Source of the DNA: a virus
Virus record (IMG/VR): IMGVR_UViG_3300042465_003746
Location: 1-64,000 of that record
Direction: 5' to 3' (one strand)
Length of the DNA: 64,000 nt
A program made the position numbers and the translations under genes. Shown here in pieces: positions 1 to 64,000 of this stretch. Below the pieces are notes generated by a model. It worked only from the letters and a program-made list of their open reading frames with translations. It was not told the origin of the DNA and did not search any database. Numbering within the stretch: the first letter of the stretch is position 1; each line of letters starts with the position of its first letter.

Positions 1-3000
1 TTCCTTAGTAAGCAAGTTAATAAATTTAAGAATCCAGAATTACTACAAGAATATTTAGAAGAAGTTGCAGGTGATAATTTAATAAGCAATTTGCCATTCT
101 TAAAGGATTTATCCAATGATGACTCTGATGTTAATGGTTTATTAGAAATTTCTATACTAGATGGTTTATCTAGAAAAGGTAAGAAGCGTTCAGTAAGTTA
201 CGGGGATATGTCAGATATTGAGATGACTGCTGTAGAATTAGCTATGTTTTACAACTCTGCTAATAAAAAAGGAGTTAGTCGTTTTAAATTACCTATTCCT
301 TCAAACTCAACTACTTTACCTTTTATAACTTCTCGTAGTTACGCTAAAGAGGAAGTAATAACTAGATTAGTAGATACCGCAAGAGCAGAATTCTCTAGAA
401 TTATTAAGTTAAAACATAGTGCAGGTACAGACTTAGCCCTTATTCCTAATTATATGGAAAGAGGTAGTAAGTATCAAATACTATCTTTCTTAAATAATAC
501 CCTAGATACTTCTAAAGGATTTGATGAGGCTTTGGTAACAGCAGAAGTTACTAAATTTTTAGAAGGAAAATTCTTAGCCGATCATATTGAAGCTTACAAA
601 ACTAAGGGTATTATCAAAAGCGTAAACCCTACTACAGGTGAGATAACATTTGCAGATAAATTAATTTCTGCTAAAGTAGCAAATAAAACAGAATTCTTTT
701 TGGACTATTTATATAATACTTATTATATGAATACGCAGTTGACTACTCTATTAGGAGGAGACCCTGCTTTCTATAAGAACACAGTAAACTACCAAAAAAG
801 ATATAAGCAAATAATGAGTCCTGGTACTTATACCGATACTACAAATATTGCTGATAACTACGGAGCCATTATTTTAAATGACGAAGAATTCCCTACTGCA
901 AAAGAAGTAGTAGATAATATTGTATCAATACTAGAAAGTTCTAATTTGCCTAAAGAAGAAATAGATGACTTAGTAACTATGTGGAAAACTAAGAAACACA
1001 ATCTTACTGACGGTGCTACTATCATTGGTGTTAAAAGAAAAAAACAACAGTTAGAAGGACTCCAAAGATGGACACCTGAGCATGAAGAAGCTTATCAAAG
1101 AGAGATAAAAGCACTTCCTGCGTTACCTAATGCATTAAATTTATTCTCTCCAGAAAAACCTTTTATCTTTGCTCAAAGAATTGTAGACGGCACAGTTGTA
1201 CCTTTCCAAGGTAAAAACTCTGAGGTAACTCTTACTAGAGCACTTGCCTATAAGACTGACTCAGATGGTAAAATCTTATTCCCTAAATTAGTAGCTCTTT
1301 ACGATGTACTAATGAATGGTATAGAAGACGAAGACGGAAACATTACTGAAGTAGATGCCGCTATGTTTGAATCTGCAGTAAAAGTAGGAGCAATAGGTAA
1401 TACTACTACCCCTAAAGGAAAAGTACGTTTTAGCGAGTTTTTAGAGCAGAAAGACGGTACTTATCAATTATCTCCAGGAGCACATGTATTATCTCTTAAA
1501 ACAGAGGAATGGAGATTACAGCAAGAAACTCCTGAGCACTTTATTGATGCAGAAGGTAACTTTGGTACTCAGCTAAGAAATCTTGCTATTGGGGATATGG
1601 ATCTTGAGGGCACTTATGATATCAATGGTACAAATATGAAAGGTTACGAAGTAGCTAAAATGTACCAAGAACTAATTGCAGAAGATTTAAAAGCTTCTTT
1701 TGAAGAGTTAAAAAGTGTATTTGAAAATGAAGATGGTACTATTAACTATGAACGATTAGCAGAAATGCTAAGAAAAGAAGTTATTAATAGAGATATGGGG
1801 CAAGAATATTTAGATGCCCTAGAACCTATTAAAAAAATTATAGAAGGTAAAGAAACTATTACTACTACTCTTCCTTTATATCATCCTCTTATTTCTTATA
1901 AGATGATGGCAGTACTAAATTCATTCTTTAAGAACCGAGTTACTAAACAAAAGATTGCAGGTGGAGCAGTAATTAACGCTTCTTCTTATGGTGTAGATAA
2001 AACCCTTAAATTTGAAGTAGATAAAAAGCTTGGTAAAATTACTTTAGAGGCAATGATGCCTTGGACTTCTAGAAAGTACTTCCCATTAGATGCTAACGGA
2101 GAAGTAGATATCGAAGCTATTAAATTATCAGCACCTGAATTACTTAGCATTATTGGCTATAGAATTCCTACGGAAGATAAATACTCTGCCTTTAATATTA
2201 GAATAGTAGGATTTACTCCTCCAAATATGGGAGGTATGATGATGCTACCTAAAGAAGTAACTACTTTGGCAGGTCTGGATTTTGATATTGATAAGATGTA
2301 CATGATGGCTAGATCTTTCTATGTAAATAAACAAGGAAAACCTAAGTACATTAAGTATATTGACAAAGTAGAGACTGAGGAACAAGCACAAGAACTTGCT
2401 AAAAATATCTTTAGTAATTTCCAAGACTATAAAAGATTTGTAAATAAAAATGTAGATGCCAAAAACATAAATAAAATGTTAGAGGGTCGTACAGAATTAT
2501 TAGATAAATTAGCTCTTGACCCTGTTATAATGGCAGATAAAGAGGATATCAGTAAATCTATTAAAGAATTAAAAGAAGAGAAAAAAGCTGCTATTAAACT
2601 TCACGGTCCAGATAGCAAATTTGTGCAATATATTCAAGATAGTTTAGACGAATTATACGTAGCAATTTCTGATGCTATTCCATTTAATGAAACAGAAACT
2701 CCTTTAACAGCAAAGCACGAAGAAGCTATTAATTTTATTGCTAAGAAATTACTATCAGAAGATTTTAATGCTGCAGAATTTAACTCTTCTAAGGCTAGAG
2801 ACAATAAGAAATTAGAAATACTTAAAGGTATTTTTGAAAATAAAAACACTGCTTTATCAATACTTAACCCTGGAAACTTTGATTCTCTTAAAGAAGGAGC
2901 TGCTAGAATTAGATTATTACAAGCAGGTAAAAAAGTAGCAGGGTTATCTAAGGCAGAATTAGTTAAAAATGCAGAAGAACTAGATAACGAAGAGGACTTT

Positions 3001-5850
3001 AATATTAACTATCCATCTACACAGTTAGAGTTATTTAGAAGAAACATGACAGGTAACCAATTGATTGGTATTTTTGCTAATCATAATACTCATCATGCTA
3101 AAGCTCAATATACAGATTTACAATTAAAAGAGCCGATTTTCTTTAATGAAGAACAGTTCTATTTATTAAATCAAACTACTAATAATAAAGGAGTTCGTAT
3201 TTCTAAATCTTTGGCATCTGATTTAGCAGCTGTAGTAGATACTGCAAGTGATCCATTAGCATCTTTCCTAAACATGAATACTTTTACTGCTAATACTCAA
3301 GCTTTGCTAGAGAGATTAGGAGTAGATAATAGAACAATTTTTGCTTTCTTAAATCAACCTATTATATTAGAATTAACTCAAACATATTTTAATGATAAAG
3401 GAGGTCTAGCTGATGCTAAACAATTTAGAGAGATACAAGCTAGTTGGAAGAAAAAACTTGAGGATAAATTAGAAAACGCAGATATCAAAGTAGAGGACTT
3501 ACTTAAAGATCTTAACTTTTCTACTGCAGAATTAGAATCTTTTATTTATCCTAGTGGAACATTAGAATATTACCAAACCCAGTATCGAGCAATTCATGCT
3601 TTCCAAAAATATTATAATATAGCACTAGAATTAGGAGAAGGTATTCAAGCAGCTAAAGCTGATACAACGGGAGTAGGACCTTCTATGGCCACTAACTACA
3701 CTACTATTAACAAACAAACTAAATTAAGTAGAAAAGTTAAAGCAGGTAGCAATACTATTATTGGATTAGAAGAAGTATATAAAACAGGTCCTCGTCAAAT
3801 TATGATGGCGGCTTTTAATAAATACGGATTAGAGGGCGCAGTAACTGTACTTAACAAAATATTCCCTTCAATAGGATCTATAAGTGAAGAGGGGGTATTA
3901 ACTTATTCTTCTCTAGGAGACCTTAAGAATTGGTTTAGTGATCAAAAAGGAGATTTCTTTAGCTTAACAGAGAAAGAAGCTCAAATGGTAGATATCAATT
4001 ATATTAACTTCATTGCAAGTGGATTCCCATTCTTTGAATATAGTCAAGGTAAAGATATTCTAACTAATTTACCTGACTCTTTAGTAAAGTTTAAGAAAAC
4101 TTTACCTAAGAATTCTTCATTTATTCCTTTATTAGATTCTCTATATGTTGTAGAAGGAGATAGTAATTCTTCTGTTAGGAGAATAGAATTCTATACTACA
4201 GGCAAAAAGCCTTTAGACATACAAAGAGCTAAAGAAGCTTGGGAAAGAATGTTAACTGATAAAGACCCAGCTGTTAAAGAAATGGCTCTTAAGTTAGTTC
4301 AATATACTTTTTTCTCTGCAGGTTACGGATTTGGTCCTTTTACTTTCTCTAATATGGTTCCTGTTAAATTTTGGACAGATAGTTACCAAATAGCTAACAA
4401 CATAGTAGATACTAAAGGAAGACCTTTTAATGATTTCCTTGCTGATGCATTAAGTTCAGATTTTTTAAAGAATGATGAAGCTAGAACTAATAGATTCAAG
4501 AAACAGTTTATGCAGAATCATGCTGATAAAGAACAATTTACTAAAACAGTTAAAGTAGATGTGAATAAAATATTTACTCCTAAAGCAGGAAGAACTGCGG
4601 AGCAAATGGATTACGACACTACAATGGCTGCTAGAAATGATAAAAGTGGTATTATAGTAACTAGAAAAGGAAACTTAATAGTTAACAAAAAGAAGAATCC
4701 TCAATTACTTCCTTTTGGAGAAAAAGCGGCTCCTATGAAATACATAAAAGTATTTAATAAAACAGGGGGAGGTCATATGTTGTTTGAATATAAAGAAACT
4801 GCATTTGACCAAAAAAACAATGCTTTATACGAAGGACAATCAAATATAGACACCGTTACTTACTTTCCTATTCCTGTTTTAGGTGCATCTAATTTTGTAT
4901 TAGAATTTAATTTCTACGATGATATTAATGAAACTTCTGTGCCTAAAAAGAAAAAGATTATAGCTAAAGGCCCTATAGCACAGATGGAAGCAGAGATGGA
5001 TAAATTAACAGATGACGCTATAATGATGGGGGTAGAACAAGATGCTATGCAAGATATAAGTTCTTTAAAACCTACTGTTGCTCCAACTACTCAATCATCT
5101 ACTAGTTTGCCTAGAGCAGAAACTAAGATTAATATTTATGCAAGTACAGGAGAAAATGCTGAGTTAAGTAATTTTGCTAATAGACCTTTTCTTACAACAG
5201 GTAATTTAAAGTTTAATACTGTAGAAGGAGCTTTTCAATATTGGAAAGTACTTTTTACAGACGGTGCTTATACAATAGAAGAAGCAGACGCTTTATTAGA
5301 AAAATTACAAAATGCAACAGGAGCAGAAGCTAAAAAAATAGGACGTACTATTAAAAATTTAAACACTGCTAAATGGGATGCATATTCTAGTAGAGGTATG
5401 AAAAAACTTTTATTAGAGTCTTTTGAACAAAATCCAGATGCACTTGCTAAATTACTTGCAACAGGTAATGCTACTCTTACACATACCCAAGATAAAGGCA
5501 AATGGGGTACTGAGTTTCCTAAACTACTTATGGAAGTAAGAGATGAACTTAAAACTACTCAACCTGCTGCTGCTAATAAACCATTAAGTCTAGCGCAGAT
5601 GGCAGATACAGGACTTACAGCAAAGCAAGAAGGAACTACTCCTGCAACACCAAAACCACTTACACTTTCCCAAATGGCTGATGTAAATGCAAAAGAACCT
5701 ATGGGATTATTTGAAAAATTAGAATCAAATGATTTTGAAGAATATACTAAAGCAGGTGGTACAGAGTTAAGTAAAAAAGATTTCTTATCTTTAAGCCGTC
5801 AAGAGCAAGCTAATGCAATATATCAAGCTAAAAATTGTAAAAACGGTTAA
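1..5850 (+). CDS. Virion RNA polymerase large protein with C-terminal NADAR domain (5' end outside window)
   Basis: The reading frame is open from the first base, so the gene starts upstream; 1949 residues are visible. Numbering from base 1, a double-psi beta-barrel signature is seen: RIPT at 721-724 and the metal-binding DFDID at 760-764, the catalytic motif of crAss-like virion RNA polymerases such as phi14:2 gp66. A lysine-rich segment (FKNRVTKQKIAGG) upstream may belong to the second barrel. Residues about 1709-1850 look like a NADAR domain: ELSNF (1721-1725), TVEGAFQYWK (1740-1749), then a KWD...M block and a KWG. Between and after lie low-complexity linkers with a repeated KPL(S/T)L(A/S)QMAD motif. 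It is followed after 2 bases by the second giant gene. The polymerase call rests on family knowledge; fusion to NADAR is read directly from one uninterrupted frame. Confidence 0.87.
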   Translation, partial: FLSKQVNKFKNPELLQEYLEEVAGDNLISNLPFLKDLSNDDSDVNGLLEISILDGLSRKGKKRSVSYGDMSDIEMTAVELAMFYNSANKKGVSRFKLPIPSNSTTLPFITSRSYAKEEVITRLVDTARAEFSRIIKLKHSAGTDLALIPNYMERGSKYQILSFLNNTLDTSKGFDEALVTAEVTKFLEGKFLADHIEAYKTKGIIKSVNPTTGEITFADKLISAKVANKTEFFLDYLYNTYYMNTQLTTLLGGDPAFYKNTVNYQKRYKQIMSPGTYTDTTNIADNYGAIILNDEEFPTAKEVVDNIVSILESSNLPKEEIDDLVTMWKTKKHNLTDGATIIGVKRKKQQLEGLQRWTPEHEEAYQREIKALPALPNALNLFSPEKPFIFAQRIVDGTVVPFQGKNSEVTLTRALAYKTDSDGKILFPKLVALYDVLMNGIEDEDGNITEVDAAMFESAVKVGAIGNTTTPKGKVRFSEFLEQKDGTYQLSPGAHVLSLKTEEWRLQQETPEHFIDAEGNFGTQLRNLAIGDMDLEGTYDINGTNMKGYEVAKMYQELIAEDLKASFEELKSVFENEDGTINYERLAEMLRKEVINRDMGQEYLDALEPIKKIIEGKETITTTLPLYHPLISYKMMAVLNSFFKNRVTKQKIAGGAVINASSYGVDKTLKFEVDKKLGKITLEAMMPWTSRKYFPLDANGEVDIEAIKLSAPELLSIIGYRIPTEDKYSAFNIRIVGFTPPNMGGMMMLPKEVTTLAGLDFDIDKMYMMARSFYVNKQGKPKYIKYIDKVETEEQAQELAKNIFSNFQDYKRFVNKNVDAKNINKMLEGRTELLDKLALDPVIMADKEDISKSIKELKEEKKAAIKLHGPDSKFVQYIQDSLDELYVAISDAIPFNETETPLTAKHEEAINFIAKKLLSEDFNAAEFNSSKARDNKKLEILKGIFENKNTALSILNPGNFDSLKEGAARIRLLQAGKKVAGLSKAELVKNAEELDNEEDFNINYPSTQLELFRRNMTGNQLIGIFANHNTHHAKAQYTDLQLKEPIFFNEEQFYLLNQTTNNKGVRISKSLASDLAAVVDTASDPLASFLNMNTFTANTQALLERLGVDNRTIFAFLNQPIILELTQTYFNDKGGLADAKQFREIQASWKKKLEDKLENADIKVEDLLKDLNFSTAELESFIYPSGTLEYYQTQYRAIHAFQKYYNIALELGEGIQAAKADTTGVGPSMATNYTTINKQTKLSRKVKAGSNTIIGLEEVYKTGPRQIMMAAFNKYGLEGAVTVLNKIFPSIGSISEEGVLTYSSLGDLKNWFSDQKGDFFSLTEKEAQMVDINYINFIASGFPFFEYSQGKDILTNLPDSLVKFKKTLPKNSSFIPLLDSLYVVEGDSNSSVRRIEFYTTGKKPLDIQRAKEAWERMLTDKDPAVKEMALKLVQYTFFSAGYGFGPFTFSNMVPVKFWTDSYQIANNIVDTKGRPFNDFLADALSSDFLKNDEARTNRFKKQFMQNHADKEQFTKTVKVDVNKIFTPKAGRTAEQMDYDTTMAARNDKSGIIVTRKGNLIVNKKKNPQLLPFGEKAAPMKYIKVFNKTGGGHMLFEYKETAFDQKNNALYEGQSNIDTVTYFPIPVLGASNFVLEFNFYDDINETSVPKKKKIIAKGPIAQMEAEMDKLTDDAIMMGVEQDAMQDISSLKPTVAPTTQSSTSLPRAETKINIYASTGENAELSNFANRPFLTTGNLKFNTVEGAFQYWKVLFTDGAYTIEEADALLEKLQNATGAEAKKIGRTIKNLNTAKWDAYSSRGMKKLLLESFEQNPDALAKLLATGNATLTHTQDKGKWGTEFPKLLMEVRDELKTTQPAAANKPLSLAQMADTGLTAKQEGTTPATPKPLTLSQMADVNAKEPMGLFEKLESNDFEEYTKAGGTELSKKDFLSLSRQEQANAIYQAKNCKNG

Positions 5851-5852
5851 TT

Positions 5853-8800
5853 ATGTCCCATTGTATAAATACTTCCCATCCTGAATACCAAGAGTTACTA
5901 CTCCAAAGTAACTTAATGCCTGCTATTTTAAAAGCTAAAATAGCTACTTGGATGGATAATAATACTGCAGATAGATTTCCTACTATAGTAGAATTACTTA
6001 ATCTTGGAGAAGTAAATCAAACTTTAAGAGTGGTAGATGCTCTTTCTAAGATTCAAAGAGGATTATTTACTCAAGATAAATTGCAAGGTTGGTTAAATGA
6101 CTTGCAAAAACAAGGGGTTTCAAATGACCAATTAGAGATTTTTAAAGAGGTTGCTAAACCAGGAATGTCTAAAGATGAGATAGCTACTTCTATTGCTGCT
6201 ACTTATAGTTATACTATTGAAATTAATACTGCTACAGAGACAGCAAGTGGTGCTAATAGAATAGCAGGATACAATAATGATAATATTGATGTAAATAGTT
6301 TATATATTAAAGAAAGTGACTTTAGAGATTTTATTGTTAAAGATAAAAACGGAATGTTGTTAAGTCCTATAGCATATAAAACAAGACAAGAAGCACAAGA
6401 AGCCATAAATAATATTGGAAAAAAACCTTCTCAATATTACTCAAATCTAACAGTTCCAGGTGGTACTAATTATACAGAGAATGAAATAGCTACTCCTGAT
6501 ATTACGCCTAGTATAAAAGGACATGCTCAGTTTGCTACAGATAAAGGTATTGGGTGGTTTAGAAGTGATGAAACAAGTCCTTATTCTAATACATTAGGAT
6601 TTGATGTAGACGCAATGACAGAAGAAGAGTATGATAATTATTTAAAAAATTATCCTAAAACTCGTAGAATACTAGAAGTACAATCTGATTTATTTCAGAA
6701 AGGTAGAGATAAAGAAGATTTAGTAGGATTACCTGAAAAAGACTCTAATAAATTAGTATTAGAATCTGAAAAATTAATGAGAGATTATGAGATTGGAAAA
6801 ATTACTATTGAAGAGTATAAACAAAAAACACAAGAACTAGTTGACGCTGCTCCAAAAAAAGATGTTTCTAAAAACCAATTCCTACAACTCCTAAACAAAG
6901 ATAATAATTGGGTAACGTTCTTTGTTAAATCTATTATACAAGATTCTGCTAAAAAAGGTTATGAGAAAGTATTATTTCCTTCTGGTGATACAGCTAGTAA
7001 AATAGAAGGACATACAACATTAGAAGAGTTTAAGAAACAGAAAGAAGCTAGAATTAAAGATCTTGAAAATAAATTAAATGATAAATTTGTAGCTGTTAGA
7101 GAAGATGATAATTTTGGTGCTTTAGATCAAGAGTTTAATACTGTTCAAGAAGCTCAAAAGTTTGCTAATGATAATACTACAAGTACAGAAATTTGGACAG
7201 TTAGACCAATTAAAGTAGATAAAGAAAGTATTAATAATGAAATAAACCAACTTAAACAAGAACTTGCAAATGTAGAAGGTCCTCAAGGATTTGGTGCTCT
7301 TAAACCTATCTATAACTTCTATGAAAACACTGTAAAAAACATTCTTAATAAACAATACGGTAAAGATAATGTAAAAGTTATTACAGATGAATACGGTAAT
7401 ACTTGGAATGAGTTAGATATTAAAGAACAAAGAGACCAGGGAACTATTTTATATAATCTTCCTAAAGAAACCCCTTTAGCAGCTAAAGCTAGAATACTTA
7501 AAAAAGTTAATGCTAAGAAAGATGGATATGTTTCTCCTTTTAATTATGGAGAATTATTAACATTAGTAGGAAATTATAATAAGACACAGCCTCAGACATC
7601 TTTAAAAATGTTTAAAGCCCCTTCAGGAGATTATTACATTAAAATTGTGGACGAAGCTATGCAGCTTAGTTCCACTACTAATGAAAAACCCCTAAAAGAA
7701 TTAGAGGATAAATTACGTACTTGGGCAGAAACTAATAGTATCTCTATAGAAGCTATAGAAGATCTAATGAAAAGGTTTGAAGGAAGGTACCACGAAGGAG
7801 CACTCGGTGTAGCAGATTTTGCTAATTTATTAATAGGTATAGCAGATGGAAGAAGTCTAGACACTTTGCCTGAAGAAATTGCCCACTTTGCTGTTAGAAT
7901 ATTAAAAGATAAAGGAGATATTTCTGTACTTAGAGCCTTAGATGCAGTGCATTTAACTCCTGAGTATGCAGGAGTACTAGAAGAATACAAAGATGTTTAT
8001 ACAGAAGAATCTCAATTTAGAGAAGAAACTTTAGGTAAAATACTAGCCAAAGAAATAGTAGGTCAGTATACTAAGCCAGAGATTATCAGACCAGAGACCA
8101 GAGGATTTTTTGCTTACCTAAATGCTATAAAAGAGAAGTTCCTAAAATGGGCCAAAACTACTTTTAGTCGGGGAGCCAAAGCAAGAGTAGAATTAGAGAA
8201 TTTTATTAATCCTTTGGCAAAATCTATATTAGCAAATGAAGTACTAGGAACTTTAAATAGAGAACAACAAGATGTTCTATATCAATTAGAGTCAGAGGAA
8301 GACGAAGAAGTTTACGAAGAAGAATTTGAAGAATTAGATGTTGACCCTATTATAGCACAGAAGCAAAAGTTTTTATTAGAAGCTAAGGCGCAGTTAATAG
8401 AAAGAATGGCTCTTCTTGAAAGAGGTATTAAGAGTCAGACTACAATTGATCGATTAAAAGTAGAGATAGATTCCCTAGAATATAAAATAACCAAAGGAGA
8501 ATTAGATGCTGCTATTGCTAGTTTTGTAAAATTAGCACAAGGAGAGTTAAGTCAGATTTATAATTTACTAGAAAAAGGAATAGATAATAAGAAAATAAAT
8601 CCAGGGGTAATAGTAATGTCCAAGGGATTTATGGATATGTATTCTAATTTATTTACTACCTTCTTAGCAGACATCTACGAATGGGGTATTCCTAAAGAAG
8701 AGAGAGGCGAGTTAGTAAATGCTATACAATCTGCAGGAACTCTTATATCTGCTATGAATCCAATGCTCCATACCTTAGCAAGAAGGGAAGGAATCAAAAC

Positions 8801-11480
8801 TTTAATAGAAGCTAACACTGATCATAACGGTAATAAAATAGACCCAGATTTTGATGAAGCAAAAGCTTTTGATGATACAGAGGAAGATATGAGTGCTTAT
8901 AGATTACAAGCAGGTATCTATAAAAATGCTAGTTCTTTATTAATTAAAGCAGCTACTAAAATAATATTTGATTCCTTAAGTAGAATTAAGAGATTTACTA
9001 CTCAAACAGCTAATGAAGTACTAAGAGCTCAAGAACTAATGTTAAAATCTGGAGGTAAAATATTAGATTTAGTAGAACATGATTCTAAAGGAAAGCCTAC
9101 TCATTATTTTATTAGAGAATATAATTGGAGTAGGTACTACGAAGCACTTGCTACAGTTAAACAAGAAATAGCAGATGCATTAGGAGAAGAAAATTATGAT
9201 AGTATTTCTAAAGTATATTTAGAACCTGCAGATAAAAAACTTTACAATTCAATGTGGGAAGCTTTTTATATAAATCATACTAAAGAAATAACTACTACTG
9301 AAGAAATTCAAGGAACTAATGTAATAGTACATTCAACTGTTCCTAATGATTCTTATAAAAATCCTAAGTATGCTGAAATGCAAAGTAACCCTGCAACTAA
9401 AGCTTACTACGACCTACTTATTCAAAAGAAGCAAGAGGCAATAATGAAACTTCCTATTCAATATAGGAAAGAAAGAAATGTTTATATGCTTCCAGGAGTT
9501 ATTAAAAGTACTCTTGATAGGCTTACTAACCCTAACGAAAGTATATTAACTAGAGTAGGTAAACTTAGTAGAGATTCAATGTTCTTAGACCCAGATGATA
9601 CTCAATTTGGTCAAGTAAGTGTACTTAATAATAAAATGGTTCCTATTTTCTTTACAGGAACCCTACAAGATACCAATGATTTATCTTTTGACTTAGGAAG
9701 AACCGTAACTCTTTTTTCAGAAATGGCAGAAAATTACCAAGAAATGAATAAAATCTCTGGTGATTTAGGAGCTATACAATTATCTATGGCGGAAAGAAAC
9801 TATACTAAAGCAGGAGTTAGAAAAACAGGTAAAGAAGGTGCTAATGAATTTAAAGCGCTAGAAGTGTTGATGGATACTCACGTATTCGGTATAGAAAGAG
9901 CAGCTAATCTATCAGGAAAAATTAAATCTAATGCAGTAACAGAAAAATTAGGTCTAGCAGGTAAGCAGTTTTCTTGGACAAAGGCCAATCAATTATTTAC
10001 TACTTTTATTAGAGATAATAACCTTGCTTTAAATATTACTACAGCTCTTTCAGGATTCTTAAAAGGATCAGGTGATTCTATTATAGAAGACCAAGTAGGT
10101 TTATATACTACTAATGAAAGTAAAAATTGGGCTAGAGTAGAATTTATGTCTAATATTGCTCAAGTATCTGCTGAAGTAGGGAAAGCTAAACAGACTAACA
10201 AAATGCATCTTATTTTACAAGAAGCACAAGTAGCAAATATTGAAAATGCCCTACAAGATACTACTAGAAATAGAGCAACTAGAAAATTAACTAATAAAGA
10301 TTTGTTATATATTCCGTTTGCTACGGGAGATTATGGTATTAAAGGTAGAATAACTTTAGCTATCTATGATAACTATAGATTATACAATAATCAGTTTATG
10401 ACTAGAGCTAAATTCTATGAAAAAACTGCTAAAGAAGCTGGAGTAGCTAATGATAGTGCCCATCAAAAAACAGTAGGTAAAACTTGGGAAGCTCTTAGAG
10501 AAAAGAGTTTATATAATGCATATGAGGTAGTAAATGGTAATCTAGAAATTAAAGACGAATTTAAACAACATGTTACCGAGGGAGTTCTTTCTTCTGCTCA
10601 CGGTAAAATAGATCATGTTACTCATATGGTAGATGGTACTTTAAGTGAGACGGATAAAGGGGCCCTATCTAGGACTATTTTAGGAGATTATCTATTAATG
10701 CACAGAGGATGGTTTATCGGAATGATAGATACTAGATTTAGAAAAGAAGGAAAACAATTTATTACTGAAGAAGATGAAATAGGAAGTTATAGAGCTTCTG
10801 CAGATTTTATGTGGAACGGTATAGGAAAAGCAATAATAAAAGACAGAGCAGGATTAGCGGGAGCTCATGCTAATTGGAAAAATCTAAGTCCTGCTAAGAA
10901 AAGAGGAGTTTACAGAACAGCTCTAGATTTATTATATCTTAACATAGTTTCTATATTAGCGGCTATGGCTAATATTGCTGCCGATGACGATGATGATAAA
11001 GATTGGACTACTCAATATACAGCTTATCAAATGAATAGATTACTATTAGAACAAGGTGCCGCTTGGTCACCTGCAGAATTAGCGCAGATGATTGATGAGC
11101 CAGTAGTAGGTGCTAGAATGATTAAAGATTTATTGGATATTTCTGAATCTTGGAATTTTAGTCAAAAATATGAAGCGGGAATGTATAAAGATGATTCTCA
11201 TGCAGATAAATGGTGGTTCCGCAAGTTACCCGTAAAAAACTTATACGAGATGCAATACCCTGAGTTAAAGAATAACTTTATTAAACAGATGGTAGATTCT
11301 AAAGTATATCAACTAATGTCTCCTGAACAAAAAATAAACGTAGGCACTTTAGGAACTCTTAAGAATTGGGTATTGCCTAGAGGATTAGCTAAGGATTATT
11401 CTTCTAAAGGAGATGACCCAGTACCACAAATAATAGAAGAATTACAAGAAGATCAGACTATAGATAACGGCTTTAACTAA
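5853..11480 (+). CDS. Giant virion protein (probably ejected with the RNA polymerase), degenerate zincin-like motif
   Basis: This 1875-residue protein lies directly behind the RNA polymerase gene, where crAss-like phages carry multi-domain giant virion proteins. Residues about 270-530 carry EVQSDLFQKGR followed by a VKSIIQDSAKKGYEKVLFPS block. This resembles a domain found in large polyvalent phage proteins; the match is by eye. Residues 673-679 read PEEIAHF, like a zincin helix in which the first histidine of HExxH is glutamate. A highly acidic stretch lies near 820. Close to the C-terminus a hydrophobic segment (LLYLNIVSILAAMANIA) is followed by five aspartates, which could be a membrane-interacting helix. 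No catalytic function can be assigned. An intrinsic terminator follows. Role as an ejected or virion protein is inferred from position and size. Confidence 0.8.
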   Translation: MSHCINTSHPEYQELLLQSNLMPAILKAKIATWMDNNTADRFPTIVELLNLGEVNQTLRVVDALSKIQRGLFTQDKLQGWLNDLQKQGVSNDQLEIFKEVAKPGMSKDEIATSIAATYSYTIEINTATETASGANRIAGYNNDNIDVNSLYIKESDFRDFIVKDKNGMLLSPIAYKTRQEAQEAINNIGKKPSQYYSNLTVPGGTNYTENEIATPDITPSIKGHAQFATDKGIGWFRSDETSPYSNTLGFDVDAMTEEEYDNYLKNYPKTRRILEVQSDLFQKGRDKEDLVGLPEKDSNKLVLESEKLMRDYEIGKITIEEYKQKTQELVDAAPKKDVSKNQFLQLLNKDNNWVTFFVKSIIQDSAKKGYEKVLFPSGDTASKIEGHTTLEEFKKQKEARIKDLENKLNDKFVAVREDDNFGALDQEFNTVQEAQKFANDNTTSTEIWTVRPIKVDKESINNEINQLKQELANVEGPQGFGALKPIYNFYENTVKNILNKQYGKDNVKVITDEYGNTWNELDIKEQRDQGTILYNLPKETPLAAKARILKKVNAKKDGYVSPFNYGELLTLVGNYNKTQPQTSLKMFKAPSGDYYIKIVDEAMQLSSTTNEKPLKELEDKLRTWAETNSISIEAIEDLMKRFEGRYHEGALGVADFANLLIGIADGRSLDTLPEEIAHFAVRILKDKGDISVLRALDAVHLTPEYAGVLEEYKDVYTEESQFREETLGKILAKEIVGQYTKPEIIRPETRGFFAYLNAIKEKFLKWAKTTFSRGAKARVELENFINPLAKSILANEVLGTLNREQQDVLYQLESEEDEEVYEEEFEELDVDPIIAQKQKFLLEAKAQLIERMALLERGIKSQTTIDRLKVEIDSLEYKITKGELDAAIASFVKLAQGELSQIYNLLEKGIDNKKINPGVIVMSKGFMDMYSNLFTTFLADIYEWGIPKEERGELVNAIQSAGTLISAMNPMLHTLARREGIKTLIEANTDHNGNKIDPDFDEAKAFDDTEEDMSAYRLQAGIYKNASSLLIKAATKIIFDSLSRIKRFTTQTANEVLRAQELMLKSGGKILDLVEHDSKGKPTHYFIREYNWSRYYEALATVKQEIADALGEENYDSISKVYLEPADKKLYNSMWEAFYINHTKEITTTEEIQGTNVIVHSTVPNDSYKNPKYAEMQSNPATKAYYDLLIQKKQEAIMKLPIQYRKERNVYMLPGVIKSTLDRLTNPNESILTRVGKLSRDSMFLDPDDTQFGQVSVLNNKMVPIFFTGTLQDTNDLSFDLGRTVTLFSEMAENYQEMNKISGDLGAIQLSMAERNYTKAGVRKTGKEGANEFKALEVLMDTHVFGIERAANLSGKIKSNAVTEKLGLAGKQFSWTKANQLFTTFIRDNNLALNITTALSGFLKGSGDSIIEDQVGLYTTNESKNWARVEFMSNIAQVSAEVGKAKQTNKMHLILQEAQVANIENALQDTTRNRATRKLTNKDLLYIPFATGDYGIKGRITLAIYDNYRLYNNQFMTRAKFYEKTAKEAGVANDSAHQKTVGKTWEALREKSLYNAYEVVNGNLEIKDEFKQHVTEGVLSSAHGKIDHVTHMVDGTLSETDKGALSRTILGDYLLMHRGWFIGMIDTRFRKEGKQFITEEDEIGSYRASADFMWNGIGKAIIKDRAGLAGAHANWKNLSPAKKRGVYRTALDLLYLNIVSILAAMANIAADDDDDKDWTTQYTAYQMNRLLLEQGAAWSPAELAQMIDEPVVGARMIKDLLDISESWNFSQKYEAGMYKDDSHADKWWFRKLPVKNLYEMQYPELKNNFIKQMVDSKVYQLMSPEQKINVGTLGTLKNWVLPRGLAKDYSSKGDDPVPQIIEELQEDQTIDNGFN

Positions 11481-11507
11481 CGCAAAACGCCAAATTTTTT
11501 TTAAAGC

Positions 11508-11536
11508 AACAAAGCAGCCGTTAAAGCTGCTTTGTT
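11508..11536. terminator. Bidirectional hairpin between convergent blocks
   Basis: A perfect 11-bp stem (AACAAAGCAGC, 11508-11518, with its complement at 11526-11536) with a 7-base loop lies between the convergent giant-protein gene and the minus-strand block. The plus side runs into a T-rich tract (TCTTTTAT). The stop codon of the minus gene lies in the loop, so the hairpin also overlaps that gene's last codons. Confidence 0.8.
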
Positions 11537-11772
11537 TCTTTTATAAATCTTTCGTGCTCTTTTAGGGCATGCATTATAATTAACCTATTTCCTTTTCTAC
11601 CTTTAAACATCTTTACACGAGTTCCCCCATATATAGACCTTAAATATTCCTTTTCCCAATTAGTTAATTCTATTTTTGGATGTATATAATTTTCCACAAA
11701 GTAGACAATATCTTCTTTACATTTCTTAAATTCTTTCTGCAAGTTCTCGTTGGTATTCTCTGTATTCATCAT
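11521..11772 (-). CDS. Small hypothetical protein
   Basis: This 83-residue protein is the last gene of the minus block. The stretch KCKEDIVYFVENYIHP followed by LTNWEKEYL resembles the extreme N-terminus of many large terminases, but no ATPase or nuclease domain follows, so a terminase role is not supported. It overlaps the upstream gene by 47 bases, which suggests translational coupling or a somewhat later true start. Function unknown. Confidence 0.6.
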   Translation of the reverse strand: MMNTENTNENLQKEFKKCKEDIVYFVENYIHPKIELTNWEKEYLRSIYGGTRVKMFKGRKGNRLIIMHALKEHERFIKETKQL

Positions 11773-12136
11773 CGCTCATTTCTACTATTTTACATTTATC
11801 TAAATCTATTCCTTTGCGATATAACATTGTTACTAATTGTAGAGCTTTGGCATTATCCTTTGCAATTTTCTCTCCTATAATTTCAATAGCATACATTATA
11901 TCAGCAGCTAGTACTTCGTCATTCTTCCAGATTGTATCTCGATTAGCAGCATTTGTTCTACCACTATTGACTCTTTGCAAATTTAGTGAATTTATAGCTT
12001 CTCTGACTTTATTTAAAGATTTTCCTTGATCATAATTAGTACCTTTTAGTTCTAATTGACAATTAAGCACTACCTGAAAGGCAGATAAAAGGGTTACATA
12101 CGTTATTGCATCTTGCGGTAATTCTTCTTCAGTCAC
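11726..12136 (-). CDS. Hypothetical protein
   Basis: This 136-residue soluble protein is predicted to be mainly helical. No family is recognised. It sits 5 bases downstream of the 102-residue gene in the same operon and overlaps the following small gene. A position in the nucleotide-metabolism end of the early block is all that hints at its role. Confidence 0.65.
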   Translation of the reverse strand: MTEEELPQDAITYVTLLSAFQVVLNCQLELKGTNYDQGKSLNKVREAINSLNLQRVNSGRTNAANRDTIWKNDEVLAADIMYAIEIIGEKIAKDNAKALQLVTMLYRKGIDLDKCKIVEMSDDEYREYQRELAERI

Positions 12137-12141
12137 TTTTT

Positions 12142-12450
12142 TTAAATGTTAATTAATAATTCTTCTTCAATTTCTTCTGCAATTGCTAAATCATCTACTT
12201 GTTCTAATTCTCTAAATCTATTAGGAGAAAACATAGGCTCTGCCCAGTCGTCAATAAGATGAATATAAATAGCACCGTTAACAACTTCTTCTAATAAAAT
12301 ACCTGTTACTATATCTTGATTATCGTGGATAGACCTAATAGTATATAAGTTTCCTTTTTTAACCCAACTTCTATAAGCTTTAGCAACAAAAGCTTCTTGA
12401 CCTTCTTTTACAGAATCATTTACACACATTACTTTCTGCCCTACTTTCAT
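12142..12450 (-). CDS. Hypothetical protein, beta-rich (SH3-like?)
   Basis: This 102-residue protein has the pattern MKVGQKVMCVND...KKGNLYTIRSI, which recurs in small conserved proteins of Bacteroidota and their phages and reads like an SH3-like barrel, followed by an acidic C-terminus. Its start overlaps the stop codon of the dNMP kinase gene by one base. Function unknown. Confidence 0.65.
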   Translation of the reverse strand: MKVGQKVMCVNDSVKEGQEAFVAKAYRSWVKKGNLYTIRSIHDNQDIVTGILLEEVVNGAIYIHLIDDWAEPMFSPNRFRELEQVDDLAIAEEIEEELLINI

Positions 12451-13181
12451 CAGATAATACTTTCTTTAATTAATATTTGTTTTACTTTCTGAATTAAATC
12501 TTCAATAGTACCATCATTAACAATCTCATAGTCAAACTTAGCATCATCAAGAGCTGTTTCACTAGGATGTTTTATTCTCGCTTCTTCGAACATTTGTCTG
12601 CTAACTCCTTGAATTTCTTCATAAGGTAAAAAAGGAATTTCTTTAGAATAAACTCTTCTTACTCTAATAGTAATACCTTCTTTAGCTTTAGCAGCAGCTA
12701 ACTCATTAGGAAATCTTGTATCAGTTATAATCCAGTTAGGCAATTTAGATGCAATATATGTAACATTTACTCTTGTATACGTATCAGGTTTATAATCTGA
12801 CATAAAAGAATTAACCCACACGTTTTCATGTAAACCATTTCTCATAGCTTCAGTTCCTAATTTTTGAAGAAACTCTCTAACTGTCATTTCACACGAAGAC
12901 CCTGCTTCATCATAGTATCTCCATTCAGGACCTAATAATGTCTTTTTAAATTCCTGATCTTCTAATTGCTCTCTTGTACAACCTATCATCATACAAGCTA
13001 TGTCTTTAAGGTTATCAGCAAACTTTTTAATTTTCCAATTATTTGGATTAAACCTACTAAATTCTTTATTTACTAACCATTCTTCATAAGTAATATTATT
13101 AGAAGATTCTGTTAAATATTGAATAATACTTCCTACAGTATCTTTTCCTGCTCCTATTTTTCCTGAAATACTAATTATCAT
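12450..13181 (-). CDS. Deoxynucleoside monophosphate kinase-like P-loop kinase
   Basis: The 243-residue protein opens with a P-loop (GKIGAGKDT, residues 7-15), followed by the lid and substrate features of phage deoxynucleotide monophosphate kinases, including GTEAMRNGLHENVWV and IITDTRFPNELAAAK. Such kinases convert dNMPs to dNDPs for phage DNA synthesis. It overlaps the MazG-like gene by 4 bases, consistent with a nucleotide-metabolism pair. The exact substrate cannot be read from the sequence. Confidence 0.82.
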   Translation of the reverse strand: MIISISGKIGAGKDTVGSIIQYLTESSNNITYEEWLVNKEFSRFNPNNWKIKKFADNLKDIACMMIGCTREQLEDQEFKKTLLGPEWRYYDEAGSSCEMTVREFLQKLGTEAMRNGLHENVWVNSFMSDYKPDTYTRVNVTYIASKLPNWIITDTRFPNELAAAKAKEGITIRVRRVYSKEIPFLPYEEIQGVSRQMFEEARIKHPSETALDDAKFDYEIVNDGTIEDLIQKVKQILIKESII

Positions 13182-13642
13182 AACTCAGGAGATTTGAATT
13201 TGTGGCTCTTTAATACTTTATTATCCAAAGTACGGTAAGTTATAAATAGACCTTGTACTTCTTTAGAATATGTTTCTATACCTTGCTCTTTATACTTATG
13301 GTAAGTTGTTGTAGCATCTTCTAGAGTAGTATCTGCCTTTGACATATTACTATCATAAATAGCTTTAATAGTTTCTTCAGGGTTTATCCCGAATTCCATC
13401 ATAGCTCTAATAGTAACCCATAGTAAATCTCCTAAACCATCTTTAACTTCTTCAATATTTTTATTATCAATACCGTCTAAAGTTTCCATAAACTCTTCAT
13501 CTATAAGTTTTATAGCTAATGCTATACGAGCACCTTCAGGAAATTCTTCTATAGTATTAATAGGTAATCCAAAAATATTACTCCAATGGGCCACTAACGC
13601 TACTATCCCTGTGGGATTTGTTGAAATTTGATCTTTTTCCAT
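13178..13642 (-). CDS. MazG-like / all-alpha NTP pyrophosphatase
   Basis: The core IDEEFMETLDGID...EEVKDGLGDLLWVTIRAMME has the EExxE and ExxD metal-binding pattern of the MazG/dUTPase-like all-alpha NTP pyrophosphohydrolases. These enzymes clean the nucleotide pool or lower nucleotide alarmones. I start it at the internal ATG (MEKDQIS), which leaves 154 residues and a 65-base overlap with the upstream gene. A longer frame reaches 13717, but the added 25 residues are basic and overlap the neighbour more. It precedes the dNMP kinase, overlapping it by 4 bases. Confidence 0.78.
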   Translation of the reverse strand: MEKDQISTNPTGIVALVAHWSNIFGLPINTIEEFPEGARIALAIKLIDEEFMETLDGIDNKNIEEVKDGLGDLLWVTIRAMMEFGINPEETIKAIYDSNMSKADTTLEDATTTYHKYKEQGIETYSKEVQGLFITYRTLDNKVLKSHKFKSPEL

Positions 13643-13979
13643 TTCTTTGTTTATTAATGTAAAATTGTTTTTCTTCTTTAGATACTTCTTTCCAAGTATA
13701 CTGAGGTAACCCTCCAAGCATCTCTTCTTCTGTATTATAACTAGTGTTTTTATGACCTAATTTAGCTGTACTTCCTAAAGTTTTTAAAGAATCCATAGTT
13801 TGAATAAACTCACTAAATAGAGACCTTATAACACTCATTGATACATTAAATCTTGCTGAAATTCTTTCTATTAACACCCCGTCTATAATATCTTGACGTA
13901 TATCTAATATTTCTTTTCGAGTAAAAATTCTTTTAGTAAATCCTAAATACTCACCAAATAATTTTTCTTGATCCTCCAT
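13578..13979 (-). CDS. Hypothetical protein with helix-turn-helix-like segment
   Basis: This 133-residue protein has residues 25-55 (IRQDIIDGVLIERISARFNVSMSVIRSLF) that fit a helix-turn-helix, suggesting DNA binding. The C-terminal part is rich in Lys, Asn and Ser and overlaps the MazG-like gene. It overlaps the 3' end of the uracil-DNA glycosylase-like gene by 29 bases. No family assigned. Confidence 0.6.
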   Translation of the reverse strand: MEDQEKLFGEYLGFTKRIFTRKEILDIRQDIIDGVLIERISARFNVSMSVIRSLFSEFIQTMDSLKTLGSTAKLGHKNTSYNTEEEMLGGLPQYTWKEVSKEEKQFYINKQRNGKRSNFNKSHRDSSVSGPLE

Positions 13980-14634
13980 CTAAACTCTCTAATAATTTAT
14001 CTATTTGTTTAAAGTTAGGACACTCCCATGGTTGTCTTTTATTGTTAGCACTCATAGGGTGTTCCCATGAAAAGACATGATTATTCTGCGATAGTAATTC
14101 TGAGTATTTTTGAGCTTCTTTACCCCAAAGTAAGAATATAGTTCCTGGCTTCCAAAATTCTATTAAATAAATAATATACCCAAAGAATTTCTTCCATTTA
14201 TCTCTATCAGACTTTGAGTTATTTTGCTGTGCAGTTAGACTGCGGTTCAACATTAATACTCCTTGTTTTGCCCAAGATTCAAATGTAAAATCAAAATCTA
14301 AATTAAGTTGTTTATATTCTAACTCAATACAATTACGAATTGCCGTTGCAGAAGAATTATGGTAAGTAGTATAGTCATCACCGAAAGCTAATCCGTTAGT
14401 TCCGACTTCTCTACTAGGCCCAGTCCCTATGACTACTATTTGCATTTTGTCGAAGGGGCATAATTTAAAAGCCCTAAAGATATCTTTTTGGCTTACAGGG
14501 AACATTTCTAAGATAGAATAATCTATCTGAGTAGCACTCATAACTTTTTCCATATAGGGGCTCTTTAACAGAGGCTTAAGTACTTCTACCCACTCTTCTC
14601 CTAAATGCTCTACCCAGAATTCTTTACTTCTCAT
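13951..14634 (-). CDS. Uracil-DNA glycosylase homologue with lost catalytic motif
   Basis: The protein has the family 1 uracil-DNA glycosylase layout. The water-activating loop, usually GQDPYH, here reads GTGPSR (minus strand near 14418-14435), so the catalytic aspartate, the tyrosine and the histidine are all missing. NGLAFGD follows as in the family, and the C-terminal HPSP loop reads HPMS. The sequence around the motif is continuous, with no frameshift. I place the start at the ATG at 14634 (MRSKEFW), which overlaps the stop of the upstream Cys-rich gene by 11 bases; a longer frame begins at 14664. Catalytic activity is doubtful. It could instead bind DNA or protein, for example as a replication accessory like poxvirus D4. 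Confidence 0.8.
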   Translation of the reverse strand: MRSKEFWVEHLGEEWVEVLKPLLKSPYMEKVMSATQIDYSILEMFPVSQKDIFRAFKLCPFDKMQIVVIGTGPSREVGTNGLAFGDDYTTYHNSSATAIRNCIELEYKQLNLDFDFTFESWAKQGVLMLNRSLTAQQNNSKSDRDKWKKFFGYIIYLIEFWKPGTIFLLWGKEAQKYSELLSQNNHVFSWEHPMSANNKRQPWECPNFKQIDKLLESLDGGSRKIIW

Positions 14635-14797
14635 CTTCTTTCTTATTATCCCAAAATTTATCACAAATAGTTCCTTTTTGTATAACTACAAAAGGAGGTT
14701 CTACGTAATAATTTTGCCAATGAGAAGGTTTATCTGTAAATCTTAGACATTTCTTTCTTTGTGGACAATGTCCTCCGTCACACATAGTACCTTCCAT
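14624..14797 (-). CDS. Small Cys-cluster protein (paralogue of the 33492-33701 protein)
   Basis: This 57-residue frame starts at ATG 14797 and overlaps the glycosylase-like gene by 11 bases. It has the cysteine pattern CxxxxCPxxxxC at residues 6-17, then RFT, then YxxEPPF and a fourth cysteine near 45. The same order of motifs occurs in the 69-residue protein at 33492-33701, which supports it being real. Four spaced cysteines suggest metal binding. Function unknown. Confidence 0.75.
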   Translation of the reverse strand: MEGTMCDGGHCPQRKKCLRFTDKPSHWQNYYVEPPFVVIQKGTICDKFWDNKKEDEK

Positions 14798-14808
14798 ATT
14801 TTTTTAAT

Positions 14809-15000
14809 TTAGTCCTCTATTAACCATTTAATTAAATTAAGTAATAACATAATTAAAACAGCTCCTATATTAATTAACCACCCTGATATATAATAAATTG
14901 TCCAATGATGCTCAGGGCTAGAAAATTGATATAGGGTAAATAAACCAGGGATTAAATTTAATAATAAAAAATAACCTATAATCTTTTTAAATAATTTCAT
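14809..15000 (-). CDS. Small membrane protein
   Basis: This 63-residue protein has two hydrophobic segments (about residues 5-24 and 35-58) separated by a short polar stretch with two histidines. It is expected in the inner membrane. It overlaps the upstream Myb-like gene by 14 bases. Early-block membrane proteins are often host-modifying, but there is no direct evidence here. Confidence 0.6.
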   Translation of the reverse strand: MKLFKKIIGYFLLLNLIPGLFTLYQFSSPEHHWTIYYISGWLINIGAVLIMLLLNLIKWLIED

Positions 15001-15196
15001 CTTGTTTTTTATTAAGTTTAAATTTATAATAATCGTAGTATCTATTACATATAGAATGATAACTACGGCTTACTTTTATGGCCACTTCTTTCATTTTACT
15101 TTGCATTGTGCCGTCTGCAGTTTTTAAAAAGGATATAATTAAATCGTCCTCTTCTTTCGTAAATTCTTTTTTAATTATACCCTTTTTGCTTCCCAT
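14987..15196 (-). CDS. Myb/SANT-like small DNA-binding protein
   Basis: This 69-residue protein has the pattern FTKEEDDLIISFLKTADGT...EVAIKVSRSYHSICNRYYDYYKFKL, which fits a single Myb/SANT-like three-helix unit with a basic recognition helix. A role as a small phage transcription or DNA-architecture factor is plausible but inferred. Confidence 0.6.
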   Translation of the reverse strand: MGSKKGIIKKEFTKEEDDLIISFLKTADGTMQSKMKEVAIKVSRSYHSICNRYYDYYKFKLNKKQDEII

Positions 15197-15207
15197 AATT
15201 CTTTTAT

Positions 15208-15846
15208 TTATTTAAATTCTTCTGATGGTAATAATTTCATCTTTTGATTAATTACTGCCAAACTAGTTTTAGAAAATATCTCATCATCTAAATTAATTAT
15301 TGGCCATACTTCCTGATCAAATAAATTTGCAGGAGAATGTGTATGTGCATTAATAAGACTTAATCTATCTTCCCAACTTTGTTTTAGCACATCTGCTTTG
15401 TTTAATATTAATGGAAGAGTAAATGCTTTACCACTATAAAAATGATTACTTAAAATTAACTTTTTACCTGGAGCATCTATCTTTGAATAACTACCTTGTA
15501 GTATTAATTGGAAATTTGCTTTATGCCCTTCAGGTATTGAAAATACTAACACTAAACATGCTTTGCACTCATAGTCATCTACATAATTAGGAAAAGCCTT
15601 AATTGTTGAATAAAAAATTTCAAATTCAGGGTCTCTATAATTATGCATAACAATAAATACATAGCTAATATTTTCAGTGCTAATATAATTAATTATATGA
15701 TCATCTTGTAAATAAGCATTAATAAATCTATTTTTAAATTTTACTCTTCCATTTATATCTTTAATATTACAATCAAAGATAGCTTTAGGAATTTCTAATA
15801 AAGGAAAAAGGAAAGTAGCAGTTTTAGTGTACTTTACCTCACTCAT
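15208..15846 (-). CDS. Conserved-type hypothetical protein of the replication block
   Basis: This 212-residue protein alternates hydrophobic and polar residues, consistent with a mixed alpha/beta fold. It overlaps the PD-(D/E)XK nuclease gene by 4 bases, so the two are probably co-translated. No motif is recognised. Confidence 0.65.
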   Translation of the reverse strand: MSEVKYTKTATFLFPLLEIPKAIFDCNIKDINGRVKFKNRFINAYLQDDHIINYISTENISYVFIVMHNYRDPEFEIFYSTIKAFPNYVDDYECKACLVLVFSIPEGHKANFQLILQGSYSKIDAPGKKLILSNHFYSGKAFTLPLILNKADVLKQSWEDRLSLINAHTHSPANLFDQEVWPIINLDDEIFSKTSLAVINQKMKLLPSEEFK

Positions 15847-16856
15847 ACATCTATAAATAAACGTCCTTTATGTTGATAATATTCCATCGGGTAATCCCAA
15901 GCATCATTCTCATCAGCATATTTAAACCTAGTAATAGAATCTACTAATCCTTCATACTTTCTACCTTTAACTTCTCCTCCACTAAATCCTATATCCATTA
16001 CTTCTTCCGAAATAGCAAACACCATAGGATTATTAAAGAGATGCTTCTCAACTACTATGTACAAAAAATGAGCAATTTGATAACCATCTTCTATTAATTT
16101 CTGTACTCTTTCATCTTGTAACATTCCAGCTAAATAAGTTGCAGCTTGGAAATCATATCTAAAAGACCAAAAATCATATTGAAATCCAGTAATAGGCTTC
16201 CCTGTAGTTTTAAAATCAAGAGGAGTAATTAATTTTTCACGGTGATTAACCACTACTCTATCTAACTCACCTTTCATCTGTACACCTCCTAACTCAAACT
16301 CAACAATAAATTTATCCCAGAATTCTACGTCTTTATCATGTTTCTTGTCTACATACGGTTTAGTAAATTCATCAGACTTTAGAGCCATTACGCAACTTAC
16401 TGCTTTAGCATATTCACTGTTAGTAATAGGAGTTTTGCCTACAGTTGTTTTTAGTAGCTCAAAATAATCTTTACCGTCAGTTAAGATTTTATCTATCCTA
16501 GTATCTTCTTTCCAATTATTATAATAAGCTGCTTCATTACAATATTTTAAAATAATTGGACGAATATCTACTACTATATTTTTAGGAGCATCCTTTACTT
16601 CTGCAAATACATTATCAACTATTAATTTTACAGTCTCTGAGCATTTTGTATCATCAGGAATTTTAACAAACTTTTTATCAAATTCATCTTTACTACCTGT
16701 CAACATTATATCTACAGCAGTTCCAAAAATAAAATGATCTTCCATAGACTCTGTTTGATTCTCATAGCTATTCTTAGCAGTTAAATAGGCTTTAGGGCTA
16801 ACCAAAATCTTTTTTAGAAGACTTTGATTAAGTTTTTTTAATTCTCTATATTCCAT
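15843..16856 (-). CDS. PD-(D/E)XK nuclease (RecB/ExoVIII-like)
   Basis: This 337-residue protein begins NQSLLKKILVSPKAYL, as in the Cas4/RecB-like nuclease family. The catalytic core GELDRVVVNH...ITPLDFKTTGK gives the D and the DxK of the PD-(D/E)XK motif, followed by FRYDFQAATYLAGML, the QxxxY motif of RecB-type nucleases. It probably acts as a phage exonuclease in recombination or replication; crAss-like phages carry such nucleases. It is 2 bases downstream of the RusA-like gene. Confidence 0.82.
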   Translation of the reverse strand: MEYRELKKLNQSLLKKILVSPKAYLTAKNSYENQTESMEDHFIFGTAVDIMLTGSKDEFDKKFVKIPDDTKCSETVKLIVDNVFAEVKDAPKNIVVDIRPIILKYCNEAAYYNNWKEDTRIDKILTDGKDYFELLKTTVGKTPITNSEYAKAVSCVMALKSDEFTKPYVDKKHDKDVEFWDKFIVEFELGGVQMKGELDRVVVNHREKLITPLDFKTTGKPITGFQYDFWSFRYDFQAATYLAGMLQDERVQKLIEDGYQIAHFLYIVVEKHLFNNPMVFAISEEVMDIGFSGGEVKGRKYEGLVDSITRFKYADENDAWDYPMEYYQHKGRLFIDV

Positions 16857-16858
16857 TG

Positions 16859-17353
16859 TTATTCAATTGTTTTTAGTTTATATACTAATTTTCTATCTTT
16901 GAAATTAGAGACAGGTACGAATTCATAAGTAGTCTTTCTAAGATACTCGATAGTATCATCAGGCAGTATTCCTTTCTTTATCATAACATCATCTAGGCAT
17001 TTAAGCCAAATTAATGCTAAATTACCTATATCCCAATTAGGTTTATAATCTTTTGCAGGAGCTTTCCAGCTTACTTTTCTTTTACCAGTTTCTTTATCTA
17101 AGATCATTTTCATTCCTCCAAAATTTACAGGCGCATATATCAATAAGTGTGTTTCAACAGGCCCTTGGATAGTAAGATTTTCAGGAATATGTTTCTCAAT
17201 ATAGCCATGCATAGCAGCCACTAGGGCTGCTCTTGTTGTATAATGCACGGAAGCATGAATTTTATTATAACCAATCTTAATCCATAGCTTTTTACTCTGT
17301 GGTATATGCGTAATAAATTCTGGAAACTCCAGTTTTAATTCTGTGTTTGCCAT
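16859..17353 (-). CDS. RusA-like Holliday junction resolvase
   Basis: In this 164-residue protein the C-terminal segment KPNWDIGNLALIWLKCLDDVM...GILPDDTIEYLR matches the RusA pattern, with the acidic residues D (WDxxN), D (LDD) and DD (PDD) expected to bind metal. RusA enzymes cut Holliday junctions before packaging. Its place next to the PD-(D/E)XK nuclease supports a recombination role. The N-terminal half is less typical, so this is a family-level call. Confidence 0.72.
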   Translation of the reverse strand: MANTELKLEFPEFITHIPQSKKLWIKIGYNKIHASVHYTTRAALVAAMHGYIEKHIPENLTIQGPVETHLLIYAPVNFGGMKMILDKETGKRKVSWKAPAKDYKPNWDIGNLALIWLKCLDDVMIKKGILPDDTIEYLRKTTYEFVPVSNFKDRKLVYKLKTIE

Positions 17354-17381
17354 AATTTTTCTTTTTAATTGTTTGTTAATT

Positions 17382-18536
17382 TTATAACCACGTTAATTCT
17401 TCAGGTTTGTCCTCTATAACTATATCTTCTACTATTACTTCTTTAGGAACAAAATCTGCTACTCTTTCATTTGCATAATTAATATTTAATTTTTCTAGAA
17501 TTTCATTAGAAACTGTTATAGTTTTTACTTCAAAATAAAAAGTACCTCCTCTATTAGTCACTTCTTCTCCATAATTCTCGATTAAAATATCTAAAAACTC
17601 TTTAGTTAATACATCTTTATCAAGTAAACTTGCTACAATATTATCTAAAGAAGAATTAAGATATCTCTCTCCACTTTTTCCTAAATAAGATAATAAAGAT
17701 TTAAAATTAACATGATTCTTAGTATTACTAGCTTCCATAACATTAGAATGTTCCTTAAACAACATTTGCAAATAAAGCAAACTGTCCTTGTATCTACTAT
17801 TAGCCATAATCTCCATAGCAATAACATGATTATCTGTGTCAATACTAGAAAGCATCATAGTTAATTGCTTAAATACTTCATCATTAATTAGTATTGCATC
17901 TTCACCATTAAGTTTATCTACTAACCCTGCTTCATGAATAATCACTTTGTCAGTTAAAGATTTACTTACTTCGATATAATCAGGAAGAATTATGCTTAAA
18001 TATTGAGAAGATCTTTCATTTTTTACAGCTGACCCTGGATTTACTATAAAATCTTTATAATAACTAAGTTCCTCTCTAGCTAATAATTCTACCCCGTGCC
18101 AATCAAAATAAACAGACTCTCCTGTATAATGCTCAAGAGCTGTATCTACTTTTTCTGTATAATATTTATCTAAATCTACTTTTATAGCTTCATAACATTC
18201 TTTAAAAATTTCTGTAGGAACACTATAAAACCAATCAGTTTTACTTATCTTACCTTTAAAATTATTTCCTCCAAAAATATGAGTAGCATCTTCAATATCT
18301 TTTACAATTTTAATATTGTAATCTAAAGTAAGTTCTTTTAACTTTACTCTAGGAATATTTACTCCAGGAAGAAAAAATAACTTATCATTAATCCTAGGAA
18401 GATAATCTATTTTGCTTAATTTAAAACTATTAAGCTCATCAAGCCCCATTATGATAGAAGGGTTCATACATAATCCATGAATTTTACCGCTATCTACCCG
18501 ATCATATTCTATAGTTAACTTTAAATAATTTTCCAT
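17382..18536 (-). CDS. Unknown protein linked to the MoxR-like ATPase
   Basis: This 384-residue protein has no motif I recognise. It lies 7 bases downstream of the MoxR-like ATPase gene. It is largely helical with an acidic, valine-rich C-terminus ending EELTWL. Co-location with the ATPase and the metallopeptidase-VWA protein suggests a three-gene unit in which it could be the client or adaptor; that is inference. Confidence 0.68.
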   Translation of the reverse strand: MENYLKLTIEYDRVDSGKIHGLCMNPSIIMGLDELNSFKLSKIDYLPRINDKLFFLPGVNIPRVKLKELTLDYNIKIVKDIEDATHIFGGNNFKGKISKTDWFYSVPTEIFKECYEAIKVDLDKYYTEKVDTALEHYTGESVYFDWHGVELLAREELSYYKDFIVNPGSAVKNERSSQYLSIILPDYIEVSKSLTDKVIIHEAGLVDKLNGEDAILINDEVFKQLTMMLSSIDTDNHVIAMEIMANSRYKDSLLYLQMLFKEHSNVMEASNTKNHVNFKSLLSYLGKSGERYLNSSLDNIVASLLDKDVLTKEFLDILIENYGEEVTNRGGTFYFEVKTITVSNEILEKLNINYANERVADFVPKEVIVEDIVIEDKPEELTWL

Positions 18537-18543
18537 ATTTTAT

Positions 18544-19713
18544 TTATTTTATGGCCATTTTAGCAACCACTGGGTTTAACATTAATTTACTAAACTTACT
18601 TTTATTACCGTTTAGTAATTCTTTAATAATATAATACTTCAAGTCATCTGTAAAAGAAGTACAAGTAGTAGAGATAATAGATAAGCGATCAATCATGTCT
18701 TGAGTAACACTTTTAGTTTCAGCATGCATCAAAGAATAATTGATTAGTCTAGTTGCTACAACACTCGAAATGTCTGCTCTAAATTCATCCTCTTCTCCTA
18801 TCATTTGCTTCAAAGTACTCAATACATATTTCTCCTCTTTTTCTAATATTTCTTCAGGAGAGATAATCTTATCTAATTTATTATTAATGAACATACTAAA
18901 TAAAGTAGAAACTTCTGCTCCAACACTACCTTCACCAATCATTTGAATTAATGGTAACTCATCTTCAAATTTAGAAATAGAACTAATAGAGTTAAAGAAA
19001 GTAGTCATAGCTCTTGGATTTACACTTTGAGTAACTACTTCAGGATTCATCAACATAAAATTAATACATCGACCATCTATCATAGACTTCTCTGCCCATT
19101 TTGCCCATACTTTCTCATTAAATTTTACTTCTACACTAATAAATCTAGTCTTCTGAGCAATATCTAATGCAGTAACATTATAATCTCCATTGTCAGGATT
19201 AGTAGTAAGGATAATATGCCAATTCTTTGGCAATTTCCAAGAAGCATAAGCTTGTTGATCAATTAGGGACATTGTTGCTTGCATGAATCTATGATCGGCC
19301 CGAGTATAATCATCCAGGATTAAAAATCCTCCTTCTCCTTTGCCTTGAATCCACTCAGGAGCTGCATGACTCATTCTTTTGTCTACTACTTTATACCCTT
19401 TTTGCGTAGCTGTTTCTATTTCTTGCTCAGTAATCCATAATACTTTTCCCTCAGCATTCTTAACTTTAAATTCCTTAATTGGAAAACCAATTAAATCACC
19501 TAATTCTTCGAATTCTGCCAAATTCAACATAATAACTTCCATATTATGCTCCTTAGCTAATTGCTTTATAGAAGAAGTTTTGCCAAGCCCCGCATCTCCT
19601 TCAACATTTACCGCTACAGGAACTTTTCCCTGTGCTTGAATATGTTGATTATTTTTAATAATATGGCCCATAAAGCCTTTTAATTCATCAATATTTAATT
19701 GTATTTGATTCAT
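18544..19713 (-). CDS. MoxR-like AAA+ ATPase
   Basis: This 389-residue protein has a Walker A motif GDAGLGKTS (residues 39-47), a Walker B-like GGFLILDDYTRAD, a sensor 1 region WHIILTTNPDNGDY and the downstream FISVEV strand typical of the MoxR branch of AAA+ proteins. MoxR ATPases usually work with VWA-domain partners to remodel or load metal into protein complexes. The partner is encoded 11 bases upstream (19725-21029). Confidence 0.83.
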   Translation of the reverse strand: MNQIQLNIDELKGFMGHIIKNNQHIQAQGKVPVAVNVEGDAGLGKTSSIKQLAKEHNMEVIMLNLAEFEELGDLIGFPIKEFKVKNAEGKVLWITEQEIETATQKGYKVVDKRMSHAAPEWIQGKGEGGFLILDDYTRADHRFMQATMSLIDQQAYASWKLPKNWHIILTTNPDNGDYNVTALDIAQKTRFISVEVKFNEKVWAKWAEKSMIDGRCINFMLMNPEVVTQSVNPRAMTTFFNSISSISKFEDELPLIQMIGEGSVGAEVSTLFSMFINNKLDKIISPEEILEKEEKYVLSTLKQMIGEEDEFRADISSVVATRLINYSLMHAETKSVTQDMIDRLSIISTTCTSFTDDLKYYIIKELLNGNKSKFSKLMLNPVVAKMAIK

Positions 19714-19724
19714 ATAATTTCTTT

Positions 19725-21029
19725 TTAAAGTTCTAATTTGATTACTTTTCCTGGAAGTTTGGTATTTAATTCTGATCTTTCAGATATTACCCACAATATT
19801 TGTTTACTAGGTTTTAGATTAGTGGTACACTCACCATCGGTGAAGTATATTAAACTAGTAAATTGTCTGTTATCTTGGTAATACTTTAGAACAGGATCAA
19901 AATCTGTACCTCCTCTGCCTAATACTCCTAATTCAAAATTACCTTTATACTCTACAATACTCCTAATATGAGTATCACATTGAATTATGGTAACATCTAC
20001 TCCTGCATTATAGATATGATAAATCTCATTCATAAATTCTTTGAGTTCATCTTCTACAACACTTCCAGAAGTATCAATAGCTAATAGCATCTTTTGGCGC
20101 ATTTTAATCTTTATACCAGGATTATCGGAAAATCTTATATTTTCTTTACGTCTAGTTTTCTTAGTAAATATTTTAGTACTAACTCCCGTAAATCTTTTAA
20201 TATAACCTCTCCAATTAAATTTAGGCTTAACGATTTCTTCTAATAGAATCTTATCCTCCATTTCTCCAGGAATTTTCCCACGAGTCTTTAAAGTCTGTTC
20301 TTTAGCAGAATTCATTATTCTTTGCACTTGCTTATCAATAAGCTTTTGCTCTGCTTCTGTTAAGTCTTCGAATTCTTCCCAAGTACTATGATCGGGTAAG
20401 CCGTCACCTCCGCTATCCATTTGATCAGATAATTTATCAAATGCATCACTTCCACTTGTGCCTGTTTTATCCTTATCATCTTTAGCCTTTAGAAGCTTTT
20501 CATAATAATATCTACAACCTGCTTTTCTATCAAGATCTAATTCTTCATAATCATCAATCATAATTCCTCTAAAAGGAATTTTACTAGCAATTGCTTTTAT
20601 TTCTTCTATAGGAGCATCTCTTTCTCTGGCTGCAGCTATTTCAATTTGAACTTCTTCTTTGATAGCATTAACCTCTTCTTTAGTATAATTTCCTCCAGGA
20701 AGCCAAGAATTATCAATATATTGATTGATTTCCATATCCATAGCTATATTAGCCATCTTTCTATCACTAAACGAAAAGAACACACTTAAATGCCCAAATG
20801 CGATATGAAGAAGTTCGTGCTTTAATAATCCCAGCCTATGATCTTCAGATAACTCTTCCCAAAAAGTAGGATTTATAGCCAATTGATAATTGATACCGTT
20901 TTTACTAACGCCAGCCGTTGGCAATCTTTCACTCCAAACCTTATTTAGTGCAATCAAAAAAAGCCCGTAATAGGGCTCTTGTAACATCAGATTTTTACTA
21001 GTCTTACCTAATGTGTCTACCTTATTCAT
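19725..21029 (-). CDS. Metallopeptidase-like and VWA-domain protein (DUF2201 type)
   Basis: In this 434-residue protein residues 71-80 (HELLHIAFGH) form a zincin motif with a third histidine. The C-terminal third has a von Willebrand A domain with an intact MIDAS: DTSGS, the threonine of GRGGTDFDP, and YFTDGEC. The middle is a charged linker. This architecture, N-terminal metallopeptidase-like and C-terminal VWA, is the usual partner of MoxR-type ATPases, and its gene is next to one here. Both active motifs look intact. Confidence 0.8.
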   Translation of the reverse strand: MNKVDTLGKTSKNLMLQEPYYGLFLIALNKVWSERLPTAGVSKNGINYQLAINPTFWEELSEDHRLGLLKHELLHIAFGHLSVFFSFSDRKMANIAMDMEINQYIDNSWLPGGNYTKEEVNAIKEEVQIEIAAARERDAPIEEIKAIASKIPFRGIMIDDYEELDLDRKAGCRYYYEKLLKAKDDKDKTGTSGSDAFDKLSDQMDSGGDGLPDHSTWEEFEDLTEAEQKLIDKQVQRIMNSAKEQTLKTRGKIPGEMEDKILLEEIVKPKFNWRGYIKRFTGVSTKIFTKKTRRKENIRFSDNPGIKIKMRQKMLLAIDTSGSVVEDELKEFMNEIYHIYNAGVDVTIIQCDTHIRSIVEYKGNFELGVLGRGGTDFDPVLKYYQDNRQFTSLIYFTDGECTTNLKPSKQILWVISERSELNTKLPGKVIKLEL

Positions 21030-21040
21030 AGTAATGCAAT

Positions 21041-21427
21041 TTAACTAGCATATTTCCATTTAAATCCTCCTGCTGTACCTTTATCTTTTTTTAAACATCT
21101 GTTAATGTTATTGTATTCTACATTATTTTTTTCAGCTGCTATTGTACCATTTTCATAAGTACAAATAAAAGTTTCTTTGTAATATTTTGATACAGGTAAA
21201 AGAGAAGTTTTTCCTGGTATATTTGTTAAATCGCCAATTCTTTTAGCAACTTTAGCAGTATCAGAATATTTTCTAAATTGCATATTAATTGTTTTAAGAT
21301 TATGTCCTATTACACAATTATATATACTTGAGTTCGGTGCGTTTAATCGTAGTTCTAAATCTAGAATTGTGTCTACTTCAAATATTTCTAGTAAATGCCC
21401 CTCTAAATCATACATTGCTATTTTCAT
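21041..21427 (-). CDS. Stand-alone NUMOD1-like DNA-binding repeat protein
   Basis: In this 128-residue protein two segments follow the NUMOD1-type pattern of homing endonucleases: MYDLEGHLLEIFEV...SIYNCVIGH at the N-terminus and YENGTIAAEK...NINRCLKKDKGTAGGFKWKY at the C-terminus. No nuclease domain is present. It may be a leftover DNA-binding part of a homing endonuclease or a small DNA-binding regulator. It overlaps the primase gene by 4 bases. Confidence 0.68.
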   Translation of the reverse strand: MKIAMYDLEGHLLEIFEVDTILDLELRLNAPNSSIYNCVIGHNLKTINMQFRKYSDTAKVAKRIGDLTNIPGKTSLLPVSKYYKETFICTYENGTIAAEKNNVEYNNINRCLKKDKGTAGGFKWKYAS

Positions 21428-22425
21428 AATTTTTTTATTTTATTTTTAAAAATTTCTACAGCTTTGTCCCTACCAACTACTTTAACTAAATCACTGAAAT
21501 CAGTTACTTTAGGTAATTCGGGGACAAAGAAATGTGGTATATTAAACCTAGCAGTAAAACTTTCTGAAAGTTTTTTACCAGCTTTATCATTGTCAAATAG
21601 ACAAATTACTTTAGAAAATCTAGATTTATATTCATCCATTACAGAATCCTTCATCATTACACTCTCTGATTGAAGTCCTATAGCTGTTAATCCTAAACAG
21701 TCATATATACTCATCACATCTTTTAAAGACTTTGTAATAATTAATAAGTCACCTGATTTAGGCAATTGAGTATAACCCTGATGTACAGAATAATCTGCAT
21801 TATTAATCCACTTCTTTACTTTATCTTCAAATGGTTGATAAACTTTATAACTTACTCTATCATCTTTAAGTTCTACGTAAGCATAAGCATATTCAGCAGT
21901 ATTAACTGCTGTATCATTATAAAATACATAACTAATAGGATGTACATTAAACTTTGCCAAAGTAGATTTCTTAATTCCAAAGCTAGACCAATAATCTTTA
22001 TCTTTATTGAGCCATGGACGAGTTTTAATTCCTAATTTAATCCTTTCCTTTTCTACTATTCTTGTATAGTTCACTTCTTGTTTAGTAGTATCTACAGTAA
22101 ATGCAGATAACCCCATATCGTAAGCTATTTTCTTTAAAGCTTCTGGATATCGAATATTAAATAACTTCATCACAAGAACTACAAAATCACCACAATCATG
22201 CGTAGCAAAATCTTTGAACATTAAGATATTTCTATCAATTTTATGAAAATATAGAGCAAAAGAAGGAATACTATCTTCTCGTAAAGGACTATTAAATACT
22301 CCTAGACTTCTAACATCTTCTCCCAGATATTTTTCATAAATATCTTCTTGGGTTACATGTTTTAGAATATCTTCTCTAGTAATTTGACTATTAAAAATAA
22401 TAGAATTTAAATTTATTTCTTTCAT
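21424..22425 (-). CDS. DnaG-type DNA primase
   Basis: In this 333-residue protein the N-terminus has FNSPLREDSIPSF and MFKDFATHDCGDFVVLVMKLF, the body of a CHC2-type primase N-domain, but only one of the usual zinc-binding cysteines is present. A TOPRIM domain follows: DLLIITKSLKDVMSIYDCLG and VICLFDNDKAGKK. It would make RNA primers for the DnaB helicase and PolA in this block. A strong hairpin and a run of nine T lie immediately before its ATG. Confidence 0.82.
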   Translation of the reverse strand: MKEINLNSIIFNSQITREDILKHVTQEDIYEKYLGEDVRSLGVFNSPLREDSIPSFALYFHKIDRNILMFKDFATHDCGDFVVLVMKLFNIRYPEALKKIAYDMGLSAFTVDTTKQEVNYTRIVEKERIKLGIKTRPWLNKDKDYWSSFGIKKSTLAKFNVHPISYVFYNDTAVNTAEYAYAYVELKDDRVSYKVYQPFEDKVKKWINNADYSVHQGYTQLPKSGDLLIITKSLKDVMSIYDCLGLTAIGLQSESVMMKDSVMDEYKSRFSKVICLFDNDKAGKKLSESFTARFNIPHFFVPELPKVTDFSDLVKVVGRDKAVEIFKNKIKKL

Positions 22426-22462
22426 AAAAAAAAATTAGAGAGGGACACCAATGCCCCTCTCT
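22426..22462 (-). terminator. Intrinsic terminator abutting the primase start
   Basis: On the minus strand an 8-bp stem (AGAGAGGG with CCCTCTCT, 22437-22462, 10-base loop) is followed by AA and nine T (22434-22426), which run into the ATG of the primase gene. It should end or attenuate transcripts from the single-strand-binding candidate gene upstream. Confidence 0.85.
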
Positions 22463-22490
22463 GTAGAGTAAACGGTAAATTAATTATTTT

Positions 22491-23090
22491 TTACCACTCA
22501 TCACCTGCTACAAGATCGTTAGCATTTGCTGCTCCCGTAGAAGTAACAAATGAATCTTCTTGTACTCTAGCCATTGCATCTAAGTCACCTGCTTTTAAAC
22601 GAGTGTCTGCTAATGTAACAGTCATCGGCTCCATAAATGGAACCCAAGTACGAGGTTGGATATATTTTTTAATACTAGTTTTTACACCGTAGTTAGCAAA
22701 TATACGGAATTTTAATCCTGATTGTAATCCGTCACGAATAAGTTTCATACAACCGTCCAATAATTCTGTAGAAGAAGTAAATCCTCCTGGAAATTGGAAA
22801 TTAGCACCATAGATAGCATGAATTACATGCTTAAGTACTTTACCTTGCTTTTGTACTTGATCATCTACAGTAGCATACTCAGTAGGAGCAGTTACATACC
22901 AAAAAGAAGAATTACAAGAACCACCTTTATCATCAGTAAAAGTTAACTTATAATCAGGAGAATTAGGCTTATCTTCTGCCTTTTTCTTCTGTACAGTCAT
23001 TGAGATGTTTTCAGCTATTCCTGCATTTCCTCCGTTGAAAATTACTGCTCCTTCTTTTGCATCAAAAGATGCGTCATTTAAATTATACAT
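22491..23090 (-). CDS. Candidate single-stranded DNA-binding protein
   Basis: This 199-residue protein is beta-rich in its N-terminal two thirds and ends in an acidic tail with a terminal aromatic residue (VAGDEW). That recalls the tails of phage single-strand-binding proteins such as T7 gp2.5. Its place between the primase and the Sak4-like ATPase, and its own strong terminator, fit an abundant replication protein. The assignment is by context and tail, not by a recognised fold. Confidence 0.6.
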   Translation of the reverse strand: MYNLNDASFDAKEGAVIFNGGNAGIAENISMTVQKKKAEDKPNSPDYKLTFTDDKGGSCNSSFWYVTAPTEYATVDDQVQKQGKVLKHVIHAIYGANFQFPGGFTSSTELLDGCMKLIRDGLQSGLKFRIFANYGVKTSIKKYIQPRTWVPFMEPMTVTLADTRLKAGDLDAMARVQEDSFVTSTGAANANDLVAGDEW

Positions 23091-23130
23091 ATTGATTATT
23101 TATTTAAGATTATTTAAAAATTACTATTAA

Positions 23131-23730
23131 TTACCATTGGTCTTCTTCAGACTCTTCTTCTGCTTCTTCTGCTTCTTCAAGAGTTTCTTCTAAAATAGAA
23201 TCATCTACTTCCATAGAAGTATCTGCCATTTCGTATAAAGCACCTCCTTCAGGTGTTGCAGGGATAGAACTTAAATCAGCATCTAAATCTTCTTCATCAG
23301 ATACTTCTCCTACATGCATTGCTACAAATTCTACAGCTTCTTCAACTTCTTGACGTAAAGTCATTTCAAAGTAAGAACCATCTGCTATTTCTACTACATC
23401 AAAATCTGATTCAACATCAGTATTTAATTTTAATCTTTTTGCAATAAACTCATAAGTCTTCTTATCACTAAGAGAACAAGTCTTTGTTAATTGAAAACCT
23501 TCTTCTCCATTAGCTTTACGCAAATAGATATGAGCACCGTCTCCTGTAAATCCGAAACTAATTCTATCTTCTCCTTGAATACCTAATAATTCTTGAGTAG
23601 CTCTATTGAAAGTAAACTTACGACCTGCTCCTTTCTCTACGATTGCAGACATTGTTACTACAGCAGTTGAATACTTCTCTTCTCTTCTTTTTCTTTGTGC
23701 AGGAACTTCTCCCCAAATAATGTTTTCCAT
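23131..23730 (-). CDS. Hypothetical replication-block protein with long acidic tail
   Basis: This 199-residue protein has a compact N-terminal domain of about 130 residues followed by a glutamate-rich tail that ends EESEEDQW. It has nearly the same length as the adjacent 22491-23090 product and the same type of acidic C-terminus with terminal tryptophan. It may be a second single-strand-binding or replication accessory protein. No family recognised. Confidence 0.65.
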   Translation of the reverse strand: MENIIWGEVPAQRKRREEKYSTAVVTMSAIVEKGAGRKFTFNRATQELLGIQGEDRISFGFTGDGAHIYLRKANGEEGFQLTKTCSLSDKKTYEFIAKRLKLNTDVESDFDVVEIADGSYFEMTLRQEVEEAVEFVAMHVGEVSDEEDLDADLSSIPATPEGGALYEMADTSMEVDDSILEETLEEAEEAEEESEEDQW

Positions 23731-23744
23731 GTTTTTACTTTTTT

Positions 23745-24419
23745 TTAAATTGAATAATAATCTCTAATTGCATCATTTACTATAACTAAATCATTAGCAA
23801 TAGTGTTTTCCTCGAACATCTCCAATGGAGTTTTACAAGTATCAGAACCTGATGACACAGTTCTAAATACATGTTGATTCGGTTGTCCAGGTGTTTTAAT
23901 AATCTCTGCATAAAGTACGATAGTACTAAATGATTCAGGCACAAAACGCTCAAGCATCTTGCCCTGTACGCCTATACGCTCACTTGCAAAACCTGCTTCA
24001 TCATAATGAATATCTGGATGTGCAAATAAATAAACTATAATGTCCTCCCGCATTGTATCATTAATATAATTAATAAGGTCATACTGCGCTGCGGCCATCT
24101 TAGTCCATTTGTCGAATCCTTTCTCTGCTCTAAATGAAGGATTCATAATAGCATCAGTCATAATTCTTGACCAAGTATCTATTATTATTGTTTTAACTTG
24201 TGGTAATGCGTTTACTTTACTTAAAGTTGCGATTACAATGTTTACATCAGAAGTCTTACGATAATTCCGTTTATCTTCATTGTATTTCAAGTTAAATTGC
24301 TTAAACGGAAGAGCCTTTTGATCCGTATTAATAATAACTGTTTCGTCAGGATTTAGGTTCCGTAACGAGGTAGATTTCCCCATCCCTGATCTTCCGACCA
24401 CGAATATTAATTGAGCCAT
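23745..24419 (-). CDS. Sak4-like RecA-fold ATPase
   Basis: This 224-residue protein has a Walker A GRSGMGKST at residues 9-17 and a Walker B-like hydrophobic strand VKTIIIDTWSRI. The IIVYLFAHPDIHYDE segment and the compact RecA core match the Sak4/AAA_24 family of phage recombination ATPases, which promote single-strand annealing together with a single-strand-binding protein. Candidate partners are encoded directly downstream. Confidence 0.78.
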   Translation of the reverse strand: MAQLIFVVGRSGMGKSTSLRNLNPDETVIINTDQKALPFKQFNLKYNEDKRNYRKTSDVNIVIATLSKVNALPQVKTIIIDTWSRIMTDAIMNPSFRAEKGFDKWTKMAAAQYDLINYINDTMREDIIVYLFAHPDIHYDEAGFASERIGVQGKMLERFVPESFSTIVLYAEIIKTPGQPNQHVFRTVSSGSDTCKTPLEMFEENTIANDLVIVNDAIRDYYSI

Positions 24420-24464
24420 AAATAAATTGTTTTTGATTGTTTATACCTAATAAAGATACGAAAT

Positions 24465-24728
24465 TTAACTAAATTGTGCAACTTCTTCTACTACTTTTAT
24501 AGACCCAGCATCCCTGTTTATTGCTAGCCATTCTTTGGCTCTACTGACATCATCGTCTGTATGCTGTGGTTCTTTAAGTAGTTCAAAGTAAATACCTTTA
24601 GTATCTATTTGTACTTTATAAAATAATACTTTTCTTGCTTGTTCAGCAGCTTCTTCATAATCTAATGAAGGAATTCTTCCAGCAATACCATCAGGTTTGC
24701 CCCATTGTTCATACATTACTCTCGTCAT
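24465..24728 (-). CDS. Hypothetical protein
   Basis: This 87-residue protein is charged and without membrane segments. It overlaps the upstream gene by 4 bases, so it belongs to the helicase operon. No family recognised. Confidence 0.6.
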   Translation of the reverse strand: MTRVMYEQWGKPDGIAGRIPSLDYEEAAEQARKVLFYKVQIDTKGIYFELLKEPQHTDDDVSRAKEWLAINRDAGSIKVVEEVAQFS

Positions 24729-25021
24729 GATAAATCTTGTATTTGTTTCTTTACTTCATCTTGTTTCTGCCCCTTTCTTTTCTTGTAACTAACTCCTCTT
24801 AAATGAGGGTGTTCTTCTTGTACTTTACGTGAGGCTCTTCCAAAAGAATCTAAGTAAGGAATTACACGCTGTTCCATATCTTTTAGAGAATCTTTAAATG
24901 ATCTACTAGTATCATACCCTATTTCCAAGAGATAATGATAATACAATCTTTCATTGGAATCTCTGAGTTCAGGATGAATACTTAACTTATTTTTTACCCA
25001 TTCATACTTGTCCTTTATCAT
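24725..25021 (-). CDS. Conserved-type small basic phage protein
   Basis: Started at the internal ATG 25021 (MIKDKYEWVKNKL) it has 98 residues and overlaps the DnaB-like gene by 20 bases; a longer frame begins at 25048. The layout (ERLYYHYLLEIGYD, then LDSFGRASRKVQEEHPHLRG and a lysine-rich end) recurs in small proteins of many phages and is predicted to be helical and nucleic-acid-binding. Function unknown. Confidence 0.62.
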   Translation of the reverse strand: MIKDKYEWVKNKLSIHPELRDSNERLYYHYLLEIGYDTSRSFKDSLKDMEQRVIPYLDSFGRASRKVQEEHPHLRGVSYKKRKGQKQDEVKKQIQDLS

Positions 25022-26090
25022 TGTGTAAAGTTTTATAATATTCATCAATCCTCCTTAATTCCTCTGGTTTACCTTGTATCTCTTCTGCTTTAGGTAATTG
25101 ATAATAACCCCCAATCTCTCCTATAAAAAGAAAGCTTGCTAAAAGATTTACATCACCATCTCTATTCTTACATAGTTTAGCTAATCTGTAACGATTCTTA
25201 TACTTAGTAATATCAAATCCTAGGCACTTATCTACTCCAAAATAAAAAGGAGCAGCTAGTCCTATAACAGTATTTGCATCTTCGGCAAGATTAGAGGTAT
25301 TCTTAATATCACTCAGCATCGGCATCCAGTTTTCATTCTCTCGTCTATCCATTTGTTCCGAAGACCTATTGATTTGCACAATAGGCACAGGACTAAAATT
25401 GAACATATTACGAAAGAATACTAACGTTTTAGAGATTTTATCAATCGCCTCTTTTAAACTCCCATATTTTCCTAAGTCTACTAGTCCTACGTGGTCTATT
25501 ACTATTAAAGTTATTAAACTAGGATTATTAGGGACATAATCGACAATTAAACCGTCATCATTTCTAATGACTTTGCCTCTATTTTCTGCATACCCTATTA
25601 AATCTTTGTATAAGAAATCAGGATTCAAACTACTACGATAATGAAGATACTTATTTTGAATTTCTTGCATCTTCTCTTCGTAATAGGGAATTAGTTCTTC
25701 TACTTCAGGTCTAATAGTTAGATTACCTCTTGATAATATCTCGTCCAAAGAAGTTAATATACCGTGCTCTCGCCAAATTAAACCTGCAATATGCTTGGCA
25801 ATTTGATTCTCAGGAGGTATTTCTAGAGAATAATAAATAATCTCTACATCATGAATGTAGTTAGGATTAGCTTGTAAAAATTCTATAGCCCCATAAACAT
25901 AAGCAGAATTAACAAAACTAGTTTTACCTACACCTGGACCTGCAAAAATTAAATCATAGCGACCTTGTTGAATATTCTTAACATGATTACTTAAGGTAGT
26001 AAAACCTTGAAAAGGGATACCTGTATTTAAACCTTGTTTACCTCTGTTAATATTATTCTTTAGTCTGTCCCAATACCGTATTTTTGCCAT
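25002..26090 (-). CDS. DnaB-type replicative helicase
   Basis: In this 362-residue protein the Walker A motif is AGPGVGKTS (residues 50-58) and the Walker B is LITLIVIDHVGL. A QINRSSEQ motif and MLSDIKNTSNLAEDANTVIGL match the DnaB C-terminal helicase domain. It lacks the DnaB N-terminal primase-binding domain, as in many phage helicases. It would unwind the replication fork with the primase and family A polymerase in this block. Confidence 0.83.
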   Translation of the reverse strand: MAKIRYWDRLKNNINRGKQGLNTGIPFQGFTTLSNHVKNIQQGRYDLIFAGPGVGKTSFVNSAYVYGAIEFLQANPNYIHDVEIIYYSLEIPPENQIAKHIAGLIWREHGILTSLDEILSRGNLTIRPEVEELIPYYEEKMQEIQNKYLHYRSSLNPDFLYKDLIGYAENRGKVIRNDDGLIVDYVPNNPSLITLIVIDHVGLVDLGKYGSLKEAIDKISKTLVFFRNMFNFSPVPIVQINRSSEQMDRRENENWMPMLSDIKNTSNLAEDANTVIGLAAPFYFGVDKCLGFDITKYKNRYRLAKLCKNRDGDVNLLASFLFIGEIGGYYQLPKAEEIQGKPEELRRIDEYYKTLHNDKGQV

Positions 26091-26373
26091 TTTGTAAAAT
26101 TTTAGTTACTGTTTCTATTTCTTCTAGAATATCTTGTGAATTTTGTCTAGTTAACCAAGTAATATTAGATCTTAAAACTATAATAGCATACTGAGGATCA
26201 TAATTTTCAACAGTTCTTCCATTTAATAAATCTAAAGATTTTTCAAGAGAATCTAGTTTAGGCTGTAACATATTACATAATTGATAAATGTTCTTTCCCA
26301 GTTTAAGTAAATGAGTTAAATTAGCAAAATCTTTTTTAAAAACAGAAATACTAAATTCTAATGAATTTTCCAT
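26053..26373 (-). CDS. Hypothetical helical protein
   Basis: This 106-residue protein is rich in heptad-like leucine and isoleucine spacing, consistent with a helical bundle. It overlaps the start of the DnaB-like helicase gene by 38 bases. Co-translation suggests a helicase-associated role; no family recognised. Confidence 0.6.
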   Translation of the reverse strand: MENSLEFSISVFKKDFANLTHLLKLGKNIYQLCNMLQPKLDSLEKSLDLLNGRTVENYDPQYAIIVLRSNITWLTRQNSQDILEEIETVTKILQNGKNTVLGQTKE

Positions 26374-26383
26374 AAATATTTAA

Positions 26384-26950
26384 TTAAATTGTGTCATTAT
26401 TCCATTCTTTTTCTTCTGTACCTCCTTCTTGGATAAATACACTCCATTGCTCCCACATACTATTATTCATTACTGTTTCCATATTGGGTAAAAAGGATAG
26501 TTTATTAGCTCTCTTTTGCTGCGCTATAAAGGCTTCAATAGATGCTACAGCTAATTCGTGTTGTTCCGTAGTTTTAACTCTTGCTAAGTACTTCTTTTCA
26601 TGCTTTTCTGCTATTTGTGTAGTAGGACCTGCTGCTCTAAGAACTCTAGGGCCAACCTTTACAGGATAACAATTATAGAATTCCCAGAAATTAATAACAT
26701 CACTACGTATTTCAAATAGTTTTTCTACTGCTTTATTACTCACAATAGTTTCAGTGAATTTTACAGTATGATGACTTAATATATACCCAGTAGTTACTAT
26801 TAGTTTATTTCTAAGATTTATAGAATTAGTCTTACCAAATATTTCTGCAATATTATCAAACTTCTTATAATATAAAAGCTGTAACATCACTAGAGCATCA
26901 GGAGATAACCCAGACTTTTTAAGTAAAGCTAAGTTTAGTTTTATATCCAT
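26384..26950 (-). CDS. Hypothetical protein, possible helicase-loader-like
   Basis: In this 188-residue protein the N-terminal part (SGLSPDALVMLQLLYYKKF) looks like a winged-helix or loader-type N-domain. The C-terminal part ends with KLSFLPNMETVMNNSMWEQW, a pattern like the all-helical C-terminus of phage replication initiators. It lies between two helicase genes and overlaps the SF2 helicase gene by 10 bases. The loader idea is inference. Confidence 0.62.
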   Translation of the reverse strand: MDIKLNLALLKKSGLSPDALVMLQLLYYKKFDNIAEIFGKTNSINLRNKLIVTTGYILSHHTVKFTETIVSNKAVEKLFEIRSDVINFWEFYNCYPVKVGPRVLRAAGPTTQIAEKHEKKYLARVKTTEQHELAVASIEAFIAQQKRANKLSFLPNMETVMNNSMWEQWSVFIQEGGTEEKEWNNDTI

Positions 26951-28029
26951 TTAATTTTAGTTTTTTCAAATCCCTGTAAAGCAGATGCCATCCAAATCTC
27001 GTCTTGTGTGCCTTTAAGATATACTATGTAAATCTTAGCCTTAGACTTTCCTTGGAGATTCATTGCTCTCATGGTTTGCTGAATACATAGACTTTCTACG
27101 CTTTTCAACTGATTAAATACTGCTACTTTTAAATTAGGAATAGTAATGCCCATAGATATCATAGAAATTACAGATAATTTATTAATAGTTCCATTCTTGA
27201 AGTCCTCCAAAGAAGATTTATTAGCATTGCTATGATAACAACCTTCACCAATTTGATTAGCGATTTCTTGTCTACCTGTAAATACTAAACATCTACCCAT
27301 CTTTGGGTCATCAACTATTGCTTTAGTTGCTGCTACTTTACTTCTAGAATTATAAATAATACCTGTTCTCTTAGACATTAAAAATCGTAAGTTTTTATAC
27401 TTACCCTGAACTACATCTCTTTTATATCTACTATCCCAATAAGAATAAGCTTCTAACTCTGTTTGGTTAAATGGAGCAGCTTCTGTGCCTGCTAGAACAT
27501 ATTTGTCTGTATCATCCAAAGGAACCCCTACACATATTATCTCATAGTCAGCAATAATTTTATCTTTAATAGCTTGTGCAAAAGTATAAGTATAAAAAGG
27601 CACTAAGCTTAGTATATTACCTAGATTAAATTCATCTTGCTGTGTTAAAGTTCCCGTTAGTCCTAGAATTCTAGAACCTTTTATTTGACGTTTACGTAAT
27701 TCTGCTAATACTTTTAGATTATAACTATGACATTCATCTGCTATAATTAGATTATAAGTGTCTTTGTTCTTCTTTAAACTATTACTCCATACATATTCTA
27801 CTTCAATATTGTCTACTAAATTCCAAGTAACTATTTCTCTTTTCCAATCTTCTAGAATAGACAATTGGGGTGCCATTATTAGCACCTTAATTGTCTTATC
27901 TACAGTATTCAATGCGTCAATTGTTATCTTGCATTTACCGACACGAGGACTTACAAAAAGAATTCCATTAAACCGATTTAGTACTACAGCATCACTTGCT
28001 TCTTTTTGTATTTTCTCTCGTTTCTTCAT
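26941..28029 (-). CDS. SF2 DNA/RNA helicase
   Basis: In this 362-residue protein motif I reads SPRVGKCK, unusual because the GKT/S threonine is a cysteine. Motif II is ADECH, motif III TGTLT, and late motifs include VFTGRQEIANQIG and QQTMRAMNLQGKSK (motif VI-like). crAss-like phages carry an SF2 helicase near their polymerase. It overlaps the DnaA-IV-like gene by 4 bases. Substrate not defined. Confidence 0.78.
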   Translation of the reverse strand: MKKREKIQKEASDAVVLNRFNGILFVSPRVGKCKITIDALNTVDKTIKVLIMAPQLSILEDWKREIVTWNLVDNIEVEYVWSNSLKKNKDTYNLIIADECHSYNLKVLAELRKRQIKGSRILGLTGTLTQQDEFNLGNILSLVPFYTYTFAQAIKDKIIADYEIICVGVPLDDTDKYVLAGTEAAPFNQTELEAYSYWDSRYKRDVVQGKYKNLRFLMSKRTGIIYNSRSKVAATKAIVDDPKMGRCLVFTGRQEIANQIGEGCYHSNANKSSLEDFKNGTINKLSVISMISMGITIPNLKVAVFNQLKSVESLCIQQTMRAMNLQGKSKAKIYIVYLKGTQDEIWMASALQGFEKTKIKWI

Positions 28030-28442
28030 AGTGTTATTAATTTATAATCTGTTTTTTGCTTCCAACCTTGTAGATGTATATCAGAAGGAACCCATTTTAA
28101 TAAAGGCATCGGATGTCTATTATTCTCTAGCCATTCTTCATAGTTTTCCTTAATAACTTTTACTACTTCTGAGTCACTAGTAATTTTAAACAGGTGCAAT
28201 ATTGCACCATGAGATCTAGATATTACTCTACCAATCTCTGCATAAGATAATCCTTTATCAAATAATGCATGAGCAGTTACTTTTCTCATTTCTACTAAAT
28301 AACTATTTTGATATCTAGCATTTAATGCAAAATAATTCCTTAAAGGCGTTAAACTTTCTAGTAATTGAATCTCTTTTTTTAATCTTTCAATTCTATCTTC
28401 AAAAGATTCTTCTTTAAACATTTTCTTACTTCCTACTTTCAT
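28026..28442 (-). CDS. DnaA domain IV-like DNA-binding protein
   Basis: Within this 138-residue protein the segment RKVTAHALFDKGLSYAEIGR and the following RSHGAILHLFK match the order of the DnaA domain IV signature (helix-turn-helix, then DHTTVLH). That suggests a phage protein that binds origin sequences. I start it at ATG 28442, which forms a TAATG overlap with the polymerase stop codon; another ATG lies at 28454. No ATPase domain is present. Confidence 0.68.
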   Translation of the reverse strand: MKVGSKKMFKEESFEDRIERLKKEIQLLESLTPLRNYFALNARYQNSYLVEMRKVTAHALFDKGLSYAEIGRVISRSHGAILHLFKITSDSEVVKVIKENYEEWLENNRHPMPLLKWVPSDIHLQGWKQKTDYKLITL

Positions 28443-30451
28443 TAGTGTTGCCATTTATGAGTTATCATTGGTTCAGCTTTAAGTTTTACTACTTTGCAAA
28501 ACACATCACCTGCTCTTTCCATACAATCTTGTAATACTTCCGCCATACCTTTAGCCATTTCTTCTGGACATTCTACTAACCACTCATCGTGAACTACATT
28601 AGGTAGTTTTACTTTGAATATTAGATCATTATCCGCTAGATACTTAAAGAAATATATACCAGCAAGTTTAGTTATATCAGCACTACTACCTTGAACAGGA
28701 TAATTTAGAGACATTCTTTCAATATCTCCACGCTTCATAAAATACTCTCGAACTTTTGGCTTAAAATGGGTCTTAAAGATACTAGAATCCATTGACTTTT
28801 CCAACTTATAACTGTCCCAAAATCCCTCAGTTTCATAAATTTCTTTATGAAGTTTTTGAAATTCTTCAAAGAAAGGAATAAAGCATTTTCTTCCACTAAT
28901 ATTATTAAATTGGATATATCCTAATTCTATTGCTCTTTTCTTTTCTACCTTAAAATAGTTAGCTAATCCAGGAAATGCTTTAAAATAAGCCTTATAGACT
29001 GCTTCACCCTCTTCCATAGATATATTTAGATTCTGAGCAATAGTTATACCTGTACCGCCATAATTTATAGCAAAACCTGCACCTTTAGCAATCTGTCTTT
29101 TACTTTTATGATTATTCTTTATCTCATCTAGACTTAAATCTCCTAACTCAGGAAATATCTTCGATGCGATAAACGAGTGCATATCCCCAAGACCTTTAGA
29201 ATAAAATTCAAGTAAATCTTTGTCCAAAGATTTATTGGCCAATACTATCTGTTCTTGCCCACTGTAATCGCTTACTATTAGCACGTTGCCCTTCTCCGCT
29301 TGGAAGCAACTTCTAGTTCTACTATCAGCAGGTATATTTTGCATATTAGGCATTTGAGGCATACCCTTTTTAGGAGCTCCTTTCTGACCGCTAGACAGCC
29401 TGCCTGTGTTCATAATTTGTGTATAGTTACTATGAATTCTTCCTGTTACAGAGCTTATATATTTAAACCAATTCTCACCATAAGTACTAACTACTTTTTG
29501 ATGCTCAGTATATTCTATATAAGTAGAAATAATAGTATGTTTCTTCTTTTGTGGGCCTAAGACTTTCTTGTCTACAGAATCTTTCATCATTCCCGTTAGT
29601 TTATCCTTAGTCAGCGTATCAACGCCTAAAGACTGCATAAAAGGAATAACTTGCTTAGAAGAAGCCCAATTAATTTTACAAGTAATACCCTCGTCAAATA
29701 AAGACAATTGATTATTTACAAACTTTGGATAAGTATCTGCATTATCTAATATAAATTGATCTAATTGTTTTTTAACAACATCTAAATCTTTTAAATCTTC
29801 TGTGCACTTACTTTGCCAATCTTGACTATTCATAAACATACCACAATACTCTATATATGCTAACACACATACAAATTGATTATCTAAAGAAGCAGTTTTG
29901 TGTAATTGCTTTTCTTGAAGAGCAACTTCTTGTTTCCTTTTAACCTGATGAAGATATTTAACATCATCAGCAGCATATTTAATAACTCTTGTAGTCAATC
30001 CCTCTCTATGGATATTTCCTCTAATAGTTTTATCTAACTCTATTTTACAATATCTGTAAACTACAGCGTCTAACGATCTTCTAATAGTATCAATACCAGT
30101 AGTGAGAATTCTTTCTACTAAAAAAGTATCAAATATTTTCATAGGTACAATTTGATAATAATATAGGAACCTAAGATCAAATTTAGCATTGTGCATTATT
30201 AACACTTTGCTCTCTAATAATTCTTTATACAACTTAGGATTTACAGTAAGACAATCTATTACATATTGTTTACTTTCATCACCTAATTGCATACTTAGTA
30301 AATCCTTTGTGAAAGGATCCATTCCTCTAGTTTCTGTATCAAATCCTATAACATCTAAATCCTTTAAGTATTCTATTGACTCCTCTACAGTAGCCATAGA
30401 ATAGCCAGAAGGAATAAATAATTCCTTCTGACCAGTAACTAAATAAATCAT
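28442..30451 (-). CDS. DNA polymerase, family A, with 3'-5' exonuclease domain
   Basis: In this 669-residue protein residues about 25-190 form a DEDD exonuclease (VIGFDTETRGMDPF, MHNAKFDLRFL, KYAADDVKYL). The polymerase domain has motif A DYSGQEQIVLANKS, motif B RQIAKGAGFAINYGGTG and motif C VVHDEWLVE. There is no 5'-nuclease domain. This is the replicative polymerase; some crAss-like lineages use family A and others family B. Its ATG overlaps the stop of a 46-residue frame upstream (ATGA). Confidence 0.92.
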   Translation of the reverse strand: MIYLVTGQKELFIPSGYSMATVEESIEYLKDLDVIGFDTETRGMDPFTKDLLSMQLGDESKQYVIDCLTVNPKLYKELLESKVLIMHNAKFDLRFLYYYQIVPMKIFDTFLVERILTTGIDTIRRSLDAVVYRYCKIELDKTIRGNIHREGLTTRVIKYAADDVKYLHQVKRKQEVALQEKQLHKTASLDNQFVCVLAYIEYCGMFMNSQDWQSKCTEDLKDLDVVKKQLDQFILDNADTYPKFVNNQLSLFDEGITCKINWASSKQVIPFMQSLGVDTLTKDKLTGMMKDSVDKKVLGPQKKKHTIISTYIEYTEHQKVVSTYGENWFKYISSVTGRIHSNYTQIMNTGRLSSGQKGAPKKGMPQMPNMQNIPADSRTRSCFQAEKGNVLIVSDYSGQEQIVLANKSLDKDLLEFYSKGLGDMHSFIASKIFPELGDLSLDEIKNNHKSKRQIAKGAGFAINYGGTGITIAQNLNISMEEGEAVYKAYFKAFPGLANYFKVEKKRAIELGYIQFNNISGRKCFIPFFEEFQKLHKEIYETEGFWDSYKLEKSMDSSIFKTHFKPKVREYFMKRGDIERMSLNYPVQGSSADITKLAGIYFFKYLADNDLIFKVKLPNVVHDEWLVECPEEMAKGMAEVLQDCMERAGDVFCKVVKLKAEPMITHKWQH

Positions 30452-30588
30452 TCTCCCTCTTCGTTATTTTTTGTAATAATTATACGATTAACTCTAGTAG
30501 CTAAAAAAGATTTAAACCATGCTCTACTATAAGGCACGGTAGCTAAAGCAAGTCTGCCTAATACTAATTTTCTAGGAAATCTGCGCAT
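30448..30588 (-). CDS. Very small basic protein before the polymerase gene
   Basis: A 46-residue frame starts at ATG 30588 and ends in an ATGA overlap with the polymerase start. It is arginine- and lysine-rich at the N-terminus (MRRFPRKLVLGRLAL) and acidic at the end. It overlaps the upstream gene by 17 bases. Tight coupling on both sides supports translation; function unknown. Confidence 0.5.
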   Translation of the reverse strand: MRRFPRKLVLGRLALATVPYSRAWFKSFLATRVNRIIITKNNEEGE

Positions 30589-30790
30589 AACTCTCTTGTC
30601 TTATTAATACTCTTAAACAAGCTTTTGCTGACTTTTCATTATCATACACACATACATTGCCTTTCTTTGATTCAGCAATACTCTTAGTAGTTTTATCTCC
30701 CCAAAATTTCCAGAAAGGCTTAACAATTGGTTCTACTACCATCACGATAAATTTACCGTCTAATTCTTCAATTAAAAATTCTCTTTTCAT
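30572..30790 (-). CDS. Hypothetical small protein
   Basis: This 72-residue protein has a beta-rich N-terminus and a helical C-terminus ending with IRQESYAQIS. It lies upstream of the tiny basic protein and polymerase genes in the same direction. No family recognised. Confidence 0.58.
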   Translation of the reverse strand: MKREFLIEELDGKFIVMVVEPIVKPFWKFWGDKTTKSIAESKKGNVCVYDNEKSAKACLRVLIRQESYAQIS

Positions 30791-30810
30791 CTTCTTTTTT
30801 TATTTGTTTA

Positions 30811-31026
30811 TTACTTGTTTAAATTCTTAAGATCGTGTTCTTTCATAGAACATACAAACTCTACCTCTGTAGTAGCTGGCAATAGAAAGTTCTCATTATT
30901 ATCAGTCTCGCATACTGCGTCTAGTGACTCTATATAATAAAAGTTAAATTCTTCTTTAAGCTTACCGTTTACTTCAAATCCTTCTATTCTTACTCTAGAA
31001 TATCTAGGTATTTCAAATAGTGTCAT
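30811..31026 (-). CDS. Hypothetical small acidic protein
   Basis: This 71-residue protein is glutamate- and asparagine-rich and overlaps the upstream gene by 4 bases. No recognised domain. Confidence 0.58.
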   Translation of the reverse strand: MTLFEIPRYSRVRIEGFEVNGKLKEEFNFYYIESLDAVCETDNNENFLLPATTEVEFVCSMKEHDLKNLNK

Positions 31027-31217
31027 AACTCTTTTCTACTTTTAGGTTTAATTACTAAGTGTTTGTCTACTTGTTTATCAAGTATTTGTGTTACTCTATC
31101 AACATAAGTTACTTCTACTTCTCCTTTTGCTAACATAGATAAAGCTATTTCCTCAAATTCATTTTCAGGAATATGTACAAACTTTATTGTACCGTTCATT
31201 ATTATTTCTGTCTTCAT
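31023..31217 (-). CDS. Hypothetical small protein
   Basis: This 64-residue protein has an N-terminal beta strand, one helix and a basic C-terminus. It overlaps the next gene by 4 bases. No recognised domain. Confidence 0.57.
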   Translation of the reverse strand: MKTEIIMNGTIKFVHIPENEFEEIALSMLAKGEVEVTYVDRVTQILDKQVDKHLVIKPKSRKEL

Positions 31218-31219
31218 AA

Positions 31220-31375
31220 TTATTTTCTTTTACTTGTAATACTTATAAATAGTATTCCTGTTAATAAAAATCCAATTCCACCAAATATTTTTGATGAGTT
31301 ATTAGCTCCATTCATAGCTAAATATATTGACAATGCTGCTAAAATTGTAAATGCTATTATAAATAAATATTTCAT
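31220..31375 (-). CDS. Small two-helix membrane protein
   Basis: A 51-residue frame starts at ATG 31375, 3 bases after the upstream stop codon, and ends 2 bases before the next start. It has two hydrophobic segments (about residues 3-20 and 30-46) joined by a short Asn/Ser/Lys loop, and a basic C-terminus. The packing between neighbours supports it. Function unknown. Confidence 0.6.
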   Translation of the reverse strand: MKYLFIIAFTILAALSIYLAMNGANNSSKIFGGIGFLLTGILFISITSKRK

Positions 31376-31378
31376 ATC

Positions 31379-31879
31379 TTACTTTTTAAGTATTAAACAT
31401 CCTGATGAGTCAAGTTTTGGTTCAGGCACTGCGTATATGTTAGACATATCAATCACAACATCTATTTCTTTTGGTTGTTGAAGGGATTGGATAAGTTGTT
31501 GAAAAAATGTTGCACCACTCTTACCATCTTCATAACCTACATAATATGCTTTCCTTATATCTTCCAAAGTAAACACCTTGTCTTTATTCAACTCCATTGC
31601 TTTGTTGAAGCCTGCCTCAAAATCTCTAACAGATTCTTTTTCCCATTCTTGCATCACCATACCTCCGTATGTATTTCGTACAATTTCTTTTGAATGCTCT
31701 ATACCTAATGAGTGAACATCAACTACTCCAAATAGTTCATCACAGTTTTGTTTGGATAGTTTATAACATCCTTTTGTTTTACCAAAATACCATTCATCTG
31801 TGGTGGCAAATGTGGTTCCATCATTATTTGCAATAAAATAAAAATCAGGTTCTGAATGTTTAATTAGTTTTGCTTTCAT
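31379..31879 (-). CDS. Conserved-type Bacteroidota phage accessory protein
   Basis: This 166-residue protein begins MKAKLIKHSEPDFYFIANNDG and contains WYFGKTKGCYKLSKQNC, a layout common in accessory proteins of Bacteroidota phages and prophages. The first 20 bases of the gene are shared with the small membrane protein gene upstream (start at 32039), so its 5' end may come from a local duplication. Function unknown. Confidence 0.65.
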   Translation of the reverse strand: MKAKLIKHSEPDFYFIANNDGTTFATTDEWYFGKTKGCYKLSKQNCDELFGVVDVHSLGIEHSKEIVRNTYGGMVMQEWEKESVRDFEAGFNKAMELNKDKVFTLEDIRKAYYVGYEDGKSGATFFQQLIQSLQQPKEIDVVIDMSNIYAVPEPKLDSSGCLILKK

Positions 31880-32039
31880 TTTCTAAAAGTTTATTTAGTT
31901 CTTTATAAATACCTGCTGCTGTTATAATTGCAACAATAGTATTTGATACCCATACAGGAAAAGGATTATGATACAACCATATACCAAATACTATTGAAAT
32001 TGCTAAGTATATTAATTTCTTAATTAGTTTTGCTTTCAT
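31860..32039 (-). CDS. Small membrane protein
   Basis: Started at ATG 32039 (MKAKLIKKLIYLAIS) the product has 59 residues and one or two hydrophobic segments, and the gene does not overlap the upstream one. A longer frame begins at 32120 but would run through the end of the neighbour. It overlaps the next gene by 20 bases, the stretch that repeats its own first codons. Confidence 0.57.
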   Translation of the reverse strand: MKAKLIKKLIYLAISIVFGIWLYHNPFPVWVSNTIVAIITAAGIYKELNKLLENESKTN

Positions 32040-32040
32040 C

Positions 32041-32232
32041 TTATTCTGATTTAAAGGTTTCATTATAGTATTGTTCTGCTCTACCCATATTAGGGTCAAA
32101 GTTTGTTCCCATAGAATCATAGACTGCTTTCATTATCTGTTGCTTCTCCATTTCTTTGGCTTTTTCAAAATACCAACCATTATCTACTAAATCAATATCT
32201 AATTGTTTTTCTAACCATTCTACTGCTGTCAT
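32041..32232 (-). CDS. Small EQYYNE-motif protein, copy A
   Basis: This 63-residue protein begins MTAVEWLEKQL, has a helix with KEMEKQQIM, and ends AEQYYNETFKSE. This is a small-protein family frequent in Flavobacteriia and their phages. A second copy lies at 32271-32462. Function unknown. Confidence 0.65.
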   Translation of the reverse strand: MTAVEWLEKQLDIDLVDNGWYFEKAKEMEKQQIMKAVYDSMGTNFDPNMGRAEQYYNETFKSE

Positions 32233-32270
32233 AATTTTAGTTTTTTTTAAATGTTATACTTTTCTGTTGT

Positions 32271-32462
32271 TCAATTATTATACTTTTCTGTTTTTTTTAA
32301 AAATTCATTATAATATTGTTCACTTGTCATCATTGATATATGACTTGTTTCATAAGCATCTATTATCTGTTGCTTAAATAACTCATTAGCTTCTGCTATA
32401 TCTGAGCTATGAAGTATTCCATTCTCTGCTAGTCTTTTTACTAGTAAATCTATTGGTGTCAT
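32271..32462 (-). CDS. Small EQYYNE-motif protein, copy B
   Basis: This 63-residue protein has the same layout as copy A: MTPIDLLVKRL, then ELFKQQIIDAY, then SEQYYNEFLKK. It overlaps the upstream gene by 4 bases. The two copies are clear paralogues. Confidence 0.65.
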   Translation of the reverse strand: MTPIDLLVKRLAENGILHSSDIAEANELFKQQIIDAYETSHISMMTSEQYYNEFLKKTEKYNN

Positions 32463-32845
32463 AGTTCTGATATTTTTAGTTCTTCATTAGTCAATGCAAA
32501 ATATAGATTCTGAAGTTGGTGGACGTGTTTTTCACCAAGTGATAAAAGTTGAATACTTCCTTTTTTTTCACCATCATAAAAGGATTCTAAACATAACATT
32601 TTAGAATTAATATTATATGTAAAACAGTCAGAATCAGCTAAATTATCATAATCAAAATACAATCTAAACCAATTATGATTACCTTTCTCAAACCCAAACT
32701 TTAAAAGCCATTCTTCTGTTAGTGGGATTGGTTCGCAATAAACGGCTACATAATCTATTTCATGACCATATTTAATCTGATTAAATGGATTATCGATAGA
32801 CATGTTTTTATACCAATTATTAATCCTTAATTCTGCTGCTGTCAT
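32459..32845 (-). CDS. Conserved-type Bacteroidota phage protein
   Basis: This 128-residue protein begins MTAAELRINNWY and ends with HVHQLQNLYFALTNEELKI, a C-terminal signature that recurs in small proteins of Bacteroidota genomes and prophages. Overlaps of 4 bases on both sides show an operon. Function unknown. Confidence 0.68.
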   Translation of the reverse strand: MTAAELRINNWYKNMSIDNPFNQIKYGHEIDYVAVYCEPIPLTEEWLLKFGFEKGNHNWFRLYFDYDNLADSDCFTYNINSKMLCLESFYDGEKKGSIQLLSLGEKHVHQLQNLYFALTNEELKISEL

Positions 32846-33102
32846 AATTTTCTTATTTTATGATTAAAAATATCATCTAAGTAATCACTTCTAAAGGACA
32901 TACCTCCTATTTCATGGTCAGCTGGAGACTCAATTACATGGTCCTGCTTTACTTTAAATTCTGGAAATACATCTTTAAATATAGCTACTGAGTCACGTAC
33001 CATAGACGGTGCGTATGTATGTCTTCCATGTGCATATCTTGCAGCCATCCATAAGATATTCTCAATAGCTGACTGAAGTTTTTTTTCATCTGATTTTTTC
33101 AT
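32842..33102 (-). CDS. Conserved-type Bacteroidota phage protein
   Basis: This 86-residue protein contains ILWMAARYAHGRHTYAPSMV, a motif known from accessory proteins of Bacteroidota phages. It is the first gene of the small-protein run 31023-33102; the 112 bases upstream hold repeated CGGTTT motifs. Function unknown. Confidence 0.66.
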   Translation of the reverse strand: MKKSDEKKLQSAIENILWMAARYAHGRHTYAPSMVRDSVAIFKDVFPEFKVKQDHVIESPADHEIGGMSFRSDYLDDIFNHKIRKL

Positions 33103-33214
33103 AATCTTTTTGTTTAATTATTACTGCTTAATCGGTTTTAATCCGTTTATGTGTGATTTTGTTTACATTAAGCGGTTTACTGTAACCTAGTATATCTATT
33201 TGTTAATGTCAACA
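33103..33214. promoter_or_regulatory. Intergenic region with CGGTTT repeats, possible promoter/operator
   Basis: This is the largest gap in the small-protein run. It holds the related elements CTTAATCGGTTTTAATCC and CATTAAGCGGTTTACTG, with CTTAAT and ATTAAG in inverted order. Because it precedes the 33102 start on the minus strand, it may carry a promoter or operator. No clear TAnnTTTG box is seen. Confidence 0.35.
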
Positions 33215-33502
33215 CTATAATACATCTTTTTTAAATTTAGGACTACATCCCATCATGATTGTAAACCTGAACGACTGCTTCAAAAAACTTCTATTAATCT
33301 TGTACATCTTAATAGTGTCTGCCACTATCTTCTCAAACACGTCCTCGTCTATCTCGTAGTCCAAAAACGGTATGACCTTCTGTCTTTGTTCATTAGTAGT
33401 AGCGTTTTCTAATAACTCATCAAAAGATGCAGGAGGAGTTGCATTTGCAAACAACTCCCTATAACAATGCATCATTGCTTTATCAATGTTTTTATTTGTC
33501 AT
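33215..33502 (-). CDS. Conserved-type Bacteroidota phage protein
   Basis: This 95-residue protein contains MMHCYRELFANATPPASFDE and ends with GCSPKFKKDVL, features shared by small proteins of Bacteroidota phages. It overlaps the Cys-cluster gene by 11 bases. Function unknown. Confidence 0.66.
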   Translation of the reverse strand: MTNKNIDKAMMHCYRELFANATPPASFDELLENATTNEQRQKVIPFLDYEIDEDVFEKIVADTIKMYKINRSFLKQSFRFTIMMGCSPKFKKDVL

Positions 33503-33701
33503 CTGTAATATCTTTTAATTTATTCCATATAGATTCTGCATTTTCTCCCCAATACATTTCACATGTAAATACACCGTCTTTTATCTCAAAAGGAGGCTCA
33601 AAGAAATAACTTTGTATAAATTCACTAGCTTTTGCTGTAAATCTATAGCACTTTTCTTTTACTGGGCAGTCCTTGCCCGAACAACATGTTATATCTGCCA
33701 T
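33492..33701 (-). CDS. Small Cys-cluster protein (paralogue of 14624-14797)
   Basis: This 69-residue protein has CCSGKDCPVKEKCYRFTAKAS, then YFFEPPF and a later cysteine. The arrangement CxxxxCPxxxxCxRFT...EPPF is shared with the protein at 14624-14797, so the phage has two members of this putative metal-binding family. Function unknown. Confidence 0.7.
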   Translation of the reverse strand: MADITCCSGKDCPVKEKCYRFTAKASEFIQSYFFEPPFEIKDGVFTCEMYWGENAESIWNKLKDITDDK

Positions 33702-33721
33702 ATTATTTTTTTATTTAAGTT

Positions 33722-33835
33722 TTATAAACATATAAAGGCAAACACTGTTATACCTATACAAGATGCTATACATCCTATAAACATTCCTATAAATAATCCA
33801 TTATAGAAAGCATTCTTAAGTTTTACTTCTTCCAT
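33722..33835 (-). CDS. Very small single-pass membrane protein
   Basis: Started at ATG 33835 (MEEVKLKNAFYNG) the product has 37 residues, nearly all a glycine- and isoleucine-rich transmembrane helix. A longer frame to 33937 would cross the end of the upstream muramidase gene and its hairpin, so the short form is preferred. Function unknown. Confidence 0.45.
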   Translation of the reverse strand: MEEVKLKNAFYNGLFIGMFIGCIASCIGITVFAFICL

Positions 33836-33873
33836 ATTTTCATTATAAATTAATGATATTAATAATAAATATA

Positions 33874-33900
33874 GATTATCCTTAACCATTAAGGATAATC
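33874..33900. terminator. Perfect 12-bp hairpin at the end of the muramidase gene
   Basis: GATTATCCTTAA and its exact complement are separated by three bases (33886-33888). The hairpin includes the last codons and stop of the minus-strand gene. The minus side runs into a TATATTTATTATT tract and the plus side into TTTTT, so it can act in either direction. Confidence 0.7.
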
Positions 33901-34382
33901 TTTTTAAGTAATTCCACATATCTTTTATCTTCTGCATAATTCTTAGTTAAATAATTAAAATATTGTTCTTTAGTTTTTAATTTAGAAAGATAAGTAGATT
34001 GGTACAATGCATAATCTATTACAGATTGTTTCCAGGATTTATATCTAGCATGTCCTAAATACTCTCCTATTGCTGTTGTAGCTCTTCTTCTAGCTTTCTT
34101 CATTCCAAATAGATTATTACCTATTGTAAAAGATTTTGATTTAAAGTGTCCAGTTTCTAAAACTGCTTGAGCAAATACTATTTCATAGTGTTTAATATTT
34201 AACTCTTGTAAAAATGCTAATAATTTAGCTTCACTAAATCGTTCTTCAATAGTAGGTAAGATAATAGTATTAGTCTTAGTTTCTACTATTTTTACAGGGT
34301 CTCTACTTATCGTAGCTGCCATAATAACTGTTGCAAATGCAATACCTCCAAATGCTATTAACAATCTCCTAAAAGGTTCCAT
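33882..34382 (-). CDS. GH73-like N-acetylglucosaminidase (muralytic enzyme)
   Basis: In this 166-residue protein the N-terminus has a hydrophobic segment (LLIAFGGIAFATVIMAA) that may be a signal anchor. The domain that follows has FAQAVLETGHFKSKSF, with the likely catalytic glutamate, NNLFGMKKARRR, and a YKSWKQSVIDYALYQSTYL block, which together match glucosaminidases of the FlgJ/GH73 type. It is separate from the late lysis cassette, so it may be a second muralytic enzyme acting at the envelope. The non-coding RNA region lies directly upstream. Confidence 0.8.
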   Translation of the reverse strand: MEPFRRLLIAFGGIAFATVIMAATISRDPVKIVETKTNTIILPTIEERFSEAKLLAFLQELNIKHYEIVFAQAVLETGHFKSKSFTIGNNLFGMKKARRRATTAIGEYLGHARYKSWKQSVIDYALYQSTYLSKLKTKEQYFNYLTKNYAEDKRYVELLKKIILNG

Positions 34383-34405
34383 AATGTATAATTTTAGTTA
34401 ATAAA

Positions 34406-34450
34406 AAAGATAGTGGGATACTCCTCTCCCACCGTGAGCTTACCTATCTT
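34406..34450 (-). ncRNA. Hairpin element, copy A (AGGTAAGCTC plus GAGGAGTA loop)
   Basis: On the minus strand, AGGTAAGCTC is followed after 3 bases by a 6-bp stem GTGGGA/TCCCAC with the loop GAGGAGTA. An outer stem AAGATA/TATCTT (34445-34450 with 34407-34412) closes it, and TTTT follows at the 3' side, as in an intrinsic terminator. Copy B has the same conserved parts with a different stem sequence. Confidence 0.6.
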
Positions 34451-34460
34451 CTAACCATAA

Positions 34461-34502
34461 ACGAATGAATGAAATACTCCTCTTTCACAACGAGCTTACC
34501 TA
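34461..34502 (-). ncRNA. Hairpin element, copy B (same loop, covarying stem)
   Basis: On the minus strand, AGGTAAGCTC, then 3 bases, then a stem GTGAAA/TTTCAT enclosing the identical 8-base loop GAGGAGTA. Four of six pairs differ from copy A by sequence while pairing is kept (one as G-U), which points to selection for the RNA structure. No strong outer stem is seen. Confidence 0.55.
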
Positions 34503-34513
34503 ATGACGTATTT

Positions 34514-34534
34514 AAAAAATAACTAAAAGTTATT
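34514..34534 (-). terminator. Intrinsic terminator after the Met-type tRNA-like gene
   Basis: On the minus strand a perfect 7-bp stem AATAACT/AGTTATT with a TTT loop is followed by TTTTAAA. It begins 3 bases after the 3' end of the tRNA-like gene. Confidence 0.75.
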
Positions 34535-34536
34535 CG

Positions 34537-34653
34537 TGGTTAGGGTGCGACTCGAACGCACGACCTATTGGCAAGACTAAATGTATATCCTCAGGCAATT
34601 ACCCCTTACTTTTTACCGCTTACCAATCGAGCCACCAACTGCTCTACCTAACC
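34537..34653 (-). tRNA. tRNA-like gene, elongator Met type, with anticodon loop replaced by a 51-base insert
   Basis: The acceptor stem GGTTAGG/CCTAACC, the D arm GAGC-AGTTGGTG-GCTC, the variable loop AGGTC and the T arm GTGCG-TTCGAGT-CGCAC are all intact and resemble elongator tRNA-Met; discriminator A, CCA not encoded. The anticodon stem ATTGG/CCAAT is also present, but it encloses 51 bases instead of 7. The stem is extended to 9 bp (ATTGGTAAG with CTTGCCAAT, one G-U). No choice of exon borders gives a 7-base loop with U33, so a simple spliced intron is not supported. It may be a tRNA mimic. Confidence 0.6.
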
Positions 34654-34727
34654 AAACACTAGTCTTTCCTAGTAGTCAACATGGATATTTTGTGTACAAT
34701 TCAGGACTCTCATGCTCTTCCTTAGTT

Positions 34728-34834
34728 GTAGTCGGACAGGATTCGAACCTGCACAGTAGTTCTCCGAGGTTGTATTTATAATCAGAACTACTTTAATTAT
34801 CACCCTAAGCGTCTACCATTCCGCCACCTGACTA
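34728..34834 (-). tRNA. tRNA-like gene, Leu type, with abnormal anticodon region
   Basis: The D arm GCGGAATGGTAGACGC is the class II Leu signature, and the T arm GCAGG-TTCGAAT-CCTGT is normal. The acceptor pairs TAGTC(A)GG with CCGACTA, leaving one bulged A. Between D and T arms lie 56 bases, about 24 more than usual: 16-18 mostly unpaired bases, then a 9-bp stem AGTAGTTCT/AGAACTACT with a 20-base loop. No normal 5-bp anticodon stem with 7-base loop can be drawn. Either a decayed or a deliberately altered tRNA. Confidence 0.55.
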
Positions 34835-34929
34835 AAAAAACACACTCTTAAGCATTCTACTCCCAGCTACGAGGAATTGTATCTTACTTAGCCCATCTCA
34901 CCGCTGTGTGGGTACTTAAGTTTATGTGT
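34834..34929 (-). ncRNA. Branched structured element ending in T7
   Basis: On the minus strand, ACACA and CTTAAG at the 5' side (34915-34929) pair with CTTAAG and TGTGT at the 3' side (34840-34852). Inside are ACTTA/TAAGT with CCCA/TGGG, and an ATTCCTC/GAG-GAAT arm. Seven T follow immediately and lead into the Leu-type tRNA-like gene. The structure is by eye and could also be part of one longer RNA. Confidence 0.45.
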
Positions 34930-35028
34930 CTTGAGGTTAAGAACTCCTCAGTGTTGTAAGAATCTATAGCATATCTTCATTACTTATGTTCGATTTCCTT
35001 TCTCAAGGGAACAACAACTCTTTTAATA

Positions 35029-35091
35029 ACATACCCTGTCAGCCCAAGCAGCTGAATATTAGACTTAGCATTAAAGGGTTGTCCTAATATC
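35029..35091 (-). ncRNA. Pseudoknot candidate
   Basis: On the minus strand GATATTAG (35084-35091) pairs with CTAATATT (35055-35062). In the loop between them ACAACCCT (35075-35082) can pair with AGGGTATGT (35029-35037) downstream, apart from small bulges, which makes an H-type pseudoknot. Confidence 0.4.
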
Positions 35092-35160
35092 CTTCCATAA
35101 ACAACTCCACTCTTGGTTGTGGATTCTAACTTTCTTTAGACTCTTGCTTACGTAGGGCCC

Positions 35161-35299
35161 TATAGTTTTTCAATATTAGCTATTTGTTTGCTTCAAGCAG
35201 GGTAATATTTTATACTGTGCCAAAACTATACATAAAGTTTACTTTTGGCTGGTTATAAATAGATAAAGTGCCTGATCCATGTACTACTGTGGGCACTTT
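35161..35299. ncRNA. Nested stems and terminator-like hairpin
   Basis: TATAGTTTT (35161-35169) pairs with AAAACTATA (35222-35230); inside, AATATTA pairs with TAATATT. Next to it, AAAGTGCC (35265-35272) pairs with GGCACTTT (35292-35299) around a 19-base loop, followed on the plus side by T-rich DNA. Strand of any transcript is not clear. Confidence 0.4.
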
Positions 35300-35347
35300 T
35301 AGTTTATTTAGTTACACTTCATGGTCATCTACTTACAATGTTTAAAT

Positions 35348-35617
35348 TTAATAAAAAGGATTACTTTGTCCTAATTGTCTAAAATATTTCTCTCTACGAG
35401 ACATTAAATCATAATCATTTTCTTCTATTAAACTATTATAATAGCACATTGTTTCATATTGCTCTATATCTTCTACTAGACATATTACAGGAAAATGTTC
35501 AGTTATTAAGTCAGCCATCTCTTGGTTATCTTTAGGCTTATAATCTAAATGTATAGTGCGTAAATACAGTCCTATGTCTAACATAGTTACTCTAGGTTTT
35601 GCTTGAATATCTTGCAT
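35348..35617 (-). CDS. Hypothetical protein
   Basis: This 89-residue protein has an N-terminal part (TMLDIGLYLRTIHLDYKPKD) that could be a helix-turn-helix domain; the C-terminal part is charged and helical. It is the first protein gene upstream of the RNA-rich region. No family recognised. Confidence 0.58.
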   Translation of the reverse strand: MQDIQAKPRVTMLDIGLYLRTIHLDYKPKDNQEMADLITEHFPVICLVEDIEQYETMCYYNSLIEENDYDLMSRREKYFRQLGQSNPFY

Positions 35618-35677
35618 AATGTATTTATTTAAAGTTCAAAACGTCAAATTTTTTAGTAATTCCTAAAAGAAAAAAAA

Positions 35678-35703
35678 GGGAAATAGCTGTAAAACTATTT
35701 CCC
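35678..35703 (-). terminator. Strong intrinsic terminator
   Basis: On the minus strand a perfect 9-bp stem GGGAAATAG/CTATTTCCC with an 8-base loop is followed by eight T and CTTTT. It lies 20 bases after the stop of the 35724-36242 gene. Confidence 0.92.
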
Positions 35704-35723
35704 AATTTCTAATCTTTAAAAGA

Positions 35724-36242
35724 TTATGCTCCTAAAGCATCTGCAATAGCAGATGAAGCATCTGTATTAAGAGCTAAACGAGTTGTATCTGTTAATAATA
35801 CATGCTTAGGCTCTCCAATAACTACTGCAGTATTTACATAAATATACATACCATTGCTCATAATGAAATCACCATCTTTACCTGCTCTTTTAGCACGAGT
35901 TTCGAAGTTTGCAACATCATAATCACTACCTTTAACGGTTTCTGTAATTTGAAGATTTAATGAACGATCATCACCTGTGATTTTAGGATCAATCATATTG
36001 ATTTCCAATTCTTCACCTTCAGCTAAAAAGGTTGTATCAATTCCAAACTGCAATTGTACATCACTTGGTTGTGCAGATAACCAAGAATAACGAGGCTTAG
36101 ATTGATTAAATCTTTCATCAGAAGCATTCAAGATACCCAACAAACCTGTTGGAGTTTTTCCTGTTTCTACTATTTGAGAAAAAGTTAATTGAACTTTTCC
36201 ACCTTTAATTCCTTTTGCTGATACTAATGTTACTTTTTTCAT
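35724..36242 (-). CDS. Hypothetical protein, separately terminated and probably abundant
   Basis: This 172-residue protein is beta-rich and soluble (MKKVTLVSAKGIKGGKVQL) with an alanine-rich end. It has its own strong terminator and a 240-base leader region, which suggests a monocistronic, well-expressed gene. Single-strand DNA binding or a virion role are possible, but no motif supports either. Confidence 0.68.
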   Translation of the reverse strand: MKKVTLVSAKGIKGGKVQLTFSQIVETGKTPTGLLGILNASDERFNQSKPRYSWLSAQPSDVQLQFGIDTTFLAEGEELEINMIDPKITGDDRSLNLQITETVKGSDYDVANFETRAKRAGKDGDFIMSNGMYIYVNTAVVIGEPKHVLLTDTTRLALNTDASSAIADALGA

Positions 36243-36434
36243 AATAATTTGTTTTAAAATAGTTAAAATATTTACTTATATATCTCCTATAATACAGACT
36301 TTTAAAGTCTAAGAATTAATAGCCTAGGATAAACTATTAGTCTTTTATTAAATAAACCTAATTATTGTGTAATTGCCTTTTTACTGCCTAGCGGCAAACA
36401 ATTATCTATGTATGTAAGCTTGTGTTAAGTAAAT
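36243..36434. promoter_or_regulatory. Leader/promoter region with a 15-bp palindrome
   Basis: This AT-rich interval contains AGACTTTTAAAGTCT (36296-36310), a palindrome about 55 bases before the minus-strand ATG at 36242. It may be an operator. No convincing small gene is seen in it. Confidence 0.4.
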
Positions 36435-36472
36435 AAAATAGCGGTACTCTATCCACAATTTCCCGCTATTTT
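36435..36472 (-). terminator. Intrinsic terminator of the secreted-protein gene
   Basis: On the minus strand a perfect 10-bp stem AAAATAGCGG/CCGCTATTTT with an 18-base loop is followed by ATTTACTT. It begins 10 bases after the stop at 36483. Confidence 0.78.
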
Positions 36473-36482
36473 CCCTTAAACT

Positions 36483-36890
36483 TTATCTTGCAAATGGTCT
36501 AAATAAGAACATTTTTGTGTCATAATCATATAATACAGATAATCCATCTGTACTATTAAAATCGGAAGTTACTGTAAATGCATTTTTAATGCTAGAAACA
36601 TTTCCTGGTTCAATATATATTAGTTTCCATTTATCAGTTATTGGATCAATGAAAGTAACAATATATTGATTGTTTATAGGTAAAGTTATTTCATACTTTG
36701 TAGAAGATAACTTCACCATAGATACTTCTTTTTCTAGCCACCAACCTACAAAGGTTGTGTCTTCATAGATAGCTCTTCTAAGTTCTACTTTTACATTATA
36801 AGCATCTTTCATATAAGAAGTAAACTTAATGCTTTGTGATTGTACCAATTGACTAACCGTCAATAGTATTACTAAGATAGATAGTCTCAT
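36483..36890 (-). CDS. Secreted/periplasmic hypothetical protein
   Basis: The 135-residue protein starts with a clear signal peptide (MRLSILVILLTVSQLVQSQS). The mature part is beta-rich with WW and several aromatic residues. It is terminated by its own hairpin. An envelope role such as superinfection exclusion is possible but not shown. Confidence 0.66.
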   Translation of the reverse strand: MRLSILVILLTVSQLVQSQSIKFTSYMKDAYNVKVELRRAIYEDTTFVGWWLEKEVSMVKLSSTKYEITLPINNQYIVTFIDPITDKWKLIYIEPGNVSSIKNAFTVTSDFNSTDGLSVLYDYDTKMFLFRPFAR

Positions 36891-36918
36891 GATATTTAAA
36901 TTTAAGGTTTAATATTAT

Positions 36919-37182
36919 TTATTGATATTCTAGTGTATAAGCTATAGCCTTCATAGCAAGCTTAGAGTTAAGAGTTCTAGGAACTCTTTTAATTAATTCT
37001 TTAAAGTCTTCAGTTAAGTTAACTACTGAGTATTTAGACTTATCAGGTTGAGCATCGTAATGCTGTTGATAAGTATAGTCAAGGATAATATCCTCGTTAT
37101 TTTTAGGTCCATCAGTAAATATTACTAATGTCATTCCGTCTTCACATTTTACTGTTACTCGGTATAGTGCAATATCTTCCAT
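36919..37182 (-). CDS. Hypothetical protein
   Basis: I start this 87-residue protein at the second of two adjacent ATGs (37182; the other is 37185). A longer frame reaches 37350 but crosses a strong hairpin and is unlikely. The product is a mixed alpha/beta domain (MEDIALYRVTVKCEDGMTLVI). Function unknown. Confidence 0.55.
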   Translation of the reverse strand: MEDIALYRVTVKCEDGMTLVIFTDGPKNNEDIILDYTYQQHYDAQPDKSKYSVVNLTEDFKELIKRVPRTLNSKLAMKAIAYTLEYQ

Positions 37183-37218
37183 CATCTTTAGTTTTAATAA
37201 AGAATAAATATACATAAT

Positions 37219-37252
37219 AAAGAACTCCTGTAATAATTTACAAGAGTTCTTT
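37219..37252 (-). terminator. Terminator-like 15-bp hairpin
   Basis: On the minus strand AAAGAACTCTTGTAA pairs with TTACAGGAGTTCTTT (one G-U) around a 4-base loop. It separates the 37268-37486 gene from the 36919-37182 gene. Confidence 0.75.
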
Positions 37253-37267
37253 TCAGATCTATAAGAT

Positions 37268-37486
37268 CTATCGTGCAATATTGTGATTATAACAATTGTT
37301 TCTGTTGAACATTTTGTTAAACTTAATTGTACGATGTTGTTTTTTACCATGTTTCTTATAATTGAAACCTTTCTTTATCTTAAAGCTATGAGTCTTTGTA
37401 GAGCCTTTTTTACTTGGCCATCCATCATTTCCTACTACAGTGTAGCTCATAACAAGCATTACTATAACTGCTATTACTCTTTTCAT
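37268..37486 (-). CDS. Small secreted basic protein
   Basis: In this 72-residue protein residues 1-19 form a signal peptide (MKRVIAVIVMLVMSYTVVG); the rest is lysine-, histidine- and asparagine-rich. It is flanked by hairpins on both sides. It probably acts in the periplasm or at the outer membrane. No family recognised. Confidence 0.57.
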   Translation of the reverse strand: MKRVIAVIVMLVMSYTVVGNDGWPSKKGSTKTHSFKIKKGFNYKKHGKKQHRTIKFNKMFNRNNCYNHNIAR

Positions 37487-37513
37487 ATATTTGTTTTTAA
37501 GTTTTAAGTAAAT

Positions 37514-37544
37514 AACCCCACATAAAGCTATAATATGTGGGGTT
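37514..37544. terminator. Terminator-like 11-bp hairpin
   Basis: AACCCCACATA and its exact complement are separated by nine bases. It lies between the 37618-37773 gene and the 37268-37486 gene, and is followed on the plus side by the repeat GATCTATAAGATC. Confidence 0.75.
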
Positions 37545-37617
37545 TATGATCTATAAGATCGACTATTAGACTACGAAAGGTATAAGATTATCCTTGTGCC
37601 TATTTGTATGCGTAAGC

Positions 37618-37773
37618 TTAATCTTCCTTGGCAATAATAATAGTGCCAATGGCTCCTAAAGAACCTACTAATATCATTGTGCTACCGTGAGTATTACCTC
37701 CCAGTGTTAATATAGCTCCTATTAATAAGACTATTGTACACAATACTCCTATTAAAAACAATTTATTTGTCAT
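37618..37773 (-). CDS. Small two-helix membrane protein
   Basis: A 51-residue frame starts at ATG 37773 and overlaps the stop of a 28-residue frame upstream (ATGA). It has two hydrophobic helices (about residues 5-25 and 33-48) around a polar GNTHGST loop. Function unknown. Confidence 0.55.
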   Translation of the reverse strand: MTNKLFLIGVLCTIVLLIGAILTLGGNTHGSTMILVGSLGAIGTIIIAKED

Positions 37774-37856
37774 AATTTTTCTATTAAGATGATGGTTAAT
37801 ATTATAATTGCTATTGTGTATAAGTAGAACATACCTATACTTGCTGAACGTTTCAT
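37770..37856 (-). CDS. Possible 28-residue membrane peptide
   Basis: The frame starts at ATG 37856 (MKRSASIGMFYLYTIAIIIL) and ends in an ATGA overlap with the next gene. Its leader shares AACTTAAAA and TATACTTATG with that of the 38276 start. It may be a real membrane peptide or only a coupling leader. Confidence 0.35.
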   Translation of the reverse strand: MKRSASIGMFYLYTIAIIILTIILIEKL

Positions 37857-37880
37857 AAGTATATTTTTAAGTTTAAAAAT

Positions 37881-37908
37881 ACATAAGCAAACTATTAAAA
37901 GCTTATGT
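37881..37908 (-). terminator. Intrinsic terminator-like hairpin
   Basis: On the minus strand ACATAAGC pairs with GCTTATGT around a 12-base loop and is followed by ATTTTTAAAC. It ends transcripts that come from the 38276 direction. Confidence 0.7.
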
Positions 37909-37910
37909 GT

Positions 37911-37993
37911 GCATCCTACTGTATTGGTAGTCTTTCCTCTCTTATTACTAAGTTTAAGGCGATGCTTTTCTACTAAGATGATTAGTCTTTTTT
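37911..37993 (+). ncRNA. Possible small RNA with plus-strand terminator
   Basis: GCATC (37911) pairs with GATGC (37961). Inside are CTAC/GTAG and CTTA/TAAG hairpins. Then ACTAA/TTAGT (37972-37986) is followed by CTTTTTT, a plus-strand intrinsic terminator with no plus-strand protein gene before it. Confidence 0.4.
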
Positions 37994-38090
37994 AGCTAAT
38001 AGATAGCGGCAATACACAGAATGTTAAGTGTATGCATTTAGTCAGTTATTATAGAGAATCACTCATACTGACAGAAGTATTTTTAATAGA

Positions 38091-38276
38091 TTACTCTCCT
38101 GTATTACTTTCCATTGCAGCTACATCAGCATCAATAGACATTTGTAGTTCTTCATTTAAACTACAAAGAGCAACTATTGCTCCTTGGTAAAAGGGATCAT
38201 AAGGATCAGCTTTCTGATACATAGATATTCTTGCATCAATCATAGCGACAAGATCTATTTTATGAGTATTCTCCAT
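38091..38276 (-). CDS. Hypothetical small protein
   Basis: This 61-residue, acidic, helical protein (MENTHKIDLVAMIDARISMYQ) resembles small proteins found in many Bacteroidota phages. It is transcribed away from the HNH gene. Its stop is followed by hairpin-rich DNA. Function unknown. Confidence 0.6.
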   Translation of the reverse strand: MENTHKIDLVAMIDARISMYQKADPYDPFYQGAIVALCSLNEELQMSIDADVAAMESNTGE

Positions 38277-38312
38277 AAGTATAGTTTTAAGTTAATTATT
38301 AATCCCTCTGCC

Positions 38313-38343
38313 TTGTAGCTCTAATTATTTTGTTATATATTTG
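38313..38343 (+). promoter_or_regulatory. Bacteroidota-type promoter for the HNH gene
   Basis: TATATTTG (38336-38343) fits the -7 consensus TAnnTTTG of Bacteroidota primary sigma factor. A TTG lies at 38313-38315, with a spacing of 20 bases. The box ends 4 bases before the ATG, so the transcript would be leaderless or nearly so. Confidence 0.65.
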
Positions 38344-38347
38344 TATT

Positions 38348-38815
38348 ATGAAACAATTCAGAAATACACAATACTATGTTACTGATAAACAAGAAGTTTA
38401 TAATGTAACAACAAAAAGATATGTAAAGCCTTATCTTGCATCTAATGGAAAGAATCCTAACAAGAAATACTTAGCGGTTGGTTTGTATATTGATGGTAAA
38501 AGAAAGAATATTCTTTACCATAGATTAATTGCCGAAGTACATATGCCCAATACTCTTAATTTACCACAGATAAATCACATTGATGGAGATATATATAACA
38601 ATTCTATTTCTAATTTAGAATGGTGTAGTGCTTCTATAAATAACATTCATGCTATTAGAACAGGACTAAGACCTACTAAATTAAATATGGAGAAAGCTAA
38701 TGAGATTAGATCTTTATTAGCTAGTGGTCATACTATAAATGAAGTATGTAAAATTTACAATGTTGGTAGAACTATTGTCTCTAAAATAAGAGATAACATT
38801 TCTTGGAAAATATAA
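38348..38815 (+). CDS. Free-standing HNH homing endonuclease
   Basis: This 155-residue protein is started at ATG 38348. The core HRLIAEVHMPN...QINHIDGDIYNNSISNLEWCS is the NUMOD4/HNH-type motif. The C-terminus has a helix-turn-helix (INEVCKIYNVGRTIVSKIRD) for DNA binding. It is on the opposite strand from its left-hand neighbours, has its own promoter and is followed directly by a structured element, all typical of an independently mobile unit. Confidence 0.85.
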   Translation: MKQFRNTQYYVTDKQEVYNVTTKRYVKPYLASNGKNPNKKYLAVGLYIDGKRKNILYHRLIAEVHMPNTLNLPQINHIDGDIYNNSISNLEWCSASINNIHAIRTGLRPTKLNMEKANEIRSLLASGHTINEVCKIYNVGRTIVSKIRDNISWKI

Positions 38816-38917
38816 TGCACCCCAGTTGTAATAGCTCTATTGGCTAAATGAAAGCATAAGTTCATATACAATCAATATTACAACTGCTCACCCTTGGGAA
38901 GTGAGTTGTGGTGCATT
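38814..38917. ncRNA. Three-arm structured element behind the HNH gene
   Basis: AATGCACC (38814-38821) pairs with GGTGCATT (38910-38917), closing the element. Inside, AGTTGTAAT (38824-38832) pairs with ATTACAACT (38877-38885), with ATGAA/TTCAT in its loop, and CTCAC (38887-38891) pairs with GTGAG (38901-38905). The closing stem starts in the HNH stop codon. Too small for a group I intron; could be a small RNA, terminator or homing-site mark. Confidence 0.5.
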
Positions 38918-39104
38918 AAGTGAATAGTTTGTATACTTATTCAGGTATATTAAATTAAGCCATACCCTATTTAAAGGGTATGACTTATCAATGCTTTAAG
39001 CATTCTCGTTACGTAACCATTCAAGGCTAGTAACTACTCCATTAACTATACACATAACTGAAAATCAATTAGTTAAGTAATAAAATAAGTACGTCACGTG
39101 TACT
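38918..39104. other. Non-coding AT-rich spacer
   Basis: No gene is seen. It holds an inverted repeat CATACCCT/AGGGTATG near 38961-38981 and a near-palindrome around ACGTCACGTGTAC (39090-39102). Confidence 0.4.
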
Positions 39105-39112
39105 AACGTTGC

Positions 39113-39173
39113 TATATTCACCGAGAGAGTGAAGGTATATTCACCGAAGGACTGCACCGCAAAGCGGTGACCC
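39113..39173. repeat. Short direct repeats and hairpins after the GC-rich gene
   Basis: TATATTCACCGA occurs twice (39113-39124 and 39136-39147). The first copy forms TTCAC/GTGAA with the bases that follow. CACCGC and GCGGTG (39155-39169) make a 6-bp hairpin with a 3-base loop at the 3' end of the minus gene. Confidence 0.5.
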
Positions 39174-39452
39174 TTAAAGGATCACTGCTTTGAAGTAGTT
39201 GCTGTCAGGCTTAGCCTCGAATGCTACTCTGTCTGAGTAGTCATCACCCATTGGCAATGCAGTTTGTACTGCTTCCAATGTGTGTTCACTCTTCATGAAC
39301 AGAGATGCATAAGAACTGCCACAAGCTAAGCCGTTAAGCTCTTTGTCTTTGCGGAAGACAACTAGCACACGCGGTTCGAACTCGCCAGTCATCTTATCGT
39401 CAGCCCAAACTGGGCACTCAACTGTCTTAATTTGGTGGATTGAAATTTTCAT
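39174..39452 (-). CDS. Hypothetical protein in a GC-rich island
   Basis: This 92-residue protein is beta-rich (MKISIHQIKTVECPVWADDK). The gene and its flanks are clearly richer in GC, and use more GC-ending codons, than neighbours. It stands alone between structured non-coding DNA. Recent transfer is likely; function unknown. Confidence 0.6.
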   Translation of the reverse strand: MKISIHQIKTVECPVWADDKMTGEFEPRVLVVFRKDKELNGLACGSSYASLFMKSEHTLEAVQTALPMGDDYSDRVAFEAKPDSNYFKAVIL

Positions 39453-40072
39453 AGTCTAAAGTTTAAAGGCGGGATGTGTTCCCCGTCCAAGATTTAGTGG
39501 GGGTTGTTGACTGTGGTGCTAACCACAAGATCGAATTTCTAATAAAAAATAATATAATAAAAAATAAAAAATAATACCATATATTACTTTGCACTAGATT
39601 TACTTTGTTTTACTTAAAAACTATATTAGTAAGCATCATAAACTAGGAACATAAATAAAGGGATATAAAGGGGGGGTATAATTTAATACTCCATAGGGTA
39701 TGAAGTTTGTTAAGAGAATAAAAAATAAAAATATAATTATAATTATAAATAAGGATGTACAATGCACATATCTAGTAGAATAGATATATGCATCTACGTT
39801 GTAGATTTATCTATACTATACTTTAAAAAGATAATTACTTTCTTATCAACTAGTTACAACTTTTTACTATAGGTCCTCGGTGGCTACTAATATACCTACA
39901 GCTATAGTAGTGGCATACCTCTAGGGGTATGTTCATACTATACCTAGAGCTATAGTAAGCCTCATAACTATAATATTTTACAATGTCAAGCATTTATTAA
40001 TATTTATTTTACATCTACTATTTGTGAATAATATTATGTAATTTAGCGGCAACCAAACAATTCCCTCTCAAT
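39453..40072. other. Divergent AT-rich intergenic region, candidate replication origin
   Basis: 620 bases without a gene lie between the minus-strand and plus-strand blocks. It holds two AT-only tracts (39540-39576 and 39717-39752), a G7 run, inverted repeats ATATCTA/TAGATAT (39768-39787) and ATCTAC/GTAGAT (39792-39806), and a pair of 19-bp direct repeats around a hairpin (39891-39957). The combination at the strand switch fits an origin and divergent control region. This is inference from layout. Confidence 0.55.
39891..39957. repeat. Two 19-bp iteron-like repeats with a central hairpin
   Basis: TATACCTACAGCTATAGTA (39891-39909) and the same sequence with one change (39939-39957) lie 48 bases apart. 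Between them CATACC (39914-39919) and GGTATG (39926-39931) form a hairpin. Each copy contains the inverted parts ACTATA/TATAGT in whole or in part. Confidence 0.65.
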
Positions 40073-40855
40073 ATGAAGACCGTAAGAAAAAGAATGTTTT
40101 ACGATATTGAAGTATCCTATTTTATCATCAGTGCATGGCGACTAGGATATAACCTTTCAATACAACCTCACCAAATTATTAAATACCCTGAAGTAATATG
40201 TATCTCCTGGAAGTGGGAAGGAGAAGATGAAGTCCATAATTTAAGATGGGACGAGAACCAAAGTGATAAGACTCTCATAGAAGATTTTATAAAGGAACTA
40301 AACAAAGCAAATCAAATAGTAGCACACAACGGAGATAGATTCGATTTAAAATGGTTAAGAACTAGGGCTATTCTACATGGCCTATATATGGCTCCTAGAT
40401 ATGAAACTATAGATACCCTTAAAATAGCTAAGTCACAATTTAACTTTGCCTCTAATAAACTTGACGAGTTAGGTAAATTCTTAGGACTAGGACAAAAGAT
40501 TCATACAGATTATTCTCTATGGGATAAAATATGTCAAGAGAAGTCAGAAGAAGCCCTAAACGATATGGTTACTTACTGCGATCAAGATGTTAAATTACTT
40601 GAAAAGATATATGAGAAACTAAGACCTTACGCTAAAACACAATTCAACTACGGTAAACTTTACGGTGATGACAATTGGGCATGTCCAGAATGCGGTTCCC
40701 TAAAAGTACGAGTTAACAAGTCATATACTACTCCTATGGGAGTAAGAAGATATTATCTACGATGTCTAACTAAATCATGCAGCACTAACTTCCCTGTAAG
40801 CAACAGAACCTATCTTAAAATGATGGAGTGGAAGATTAAATCAGATAACATCTAA
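40073..40855 (+). CDS. DEDD (DnaQ-like) 3'-5' exonuclease with C-terminal zinc ribbon
   Basis: In this 260-residue protein MFYDIEVSY gives the DxE of Exo I, VAHNGDRFDLKWL the Exo II HNxxxFD and MVTYCDQDVKLL the Exo III YxxxD. The last 60 residues contain two CxxC-like pairs (CPEC and CLTKSC), a zinc ribbon. It is the first gene after the divergent region. A nuclease in DNA repair or recombination is likely; RNA is also possible. Confidence 0.8.
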   Translation: MKTVRKRMFYDIEVSYFIISAWRLGYNLSIQPHQIIKYPEVICISWKWEGEDEVHNLRWDENQSDKTLIEDFIKELNKANQIVAHNGDRFDLKWLRTRAILHGLYMAPRYETIDTLKIAKSQFNFASNKLDELGKFLGLGQKIHTDYSLWDKICQEKSEEALNDMVTYCDQDVKLLEKIYEKLRPYAKTQFNYGKLYGDDNWACPECGSLKVRVNKSYTTPMGVRRYYLRCLTKSCSTNFPVSNRTYLKMMEWKIKSDNI

Positions 40856-40929
40856 ACCCTTTTTAAATATTTTAACTATAAAATTTGGATAGTAACTTAT
40901 TAATATTGATATTTGTACTATCAAATTTG

Positions 40930-40937
40930 TATATTTG
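40930..40937 (+). promoter_or_regulatory. TAnnTTTG promoter box
   Basis: TATATTTG ends one base before an in-frame ATG (40939). Transcription from it would start at or after that ATG, which favours the next ATG at 40969 as the true start. Confidence 0.55.
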
Positions 40938-40968
40938 CATGTTTAGTAGAAATAAAAAAGGAAGAAAA

Positions 40969-41241
40969 ATGGTAATGGTTTACTTAGATACAAAGGATAG
41001 TATTCTTTTAAAATCTAATGACAGAACATTTCATGTGTTGTATTATATATTACGTCAAACTAATTTTGAAACTAATCTTTGGTATTCAGATAAGATTAAC
41101 AAAACTTATATAATGAACAAACTCGGTATATCTGTACCTGGTTTAGACAAGCACATAGCTTCCCTAAAGGAAAGAGAATTTATTAGACCTGCCGAAGTTA
41201 GGGGGAGGTATAGAATTAATTTAGAATTACTATCGACATAA
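40969..41241 (+). CDS. Winged-helix regulator-like protein
   Basis: From ATG 40969 the product has 90 residues; frames from 40939 or from a TTG at 40885 are longer, but a TAnnTTTG box overlaps that region. The sequence MNKLGISVPGLDKHIASLKEREFIRPAEVRGRYRI fits a winged helix-turn-helix. It may regulate late genes. Confidence 0.62.
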   Translation: MVMVYLDTKDSILLKSNDRTFHVLYYILRQTNFETNLWYSDKINKTYIMNKLGISVPGLDKHIASLKEREFIRPAEVRGRYRINLELLST

Positions 41242-41252
41242 GCTACTGAGGA

Positions 41253-41456
41253 ATGAAAGTTGGAGAATTCATATCGGATGACTTAGACATATTATTTAAA
41301 AAGGAACAGAGATTTGCGAATCAATTTGAGTACTACTGTAAAGAACACAATAAGATATTCAGTACTCAGATTTGTTTGACAGCCGCAAATCCTGTTTTAT
41401 TCATCTTACAAATTATAATAAAAAATGGGAACAACGGAGAAATTAAAAGTAGCTAA
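41253..41456 (+). CDS. Hypothetical small protein
   Basis: This 67-residue protein has a charged N-terminal half and a hydrophobic segment (NPVLFILQIIIK) near the C-terminus. It overlaps the next gene by 32 bases. Function unknown. Confidence 0.5.
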   Translation: MKVGEFISDDLDILFKKEQRFANQFEYYCKEHNKIFSTQICLTAANPVLFILQIIIKNGNNGEIKSS

Positions 41457-41811
41457 GGAAATCTTAGCAATGGCATTTTTAGGAGCAACTGACAAAGCAA
41501 TTGCTGAAGGATTACAGTTTAAGTATTCTTCTTATTCAGTAGAAGACGGAGAAAACAAAGGTTGGGTAGTAGATATCATAGTTAAAGAAGCAGGTTATAG
41601 TGAAAGAACTATACAGCAACTTAAGTACAATTGGCCTACTAACATAGACCCTAAGAATATGGAGTATCATGTTATACTTGATACTATTTCAGCTCTTACA
41701 CAAGGGGCATTAACAATGTGGTACGAGGTAGCTAAGATGTTATCTACTGATGAAGGTTTACAAAAAGCAATTATAGATGAAACAAAGAAAGGTAATATCC
41801 CTTCCTACTAA
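41425..41811 (+). CDS. Conserved-type hypothetical protein
   Basis: This 128-residue helical protein has a region (KEAGYSERTIQQLKYNW) that could be a helix-turn-helix. It overlaps genes on both sides, so it belongs to the pre-terminase operon. Function unknown. Confidence 0.62.
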   Translation: MGTTEKLKVAKEILAMAFLGATDKAIAEGLQFKYSSYSVEDGENKGWVVDIIVKEAGYSERTIQQLKYNWPTNIDPKNMEYHVILDTISALTQGALTMWYEVAKMLSTDEGLQKAIIDETKKGNIPSY

Positions 41812-42397
41812 TAGTAGTAAGATATATCGTCAGATTCTTGCATTCATGAATTTTATGCTGAATCTAACACCGCAAGAACGAGATGTATTAGCAGAGATTA
41901 TTAAGCTAGACAATGAATACGAAGCTCTTCCACCAGAGAAGAGAGCTAAGTTTATTTTATCTACAGACATGCGTAAGGAAATAAGAGAAACTCTTAACAT
42001 AGAAGAGAAACAGTTTAATGTTATTATATCTAGACTTAAGAGTGATAAGAAATTCTTTATGGGCAAACCCTTACTAGATGATAAAAATATAATTCATCCT
42101 CAATTACGGTTTAAAGCTGATGAAGAAGGATTTCAATTTGAAGTAAATCTTATCATGACTACTATTACCCCAACTACAGGTAAATTTGATAAATTTGTTG
42201 ATACTCTTCATGAAGAGATGGGTAATAAAATTATTGAAAAGTATGCTGACGAAACGACATTTGCTACTAAAGAATTAGACACAGCAATGGAACATGCTAA
42301 AGCTGCAGTTAATGCGTCTAGAGATATAGATGCTTCTAAAGCAAAAGTAATAGAAGAGGAAGATTGGGGAATTGAAATAGAACTACCTAATGACTAG
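41777..42397 (+). CDS. Conserved-type hypothetical protein, possible DNA-binding
   Basis: In this 206-residue protein LTPQERDVLAEIIKLDNEY followed by ETLNIEEKQFNVIISRLKS looks like a winged-helix domain as in small regulators of Bacteroidota phages. The C-terminal 60 residues are charged and end acidic. It overlaps the next gene by 8 bases. Confidence 0.65.
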   Translation: MKQRKVISLPTNSSKIYRQILAFMNFMLNLTPQERDVLAEIIKLDNEYEALPPEKRAKFILSTDMRKEIRETLNIEEKQFNVIISRLKSDKKFFMGKPLLDDKNIIHPQLRFKADEEGFQFEVNLIMTTITPTTGKFDKFVDTLHEEMGNKIIEKYADETTFATKELDTAMEHAKAAVNASRDIDASKAKVIEEEDWGIEIELPND

Positions 42398-42680
42398 TCA
42401 ACGAGAGATACTATTAAAGGTTGCAAAAAAACATGGAATTAATATAGGCCAAGCAGAAGAGATATGGAATTTAATAGGAAATAAAATTGCAGAAGTAATA
42501 GGTGATTTAGATAAAAAAACAAATGACCTATATGATGCAGATAAATTTCACATAATTCATATAGATAATTTTGGTAAATTTATTCCTAATAAAAATAAAA
42601 TAAGACATGCTAATCATTGTCTAAAATTAAAATTAAAACAAAATGGAAGTAAACATAACACTACCGATATTGAAGAATGA
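42390..42680 (+). CDS. IHF/HU-like DNA-binding protein
   Basis: This 96-residue protein begins with two helices, then FHIIHIDNFGKFIPNKNKI, which fits the central strand and arm region of HU/IHF-type proteins that crAss-like phages encode near structural genes. It ends in a basic helix. It probably bends or coats DNA. Confidence 0.6.
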   Translation: MTSQREILLKVAKKHGINIGQAEEIWNLIGNKIAEVIGDLDKKTNDLYDADKFHIIHIDNFGKFIPNKNKIRHANHCLKLKLKQNGSKHNTTDIEE

Positions 42681-42843
42681 CAAAGAAGTTAGTACAACTT
42701 TTTACTACATAGTTGCCATATCTGCAGGTGAAGCTAATACCTCTACTATTTATACTAATGGCCAAGAGTTTACTTGTACAATAGCTTCAGGAGAACTTTG
42801 GAATAAAATAAGAGAGAATAATGCGAGCATTACACGAAAATAA
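42643..42843 (+). CDS. Hypothetical small protein
   Basis: This 66-residue beta-rich protein overlaps the genes before and after it (38 and 23 bases). No family recognised; context is pre-terminase. Confidence 0.52.
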   Translation: MEVNITLPILKNDKEVSTTFYYIVAISAGEANTSTIYTNGQEFTCTIASGELWNKIRENNASITRK

Positions 42844-43342
42844 TTATTGGGATATAAACCCTGAATTAGTAATACTAGATGAGTTTAATAAATTCTATAC
42901 TAAGGATAAATCTAAGGGCAAAGAAGATAGCTCAAGGATTTTATGGAGTATATACTATGCATATAGCCCCGATTCTAAATTCTTTAATTACCCTAATAAG
43001 TTAGATGTTCTTGCTAGAGATTTCTTAAAAGACCCTAAGTTTAAATGGGAAAGCATTAAAGATATAGTAGGAGCTTTTAGAAATTTAGTACTTACTGATG
43101 TAGAAAGATCTCTAGTAAATTGGAACGAGATAATGGTACTTAGAGATAATTCCCTAAAAGATTTATACAAAGAAGCCATAGAAGCAAAAGATACTGACGA
43201 GTTAGTAAAAATAGATAAGATGCTAAGTAATACTCCTAAAATGTTCGAAGATTACAAGAAGATTAAAAGAGATTACGAAGAAGAAAAAACTACTAAGAAA
43301 GGTAAATCAATTAAATCACTATCAGATAGCGGAGAGATATAA
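42821..43342 (+). CDS. Conserved-type protein upstream of TerL (small terminase candidate)
   Basis: This 173-residue helical protein (LVILDEFNKFYTKDKSKGK) has a long charged C-terminal coiled segment. Its place a few genes upstream of TerL would fit a small terminase subunit, but no helix-turn-helix is evident. It could also be a virion protein. Confidence 0.62.
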   Translation: MRALHENNYWDINPELVILDEFNKFYTKDKSKGKEDSSRILWSIYYAYSPDSKFFNYPNKLDVLARDFLKDPKFKWESIKDIVGAFRNLVLTDVERSLVNWNEIMVLRDNSLKDLYKEAIEAKDTDELVKIDKMLSNTPKMFEDYKKIKRDYEEEKTTKKGKSIKSLSDSGEI

Positions 43343-43713
43343 TGATAAATAAAAAACCTTTAACAGAATTACAATTAAATAAATTAGGGTTTTTACCTTA
43401 TACACAAATTAAAAATGAACATCGTTATACGTTTTATAATCCTGTATTAGAAGTGGCATTTAATATAAATTATTTTAGTGGATTTAATTATCATAATGAA
43501 GAAGATAGAAAAAATACAGAAATAATAATTTATGTAAATCCTGATAAATTTTTATATCTTGTTATTTGGAAACATAAGGATATTTCTATTGTAAATTATT
43601 TAGTATGTGGTTATGCAAAAGAAATATTATATTATGGAAGAATTTTTAATAAATCTATTTTAAATTCTATTAATATAGGAAAACAGTTTAAATATAAAAA
43701 AGATTTAATTTAA
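43342..43713 (+). CDS. Hypothetical protein
   Basis: This 123-residue protein is rich in aromatic residues, asparagine and lysine. It is AT-richer than neighbours. Its start overlaps the stop of the preceding gene by one base. No family recognised. Confidence 0.58.
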   Translation: MINKKPLTELQLNKLGFLPYTQIKNEHRYTFYNPVLEVAFNINYFSGFNYHNEEDRKNTEIIIYVNPDKFLYLVIWKHKDISIVNYLVCGYAKEILYYGRIFNKSILNSINIGKQFKYKKDLI

Positions 43714-43962
43714 ATGGAACACACTTGGGAAAAATATAAAGCAATTCTTACAGGAATAGGAAATACTTTACTAAAAAATAAAGCAATTGAAGATGTAGCT
43801 GCTGACCGTAAAAAAATATGTGATAGCTGTCCAAGTAAAAAAAGAAACTGTGCTCCAATGATTGGTGAATGCTGTGGAGTATGTGGATGTTCTTTAAGTT
43901 TTAAGACAAGAGTACTAACAGAGAAATGCCCTAGTAATAAGTGGCCAGCTTTAGAAGAATAA
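43714..43962 (+). CDS. Cys-rich zinc-binding protein
   Basis: This 82-residue protein has CDSCPSKKRNC, CCGVCGCSL and KCPSNKW, giving at least two CxxC-type knuckles of a small zinc-ribbon family often seen near TerL in Bacteroidota phages. Function unknown. Confidence 0.68.
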   Translation: MEHTWEKYKAILTGIGNTLLKNKAIEDVAADRKKICDSCPSKKRNCAPMIGECCGVCGCSLSFKTRVLTEKCPSNKWPALEE

Positions 43963-43963
43963 T

Positions 43964-44254
43964 ATGAGCACAGGGATAAATTATTATTATTTACAAGAAA
44001 TAATAAATGGAGAATTAGTAATAGATTTTATAAAGACTGATCCATGGTGGAAAAAATATATATTAGAAATAGTAGTTCCATTTAATACTTTTAAAGGTAG
44101 GGAAGACTTTTTAAAAAATAGATATTTTTATTTTAGTGATGGAGAATTTAAAGGCACTAAAACTAAAAGTTCTAAAATAAAAAAAATGAAAATAGTAGAC
44201 TACTTAGAATTACATAATACTGAAGTAGAGAAACCTATTATAAATATATTTTAG
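43964..44254 (+). CDS. Hypothetical small protein
   Basis: This 96-residue protein is rich in lysine and aromatic residues, and its gene lies one base before the TerL gene. No family recognised. Confidence 0.56.
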   Translation: MSTGINYYYLQEIINGELVIDFIKTDPWWKKYILEIVVPFNTFKGREDFLKNRYFYFSDGEFKGTKTKSSKIKKMKIVDYLELHNTEVEKPIINIF

Positions 44255-44255
44255 T

Positions 44256-46433
44256 ATGATAGTAAACAATTCTAATTTCCGACTTAAAGATATCCCTAAT
44301 TTTCACCCTGAATTAGAGTACTATGAACGTGTAGGATTTTGGAAAGAAGAGAAACGTAAATGTATAGAAGGATATTGGTCATCGGGAAAGTGGATGCCAG
44401 GCCCTTTATACTACTATGTAAACTTTCATAATATACAATTTGAAGATGAAACTTCAGTAGCTCAAGCATTTGGCTTGCCGTTTCTACGAGATATAGATTG
44501 GGAGTTATTTTTTATATATGAAGAGTGTAGAGGGTTCTCAGGCTTTAGTGACGATAAGAAATTTACATGTGATAGAAAGTACGGTCCTGAAAAAGAACTA
44601 AGTATAAAACTACAAAGAATTACAAAAGCAGAATCAGAATCTAAAATTTATATAACAGCTAGAGAATATCTAAGAAAGAATCACGGTAAATCCCTAGGGA
44701 AGCCTCTATACAAAAATGCTTCTCAACATTTTATGTCTATACAGGCACGGGGATCGGGTAAGAGTTACTCTACTTCAGCAATAGTTGCCCATAACTTTCT
44801 ATTTGATGGTTCAACAGATTATGATGACTACGTAGAAAGAAGAAAGCTAAAACAATATACTTCATCTGAAAGTATTATTGGGGCAATTGATACCAAGTAT
44901 ACTATGCCATTAGTGGATAAAGTAAAGATTGCTCTAGAATTATTACCTGGAACATTTACAATGGGCGATGATATCTATCCGTCACCTTTAGCAGCAGAGT
45001 TCTCAGGTTCACTGCAAGCTAATAAGTTTATTACTTCAGATTTATCTAAATCTAAACTATACCACAGAACCTTTAAAGATAACCCACTAGCAGCCAATGG
45101 TACTCGTCCTAATATAGTAGCACTAGATGAAGTTGGTTTCATGTATAATATAAAGGAATCTTGGGGAGCCATTGAAGCAACACAAGCATCTAAAGCTAAA
45201 AAGAATCTAGTTATATGGGCACTAGGAACAGGGGGACTTGTTTCAGGTAGAGCTGCACTATATGCAGAAAGTATCTTTAGAAATCCTTCTGAATATAACT
45301 GCGTAGAGTTTGAAGATGTATTTGAACACAGAGGAAAGATAGGATACTTTGTTCCTTATTCATTAACAATGAATGAGTTTAAGAAGAATGCTAACAAGGA
45401 CACAGATTTAGAATTAGCTAGAATGTTTATAGAAAATAAACGACAAATAGCTAAGAAATCATCTGACCCTACTGTATATCAAACAGAGATTATTAACGGA
45501 CCTATGGTTCCGAGTGAAGCATTCTTAGTATTAGAAGGAGCATTCTTCCCTACGTTACAACTTAAAGAACAACTAGCTGAAGTAGAAGGAGGTAAGTATA
45601 AAAAATATATGGAAGCTTCTTTTAAGGGACACATTAGTTTTAATGAAAAGAATGAGCCAGAGTTTTACACTCAACAAGATGCTCTACCTATAAGAAGTTT
45701 TCCACTAGGAAAGAACGATGAGAAAAAAGGTTGCATAGAAGTTTGGGTAAAACCCCAAAGAAATGACGAAGGAGTTATACCAAGAGGAACTTATATAGCA
45801 GGAATAGATGTCGTTGACAAAGATAAGTCAACTACTGATTCCTTGCCATCTATAGTTGTAATGAATAGGTACACTCGACAAATAGTAGCTGAATACACAG
45901 GTAGAACTACTGAGGCCAAAGATTTCTACGAAATATGTAGAAAGCTGTTGTTATATTTTAATGCAATAGGGATGTATGAGAAAAACCTTATTGGTCTTTA
46001 TAATTACTTTGATCAAAATAAGTGTACTTACTTGCTAGCAGATACTCCTTATCAATTAAGAAGTACTGATACATATAAAGCAGGTACTAACACTTCTAAA
46101 GGTATTAACGCTTCTGGTACAATTAATGCTGAAGCTAGAAGTATGATTAAATCTTGGCTACAAGAAAGAATATCTACTAATTCTGAAACAAGAGTTTACG
46201 AAACAATCTATTCTCCTGCTATGTTAACAGAGTTAGTGATGTGGAATCCTAGTGGTAACTTTGACCGTGTATCCTCACTAGGGATGCTAATGTGGTTAGA
46301 CGCTACAATGTTCAAAGAAGCTACACAAAGAGTAGTAGAAACTAAAGGTTTTATGGAGAATCCCTATTGGGCAGAGATGGGTGTATTAAAAAAGAAACCT
46401 GTAGGAACCATTAATTCCAATTTTTATCCATAA
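44256..46433 (+). CDS. terL: Terminase large subunit
   Basis: In this 725-residue protein the ATPase domain has Walker A QARGSGKSYSTSA and Walker B NIVALDEVGFM. The nuclease domain starts at YIAGIDVVDKDK, with further acidic residues at LADTPYQ. It packages DNA into the prohead through the portal encoded next. The long N-terminus with aromatic residues is typical of crAss-like TerL. Confidence 0.93.
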   Translation: MIVNNSNFRLKDIPNFHPELEYYERVGFWKEEKRKCIEGYWSSGKWMPGPLYYYVNFHNIQFEDETSVAQAFGLPFLRDIDWELFFIYEECRGFSGFSDDKKFTCDRKYGPEKELSIKLQRITKAESESKIYITAREYLRKNHGKSLGKPLYKNASQHFMSIQARGSGKSYSTSAIVAHNFLFDGSTDYDDYVERRKLKQYTSSESIIGAIDTKYTMPLVDKVKIALELLPGTFTMGDDIYPSPLAAEFSGSLQANKFITSDLSKSKLYHRTFKDNPLAANGTRPNIVALDEVGFMYNIKESWGAIEATQASKAKKNLVIWALGTGGLVSGRAALYAESIFRNPSEYNCVEFEDVFEHRGKIGYFVPYSLTMNEFKKNANKDTDLELARMFIENKRQIAKKSSDPTVYQTEIINGPMVPSEAFLVLEGAFFPTLQLKEQLAEVEGGKYKKYMEASFKGHISFNEKNEPEFYTQQDALPIRSFPLGKNDEKKGCIEVWVKPQRNDEGVIPRGTYIAGIDVVDKDKSTTDSLPSIVVMNRYTRQIVAEYTGRTTEAKDFYEICRKLLLYFNAIGMYEKNLIGLYNYFDQNKCTYLLADTPYQLRSTDTYKAGTNTSKGINASGTINAEARSMIKSWLQERISTNSETRVYETIYSPAMLTELVMWNPSGNFDRVSSLGMLMWLDATMFKEATQRVVETKGFMENPYWAEMGVLKKKPVGTINSNFYP

Positions 46434-46439
46434 ATTTGT
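46432..46439 (+). promoter_or_regulatory. TAnnTTTG promoter box before the portal gene
   Basis: TAAATTTG overlaps the TerL stop codon and lies 20 bases before the portal ATG. Confidence 0.4.
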
Positions 46440-46459
46440 ATCTTAAATAAATTATTACT

Positions 46460-48889
46460 ATGAGTTCTCCAGTTAAAATGCAAGGATATATTAGTTTCCC
46501 TAGACAGAAACTACCTGATTCTAAAAAAGATGACAATTGGTTTAAAAAGAATATGGACTTTGCAGAGCATTTATTAACCTCTGATGTAAACCTACGTTCT
46601 AACTTTAAGAATAAAAAAGCTAACTATAATCTAAGAGCTAATATAATTAACGTCAAGGATTTTGAAAAATTTATTAATCCTGATAATTTAGACCTAGAAT
46701 CCCTTCCTGCATCTTTTCAGCATATAGGAATAGAGAATTCTAAGATTAATTTATTACTTGGAGAATATTCTAAAAGAAAAAAAGAATTTAAAGCATATAT
46801 CTCAGCTAACGATAAAGACGGTATCTCTAGAAAAGAAGAACAATTAATGGAGCAAATTACTTCAGAAATAACTTCTATGATTAAGAGTACTTCTATTTCT
46901 GAAGAAGAAATTAAGAAACGATTAGAGCAATTAAATAAGTATCAAACTTATGATTTCCAAGATATCGCAGAAATAACTGCTAATAAAATCCTTAAGAAAG
47001 AATACAAAGAAGGAGACTTCGATTTTACTTTCCTACGTACTTTTGAAGACCTACTAGTTGGGGGCGAGGAAATAATGTATTGTGGAGTACTTGGGGGTAA
47101 CCCAGTAATGAGACGAGTAAATCCAATGAATCTATATACAATGGGGGGTAACTCTATGTATATTGAAGATGCAGATATTATTGTTGAATACGGATATAAA
47201 TCAGTAGGGCAGATAATAGATGATTATTGGGAAGAACTTTCTGAAGACGATGTAGATTTCTTAGAAAGAGGTAAGTCTGATGCTTCTGCAGGAGGCGGTG
47301 GTATAGGATTAAATAGAGATGTATCTGTTTATGATTACTACGGAGAACAAGGAGCCTTAAGTATTTTCCATCCTAATGAGATGGGGACTAGAACTTTCTC
47401 AGGAGCTTTTGATACTTATGGAAACGTAAGAGTACTTAAAGTATGTTGGAGATCAAGAAGAAAGATTGGTGAATTAACTTTCTTTGATGATGAAGGACAA
47501 GAACAAAAAGATTGGGTTCCTGAAGATTACAAAGTTAATAAAGACTTAGGTGAAACAGTAAAATGGATATGGGTAAATGAGTGGATGGAAGGTACTAAAA
47601 TTGCTGACCACGTTTACACACTAATGCGTCCTGTACCTTATGCTAGTAAATCTATAGTTAATAAATCCAAAGGAACTCCTCCTTACGTAGGAAGTGTGAA
47701 TTCAACAAATGATTACAAAGTACAATCATTGATGGATATTATGAAGCCAATGAGTTACTCTTATGATATTGCTTATTACAAAAGAGAATTAGCTATTGCT
47801 ACTTATAAAGGTTCTTTCACTGCACTTAATTCTTCACTGGTGCCTTCAGGATGGGACCCAAAAGAGTGGATGCGATATGTTACTATAAACAAATTTGCTT
47901 GGCTAGACCCAACTAATGAAATACTTAAAGGGCCTTCTCAAGGTAAATCAGCAGGAGCTTTCAACACACTTACAGCTCAACAAATACAAGTAGGAGATCC
48001 AAATGAAATAGGTATGTATACTAATCTGATGTTGGACATAGAAAATACTCTAGGTAAATTAGCAGGTGTAACAGGAGCCAGAGAAGGACAAATAGAAAAT
48101 AGAGAAGCAGTAGGAAATGTAGAGAGAGAAGTTGCACAGACTAATCATATCACTGAGAAGTGGTTTGCTATAGATGCTAACTTCCGTAAAAGAGTTCTTA
48201 CTAAGTTCCTAGAATGTTGTAAATACTCTTATAAGAAAAATCCTAAGAAAGGACAGTTCTTGTTAGATGATATGGGGCAAGTAATGATTAATAATTTTGA
48301 TGAATTTGTTGCAACTGAATATGACTTACATGTATCTAATGCTACAGCAGATACGCAGTTATACAATGACCTAAGATCTTTAGCACAAGCAGCTATCCAA
48401 AATGGCCAAGCTACTATTGCAGACTTAGCAGCAATATCACAATCAGAATCTGTACAAGAAGTTGCTAGAAGACTTGATGATTCAGCTAGAAAAATCAAAG
48501 AGCAAAATGATGCGATGCAAGAAAAACAACTTGCTGCACAACAGGAAAATGCTCAAATGCAAATGAAAGAGAAACAGGATACCCGTGCATTTGAAGCAGG
48601 TGAAGCAGAAAAAGATAGAGATCTTAAACGAGAAGAAATCGCTTCCAAAGAAAGAATGCATGAACTAGGTCAATTATCTACTCACGTTAGAGAGATAGAA
48701 GGCAGAGAAGATATGGACACAGATAGTAACGGTGTGGGAGATTATTTAGATATCAAACGTACAGAAGTTGACGAAGAATATAAACAAAATCAAATTAGAT
48801 TAGGAGAAGCTAAACTAGCTGAACAAATAAGATCTAATACTGCTAAAGAGAAAATAGCTAAAGAAAAAGGAAATAACCCAACTAAATAA
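46460..48889 (+). CDS. Portal protein
   Basis: In this 809-residue protein the length, the position directly behind TerL and the ARLDDSARKIK-to-end coiled-coil segment rich in Gln, Glu and Lys fit crAss-like portals. It includes the region NTLGKLAGVTGAREGQIENRE typical of this family. It forms the dodecameric ring for DNA entry. Confidence 0.88.
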   Translation: MSSPVKMQGYISFPRQKLPDSKKDDNWFKKNMDFAEHLLTSDVNLRSNFKNKKANYNLRANIINVKDFEKFINPDNLDLESLPASFQHIGIENSKINLLLGEYSKRKKEFKAYISANDKDGISRKEEQLMEQITSEITSMIKSTSISEEEIKKRLEQLNKYQTYDFQDIAEITANKILKKEYKEGDFDFTFLRTFEDLLVGGEEIMYCGVLGGNPVMRRVNPMNLYTMGGNSMYIEDADIIVEYGYKSVGQIIDDYWEELSEDDVDFLERGKSDASAGGGGIGLNRDVSVYDYYGEQGALSIFHPNEMGTRTFSGAFDTYGNVRVLKVCWRSRRKIGELTFFDDEGQEQKDWVPEDYKVNKDLGETVKWIWVNEWMEGTKIADHVYTLMRPVPYASKSIVNKSKGTPPYVGSVNSTNDYKVQSLMDIMKPMSYSYDIAYYKRELAIATYKGSFTALNSSLVPSGWDPKEWMRYVTINKFAWLDPTNEILKGPSQGKSAGAFNTLTAQQIQVGDPNEIGMYTNLMLDIENTLGKLAGVTGAREGQIENREAVGNVEREVAQTNHITEKWFAIDANFRKRVLTKFLECCKYSYKKNPKKGQFLLDDMGQVMINNFDEFVATEYDLHVSNATADTQLYNDLRSLAQAAIQNGQATIADLAAISQSESVQEVARRLDDSARKIKEQNDAMQEKQLAAQQENAQMQMKEKQDTRAFEAGEAEKDRDLKREEIASKERMHELGQLSTHVREIEGREDMDTDSNGVGDYLDIKRTEVDEEYKQNQIRLGEAKLAEQIRSNTAKEKIAKEKGNNPTK

Positions 48890-48978
48890 AGCTATAGCCC
48901 TATAGAAGAAATGATAAAAAATATATAGGCTATTTATAAAAATTATTTTAATATTGTAACCAAATAACGACAGCAAAT

Positions 48979-50166
48979 ATGAGTGAAGAAACTAATGACC
49001 TATTTGAAGGACTTCAAATAATGTCACCAGCTGAGTTAAATTCAGCTATAGAATCTAAAAATGAAAGTGAAGAACCTTCACAAAGAAAAGAGGAGGAAGA
49101 GGAAGAAGAAGAGTTTACTCTTAATCCTGTAGAAGCAGAAAGAGGAGATGATGAAACTACTAGAGAGAATAGAGTAGTTGCAGAAAAAACTGAAAAAAAT
49201 ACTAATTCTAACGAGAATAGGAATGAAGTAGTTTATAAAGCCTTAATGAAGGAACTAGTTACCGCAGGAGTTTTAACCATTGAAGAAATGGAAAAACTAG
49301 ATGAGATGCCAGGAACCTTTGATTCAATTAAGGAATTAGTAAACAAAACAGTTGAAACAAATTTTAAAGCTAAAGAGAGCAATTGGAAAAGTAATATGTC
49401 TTCTGCAAAGAAAAGATTTTTAGAAATCGAAGATGCATTTGATGAAACTGACCAAGCAATCTTAATGGCACAGAGATTAGAGTTCTTTGATACAGTAAGT
49501 ATAGATGCAGTTAAAGCTGATGTAGGTTTGCAAAAACAAATCTATTATGAGCAACTAAAAGCTAAAAACTTCTCAGATGCAGATGCACTAGAAGCAATTG
49601 AAGATGCAGAAGCTATTAATAAATTAGAGGAAAAGTCTTTAAAAGCAATTCCTGAATTAAAGGCAATGTCTCAACATGTAGTTAGTGAGTCTAGAAATAA
49701 TAAAGAATTAAAAACTAAGGCAGAACAAAAAGCTCAAATGGATGCTTTTGAAAACTTACTTGGACATATAGATACAAGAGAATTTTTTATCGATGGTTTA
49801 AATTTAAATAAAATTGCTAAAGATAAATTAAAAAGTAACATAGTAAATCCTGTTTACACAGACCCTAAATCAGGCAAAGAGTTTAACAGTTTAATGTATA
49901 AACAACAAAGAAATCCAGTAGAGTTTGAAATGTTGATTAATTACTATGATACTATGGGATTGTTTAACTTAGATAAGGAGGGTAAATTTAAACCCGATAT
50001 TGCTAAGTTAAAAGCAGTCGCTAAAACAGCAGCTATTAATGAATTAGATAAAGTAATAGCAGCAGAAGAACAAAGAGGCGTAGGTAGAAATACATCTGTA
50101 GAAACCTCTAAGAAAACAGAAGGGATTTTAAGCATGCTTGAAAAAGCAACTGGAAATAATAAATAA
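48979..50166 (+). CDS. Scaffold-like or capsid-assembly protein
   Basis: In this 395-residue protein the N-terminal 70 residues are very acidic (a run of glutamates) and the rest is helical and charged with coiled-coil stretches. A gene of this kind lies between portal and major capsid protein in crAss-like phages. A scaffolding or cargo role is inferred. Confidence 0.75.
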   Translation: MSEETNDLFEGLQIMSPAELNSAIESKNESEEPSQRKEEEEEEEEFTLNPVEAERGDDETTRENRVVAEKTEKNTNSNENRNEVVYKALMKELVTAGVLTIEEMEKLDEMPGTFDSIKELVNKTVETNFKAKESNWKSNMSSAKKRFLEIEDAFDETDQAILMAQRLEFFDTVSIDAVKADVGLQKQIYYEQLKAKNFSDADALEAIEDAEAINKLEEKSLKAIPELKAMSQHVVSESRNNKELKTKAEQKAQMDAFENLLGHIDTREFFIDGLNLNKIAKDKLKSNIVNPVYTDPKSGKEFNSLMYKQQRNPVEFEMLINYYDTMGLFNLDKEGKFKPDIAKLKAVAKTAAINELDKVIAAEEQRGVGRNTSVETSKKTEGILSMLEKATGNNK

Positions 50167-50202
50167 AAATAATTCGTCTAACAAATTAATTAAAAACAAA
50201 AA

Positions 50203-51714
50203 ATGGCTCAATTACTTCCATTACAACGGTATGAAGCTAAAGACTACAATGGTTTGGTTACTGATAACCACTTCCATTCTTTGTATCAACAAAAACCTCA
50301 GTTGATTAGTAATGTGATTAAACAAATCTACAAAACTAACCTACAAGGTAAATTACGTGAATTCGTAGATCGTTTTCCTGTTAAAGAAGTAGAACAAGAA
50401 AATGGTTTCTACAACTGGATGTTGCAAGGACAACATGATAAAAATCTTCCTCTAGTAGATGCTGAAACTATTGACGGACGTACTATCTCTGCAGGGACTT
50501 TCCCAGCAAACGTTGGTGCTAACGGAGAACGTTTCTATTTAGTATTTGACGAGCCTTTGTTCGAAGAAACTAACGTATTACGTGGAGAAGTTGATGATTA
50601 TCATTTGTTGGTTAAGAAATCGATGGACGCAGGTTCTCGTTACAAAGTTGAAGTTGAATTAGTAACTGATAACTCTAATAAGACTATTCCTTCTGAGGAA
50701 TTGACTATTGGTTCTCGTTGGTCTAAATTCTACTCTCTTTCTCCTTCTACATTATCTTACCAAGGTGCTAAGCCTTATTTCACTTCTCCTTGGAGAATGG
50801 AAAATCGTCCTTCTACATTACGTATGGAGTATGAAGTTGCAGGTAACACAATCAACAAAGGTAAGAACGAACCATTAGAGTTTGGATTCTCTTACAAAGG
50901 ACAACAAGAATCTATCTGGGTAAATTACCAAGATTTGGTAGCTCACCACCAGTGTGAAGAAATGTTTGCTCGTATGTTGATGTACGGTAAGAAAAACTGG
51001 ACAGCTGACCACAAATATTTGAACAAAGATGACAAAACGAAATATGCTATCGAATCAGGTGCAGGTTTCTTTGAGCAAATTGCTCCATCTAACGTTCACT
51101 ACTACAACTCTTATGACCTTGATTGGCATTTAGAATTGTTATTAGATATGGGTGTTGGTAAAATTGAAAGAGGTAAGCGTGTAATTCACTTGTTAACAGG
51201 AGAATTTGGTGCTATTGAAATCTCTAAGCAAATCCAAGCTAAATCTGGAACAGGTAAGTTTACTGTAATCTCTGACAAATTCTTAATGTCTAATACAGAC
51301 GCTGGGAACCTAGGTGGTAAAAACACTAAAGGATTGATGGAGCCACAGTGGAACGTGTACGAATGGTACAATGGTGTTGTTATCAAAGTTGAAATCGTTG
51401 ATTTCTTCGATGATGATGTATACTTCCCACAACGTCACCCAGATGGAAAAGGTATCGTAGAATCTCACAGAATCCTTGCTTTGGATTATGGAGACAATGC
51501 AGGTATCTACCGTGTTAAACCAAAAGGAGTTCCTGATTATAATTGGGCTTATATCCCAGGTATGAGAGACCCGTTCTCTCCAGCAGGAAAAGGTTCACCT
51601 AAAATGGTTGCATCACGTGTTGACGGTTATGAAGTACATTTCCAGAAATGGGGTGGATTAATGATTGAAGACCCTACAAAAGTAGTTGACCTACGTCTTT
51701 CAGTAGAAAGATAA
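50203..51714 (+). CDS. Major capsid protein
   Basis: In this 503-residue protein the order portal, scaffold-like, this protein is the crAss-like head module. The product is a soluble alpha/beta protein, and codon choice differs from neighbours (more CGT, GTT, TTG and AAC), which fits very high expression. An intrinsic terminator follows. Confidence 0.88.
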   Translation: MAQLLPLQRYEAKDYNGLVTDNHFHSLYQQKPQLISNVIKQIYKTNLQGKLREFVDRFPVKEVEQENGFYNWMLQGQHDKNLPLVDAETIDGRTISAGTFPANVGANGERFYLVFDEPLFEETNVLRGEVDDYHLLVKKSMDAGSRYKVEVELVTDNSNKTIPSEELTIGSRWSKFYSLSPSTLSYQGAKPYFTSPWRMENRPSTLRMEYEVAGNTINKGKNEPLEFGFSYKGQQESIWVNYQDLVAHHQCEEMFARMLMYGKKNWTADHKYLNKDDKTKYAIESGAGFFEQIAPSNVHYYNSYDLDWHLELLLDMGVGKIERGKRVIHLLTGEFGAIEISKQIQAKSGTGKFTVISDKFLMSNTDAGNLGGKNTKGLMEPQWNVYEWYNGVVIKVEIVDFFDDDVYFPQRHPDGKGIVESHRILALDYGDNAGIYRVKPKGVPDYNWAYIPGMRDPFSPAGKGSPKMVASRVDGYEVHFQKWGGLMIEDPTKVVDLRLSVER

Positions 51715-51730
51715 CCTACTATACAAAATG

Positions 51731-51767
51731 ATCCCCTCGGAGTTGAACGCCTCGAGGGGACATTTTT
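51731..51767 (+). terminator. Terminator after the major capsid gene
   Basis: CCCCTCG (51733-51739) pairs with CGAGGGG (51753-51759), followed by ACATTTTTAAT. Confidence 0.88.
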
Positions 51768-51797
51768 AATAAAGAGAATTAACAAACGACAGCAATA

Positions 51798-52736
51798 ATG
51801 GAGACAGCAGAAAAAGAAAAAGTAGTTTTCGGTACATTTTTACAAGATAGAATTGTAGCCGTAAAGCCAGTAGAATCAGGGGGTAAATGGAGTACCTTAT
51901 TAGTTGCAAATCAGGATAACAAAAAAGATCCTTTTTTATACAACAAAGCAAAACGAAGCTACCAAGTTCCACTTAACAGTGAGCAAAGAGGCGGAGGAGT
52001 AAAAGTAGTTCTAGACGATCAAAAGAGAGTTAGAATTCAAAAATACATGGAGTCCTTTCCTAATGGAATGACTCAAAAAGAGTTCTTTGAAAAAGAATTA
52101 GGAGTAGATTTAAACCCTACACTTAAAGCAGAAGATAACTTCTGGAGAACAGATAGAAGAGGTAGAGTAGTATTAACTAAAGAAGGTACTACATTAAATC
52201 TTAATCATTCTCTAGATATGTTAAAGTATCTTATATTATTAGCTAATAAGATGTTAGTATCTCCTTCTTATGATGAAAGAGTATTAAAAGCAACTTACGA
52301 GTTTATGATTGTAGATGAGAGCAAAGTAACAGTTAAGAAATTGGCCGAAGCTAGCGTTAAAGCTAATGCATACATTAAGTTTGCAGAAGTTACTAATAGC
52401 AAGAAATCAACCATTGGATTTATCAAATCTCTTGGAAGAACTATACCTGCAACTGCTACAGAAGATTGGTTGAAAAACGAAGTATTAAATATTGTGGATA
52501 GTAATCCTGAATATTTCTTAGAGATTGTTAATCACCCACAATACAATGAAAGAATTTTTGTACAAGAATCAGTAGAAGCTGGTGCAATTATCCGTAAAGG
52601 AGAAAAGAGATATACTCTTGATAATGGTTCAGAATTAGGTGACCTTACAGATGTTGTAAATTACTTATTAAACCCTGACAATCAAGAAGTAAAAATGAGA
52701 ATAAAAGGAAAAATTGATTTAGCAAAACGTAACTAA
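51798..52736 (+). CDS. Conserved head-module protein
   Basis: This 312-residue protein has a long helical C-terminal half. It lies directly after the capsid gene, where crAss-like phages keep a conserved virion gene. It is likely a structural or assembly protein; no family motif is seen. Confidence 0.72.
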   Translation: METAEKEKVVFGTFLQDRIVAVKPVESGGKWSTLLVANQDNKKDPFLYNKAKRSYQVPLNSEQRGGGVKVVLDDQKRVRIQKYMESFPNGMTQKEFFEKELGVDLNPTLKAEDNFWRTDRRGRVVLTKEGTTLNLNHSLDMLKYLILLANKMLVSPSYDERVLKATYEFMIVDESKVTVKKLAEASVKANAYIKFAEVTNSKKSTIGFIKSLGRTIPATATEDWLKNEVLNIVDSNPEYFLEIVNHPQYNERIFVQESVEAGAIIRKGEKRYTLDNGSELGDLTDVVNYLLNPDNQEVKMRIKGKIDLAKRN

Positions 52737-52738
52737 TT

Positions 52739-53503
52739 ATGACTGCAAACCAAATGGCCGATGCATTAGAATTAAAACTAGACAGAAGTGATAGTTTTGG
52801 TTCTCCTGGATATGAAGATTTTGAATTATCTTCTGTCTTAAGTGAGGCTAATGAATTGTATGTTAAAAAGTACTTTGATGAATTAAACAACAGAAAGGGT
52901 AAAGGCTTTCAAGAAACAGAGATTAGGGACCAAGGTTTGGGAGCGTTAATAAAAGACGCTCCTTCTCTAATTCCTTCAACTTCACAAGTCGGTATAATAG
53001 TTAATACCGATGTAGTAGGAAAGTTCTTTGACTTACCACGTGACCACATGTATACTATTTACGAAGAATGTATAATAGATAAAACAACATGTGGAACAAC
53101 AAGTAATATAGTAGCTTATGTTATACCAATAGCTCATACAGAAATGCAGAGATTTAGTTGGAGTAAATATAAGAAACCTTTTTATAGAATTTCAGGGGAC
53201 TCAAGAGTATGGAGATCTGAATTTTCTAGACAAGTAACAGGAATTAACCCAGCAACACCTGCAACTGCAAAAAGACACGAAATGTTTACAGACGGTACTT
53301 TTAACATTAACACTTATCATATGCGTTATGTTAAAAATCCTGAAGCAATTGTAGTAGACAGAGATACTCCTGCTAATCAACGTAACTGCGAGTTAGATAA
53401 TTCTACTCACATAGTTATAATAGACATAGCAATGAGTTTAATGTCTGATAGAATAAGAGAACAAAGAATGCAAAACATAGAGCAATTTAAAGAGCTCGAA
53501 TAA
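52739..53503 (+). CDS. Head-tail connector candidate
   Basis: In this 254-residue protein the N-terminal part (MTANQMADALELKLDR...LSSVLSEANELYVKKYF) and position fit a neck or connector component of the crAss-like head module. A LMSDRIREQRMQNIEQF helix ends it. Confidence 0.7.
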   Translation: MTANQMADALELKLDRSDSFGSPGYEDFELSSVLSEANELYVKKYFDELNNRKGKGFQETEIRDQGLGALIKDAPSLIPSTSQVGIIVNTDVVGKFFDLPRDHMYTIYEECIIDKTTCGTTSNIVAYVIPIAHTEMQRFSWSKYKKPFYRISGDSRVWRSEFSRQVTGINPATPATAKRHEMFTDGTFNINTYHMRYVKNPEAIVVDRDTPANQRNCELDNSTHIVIIDIAMSLMSDRIREQRMQNIEQFKELE

Positions 53504-53534
53504 ATAATAATTATTAATTATAAAACAAACAGAA

Positions 53535-54872
53535 ATGTTAAGAAAAGCAAACAACGTATTCAGCGTTTTACTGAATGATGCTTCTAAGTTAACTTCAGCT
53601 TTGCCAGCAACAACTGCAGGGGTAGTTGTAACTGATGCAAATCTTGAAGCAGGTGCTATTGTTGTAACTGATTTAGGGCTACAAAGATTAAGTGCTGCAG
53701 AATATACTGCATTAGCAAATGGTGACCAATTTCTTGTAGTGCAAGGAAAAGGTGTTGGACAGCCTCTTATGAAGTCTCCAGTATTAACTAAAGGTAAGAT
53801 CAAATTGACTGCAGCTCGTTTTAAAGCAGCTGTTCAACAAGTTACTACAATTGGTTATAATGGAACAACAGGAGCTCTTCCTGTAGCTAATTCAACTGAT
53901 TTCTGGATCAAAATCCGTAAGCGTGATAATGATGCAGCTAACCGTTCTCAACCAATGAGTTTATTTGCAGGACCTGTTCGTACAGACCTTACAGGTACTC
54001 AAGCAGAACTTGCTACTTTACTTGTAACTAGTGGAGCAAGAAACTTTAAAGATGAGCCTGCAAATGGTTATCTAAAATTTGAAATGATTTGTGATAATGC
54101 AGGCGCAGCTTCTACAGCAGCTTCAGGAACTATCACTTTTACTAATGGTTCTAGAGTTATTACAACTTCTGGAGTTACTCCAGCAACTGATTACCCAATA
54201 GGGTCATTTATTAGAATTGGAACTACAGTAACTTCTCCAGTATACAAAGTAGCAGCTGTTAGCAATGCTTTGCAGACAATTACTTTAACATCTGCTTATA
54301 CAGGAACAACAGGTACTTTAACTGTTACTAACCATCAATTTATAACTGCAGTTTTAGCAGCAGCAGCTAATTTTGGAATTACTATAACAGGTAAAGCAGC
54401 TCCATTTAATGTTAATACATTCCGTGATTATTATGCTAACCGTTTTACTGCAACTTTCTCTGATTCTAGTACTTTAAATACACCTACAATGGGAGCTCGT
54501 AATGGTAATGGAGTATGGCAACAAGTTGCTATGGACGAGTACATGAACTATGGTTTTGAAGGTCAAAATAATCAGTTGGCTACTCCAGCATTAAATCGTG
54601 ATCAAGTAGTTAAAATCCCTGGTGTAGGAACTGCAACAGCATTAACTTCTAAATATTGCGCTTTAAACATTGCTTGGGAAGAATCTCTTTCAGGACTTGT
54701 TTCTATGGCAGGTGGAAAAGGTAATGTAGTAGTTTACATTAATCTTACAGATAGTTCAGGTTTAGGAAAAATTTCTACTCCAACAACTACTACAGGAAAT
54801 GAATTCATCACAGTATTTGGAGGTCCTACTGCTTTTGGCGTAGCTGCCCTTACAGATTTGGATGAAATTTAA
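53535..54872 (+). CDS. Abundant structural protein with Ig-like insert
   Basis: In this 445-residue protein residues about 190-265 (GTITFTNGSRVITTSG...TLTSAYTG) look like an Ig-like or similar beta-sandwich insert. Alanine-, threonine- and glycine-rich composition and a strong terminator suggest a plentiful virion protein, such as a capsid auxiliary or tail protein. Exact role not fixed. Confidence 0.75.
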   Translation: MLRKANNVFSVLLNDASKLTSALPATTAGVVVTDANLEAGAIVVTDLGLQRLSAAEYTALANGDQFLVVQGKGVGQPLMKSPVLTKGKIKLTAARFKAAVQQVTTIGYNGTTGALPVANSTDFWIKIRKRDNDAANRSQPMSLFAGPVRTDLTGTQAELATLLVTSGARNFKDEPANGYLKFEMICDNAGAASTAASGTITFTNGSRVITTSGVTPATDYPIGSFIRIGTTVTSPVYKVAAVSNALQTITLTSAYTGTTGTLTVTNHQFITAVLAAAANFGITITGKAAPFNVNTFRDYYANRFTATFSDSSTLNTPTMGARNGNGVWQQVAMDEYMNYGFEGQNNQLATPALNRDQVVKIPGVGTATALTSKYCALNIAWEESLSGLVSMAGGKGNVVVYINLTDSSGLGKISTPTTTTGNEFITVFGGPTAFGVAALTDLDEI

Positions 54873-54892
54873 TTTGTAATTCTCCAACCCTC

Positions 54893-54948
54893 AGTAGCCT
54901 GCCACACATTTGCTGTCAACAAAAGTGGTGGGCTACTATATTTTTTTT
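54893..54948 (+). terminator. Very strong intrinsic terminator
   Basis: A 13-bp stem (AGTAGCCTGCCAC with GTGGTGGGCTACT, two G-U pairs) with a long loop is followed by ATA and eight T. Confidence 0.93.
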
Positions 54949-54949
54949 G

Positions 54950-54957
54950 TATCTTTG
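54950..54957 (+). promoter_or_regulatory. TAnnTTTG promoter box
   Basis: TATCTTTG directly follows the terminator T-run and lies 20 bases before the ATG at 54978, so it restarts transcription for the tail-fibre genes. Confidence 0.6.
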
Positions 54958-54977
54958 ACAAACTTTAAATTACTTCT

Positions 54978-55790
54978 ATGTCTTTAGTTCCTAAAATATC
55001 TCTTACTTTAAGTAATAAATGTAACAAAGTAACCCTTAATGAGGAAACTAGTGCTTACTCTTTAACTAATACAGGAGGATGGGGAGGTCCTAATATAGAT
55101 ACTTCAGATATAGATGTAGCAACTGTAAATGTTTTTCCATTTACTTATAGTTCTTTAACTAACGCTGTAGGTCTAGGAGATATCTCAGGAGTTATATTTA
55201 CTGATACTACACATCTTTCAGGAATATTTACAGTAGGACAAACTTTAACGGGAATAGGAGTAACTCCAGGAACTGTTATTACAGCTTTACTAACAGGCAC
55301 AGGGGCTAACAATGGAGGTACTTATCAAGTAAGTATTTCACAAACAGTAACCACTACTCCAATCACAGGAGCTAGTGTTTTAGCACAATTTATATTAAAG
55401 AATTCTACTATTGATGTATACCCAAGTTTAACGCCAGCTCCTTTTATTGCTATATCAGAAGCTAATTGGGCACAGCCTGATGGTGTTTACCAAGTTATAT
55501 ATTCTGTAACATCAGGAGTAACTGAATATAAAAATGCTACACAACACGAACTATTCTTATGCAATCTATGTAATTGTAAAGATAGACTTGTTGTAGCTTT
55601 AATTGATGCATGTGATTCTATCACTGTAAAGAAATTAAAAGACCAAGTAGATCAAATGGAAATCTTTATCTACGGAATACAATCTGCATTTGCTTGCGGA
55701 GATTTTGATACTGCTGAAGCTATACTTACTGCAGCAACTACTTATTGTCAAACAATTGTCGACTGTGGCTGCGGCTGCGGAGGCTGCTAA
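54978..55790 (+). CDS. Tail/fibre protein with Cys-rich C-terminus
   Basis: In this 270-residue protein the N-terminus KISLTLSNKCNKVTLNEETS is of the type seen in tail proteins of crAss-like and Flavobacterium phages. A central Ig-like beta segment (about residues 70-135) follows, then LCNLCNCKDRL and the end CGCGCGGC. Ten or more cysteines are unusual for a phage fibre and may bind metal or form disulfides outside the cell. Confidence 0.72.
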   Translation: MSLVPKISLTLSNKCNKVTLNEETSAYSLTNTGGWGGPNIDTSDIDVATVNVFPFTYSSLTNAVGLGDISGVIFTDTTHLSGIFTVGQTLTGIGVTPGTVITALLTGTGANNGGTYQVSISQTVTTTPITGASVLAQFILKNSTIDVYPSLTPAPFIAISEANWAQPDGVYQVIYSVTSGVTEYKNATQHELFLCNLCNCKDRLVVALIDACDSITVKKLKDQVDQMEIFIYGIQSAFACGDFDTAEAILTAATTYCQTIVDCGCGCGGC

Positions 55791-55800
55791 TATAATTATT

Positions 55801-56301
55801 ATGTGCGGATGTAAAGACTGTCAAGGTATAACACTATTAAAAGGTACAGATGGAAACGGTATTGTTTCTATTACTGATAATGGTGATGGTACGTTAACTA
55901 TTTTATATACAGATGGCACTATATATATTACTCCTAATTTTACGGGACCTCAAGGAGAACAAGGTGTTCAAGGAATACAAGGTCCAGCGGGAGTTAATGC
56001 CTTTAAATTTACCCAGCAATTTACAATGGTTGAAGGTAGTTCAGTAACTATTGCAAGAAGTGCTTTAACAACTTGTGGAGTTATACCATTAGGTTGTTTA
56101 GGACGTAGTACAAGTGCTTCTTTGATGGATTTACATATACAAATATGGACATCAAATGCAGAAGTGGTTACTACTACTTGGGCTAGAGAAGATGTTAATA
56201 ATACTTTTTCTATAACAATTAACGATGTAACAGGATTAATTACTATTACTAGAGTAGTAGGAAGTATAGACTTATATGTACGAGTAGTAATATTAGCTTA
56301 A
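55801..56301 (+). CDS. Collagen-like tail-fibre/receptor-binding candidate, copy 1
   Basis: Started at ATG 55801 (MCGCKDCQGITLLKG) the product has 166 residues; a longer out-of-context frame begins at 55690. After an N-terminal DGNGIVSIT module comes a short collagen-like repeat GPQGEQGVQGIQGPAG, then a beta-rich head. The N-terminus matches copy 2, so it probably attaches both to the same site on the virion. Confidence 0.75.
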   Translation: MCGCKDCQGITLLKGTDGNGIVSITDNGDGTLTILYTDGTIYITPNFTGPQGEQGVQGIQGPAGVNAFKFTQQFTMVEGSSVTIARSALTTCGVIPLGCLGRSTSASLMDLHIQIWTSNAEVVTTTWAREDVNNTFSITINDVTGLITITRVVGSIDLYVRVVILA

Positions 56302-56322
56302 TTAATATAAATAATTAAAAAT

Positions 56323-56934
56323 ATGTGTGGTTGTAAAAATTGTCAAGGTATTACTTTTTTAACAGGAATCGATGGAAGAGGAATAGTAAGTATTACTGCT
56401 CAAGAAGACGGTACTTTTATTTATTTATACACAGATGGTACAACATACACTAGTCCTGATTTAACGGGCCCAGCAGGTCCAGCAGGAGTAAGTAACTTTG
56501 TTTTGTTTAATGAAATGCCTATACAGTTTGATATTGAAATGCCAGGAGGATATCCTTTTATTTCAGGTACAACTTATTCGGTAGCTGCAGGAGTTTTACA
56601 AGAAGTAGCTCCTTTAACTTTAACAGTTATAGAAGCAGGTAATTATATTGTAAATGCAGAAGTAGTTTTTGATGCAGGAAGTCCTACTCCTAAATGGCTA
56701 GGATATGAAATTAGAGTAAATGGAATAGTAGTTCCTTTTACAACAAGATCAATTAGAATTACAGGAGGAACTCCTGCCGATGTTATAGGATCTTATTCAG
56801 TAAATGCAGAAATAGTAGGACTTTCTACAGGAGATACTATTTCATTTTGGGCAGCAAATATAGATGATAATCCTCCTCTAACTACTTTTGGTATTTTAAT
56901 ATTAGGTGGGTCAATGACTGCAAGAAGTTACTAA
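56323..56934 (+). CDS. Collagen-like tail-fibre/receptor-binding candidate, copy 2
   Basis: This 203-residue protein has the same start as copy 1 (MCGCKNCQGITFLTG), a minimal GPAGPAG repeat and a different C-terminal domain of about 130 residues that reads like a C1q/TNF-type jelly roll. Shared stem and divergent tip suggest alternative receptor binding. Confidence 0.75.
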   Translation: MCGCKNCQGITFLTGIDGRGIVSITAQEDGTFIYLYTDGTTYTSPDLTGPAGPAGVSNFVLFNEMPIQFDIEMPGGYPFISGTTYSVAAGVLQEVAPLTLTVIEAGNYIVNAEVVFDAGSPTPKWLGYEIRVNGIVVPFTTRSIRITGGTPADVIGSYSVNAEIVGLSTGDTISFWAANIDDNPPLTTFGILILGGSMTARSY

Positions 56935-56974
56935 AAACTATTTAAAAAAAATATAATATATAATATTAAAAAAA

Positions 56975-56982
56975 TAACTTTG
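56975..56982 (+). promoter_or_regulatory. TAnnTTTG promoter box
   Basis: TAACTTTG ends 5 bases before the ATG at 56988, predicting a leaderless or very short-leader transcript. Confidence 0.55.
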
Positions 56983-56987
56983 TATAA

Positions 56988-57590
56988 ATGGGATGTCCTA
57001 ACGAAATATTATTTGGATTTAGTATGCTGGGGAAACCTGATATTGTAATAGGACCTTATGCTATAACTCCTACGGGAACTTATAATGGACAATCTTTTTA
57101 TACTTGGTTTGATGTAGATGCAGGTGTTGATTTTATATTAAGATGGGATATTACAAATAATCGTTGGGAATTAGGTGTACCTAATTTACCTTATTCAGAT
57201 TTCGAACTTCAAGCTTATTTAGCTTACGATCTTTTTATAGAATGCCCATTAGACCCAACACAACCTTTTAAATGGGAAGTAGTAAGTGGAGAGTTATTTG
57301 ATTATAATACTTCTTTTGGAGACCCTATTCCTGTAGAAGGATTAACTCCTGAACAAGAATGTTATCCTATATTAGTTTGGAATACACAATGTGAGTTTGC
57401 CCAAGCAACTTTAAAGTATGTACAACAAATGCAGTTTGGAATATTTTGTTGTGAGACATTAGATAAATTAAAAAATAAATATAGAGCTCTAGAAATACTC
57501 AACTGTTATGATGTTAGAGATATTCCTAATAATACAACAGATTATAATGCTCTAACATATCAACAAATTAAAAACTTATTAAATAGTTAA
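56988..57590 (+). CDS. Tail-associated hypothetical protein
   Basis: This 200-residue protein is aromatic- and cysteine-containing (MGCPNEILFGFSM, CECxxx region ECYPILVWNTQCEF) with a helical C-terminus. It stands within the fibre genes. Function unknown. Confidence 0.62.
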   Translation: MGCPNEILFGFSMLGKPDIVIGPYAITPTGTYNGQSFYTWFDVDAGVDFILRWDITNNRWELGVPNLPYSDFELQAYLAYDLFIECPLDPTQPFKWEVVSGELFDYNTSFGDPIPVEGLTPEQECYPILVWNTQCEFAQATLKYVQQMQFGIFCCETLDKLKNKYRALEILNCYDVRDIPNNTTDYNALTYQQIKNLLNS

Positions 57591-57592
57591 TC

Positions 57593-58189
57593 ATGGAAAT
57601 TGAAAAAAAATTCACTAGAGAAGCTAATGCTGCAACAAGTACTACTGTAGATTTATTCGTAGATAAATCAACTAAAGAATTAAAATTCTTAGATTATTAT
57701 AAACAAGAAACTATTTTAGCTGAAAAAGCTATTTATAAAGTAGTTTCTGGATATATTACTCAAGAAGATGTTGTTCTCAATGGTGGGGAATTAATAGTAG
57801 GACATACATATTTTATTTCTGACTATATAGAAGGGGATGATTTTACTAACGTAGGAGCAGACTTAAATGAGGCAGGAATAACTTTTGTAGCTACAGGAAC
57901 ACTTCCAACAGATTGGACTAATAGTAGTAGCCTTATTGCTGCAGAAGAATCTTTACCTATTTTAACTATTTTTGAAAATACTTTAGGACCTATTGCTGCA
58001 GGTTGGGATCGAGGGGATTCTTATATTGCTAGTAATGAATTATTTACTAGAGATAAAACTTGGAAAACCCCCGATGTAGCTAACGGTGCTTATTTAAATT
58101 ACCACGGTTCTTCTAGAATTAATATTTATACTACTGTAGAGGGGATTCTAGGAAGAGGATGTTCTTTCGAAATTAGAGTTTACAATTAA
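57593..58189 (+). CDS. Tail-fibre-like protein
   Basis: In this 198-residue protein the segment LIVGHTYFISDYIEGDDFTNVGA is a motif frequent in phage tail and fibre proteins of Bacteroidota. The rest is beta-rich. It probably belongs to the receptor-binding apparatus. Confidence 0.62.
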   Translation: MEIEKKFTREANAATSTTVDLFVDKSTKELKFLDYYKQETILAEKAIYKVVSGYITQEDVVLNGGELIVGHTYFISDYIEGDDFTNVGADLNEAGITFVATGTLPTDWTNSSSLIAAEESLPILTIFENTLGPIAAGWDRGDSYIASNELFTRDKTWKTPDVANGAYLNYHGSSRINIYTTVEGILGRGCSFEIRVYN

Positions 58190-58201
58190 AAAATTTAAGT
58201 T

Positions 58202-58549
58202 ATGTCACAAAAACACGTAGCCATAGTCGGGCACAATAATACGCAAGCACAGGTAACTGGTCAAAATGAGTTACTTGTAAAAGTAAATAACATACCACCA
58301 GCAACAATGGTAGCAGCAGGAGTTGCTAAAACAACTACTATAGCTCGTCCTACAAATTCAGGAACAGTTGCTGCGGGAGCTAGTGCTGTTTCTATAGCTA
58401 ATGTAGGAGCAGCAAGTGGTACAGTAAAAACAATTACATTAAAAGCAGGAGAAACTGTTAACTTTGATGGAGGAGCAGTTAATAATACTTTAGATGCTAT
58501 TGCCTACAATGCAACAGGTACTGAGTTCTTAATTATAACTATTTTATAA
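58202..58549 (+). CDS. Small beta-rich tail protein
   Basis: This 115-residue protein is rich in Ala, Thr, Val and Gly, with an N-terminal VAIVGHNNTQAQVTG. Its stop overlaps the next ATG. Probably a fibre accessory. Confidence 0.58.
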   Translation: MSQKHVAIVGHNNTQAQVTGQNELLVKVNNIPPATMVAAGVAKTTTIARPTNSGTVAAGASAVSIANVGAASGTVKTITLKAGETVNFDGGAVNNTLDAIAYNATGTEFLIITIL

Positions 58550-59100
58550 TGTCTACGCATATAGACATATCCCCTAATTTAAGTGGCTTCGGTAGAGGAC
58601 TATTTGCTCAAACTGCATTAGGAACTGCAATTACTAATACTATTGTAGAAACATCTCTTGTAGGACCTGGTGTAGGCACAATGACAGTTCCTGCTAATAC
58701 ATTTAAAGTAGGAGATAGTTTTGTCGCTAAAATGTGTGGTAATTTATCGTGTGCAAATAATGAAACAATACATATTAGAATCAAATCTGATGGTCTTACT
58801 ATAGCAGATGCAGGTGTTTTTCAAATGAAAATAACAACTAATAAATTCTTTGAACTTACTTTAGATTTTACAGTTACTAAAATAGGTGTAGCAGGAGTTG
58901 CTGAGTTATTTACAAATGGTCAATATAGTTATAATCATAATGCTGCGGGAGAAATAGCTGGAAATAATTTTGCTTTAATTACTACTACTATATTTGATAC
59001 TACTGTATTAAATACTTTATCAATAACAGCTCAATGGGGATTAGAAAAAACAGCAAATAAAATTCAATCACAGAACTTTGTTCTACAAAAAGTATATTAA
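58549..59100 (+). CDS. Beta-rich tail protein
   Basis: This 183-residue protein has a pattern of alternating strands with many Thr and Ile residues. Its stop overlaps the start of the next fibre gene. It probably forms part of the fibre complex. Confidence 0.6.
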   Translation: MSTHIDISPNLSGFGRGLFAQTALGTAITNTIVETSLVGPGVGTMTVPANTFKVGDSFVAKMCGNLSCANNETIHIRIKSDGLTIADAGVFQMKITTNKFFELTLDFTVTKIGVAGVAELFTNGQYSYNHNAAGEIAGNNFALITTTIFDTTVLNTLSITAQWGLEKTANKIQSQNFVLQKVY

Positions 59101-60494
59101 TGAGCACTCAAATTCAAATAGCATCAAAGGCAACACCCGCAGGAATAACGGGACAAATTCAGTTTAATAATGCGGGTGCATTTGGAGCAGATTCATCTTT
59201 ATTTTGGGATAATACAAATAAACGTTTAGGAATAGGAGCAAACTCCAATTCTCCTTCAGCTGCTTTACAAGTAAGAACAAATGTAAATACAGCACACGAT
59301 GTATTTAATTTGCAGAATGGTTTATATGGAGACCCATTATTTAGAGTTAGAGATAATGCGACAGGCAGCGCAGCAAGTACTTGTTCTTTTTTTATGAATG
59401 GTCGAATTTATGGTGGTAATTCAACTTTAACATTTAAAGAATTTGATTTAGGTGGCTATGGTTTGGGAGCAAGTTATGGAGATGCTGCTAGCAATGGAGT
59501 GTGGTTAAATAATCAAGGAAATATAGGCGATGGAGTTGGCTCATCTGTAATATCAGTAAGTTCAAATGTTTACATAAATTTACAAACAACTAAAAAGTAT
59601 AAATTTGAAGCTCAAACTGGTAACTTTGGTATTGGTAATGTAGGAACTTTAGGAGCTAGACTAGACGTAAGAGCCCAAGGTGCGTTAAGTACTGATATAG
59701 CATTTAGGGTTAGGAATAGTGCTGATACTGCAAATATAATAAGTGCAAACGGAAGAGGTGATGTATTTATAGGTCTTAATGCAGGACGAATAACAACTGG
59801 TATTAATAATACATTTGTTGGTATTCAATCAGGTTTTTCTAACATAACTGGTCAAGAAAATACTGCGATTGGTACAAATGCAGGATTCGCAAATTTAGGC
59901 TCATATAATACGTATTTAGGAGTTTCAGCAGGGCAAAATGGAACAACTGCAACGGGTTGCACCTTTATAGGCTATAATGCAGGGCAAAGTTCTAATGCTC
60001 AATATGGAGTTTTTATTGGTTATTCAGCAAGCACAACGGGAGGAAATGGAACGGTAGCAATAGGATATAATGCAGGAGCAGGAACGGGGGTTCACAATCT
60101 TTCATTAGGTCAATCCTCAGGTGTAGGAATGACAACGGGAAATTATAACACACATTTAGGTTATAGAAGTGTAGCGAGTGGTATTACAACGGGAAACTAT
60201 AATAATTTATTAGGTAGCGACATAGTTGTCGGGGCAGTTTCAAACAATGCAGTACTAGCTGATAATCAAGGAAATCAAGCTATTAGAAAAGATGCTAATC
60301 ATAATGTTTTATTAGGAAAAGAAGTAGCACTTGCAACTAATGCAACAAATGGATTTGCTTATTTTCCTACGTGTGCGGGTATTCCAACGGGTGTTCCTGC
60401 TGCGAGTTTTACGGGTAAAGCACCAATAGTAATAGATTCAACAAATAATAAAATGTACATTTACACAAACGCTGCTTGGGTGGCTTTAAACTAA
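59100..60494 (+). CDS. Tail fibre with YadA-head-like repeats
   Basis: In this 464-residue protein residues about 220-380 consist of repeats of the form NTxxGxxAG and related GxxNTAIG units, as in left-handed beta-roll heads of trimeric adhesins. A conserved end (TNKRLGIGANS near the start, KAPIVIDSTNNKMYIYTNAAWV at the end) is typical of Flavobacteriia phage fibres. It uses more ACG and GCG codons than neighbours, which may mark recent exchange. Confidence 0.75.
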   Translation: MSTQIQIASKATPAGITGQIQFNNAGAFGADSSLFWDNTNKRLGIGANSNSPSAALQVRTNVNTAHDVFNLQNGLYGDPLFRVRDNATGSAASTCSFFMNGRIYGGNSTLTFKEFDLGGYGLGASYGDAASNGVWLNNQGNIGDGVGSSVISVSSNVYINLQTTKKYKFEAQTGNFGIGNVGTLGARLDVRAQGALSTDIAFRVRNSADTANIISANGRGDVFIGLNAGRITTGINNTFVGIQSGFSNITGQENTAIGTNAGFANLGSYNTYLGVSAGQNGTTATGCTFIGYNAGQSSNAQYGVFIGYSASTTGGNGTVAIGYNAGAGTGVHNLSLGQSSGVGMTTGNYNTHLGYRSVASGITTGNYNNLLGSDIVVGAVSNNAVLADNQGNQAIRKDANHNVLLGKEVALATNATNGFAYFPTCAGIPTGVPAASFTGKAPIVIDSTNNKMYIYTNAAWVALN

Positions 60495-60498
60495 AATT

Positions 60499-60810
60499 AT
60501 GGCAATTTTAATAAAATCAAACAAAGACAAGAGTATCACAATTTCAGGTACTGAGTTAACTTTAGAAAGCATTTATGCACGACTTGAATTTGCAGCGAGA
60601 GCAGACGGTAAAACACTTGAAATAGCAGTTGTAACATACGCAAGTCAAGCAACGTATGAAAGCAACCAGCCTATCTTTACAGATGTTCAACAAGGTAGTT
60701 TTACAGTTGAGATTTTAGATACGGAATTACAAGATATCAACGCTGCTAATAAGTACGCAAGTTTAGCATTTGAGCAACTAGGCTACACAACTGAAATTAT
60801 ACCAGTATAA
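60499..60810 (+). CDS. Small tail-associated protein
   Basis: This 103-residue beta-rich protein starts 2 bases after the fibre stop and shares its base composition, so it may travel with it. It could be a fibre chaperone; this is inference. Confidence 0.58.
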   Translation: MAILIKSNKDKSITISGTELTLESIYARLEFAARADGKTLEIAVVTYASQATYESNQPIFTDVQQGSFTVEILDTELQDINAANKYASLAFEQLGYTTEIIPV

Positions 60811-60812
60811 AA

Positions 60813-61250
60813 ATGAAAAAGTTAATTTACATAATAGCACTAATTGCTTTAGTTATTTCTTGTACTCCACAGAGAAGATTAGAAAGATTACTTAGAAAAC
60901 ATCCTGAGCTTACTTCTATTGACTCTATTATTATTCATGATACTATTAGAGTAATAGTTCCTGAAGTACGTGTAGATACTATTGTAACACTAGAACAATT
61001 ATATGATACAGTTTACTTAGAGCAAGAACAGCTTAAAGTAAAAGTGTGGATGGATAAATATCATAAAGTTTATATCCAAGGTAAATGTGATACTGTGTAT
61101 ATTGATAAAGTAGTTACTAGAAAAATACCAATAAGAATCTACGAAAAAACACCACTGTGGAAAAAAATCCTAAACTGGATTTTTGCACTACTATTAATTG
61201 TTACTGTCTGCGTAACATTATATAAGGTAATTAAATCAAAACTTTTTTAA
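60813..61250 (+). CDS. Unimolecular spanin candidate
   Basis: In this 145-residue protein the N-terminus is a lipoprotein signal with lipobox LVIS before Cys17. The middle is a charged periplasmic helix, and the C-terminus has a transmembrane helix (ILNWIFALLLIVTVCVTLY) with a basic end. This is the u-spanin layout, linking outer and inner membranes. It is the first gene of a spanin-holin-endolysin cassette. Confidence 0.78.
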   Translation: MKKLIYIIALIALVISCTPQRRLERLLRKHPELTSIDSIIIHDTIRVIVPEVRVDTIVTLEQLYDTVYLEQEQLKVKVWMDKYHKVYIQGKCDTVYIDKVVTRKIPIRIYEKTPLWKKILNWIFALLLIVTVCVTLYKVIKSKLF

Positions 61251-61251
61251 A

Positions 61252-61689
61252 ATGAAAAATTACCTAACCACTCACATCATGATTATTTTTAAAGTACTAT
61301 TAGTATTTTTTGCACCCATTTACGGAATTATAATATTAGTAGCCCTGTCAACTATTATAGACACAGGGTTTGGTTTCTGGAAAGCTAAAAAGTTAAAACA
61401 AGACATAACATCTAAAAAATGGAGATTTGGTTTTGTACCTAAAATATTAAGTTATATAGCAGCAGTAATGCTTACTTATGCATCTGACTTTTTTATAATC
61501 AATGAACTAACTAAAATGATTATTAGTGTAGAATTTTTATCTACCAAATTAATAGCTTTAATTCTTATAAGTATAGAAGTTAAAAGTATGGATGAATCAT
61601 TTGTAAAAGTTAAAGGTTGGTCATTTTTAGAAAAGATTACAGGAATGCTTAGGAAAGCTAAAGACATTAAAAAAGAAATAGAAGCATGA
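61252..61689 (+). CDS. Holin (phage_holin_4-like)
   Basis: In this 145-residue protein hydrophobic segments lie at about 8-37, 62-80 and 90-112. The pattern TIIDTGFGFWKAKKLKQDITSKKW and the later SMDESFVKVKGWSF fit the phage_holin_4 family. It overlaps the endolysin gene by 4 bases. Confidence 0.8.
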   Translation: MKNYLTTHIMIIFKVLLVFFAPIYGIIILVALSTIIDTGFGFWKAKKLKQDITSKKWRFGFVPKILSYIAAVMLTYASDFFIINELTKMIISVEFLSTKLIALILISIEVKSMDESFVKVKGWSFLEKITGMLRKAKDIKKEIEA

Positions 61690-62255
61690 GTTTAACAGAA
61701 AAATATATAGAGTTTACAAAGCGTTGGGAAGGGGGATTATCTAGAGATAAGGCTGACAGCGCATCTAAGAATCCTTGTCCTACTCCTTATAAAGGTTTAG
61801 GAGGTTATCATACTAACATTGGAATTACTTACGCAGTATGGAAAAACATGTATGGTAGTGCAAATGATGCAAGATTCTTTGCTATGAATAATGAAGATTG
61901 GTTTAATGTATTTAAAACACTTTATTGGAATACAGTAAGAGCTTCAGAGTATACTTCACAAAATGTTGCAATATTTGTGACAGGTATGGCGTGGGGAAGT
62001 GGTAAGAAACAAGCAGTAACTTCTTTACAACAAGCAATTCTTAACTGTGGTATTAAAGTAGATAAAGATGGGGTACTTGGTAATAAAACTATTGCTGCAG
62101 CTAATAGTATTCCACCACAAGTATTGTTTGATGCATTAACTACAGAGAGAGAAAGATTCTTTAGATATATAGGAAGACCAGGGAGTAAGAATGCTAAGTT
62201 CCTTAAAGGTTGGTTAAATAGATTAGCAGATTATAAAAAAACATTTAGACCATGA
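61686..62255 (+). CDS. Endolysin, GH108 lysozyme family
   Basis: In this 189-residue protein the motif RWEGGLSRDKADSASKN with the EGG glutamate, then YHTNIGITYAVWK, is the GH108 signature. The C-terminal DGVLGNKTIAAAN fits the associated peptidoglycan-binding fold (PG_binding_3). It has no signal peptide, so it depends on the holin next to it. Confidence 0.86.
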   Translation: MSLTEKYIEFTKRWEGGLSRDKADSASKNPCPTPYKGLGGYHTNIGITYAVWKNMYGSANDARFFAMNNEDWFNVFKTLYWNTVRASEYTSQNVAIFVTGMAWGSGKKQAVTSLQQAILNCGIKVDKDGVLGNKTIAAANSIPPQVLFDALTTERERFFRYIGRPGSKNAKFLKGWLNRLADYKKTFRP

Positions 62256-62410
62256 AATTTAGAAACAATTGGAGAATAAAACATAAGCAATGGGATAAAT
62301 TATCTATTCGAGTTAGAGTAGGTAAATTAGATATCTTAACTGTTGAAGTAGATAAATCTAAATCTTTCTACATGCTTACCGTGTGTAATTTTACTATTAA
62401 AAATAGATAA
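62252..62410 (+). CDS. Small basic protein
   Basis: A 52-residue frame starts in an ATGA overlap with the endolysin stop. It is rich in Lys, Arg and Trp at the start and beta-like after. Function unknown. Confidence 0.58.
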   Translation: MKFRNNWRIKHKQWDKLSIRVRVGKLDILTVEVDKSKSFYMLTVCNFTIKNR

Positions 62411-62412
62411 TT

Positions 62413-62553
62413 ATGGCAAGAGTTAAAGAAGGTGGAATAGGTCGCATGTCTGCTACTAAGATATCTAGACCTAACATTCATGCTAAAACTAAGACTTCAA
62501 AATCTAAGACTTCTAAAAATTATAAGAAGGGCTACGGTGGGCAAGGTCGTTAA
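62413..62553 (+). CDS. Small highly basic protein
   Basis: This 46-residue protein has repeated KTK/SK units and ends GYGGQGR. Similar tiny Lys/Arg-rich proteins lie near structural genes in many Bacteroidota phages. It may bind DNA or be packaged in the virion; not shown here. Confidence 0.68.
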   Translation: MARVKEGGIGRMSATKISRPNIHAKTKTSKSKTSKNYKKGYGGQGR

Positions 62554-62568
62554 TTAATAAATTTAGTG

Positions 62569-62576
62569 TATCTTTG
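62569..62576 (+). promoter_or_regulatory. TAnnTTTG promoter box
   Basis: TATCTTTG ends 5 bases before the ATG at 62582. Confidence 0.55.
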
Positions 62577-62581
62577 TTATT

Positions 62582-63322
62582 ATGTTATCACTACAGGATT
62601 TACAAGCACAAATAGATGAAGCTCTTGCGATTAACTCCATAGAGTCATCTTACTCATATGAGTTTTACACAGACTTAATTAATGAGCAGAGATCTTTATG
62701 GCTAAGAAATGAGTATAACAAAAATAGAAGTATTGACCCTTACGTAGTTCAAGACTTAAATTGTCTAGAATTAGAAATAGTAAGTCCTATTGATTGTTGT
62801 ATAACCGTTCCTACTGGGTGCCAAGTACTACGAACTAAAAAGAAAATACCTAATACTATTGAATTCTTTTTTAATAAAGGAATAGTTACAGTTGGGCCTG
62901 CTGACATAATGCAACCTAGATTTCTTTTAATAGATTATTCTAGAGTTCCCTATGTAGGCAACGGAAGAACAACTAAGAATTCTATATATGCTTTCTTATA
63001 CGGAGGCTATATGTATGTTACTAGTAAAAATTCTAGTAGTATGATGATGAAATATCTTACTATTAGAGGAATTTTTGAAGACCCTACATCTTTAGGAGAC
63101 TTTATGAATTGTCAAACTAATAATAGTTGTTGGTCGCCATCAGACCCTTATCCAATAAATCAATGGATGTGGGCATATATTAAACCTTATATATTACAAC
63201 AGTTGATTCAGAAAGGAAGTTTTCCATATGATAATGCTAATAACGCACAAGATCAAAGAACAGATTCTCCAAGCCAAGGAGGTGGAGGAGGACCACAACA
63301 ACAACAAGGTGGAAAACAATAA
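62582..63322 (+). CDS. Conserved virion protein, connector/tail candidate
   Basis: This 246-residue protein begins MLSLQDLQAQIDEALA and ends with a Gly/Gln-rich low-complexity tail. Its content of aromatic residues and position among late genes suggest a crAss-like ring or tail protein. A TAnnTTTG box gives it its own promoter. Confidence 0.7.
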   Translation: MLSLQDLQAQIDEALAINSIESSYSYEFYTDLINEQRSLWLRNEYNKNRSIDPYVVQDLNCLELEIVSPIDCCITVPTGCQVLRTKKKIPNTIEFFFNKGIVTVGPADIMQPRFLLIDYSRVPYVGNGRTTKNSIYAFLYGGYMYVTSKNSSSMMMKYLTIRGIFEDPTSLGDFMNCQTNNSCWSPSDPYPINQWMWAYIKPYILQQLIQKGSFPYDNANNAQDQRTDSPSQGGGGGPQQQQGGKQ

Positions 63323-63851
63323 TACATATTTAAAAAGAGGCAAAGGAAGATTGGCAGGTGGAGTTAAAAAAGCTGCTTTTTTTTCTTTTTATAAAAAGAA
63401 TGCAAAAGAAACTGTAATTGATCAAGTAACTTACAATGCTTTTATAAAAGATTTATTAGAAACTTATAGTACAGCAATTGTAGAAACAGGATTAGAATTA
63501 AAAATTACTAAAGTAGGAAAATTAAGAATACGCAGTAGTCATCTTAATTTTTTTAAAGCAAATGGAGAAAGATCTAAAAGTCTTAAACCAAATTGGAAAG
63601 CAACTTGGGAATTTTGGTTAACTAAATACCCAGGATTAACTAGAGATGAGATTGTAAATACAACTAATAAAAGAGTTATATATCATGAAAATGAACATAC
63701 GGATCAAGAATTCTATGAGCATTATTGGGATAAAATAACTTCTAATTTAAAATTTAAGAGTTTTTATATTTTTAAAGCTTCTAGACAATACTCTAGATTA
63801 ATAGCTAAGACAGTAAAAGACCCTAACAGAAAAGTATTTTATTATGGATAA
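63309..63851 (+). CDS. Conserved-type late protein
   Basis: From GTG 63309 the product has 180 residues and overlaps the preceding gene by 14 bases; an ATG at 63228 would overlap by 95. The N-terminus KRGKGRLAGGVKKAAFFSF is basic, and the body contains IETGLELKITKVGKLRIRSS, which recalls HU/IHF-like or ribosome-like small domains. Function unknown. Confidence 0.65.
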   Translation: MENNNTYLKRGKGRLAGGVKKAAFFSFYKKNAKETVIDQVTYNAFIKDLLETYSTAIVETGLELKITKVGKLRIRSSHLNFFKANGERSKSLKPNWKATWEFWLTKYPGLTRDEIVNTTNKRVIYHENEHTDQEFYEHYWDKITSNLKFKSFYIFKASRQYSRLIAKTVKDPNRKVFYYG

Positions 63852-64000
63852 CGAAGCAATGGAAAACGAAGGTTCTTCTAAAGGAGTAGAATCAGTAGTA
63901 AAGATAACTCGTAAGGAGTTTGAGGACGGTAGTCATGAAGAAACTAAAGTAGAGCAAGTAGACGGAGGCTTTATCAAAACTATCTGTAAAAGATATAAAG
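63844..64000 (+). CDS. Hypothetical protein (3' end outside window)
   Basis: The frame starts at ATG 63844, overlaps the previous stop by 8 bases and is open to the end of the window. The 52 visible residues are acidic (MDNEAMENEGSSKGVESVV). Nothing more can be said. Confidence 0.6.
   Translation, partial: MDNEAMENEGSSKGVESVVKITRKEFEDGSHEETKVEQVDGGFIKTICKRYK

What the first reader, a model, noticed from the sequence alone, without database searches (positions are those of the whole stretch)
34537..34834. Two tRNA-like genes whose anticodon arms are replaced by long stem-loops
Both genes have intact D and T arms and near-perfect acceptor stems of Met and Leu type. Yet the anticodon loop is 51 bases in one, and no normal anticodon arm exists in the other. 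The Met-type stem is extended to 9 bp with one G-U pair, so the insert looks structured. No splice choice restores U33. They may be decoys for anticodon nucleases or for tRNA-modifying or synthetase enzymes, or 5'/3' processing signals for the RNAs between them.
Basis: partly seen in the sequence, partly recalled or inferred. Interest (0 to 1): 0.85.

Follow-up and report, generated by a model that had tools for sequence, protein, structure and literature searches.

The report
Phage tRNA shells carrying variable RNAs
Two odd tRNA genes in a crAss-like phage belong to a large, apparently undescribed family of phage RNAs that keep the ends and elbow of a tRNA but replace its decoding arm with one of hundreds of different folded inserts, so phages seem to use tRNA as a chassis for delivering other small RNAs.

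Summary
Window 34728-34834 and 34536-34653 (minus strand) each hold a tRNA-like gene with acceptor, D and T arms but no anticodon arm. The phage is crAss-like. Relatives do not show repaired tRNAs here; they show more of the same.

In 367 loci, mostly IMG/VR phages, I found 361 elements with 310 different inserts in 219 families. Most share the shell AGTCAGG-TGGCGGAATGGTAGACGC-[insert]-ACAGGTTCGAATCCTGT-CCTGACT-A-C. A canonical anticodon arm is present in 235 of 247 ordinary phage tRNAs from these loci, but in only 12 of 250 AGTCAGG-type elements. Tail and leader signals (C74 99%, U-1 82%) match real tRNAs. Same-family inserts occur in unrelated flanks at 84% identity, with 60 compensatory pair changes against 17 expected. 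The inserts are therefore selected RNA structures, not decay.

Best reading: a natural version of the engineered tRNA scaffold. Host tRNA enzymes would mature the shell, and the insert would be the working part, perhaps a counter-defence or host-takeover RNA. Maturation and function are inferred; no target was found. No expression data exist here. I found no earlier description in the open-access library.

The parts
34728..34834 (-). Leu-type tRNA-like element (U-1, A1 = 34833, A73 = 34729, C74 = 34728), AGTCAGG-type shell with one base missing in the 3' acceptor strand
   Evidence: family consensus
34753..34808 (-). insert (56 nt) of the Leu-type element; 9-bp hairpin AGTAGTTCT/AGAACTACT (34784-34792 with 34755-34763) next to the T arm; T48 kept
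34536..34653 (-). Met-type (class I) tRNA-like element, acceptor GGTTAGG/CCTAACC, A73 C74
34562..34628 (-). insert region (67 nt) of the Met-type element: base 26, 5-bp stem extended to 9 bp (34619-34627 with 34567-34575), 51-nt loop counted from the 5-bp stem, 5-nt variable loop AGGTC
34932..35017 (-). 'GTTCCC module': GTTGTTCCCTTGAGAAAGGA - variable 39 nt - CAACACTGAGGAGTTCTTAACCTCA; a second scaffold with a variable insert that in related phages lies just upstream of tRNA-like elements or tRNAs
35084..35260 (-). conserved non-coding stretch upstream in the same region (85% identical to G004, 68% to G002); no Rfam match

Best explanation
The two genes are members of a large family of phage RNAs built on a tRNA chassis. 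Shown by sequence: acceptor stem, D arm, T arm, the A15-U48 Levitt pair, A73, C74 and the leader bases are kept as in working phage tRNAs of the same arrays, while the anticodon arm is absent. Shown by comparison: the space between D and T arms holds one of hundreds of different inserts, usually 40-120 nt. Inserts recur in unrelated phages and in shells with other acceptor sequences, and their base pairs are under selection. Inferred: the host's RNase P, 3' processing and CCA-adding enzymes mature the shell as if it were a tRNA, which gives defined ends and protection from nucleases. Such an RNA cannot decode, so the insert is the working part, an RNA that acts in trans in the infected cell. 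The turnover, multiple copies and sharing between phage groups look like a counter-defence or host-takeover repertoire; this last step is a guess about the target, not shown.
For: Family size: 361 elements, 310 distinct inserts, 219 families in 367 loci. Shell AGTCAGG in about 80% although acceptor positions 1-5 were not in the search pattern. Compensated acceptor changes such as GGTGAGA/TCTCACC, GAAGTGG/CCACTTC, TCTCCGG/CCGGAGA, TGTGTGG/CCACACA. No decoding arm: 12 of 250 AGTCAGG-type elements against 235 of 247 ordinary shells. tRNA processing signals outside the scan's own criteria: C74 99% (normal tRNAs 97%), U-1 82% (65%), A-2 80% (62%); T48 87%, and C48 in all 4 cases with G15. Insert selection: 83 of 87 same-family pairs lie in unrelated flanks (35% identity) yet are 84% identical; compensatory double changes 60 against 16.8 +/- 3.7, broken pairs 131 against 208 +/- 10. 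Three-way covariation in the closing pair of one insert family (UA:5 GC:4 CG:2) and in its shell; covarying stem and a pairing-consistent pseudoknot in another. The same insert occurs in different shells. Carriers include crAss-like and other phages. Engineered precedent: recombinant RNAs placed in the anticodon arm of a tRNA scaffold are processed and stable in E. coli (PMC3753655).
Against: No RNA data: expression, RNase P cleavage, CCA addition and stability are inferred. No target was found: inserts match no Rfam family, no stretch outside a shell beyond chance-level hits, no isolated phage and, beyond the carrier MAG and chance-level hits, no sampled Bacteroidia genome; short antisense seeds would escape these searches. 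The window's Leu-type copy lacks one acceptor base and may be less functional. The window's own inserts have no relative in IMG/VR by exact 20-base patterns, so selection is shown for the family, not for these two. The 87 pairs are not independent, and two families were enlarged with patterns that fix part of their sequence.
Confidence: 0.5

Rival explanations
1. The shell is the active part: an anticodon-less tRNA mimic that occupies a tRNA-binding host enzyme (a synthetase that ignores the anticodon such as LeuRS, a modification enzyme, EF-Tu, or a tRNA-targeting defence enzyme), and the insert only keeps it out of translation and stabilises it.
For: Shell sequence is conserved far more than its pairing needs: AGTCAGG in 121 of 147 long-insert elements, against 156 different acceptors in 199 normal-length tRNAs of the same loci. 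A73 88%; Leu-type D arm.
Against: Insert base pairs are under selection, and some inserts keep long conserved cores. Several acceptors are wholly changed. Many copies with different inserts per phage are not needed for a simple decoy.
Confidence: 0.22
2. tRNA-like elements are processing or spacer units that release neighbouring RNAs (such as the GTTCCC module or other non-coding RNAs) from long phage transcripts by RNase P and 3' tRNA cleavage.
For: Elements alternate with conserved non-coding modules and tRNAs in arrays.
Against: Ordinary tRNAs in the same arrays would do this. It does not explain the missing anticodon arm or selection on inserts.
Confidence: 0.08
3. They are tRNA genes with introns; an unknown splicing restores the anticodon loop.
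For: ARAGORN fits them only with an intron. The Met-type has an anticodon-stem-like closing helix.
Against: U33 not enriched (22%). The tRNA ligase RtcB is absent from 26 records searched. Inserts are far shorter than group I introns and match no Rfam intron. Most inserts have no helix in the anticodon-stem position.
Confidence: 0.05
4. They are decayed tRNA genes or assembly errors.
For: The window's Leu-type copy has a one-base acceptor deletion; neither window insert has a close relative.
Against: Same shell and same insert families in many independent metagenome contigs, compensated acceptor changes, kept C74 and leader bases, compensatory insert changes.
Confidence: 0.04
5. They are Y RNA (YrlA)-like partners of a Ro60 protein.
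For: YrlA RNAs also mimic tRNA without an anticodon arm (own knowledge); two large carriers (G034, G056) encode a TROVE protein.
Against: 43 of 45 carrier or relative records searched, the window's included, lack TROVE; no Rfam match to a Y RNA family.
Confidence: 0.05

Closest known systems
Engineered tRNA scaffold (PMC3753655)
   Same: tRNA acceptor, T and D arms kept; anticodon stem-loop replaced by a foreign structured RNA; relies on host tRNA processing for defined ends and stability
   Different: laboratory construct; here it would be a natural gene family with hundreds of inserts in phages; natural processing untested
tmRNA (tRNA-like domain)
   Same: acceptor ends plus T arm, anticodon arm replaced by an insert
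   Different: no Rfam tmRNA match in the window; inserts 20-130 nt without common tag region; pair 3-70 is U-A, not the G-U of tRNA-Ala/tmRNA; D arm intact
Bacterial Y RNA / YrlA
   Same: tRNA mimicry without an anticodon arm, also reported from phages (own knowledge of the literature)
   Different: from memory, YrlA ends emerge where the anticodon would be, whereas here the ends are at the acceptor; Ro60 is missing from 43 of 45 records
GOLLD / ROOL RNAs of phage tRNA islands (PMC12286853, PMC6582537)
   Same: non-coding RNAs in phage tRNA arrays; GOLLD found in 8 of 44 records searched; a pseudo-tRNA has been noted inside a GOLLD gene
   Different: large separate RNAs; no match in the window; the elements here are tRNA-sized shells
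Gammaherpesvirus TMERs (tRNA-miRNA RNAs; from memory)
   Same: virus uses a tRNA unit to produce other small RNAs
   Different: hairpins follow the tRNA rather than replace its anticodon arm; eukaryotic virus

Membership tests
Decoding tRNA | acceptor, D and T arms with tertiary-contact bases | tested here: met
   window Leu-type has one acceptor base missing
Decoding tRNA | anticodon arm of 5 bp with 7-nt loop and U33 | tested here: not met
   12 of 250 AGTCAGG-type against 235 of 247 ordinary shells
Decoding tRNA | tRNA 5' and 3' processing context (leader bases, discriminator, C74) | tested here: met
Intron-containing tRNA | removal of an insert leaves a canonical anticodon loop | tested here: not met
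   U33 22%; spliced product itself not testable here
tmRNA | match to the tmRNA covariance model | tested here: not met
   for the window; a true phage tmRNA was found in L333, so the search works
Y RNA / YrlA | Ro60 (TROVE) partner | tested here: not met
   absent from the window's phage record and from 43 of 45 records; a host protein could still serve
GOLLD | match to RF02032 | tested here: not met
   no match in the window's record
Works like the engineered tRNA scaffold | anticodon arm replaced by a structured insert in an intact tRNA shell | tested here: met
Works like the engineered tRNA scaffold | matured and stabilised by host tRNA enzymes in vivo | not testable with these tools
   only processing signals seen

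The most novel reading that the evidence does not exclude
Phages of Bacteroidota and other environmental phages carry an RNA arsenal: a common tRNA chassis displaying a fast-changing repertoire of structured RNAs that inhibit or mislead host defence or takeover targets, exchanged between unrelated phages as RNA cassettes.
Probability: 0.35. Interest if true: 0.95.

Novelty: categorically new. Interest (0 to 1): 0.86.

Why it matters
tRNA finders discard these genes or report them as intron-bearing oddities, so a large class of phage RNAs appears to have been overlooked. If the reading holds, nature uses the tRNA fold as a general carrier for other RNAs, as RNA engineers do. Phages would then have an RNA counterpart to their repertoire of small counter-defence proteins. 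The family makes the question of what unknown RNAs in phage tRNA islands do directly testable, one insert at a time.

Tried and rejected
Normal tRNAs in relatives: not found at this place; relatives have other inserts or other shells. ARAGORN names two relatives' elements Leu(taa) and Pyl(cta) without intron, but the shell scan shows the Leu one lacks a canonical anticodon arm, and the Pyl call (L134, 2946-3035) starts upstream of the evident shell. Splicing: U33 absent, RtcB absent. Ro60 partner: absent in most. Known RNA families: only tRNA and GOLLD in 16 carrier loci. Insert as antisense to, or copy of, sampled Bacteroidia genes or isolated phages: no match beyond chance apart from the carrier MAG's own elements. 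Insert derived from neighbouring phage DNA: all significant matches lie inside shells; the rest are weak chance-level hits. Shell as a copy of a host tRNA-Leu: AGTCAGG shell in 1 of 395 Bacteroidia genomes, and there only on one 45-kb contig of a MAG. Pseudoknot as a general fold: linker-loop pairing not enriched overall (median p 0.42), so only proposed for single families. The neighbouring 166-aa gene as synteny anchor gave scattered, non-syntenic relatives. Window fold z-scores are weak (-0.5, -1.6), so folding energy alone is not evidence.

Full report
WHAT IS THERE. The window lies in an 87.4-kb virus record with crAss-like terminase, portal and major head protein. In the minus-strand gene block, about 950 non-coding bases (34400-35345) hold two tRNA-like genes. 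Neither ARAGORN nor Rfam at its cut-off reports them. ARAGORN with introns recovers both, and Rfam scores the Leu-type at 26.5 of the 29 bits needed. The Met-type has a perfect 7-bp acceptor, A73-C74, D and T arms, and a 5-bp stem (9 bp with one G-U) closing a 51-nt loop. The Leu-type has the D and T arms and a 56-nt insert ending in a 9-bp hairpin beside the T arm. Its acceptor lacks one base of the family consensus (CC-GACTAC for CCTGACTAC).

RELATIVES. Phages with 90-97% identical head protein carry the same kind of element in non-coding regions: AGTCAGG...CCTGACT shells with unrelated inserts in G013, G014 and G020, other acceptors in G003 and G015, class I shells in G022 and G024, and variant shells in G002 and G004. 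None restores a normal tRNA at this place.

A LARGE FAMILY. It hit two contigs of 84,980 bacterial and archaeal species, both in MAGs. No whole-element match exists in 50,697 isolated-phage records. A tolerant scan of all fetched loci finally gave 361 elements, 310 distinct inserts and 219 insert families, 163 of them seen once. Elements lie in phage tRNA arrays between ordinary tRNAs, up to seven in one fetched locus. Loci fetched through an unrelated RNA module, not through the shell, show insert lengths spread from 20 to 119 nt, so the length range is not an effect of the search pattern.

IT IS A tRNA SHELL WITHOUT AN ANTICODON ARM. A 5-bp (at least 4 paired) arm with U33 occurs in 235 of 247 ordinary shells but in 12 of 250 AGTCAGG-type shells, 4 when 5 bp are required. 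Features not used by the scan agree with real tRNAs of the same loci: C74 99% against 97%, U-1 82% against 65%, A-2 80% against 62%. Position 48 is T in 87%, with C48 in all four elements that have G15. The acceptor is AGTCAGG in about 80%, while normal tRNAs there have 156 different acceptors in 199. Where it differs it is compensated on the other strand. The scan itself requires most pairs, so the near-100% pairing is not independent evidence; the compensated sequence changes are.

THE INSERTS ARE SELECTED RNA STRUCTURES. Of 87 pairs of same-family inserts, 83 sit between unrelated flanks (35% identity, background level) and are still 84% identical. With the structure predicted from one member only, 60 pairs changed on both sides and stayed paired, against 16.8 +/- 3.7 expected when the same substitutions are placed at random; 131 pairs broke, against 208 +/- 10. 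These pairs are not independent, but the excess is large. In one family of 11 the shell and the insert's closing pair covary (UA:5, GC:4, CG:2) and every slid control fails. Another family of 9 shows a covarying stem and a consistent pseudoknot. The same insert occurs in shells with different acceptors (for example L171 and L227, L166 and L137, and L302/L304 against L156). Insert 3' ends pair with an internal stretch more often than shuffles (28% at p <= 0.05). Some inserts are shared between crAss-like phages and phages without that terminase.

WHAT IT DOES. Without an anticodon arm it cannot decode. With tRNA processing signals it is probably matured by host RNase P, 3' enzymes and CCA-adding enzyme; this is inferred. 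Because insert structures are selected and exchanged between shells, the insert is probably the working part. The design equals the engineered tRNA scaffold, in which acceptor, T and D arms protect an RNA placed in the anticodon arm (PMC3753655). Turnover, multiplicity and sharing between phage groups resemble counter-defence repertoires, but no target was found. The strongest rival is that the shell is the active part, a mimic for a tRNA-binding enzyme; the unusual conservation of the acceptor sequence speaks for it.

KNOWN RELATIVES. It is not a tmRNA (no model match in the window, pair 3-70 is U-A), not GOLLD (in 8 of 44 records searched but not here), and not a typical Y RNA (TROVE in 2 of 45 records). 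Searches of the open-access library found no description. Preprints and most subscription papers are not held, so novelty is provisional.

LIMITS. No expression data; metagenome-derived contigs; hosts known only indirectly (one Chitinophagaceae MAG contig, crAss-like genes). The window's own two inserts gave no exact 20-base match in IMG/VR, and its Leu-type copy has a one-base acceptor deletion.

Noticed in passing
   Followed up: partly
L315, L333, L343, L376, L381 and about 20 more loci: The same GTTCCC module also sits inside a larger unnamed RNA with several conserved blocks (AGGTTAAACATTGAATACCTTTGTAA ... CATAAAGATACT ... CAACACAAATGAGTTCTCAGCAAGT ... CTACGTGACCCTACTCTTAT ... AAGAGGGTGCTAA) and variable stretches between them.
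   Followed up: partly
window 35084-35260 (minus), G002, G004: Conserved non-coding stretch upstream of the tRNA-like genes (85% identity to G004), no ORF of 80 aa, no Rfam match.
   Followed up: partly
window 34400-34510 (minus): Two copies of a motif AGGTAAGCTC-...-GAGGAGTAT-... with a hairpin; the second ends in TTTTTT like a terminator; similar sequence in G002, G004, G010 and G020.
   Followed up: no
L132/L133 (G002/G004), L135 (G014): Variant shells in which the D loop loses its GG (AAATATGAGA type) and the T loop changes together from TTCGA to GGYAGYT, suggesting a different elbow contact.
   Followed up: partly
L163, L165, L210, L223, L236: A tRNA-like family with two T-arm-like hairpins (GGTCGGTTCGAGTCCGATGG and the normal T arm) and a GGGTAGCTCCC hairpin.
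   Followed up: no
L333 2254-2658: Phage-encoded tmRNA (81 bits) about 360 bases after a GTTCCC module.
   Followed up: no
L262 (G034), L263 (G056): TROVE/Ro60-like genes in two large carriers of the tRNA-like elements.
   Followed up: no
L134 2946-3035 (G014), window about 34655-34680: A short hairpin CTAGGAAAGACTAG directly precedes the tRNA-like gene that occupies the place of the window's Met-type gene in G014.
   Followed up: no
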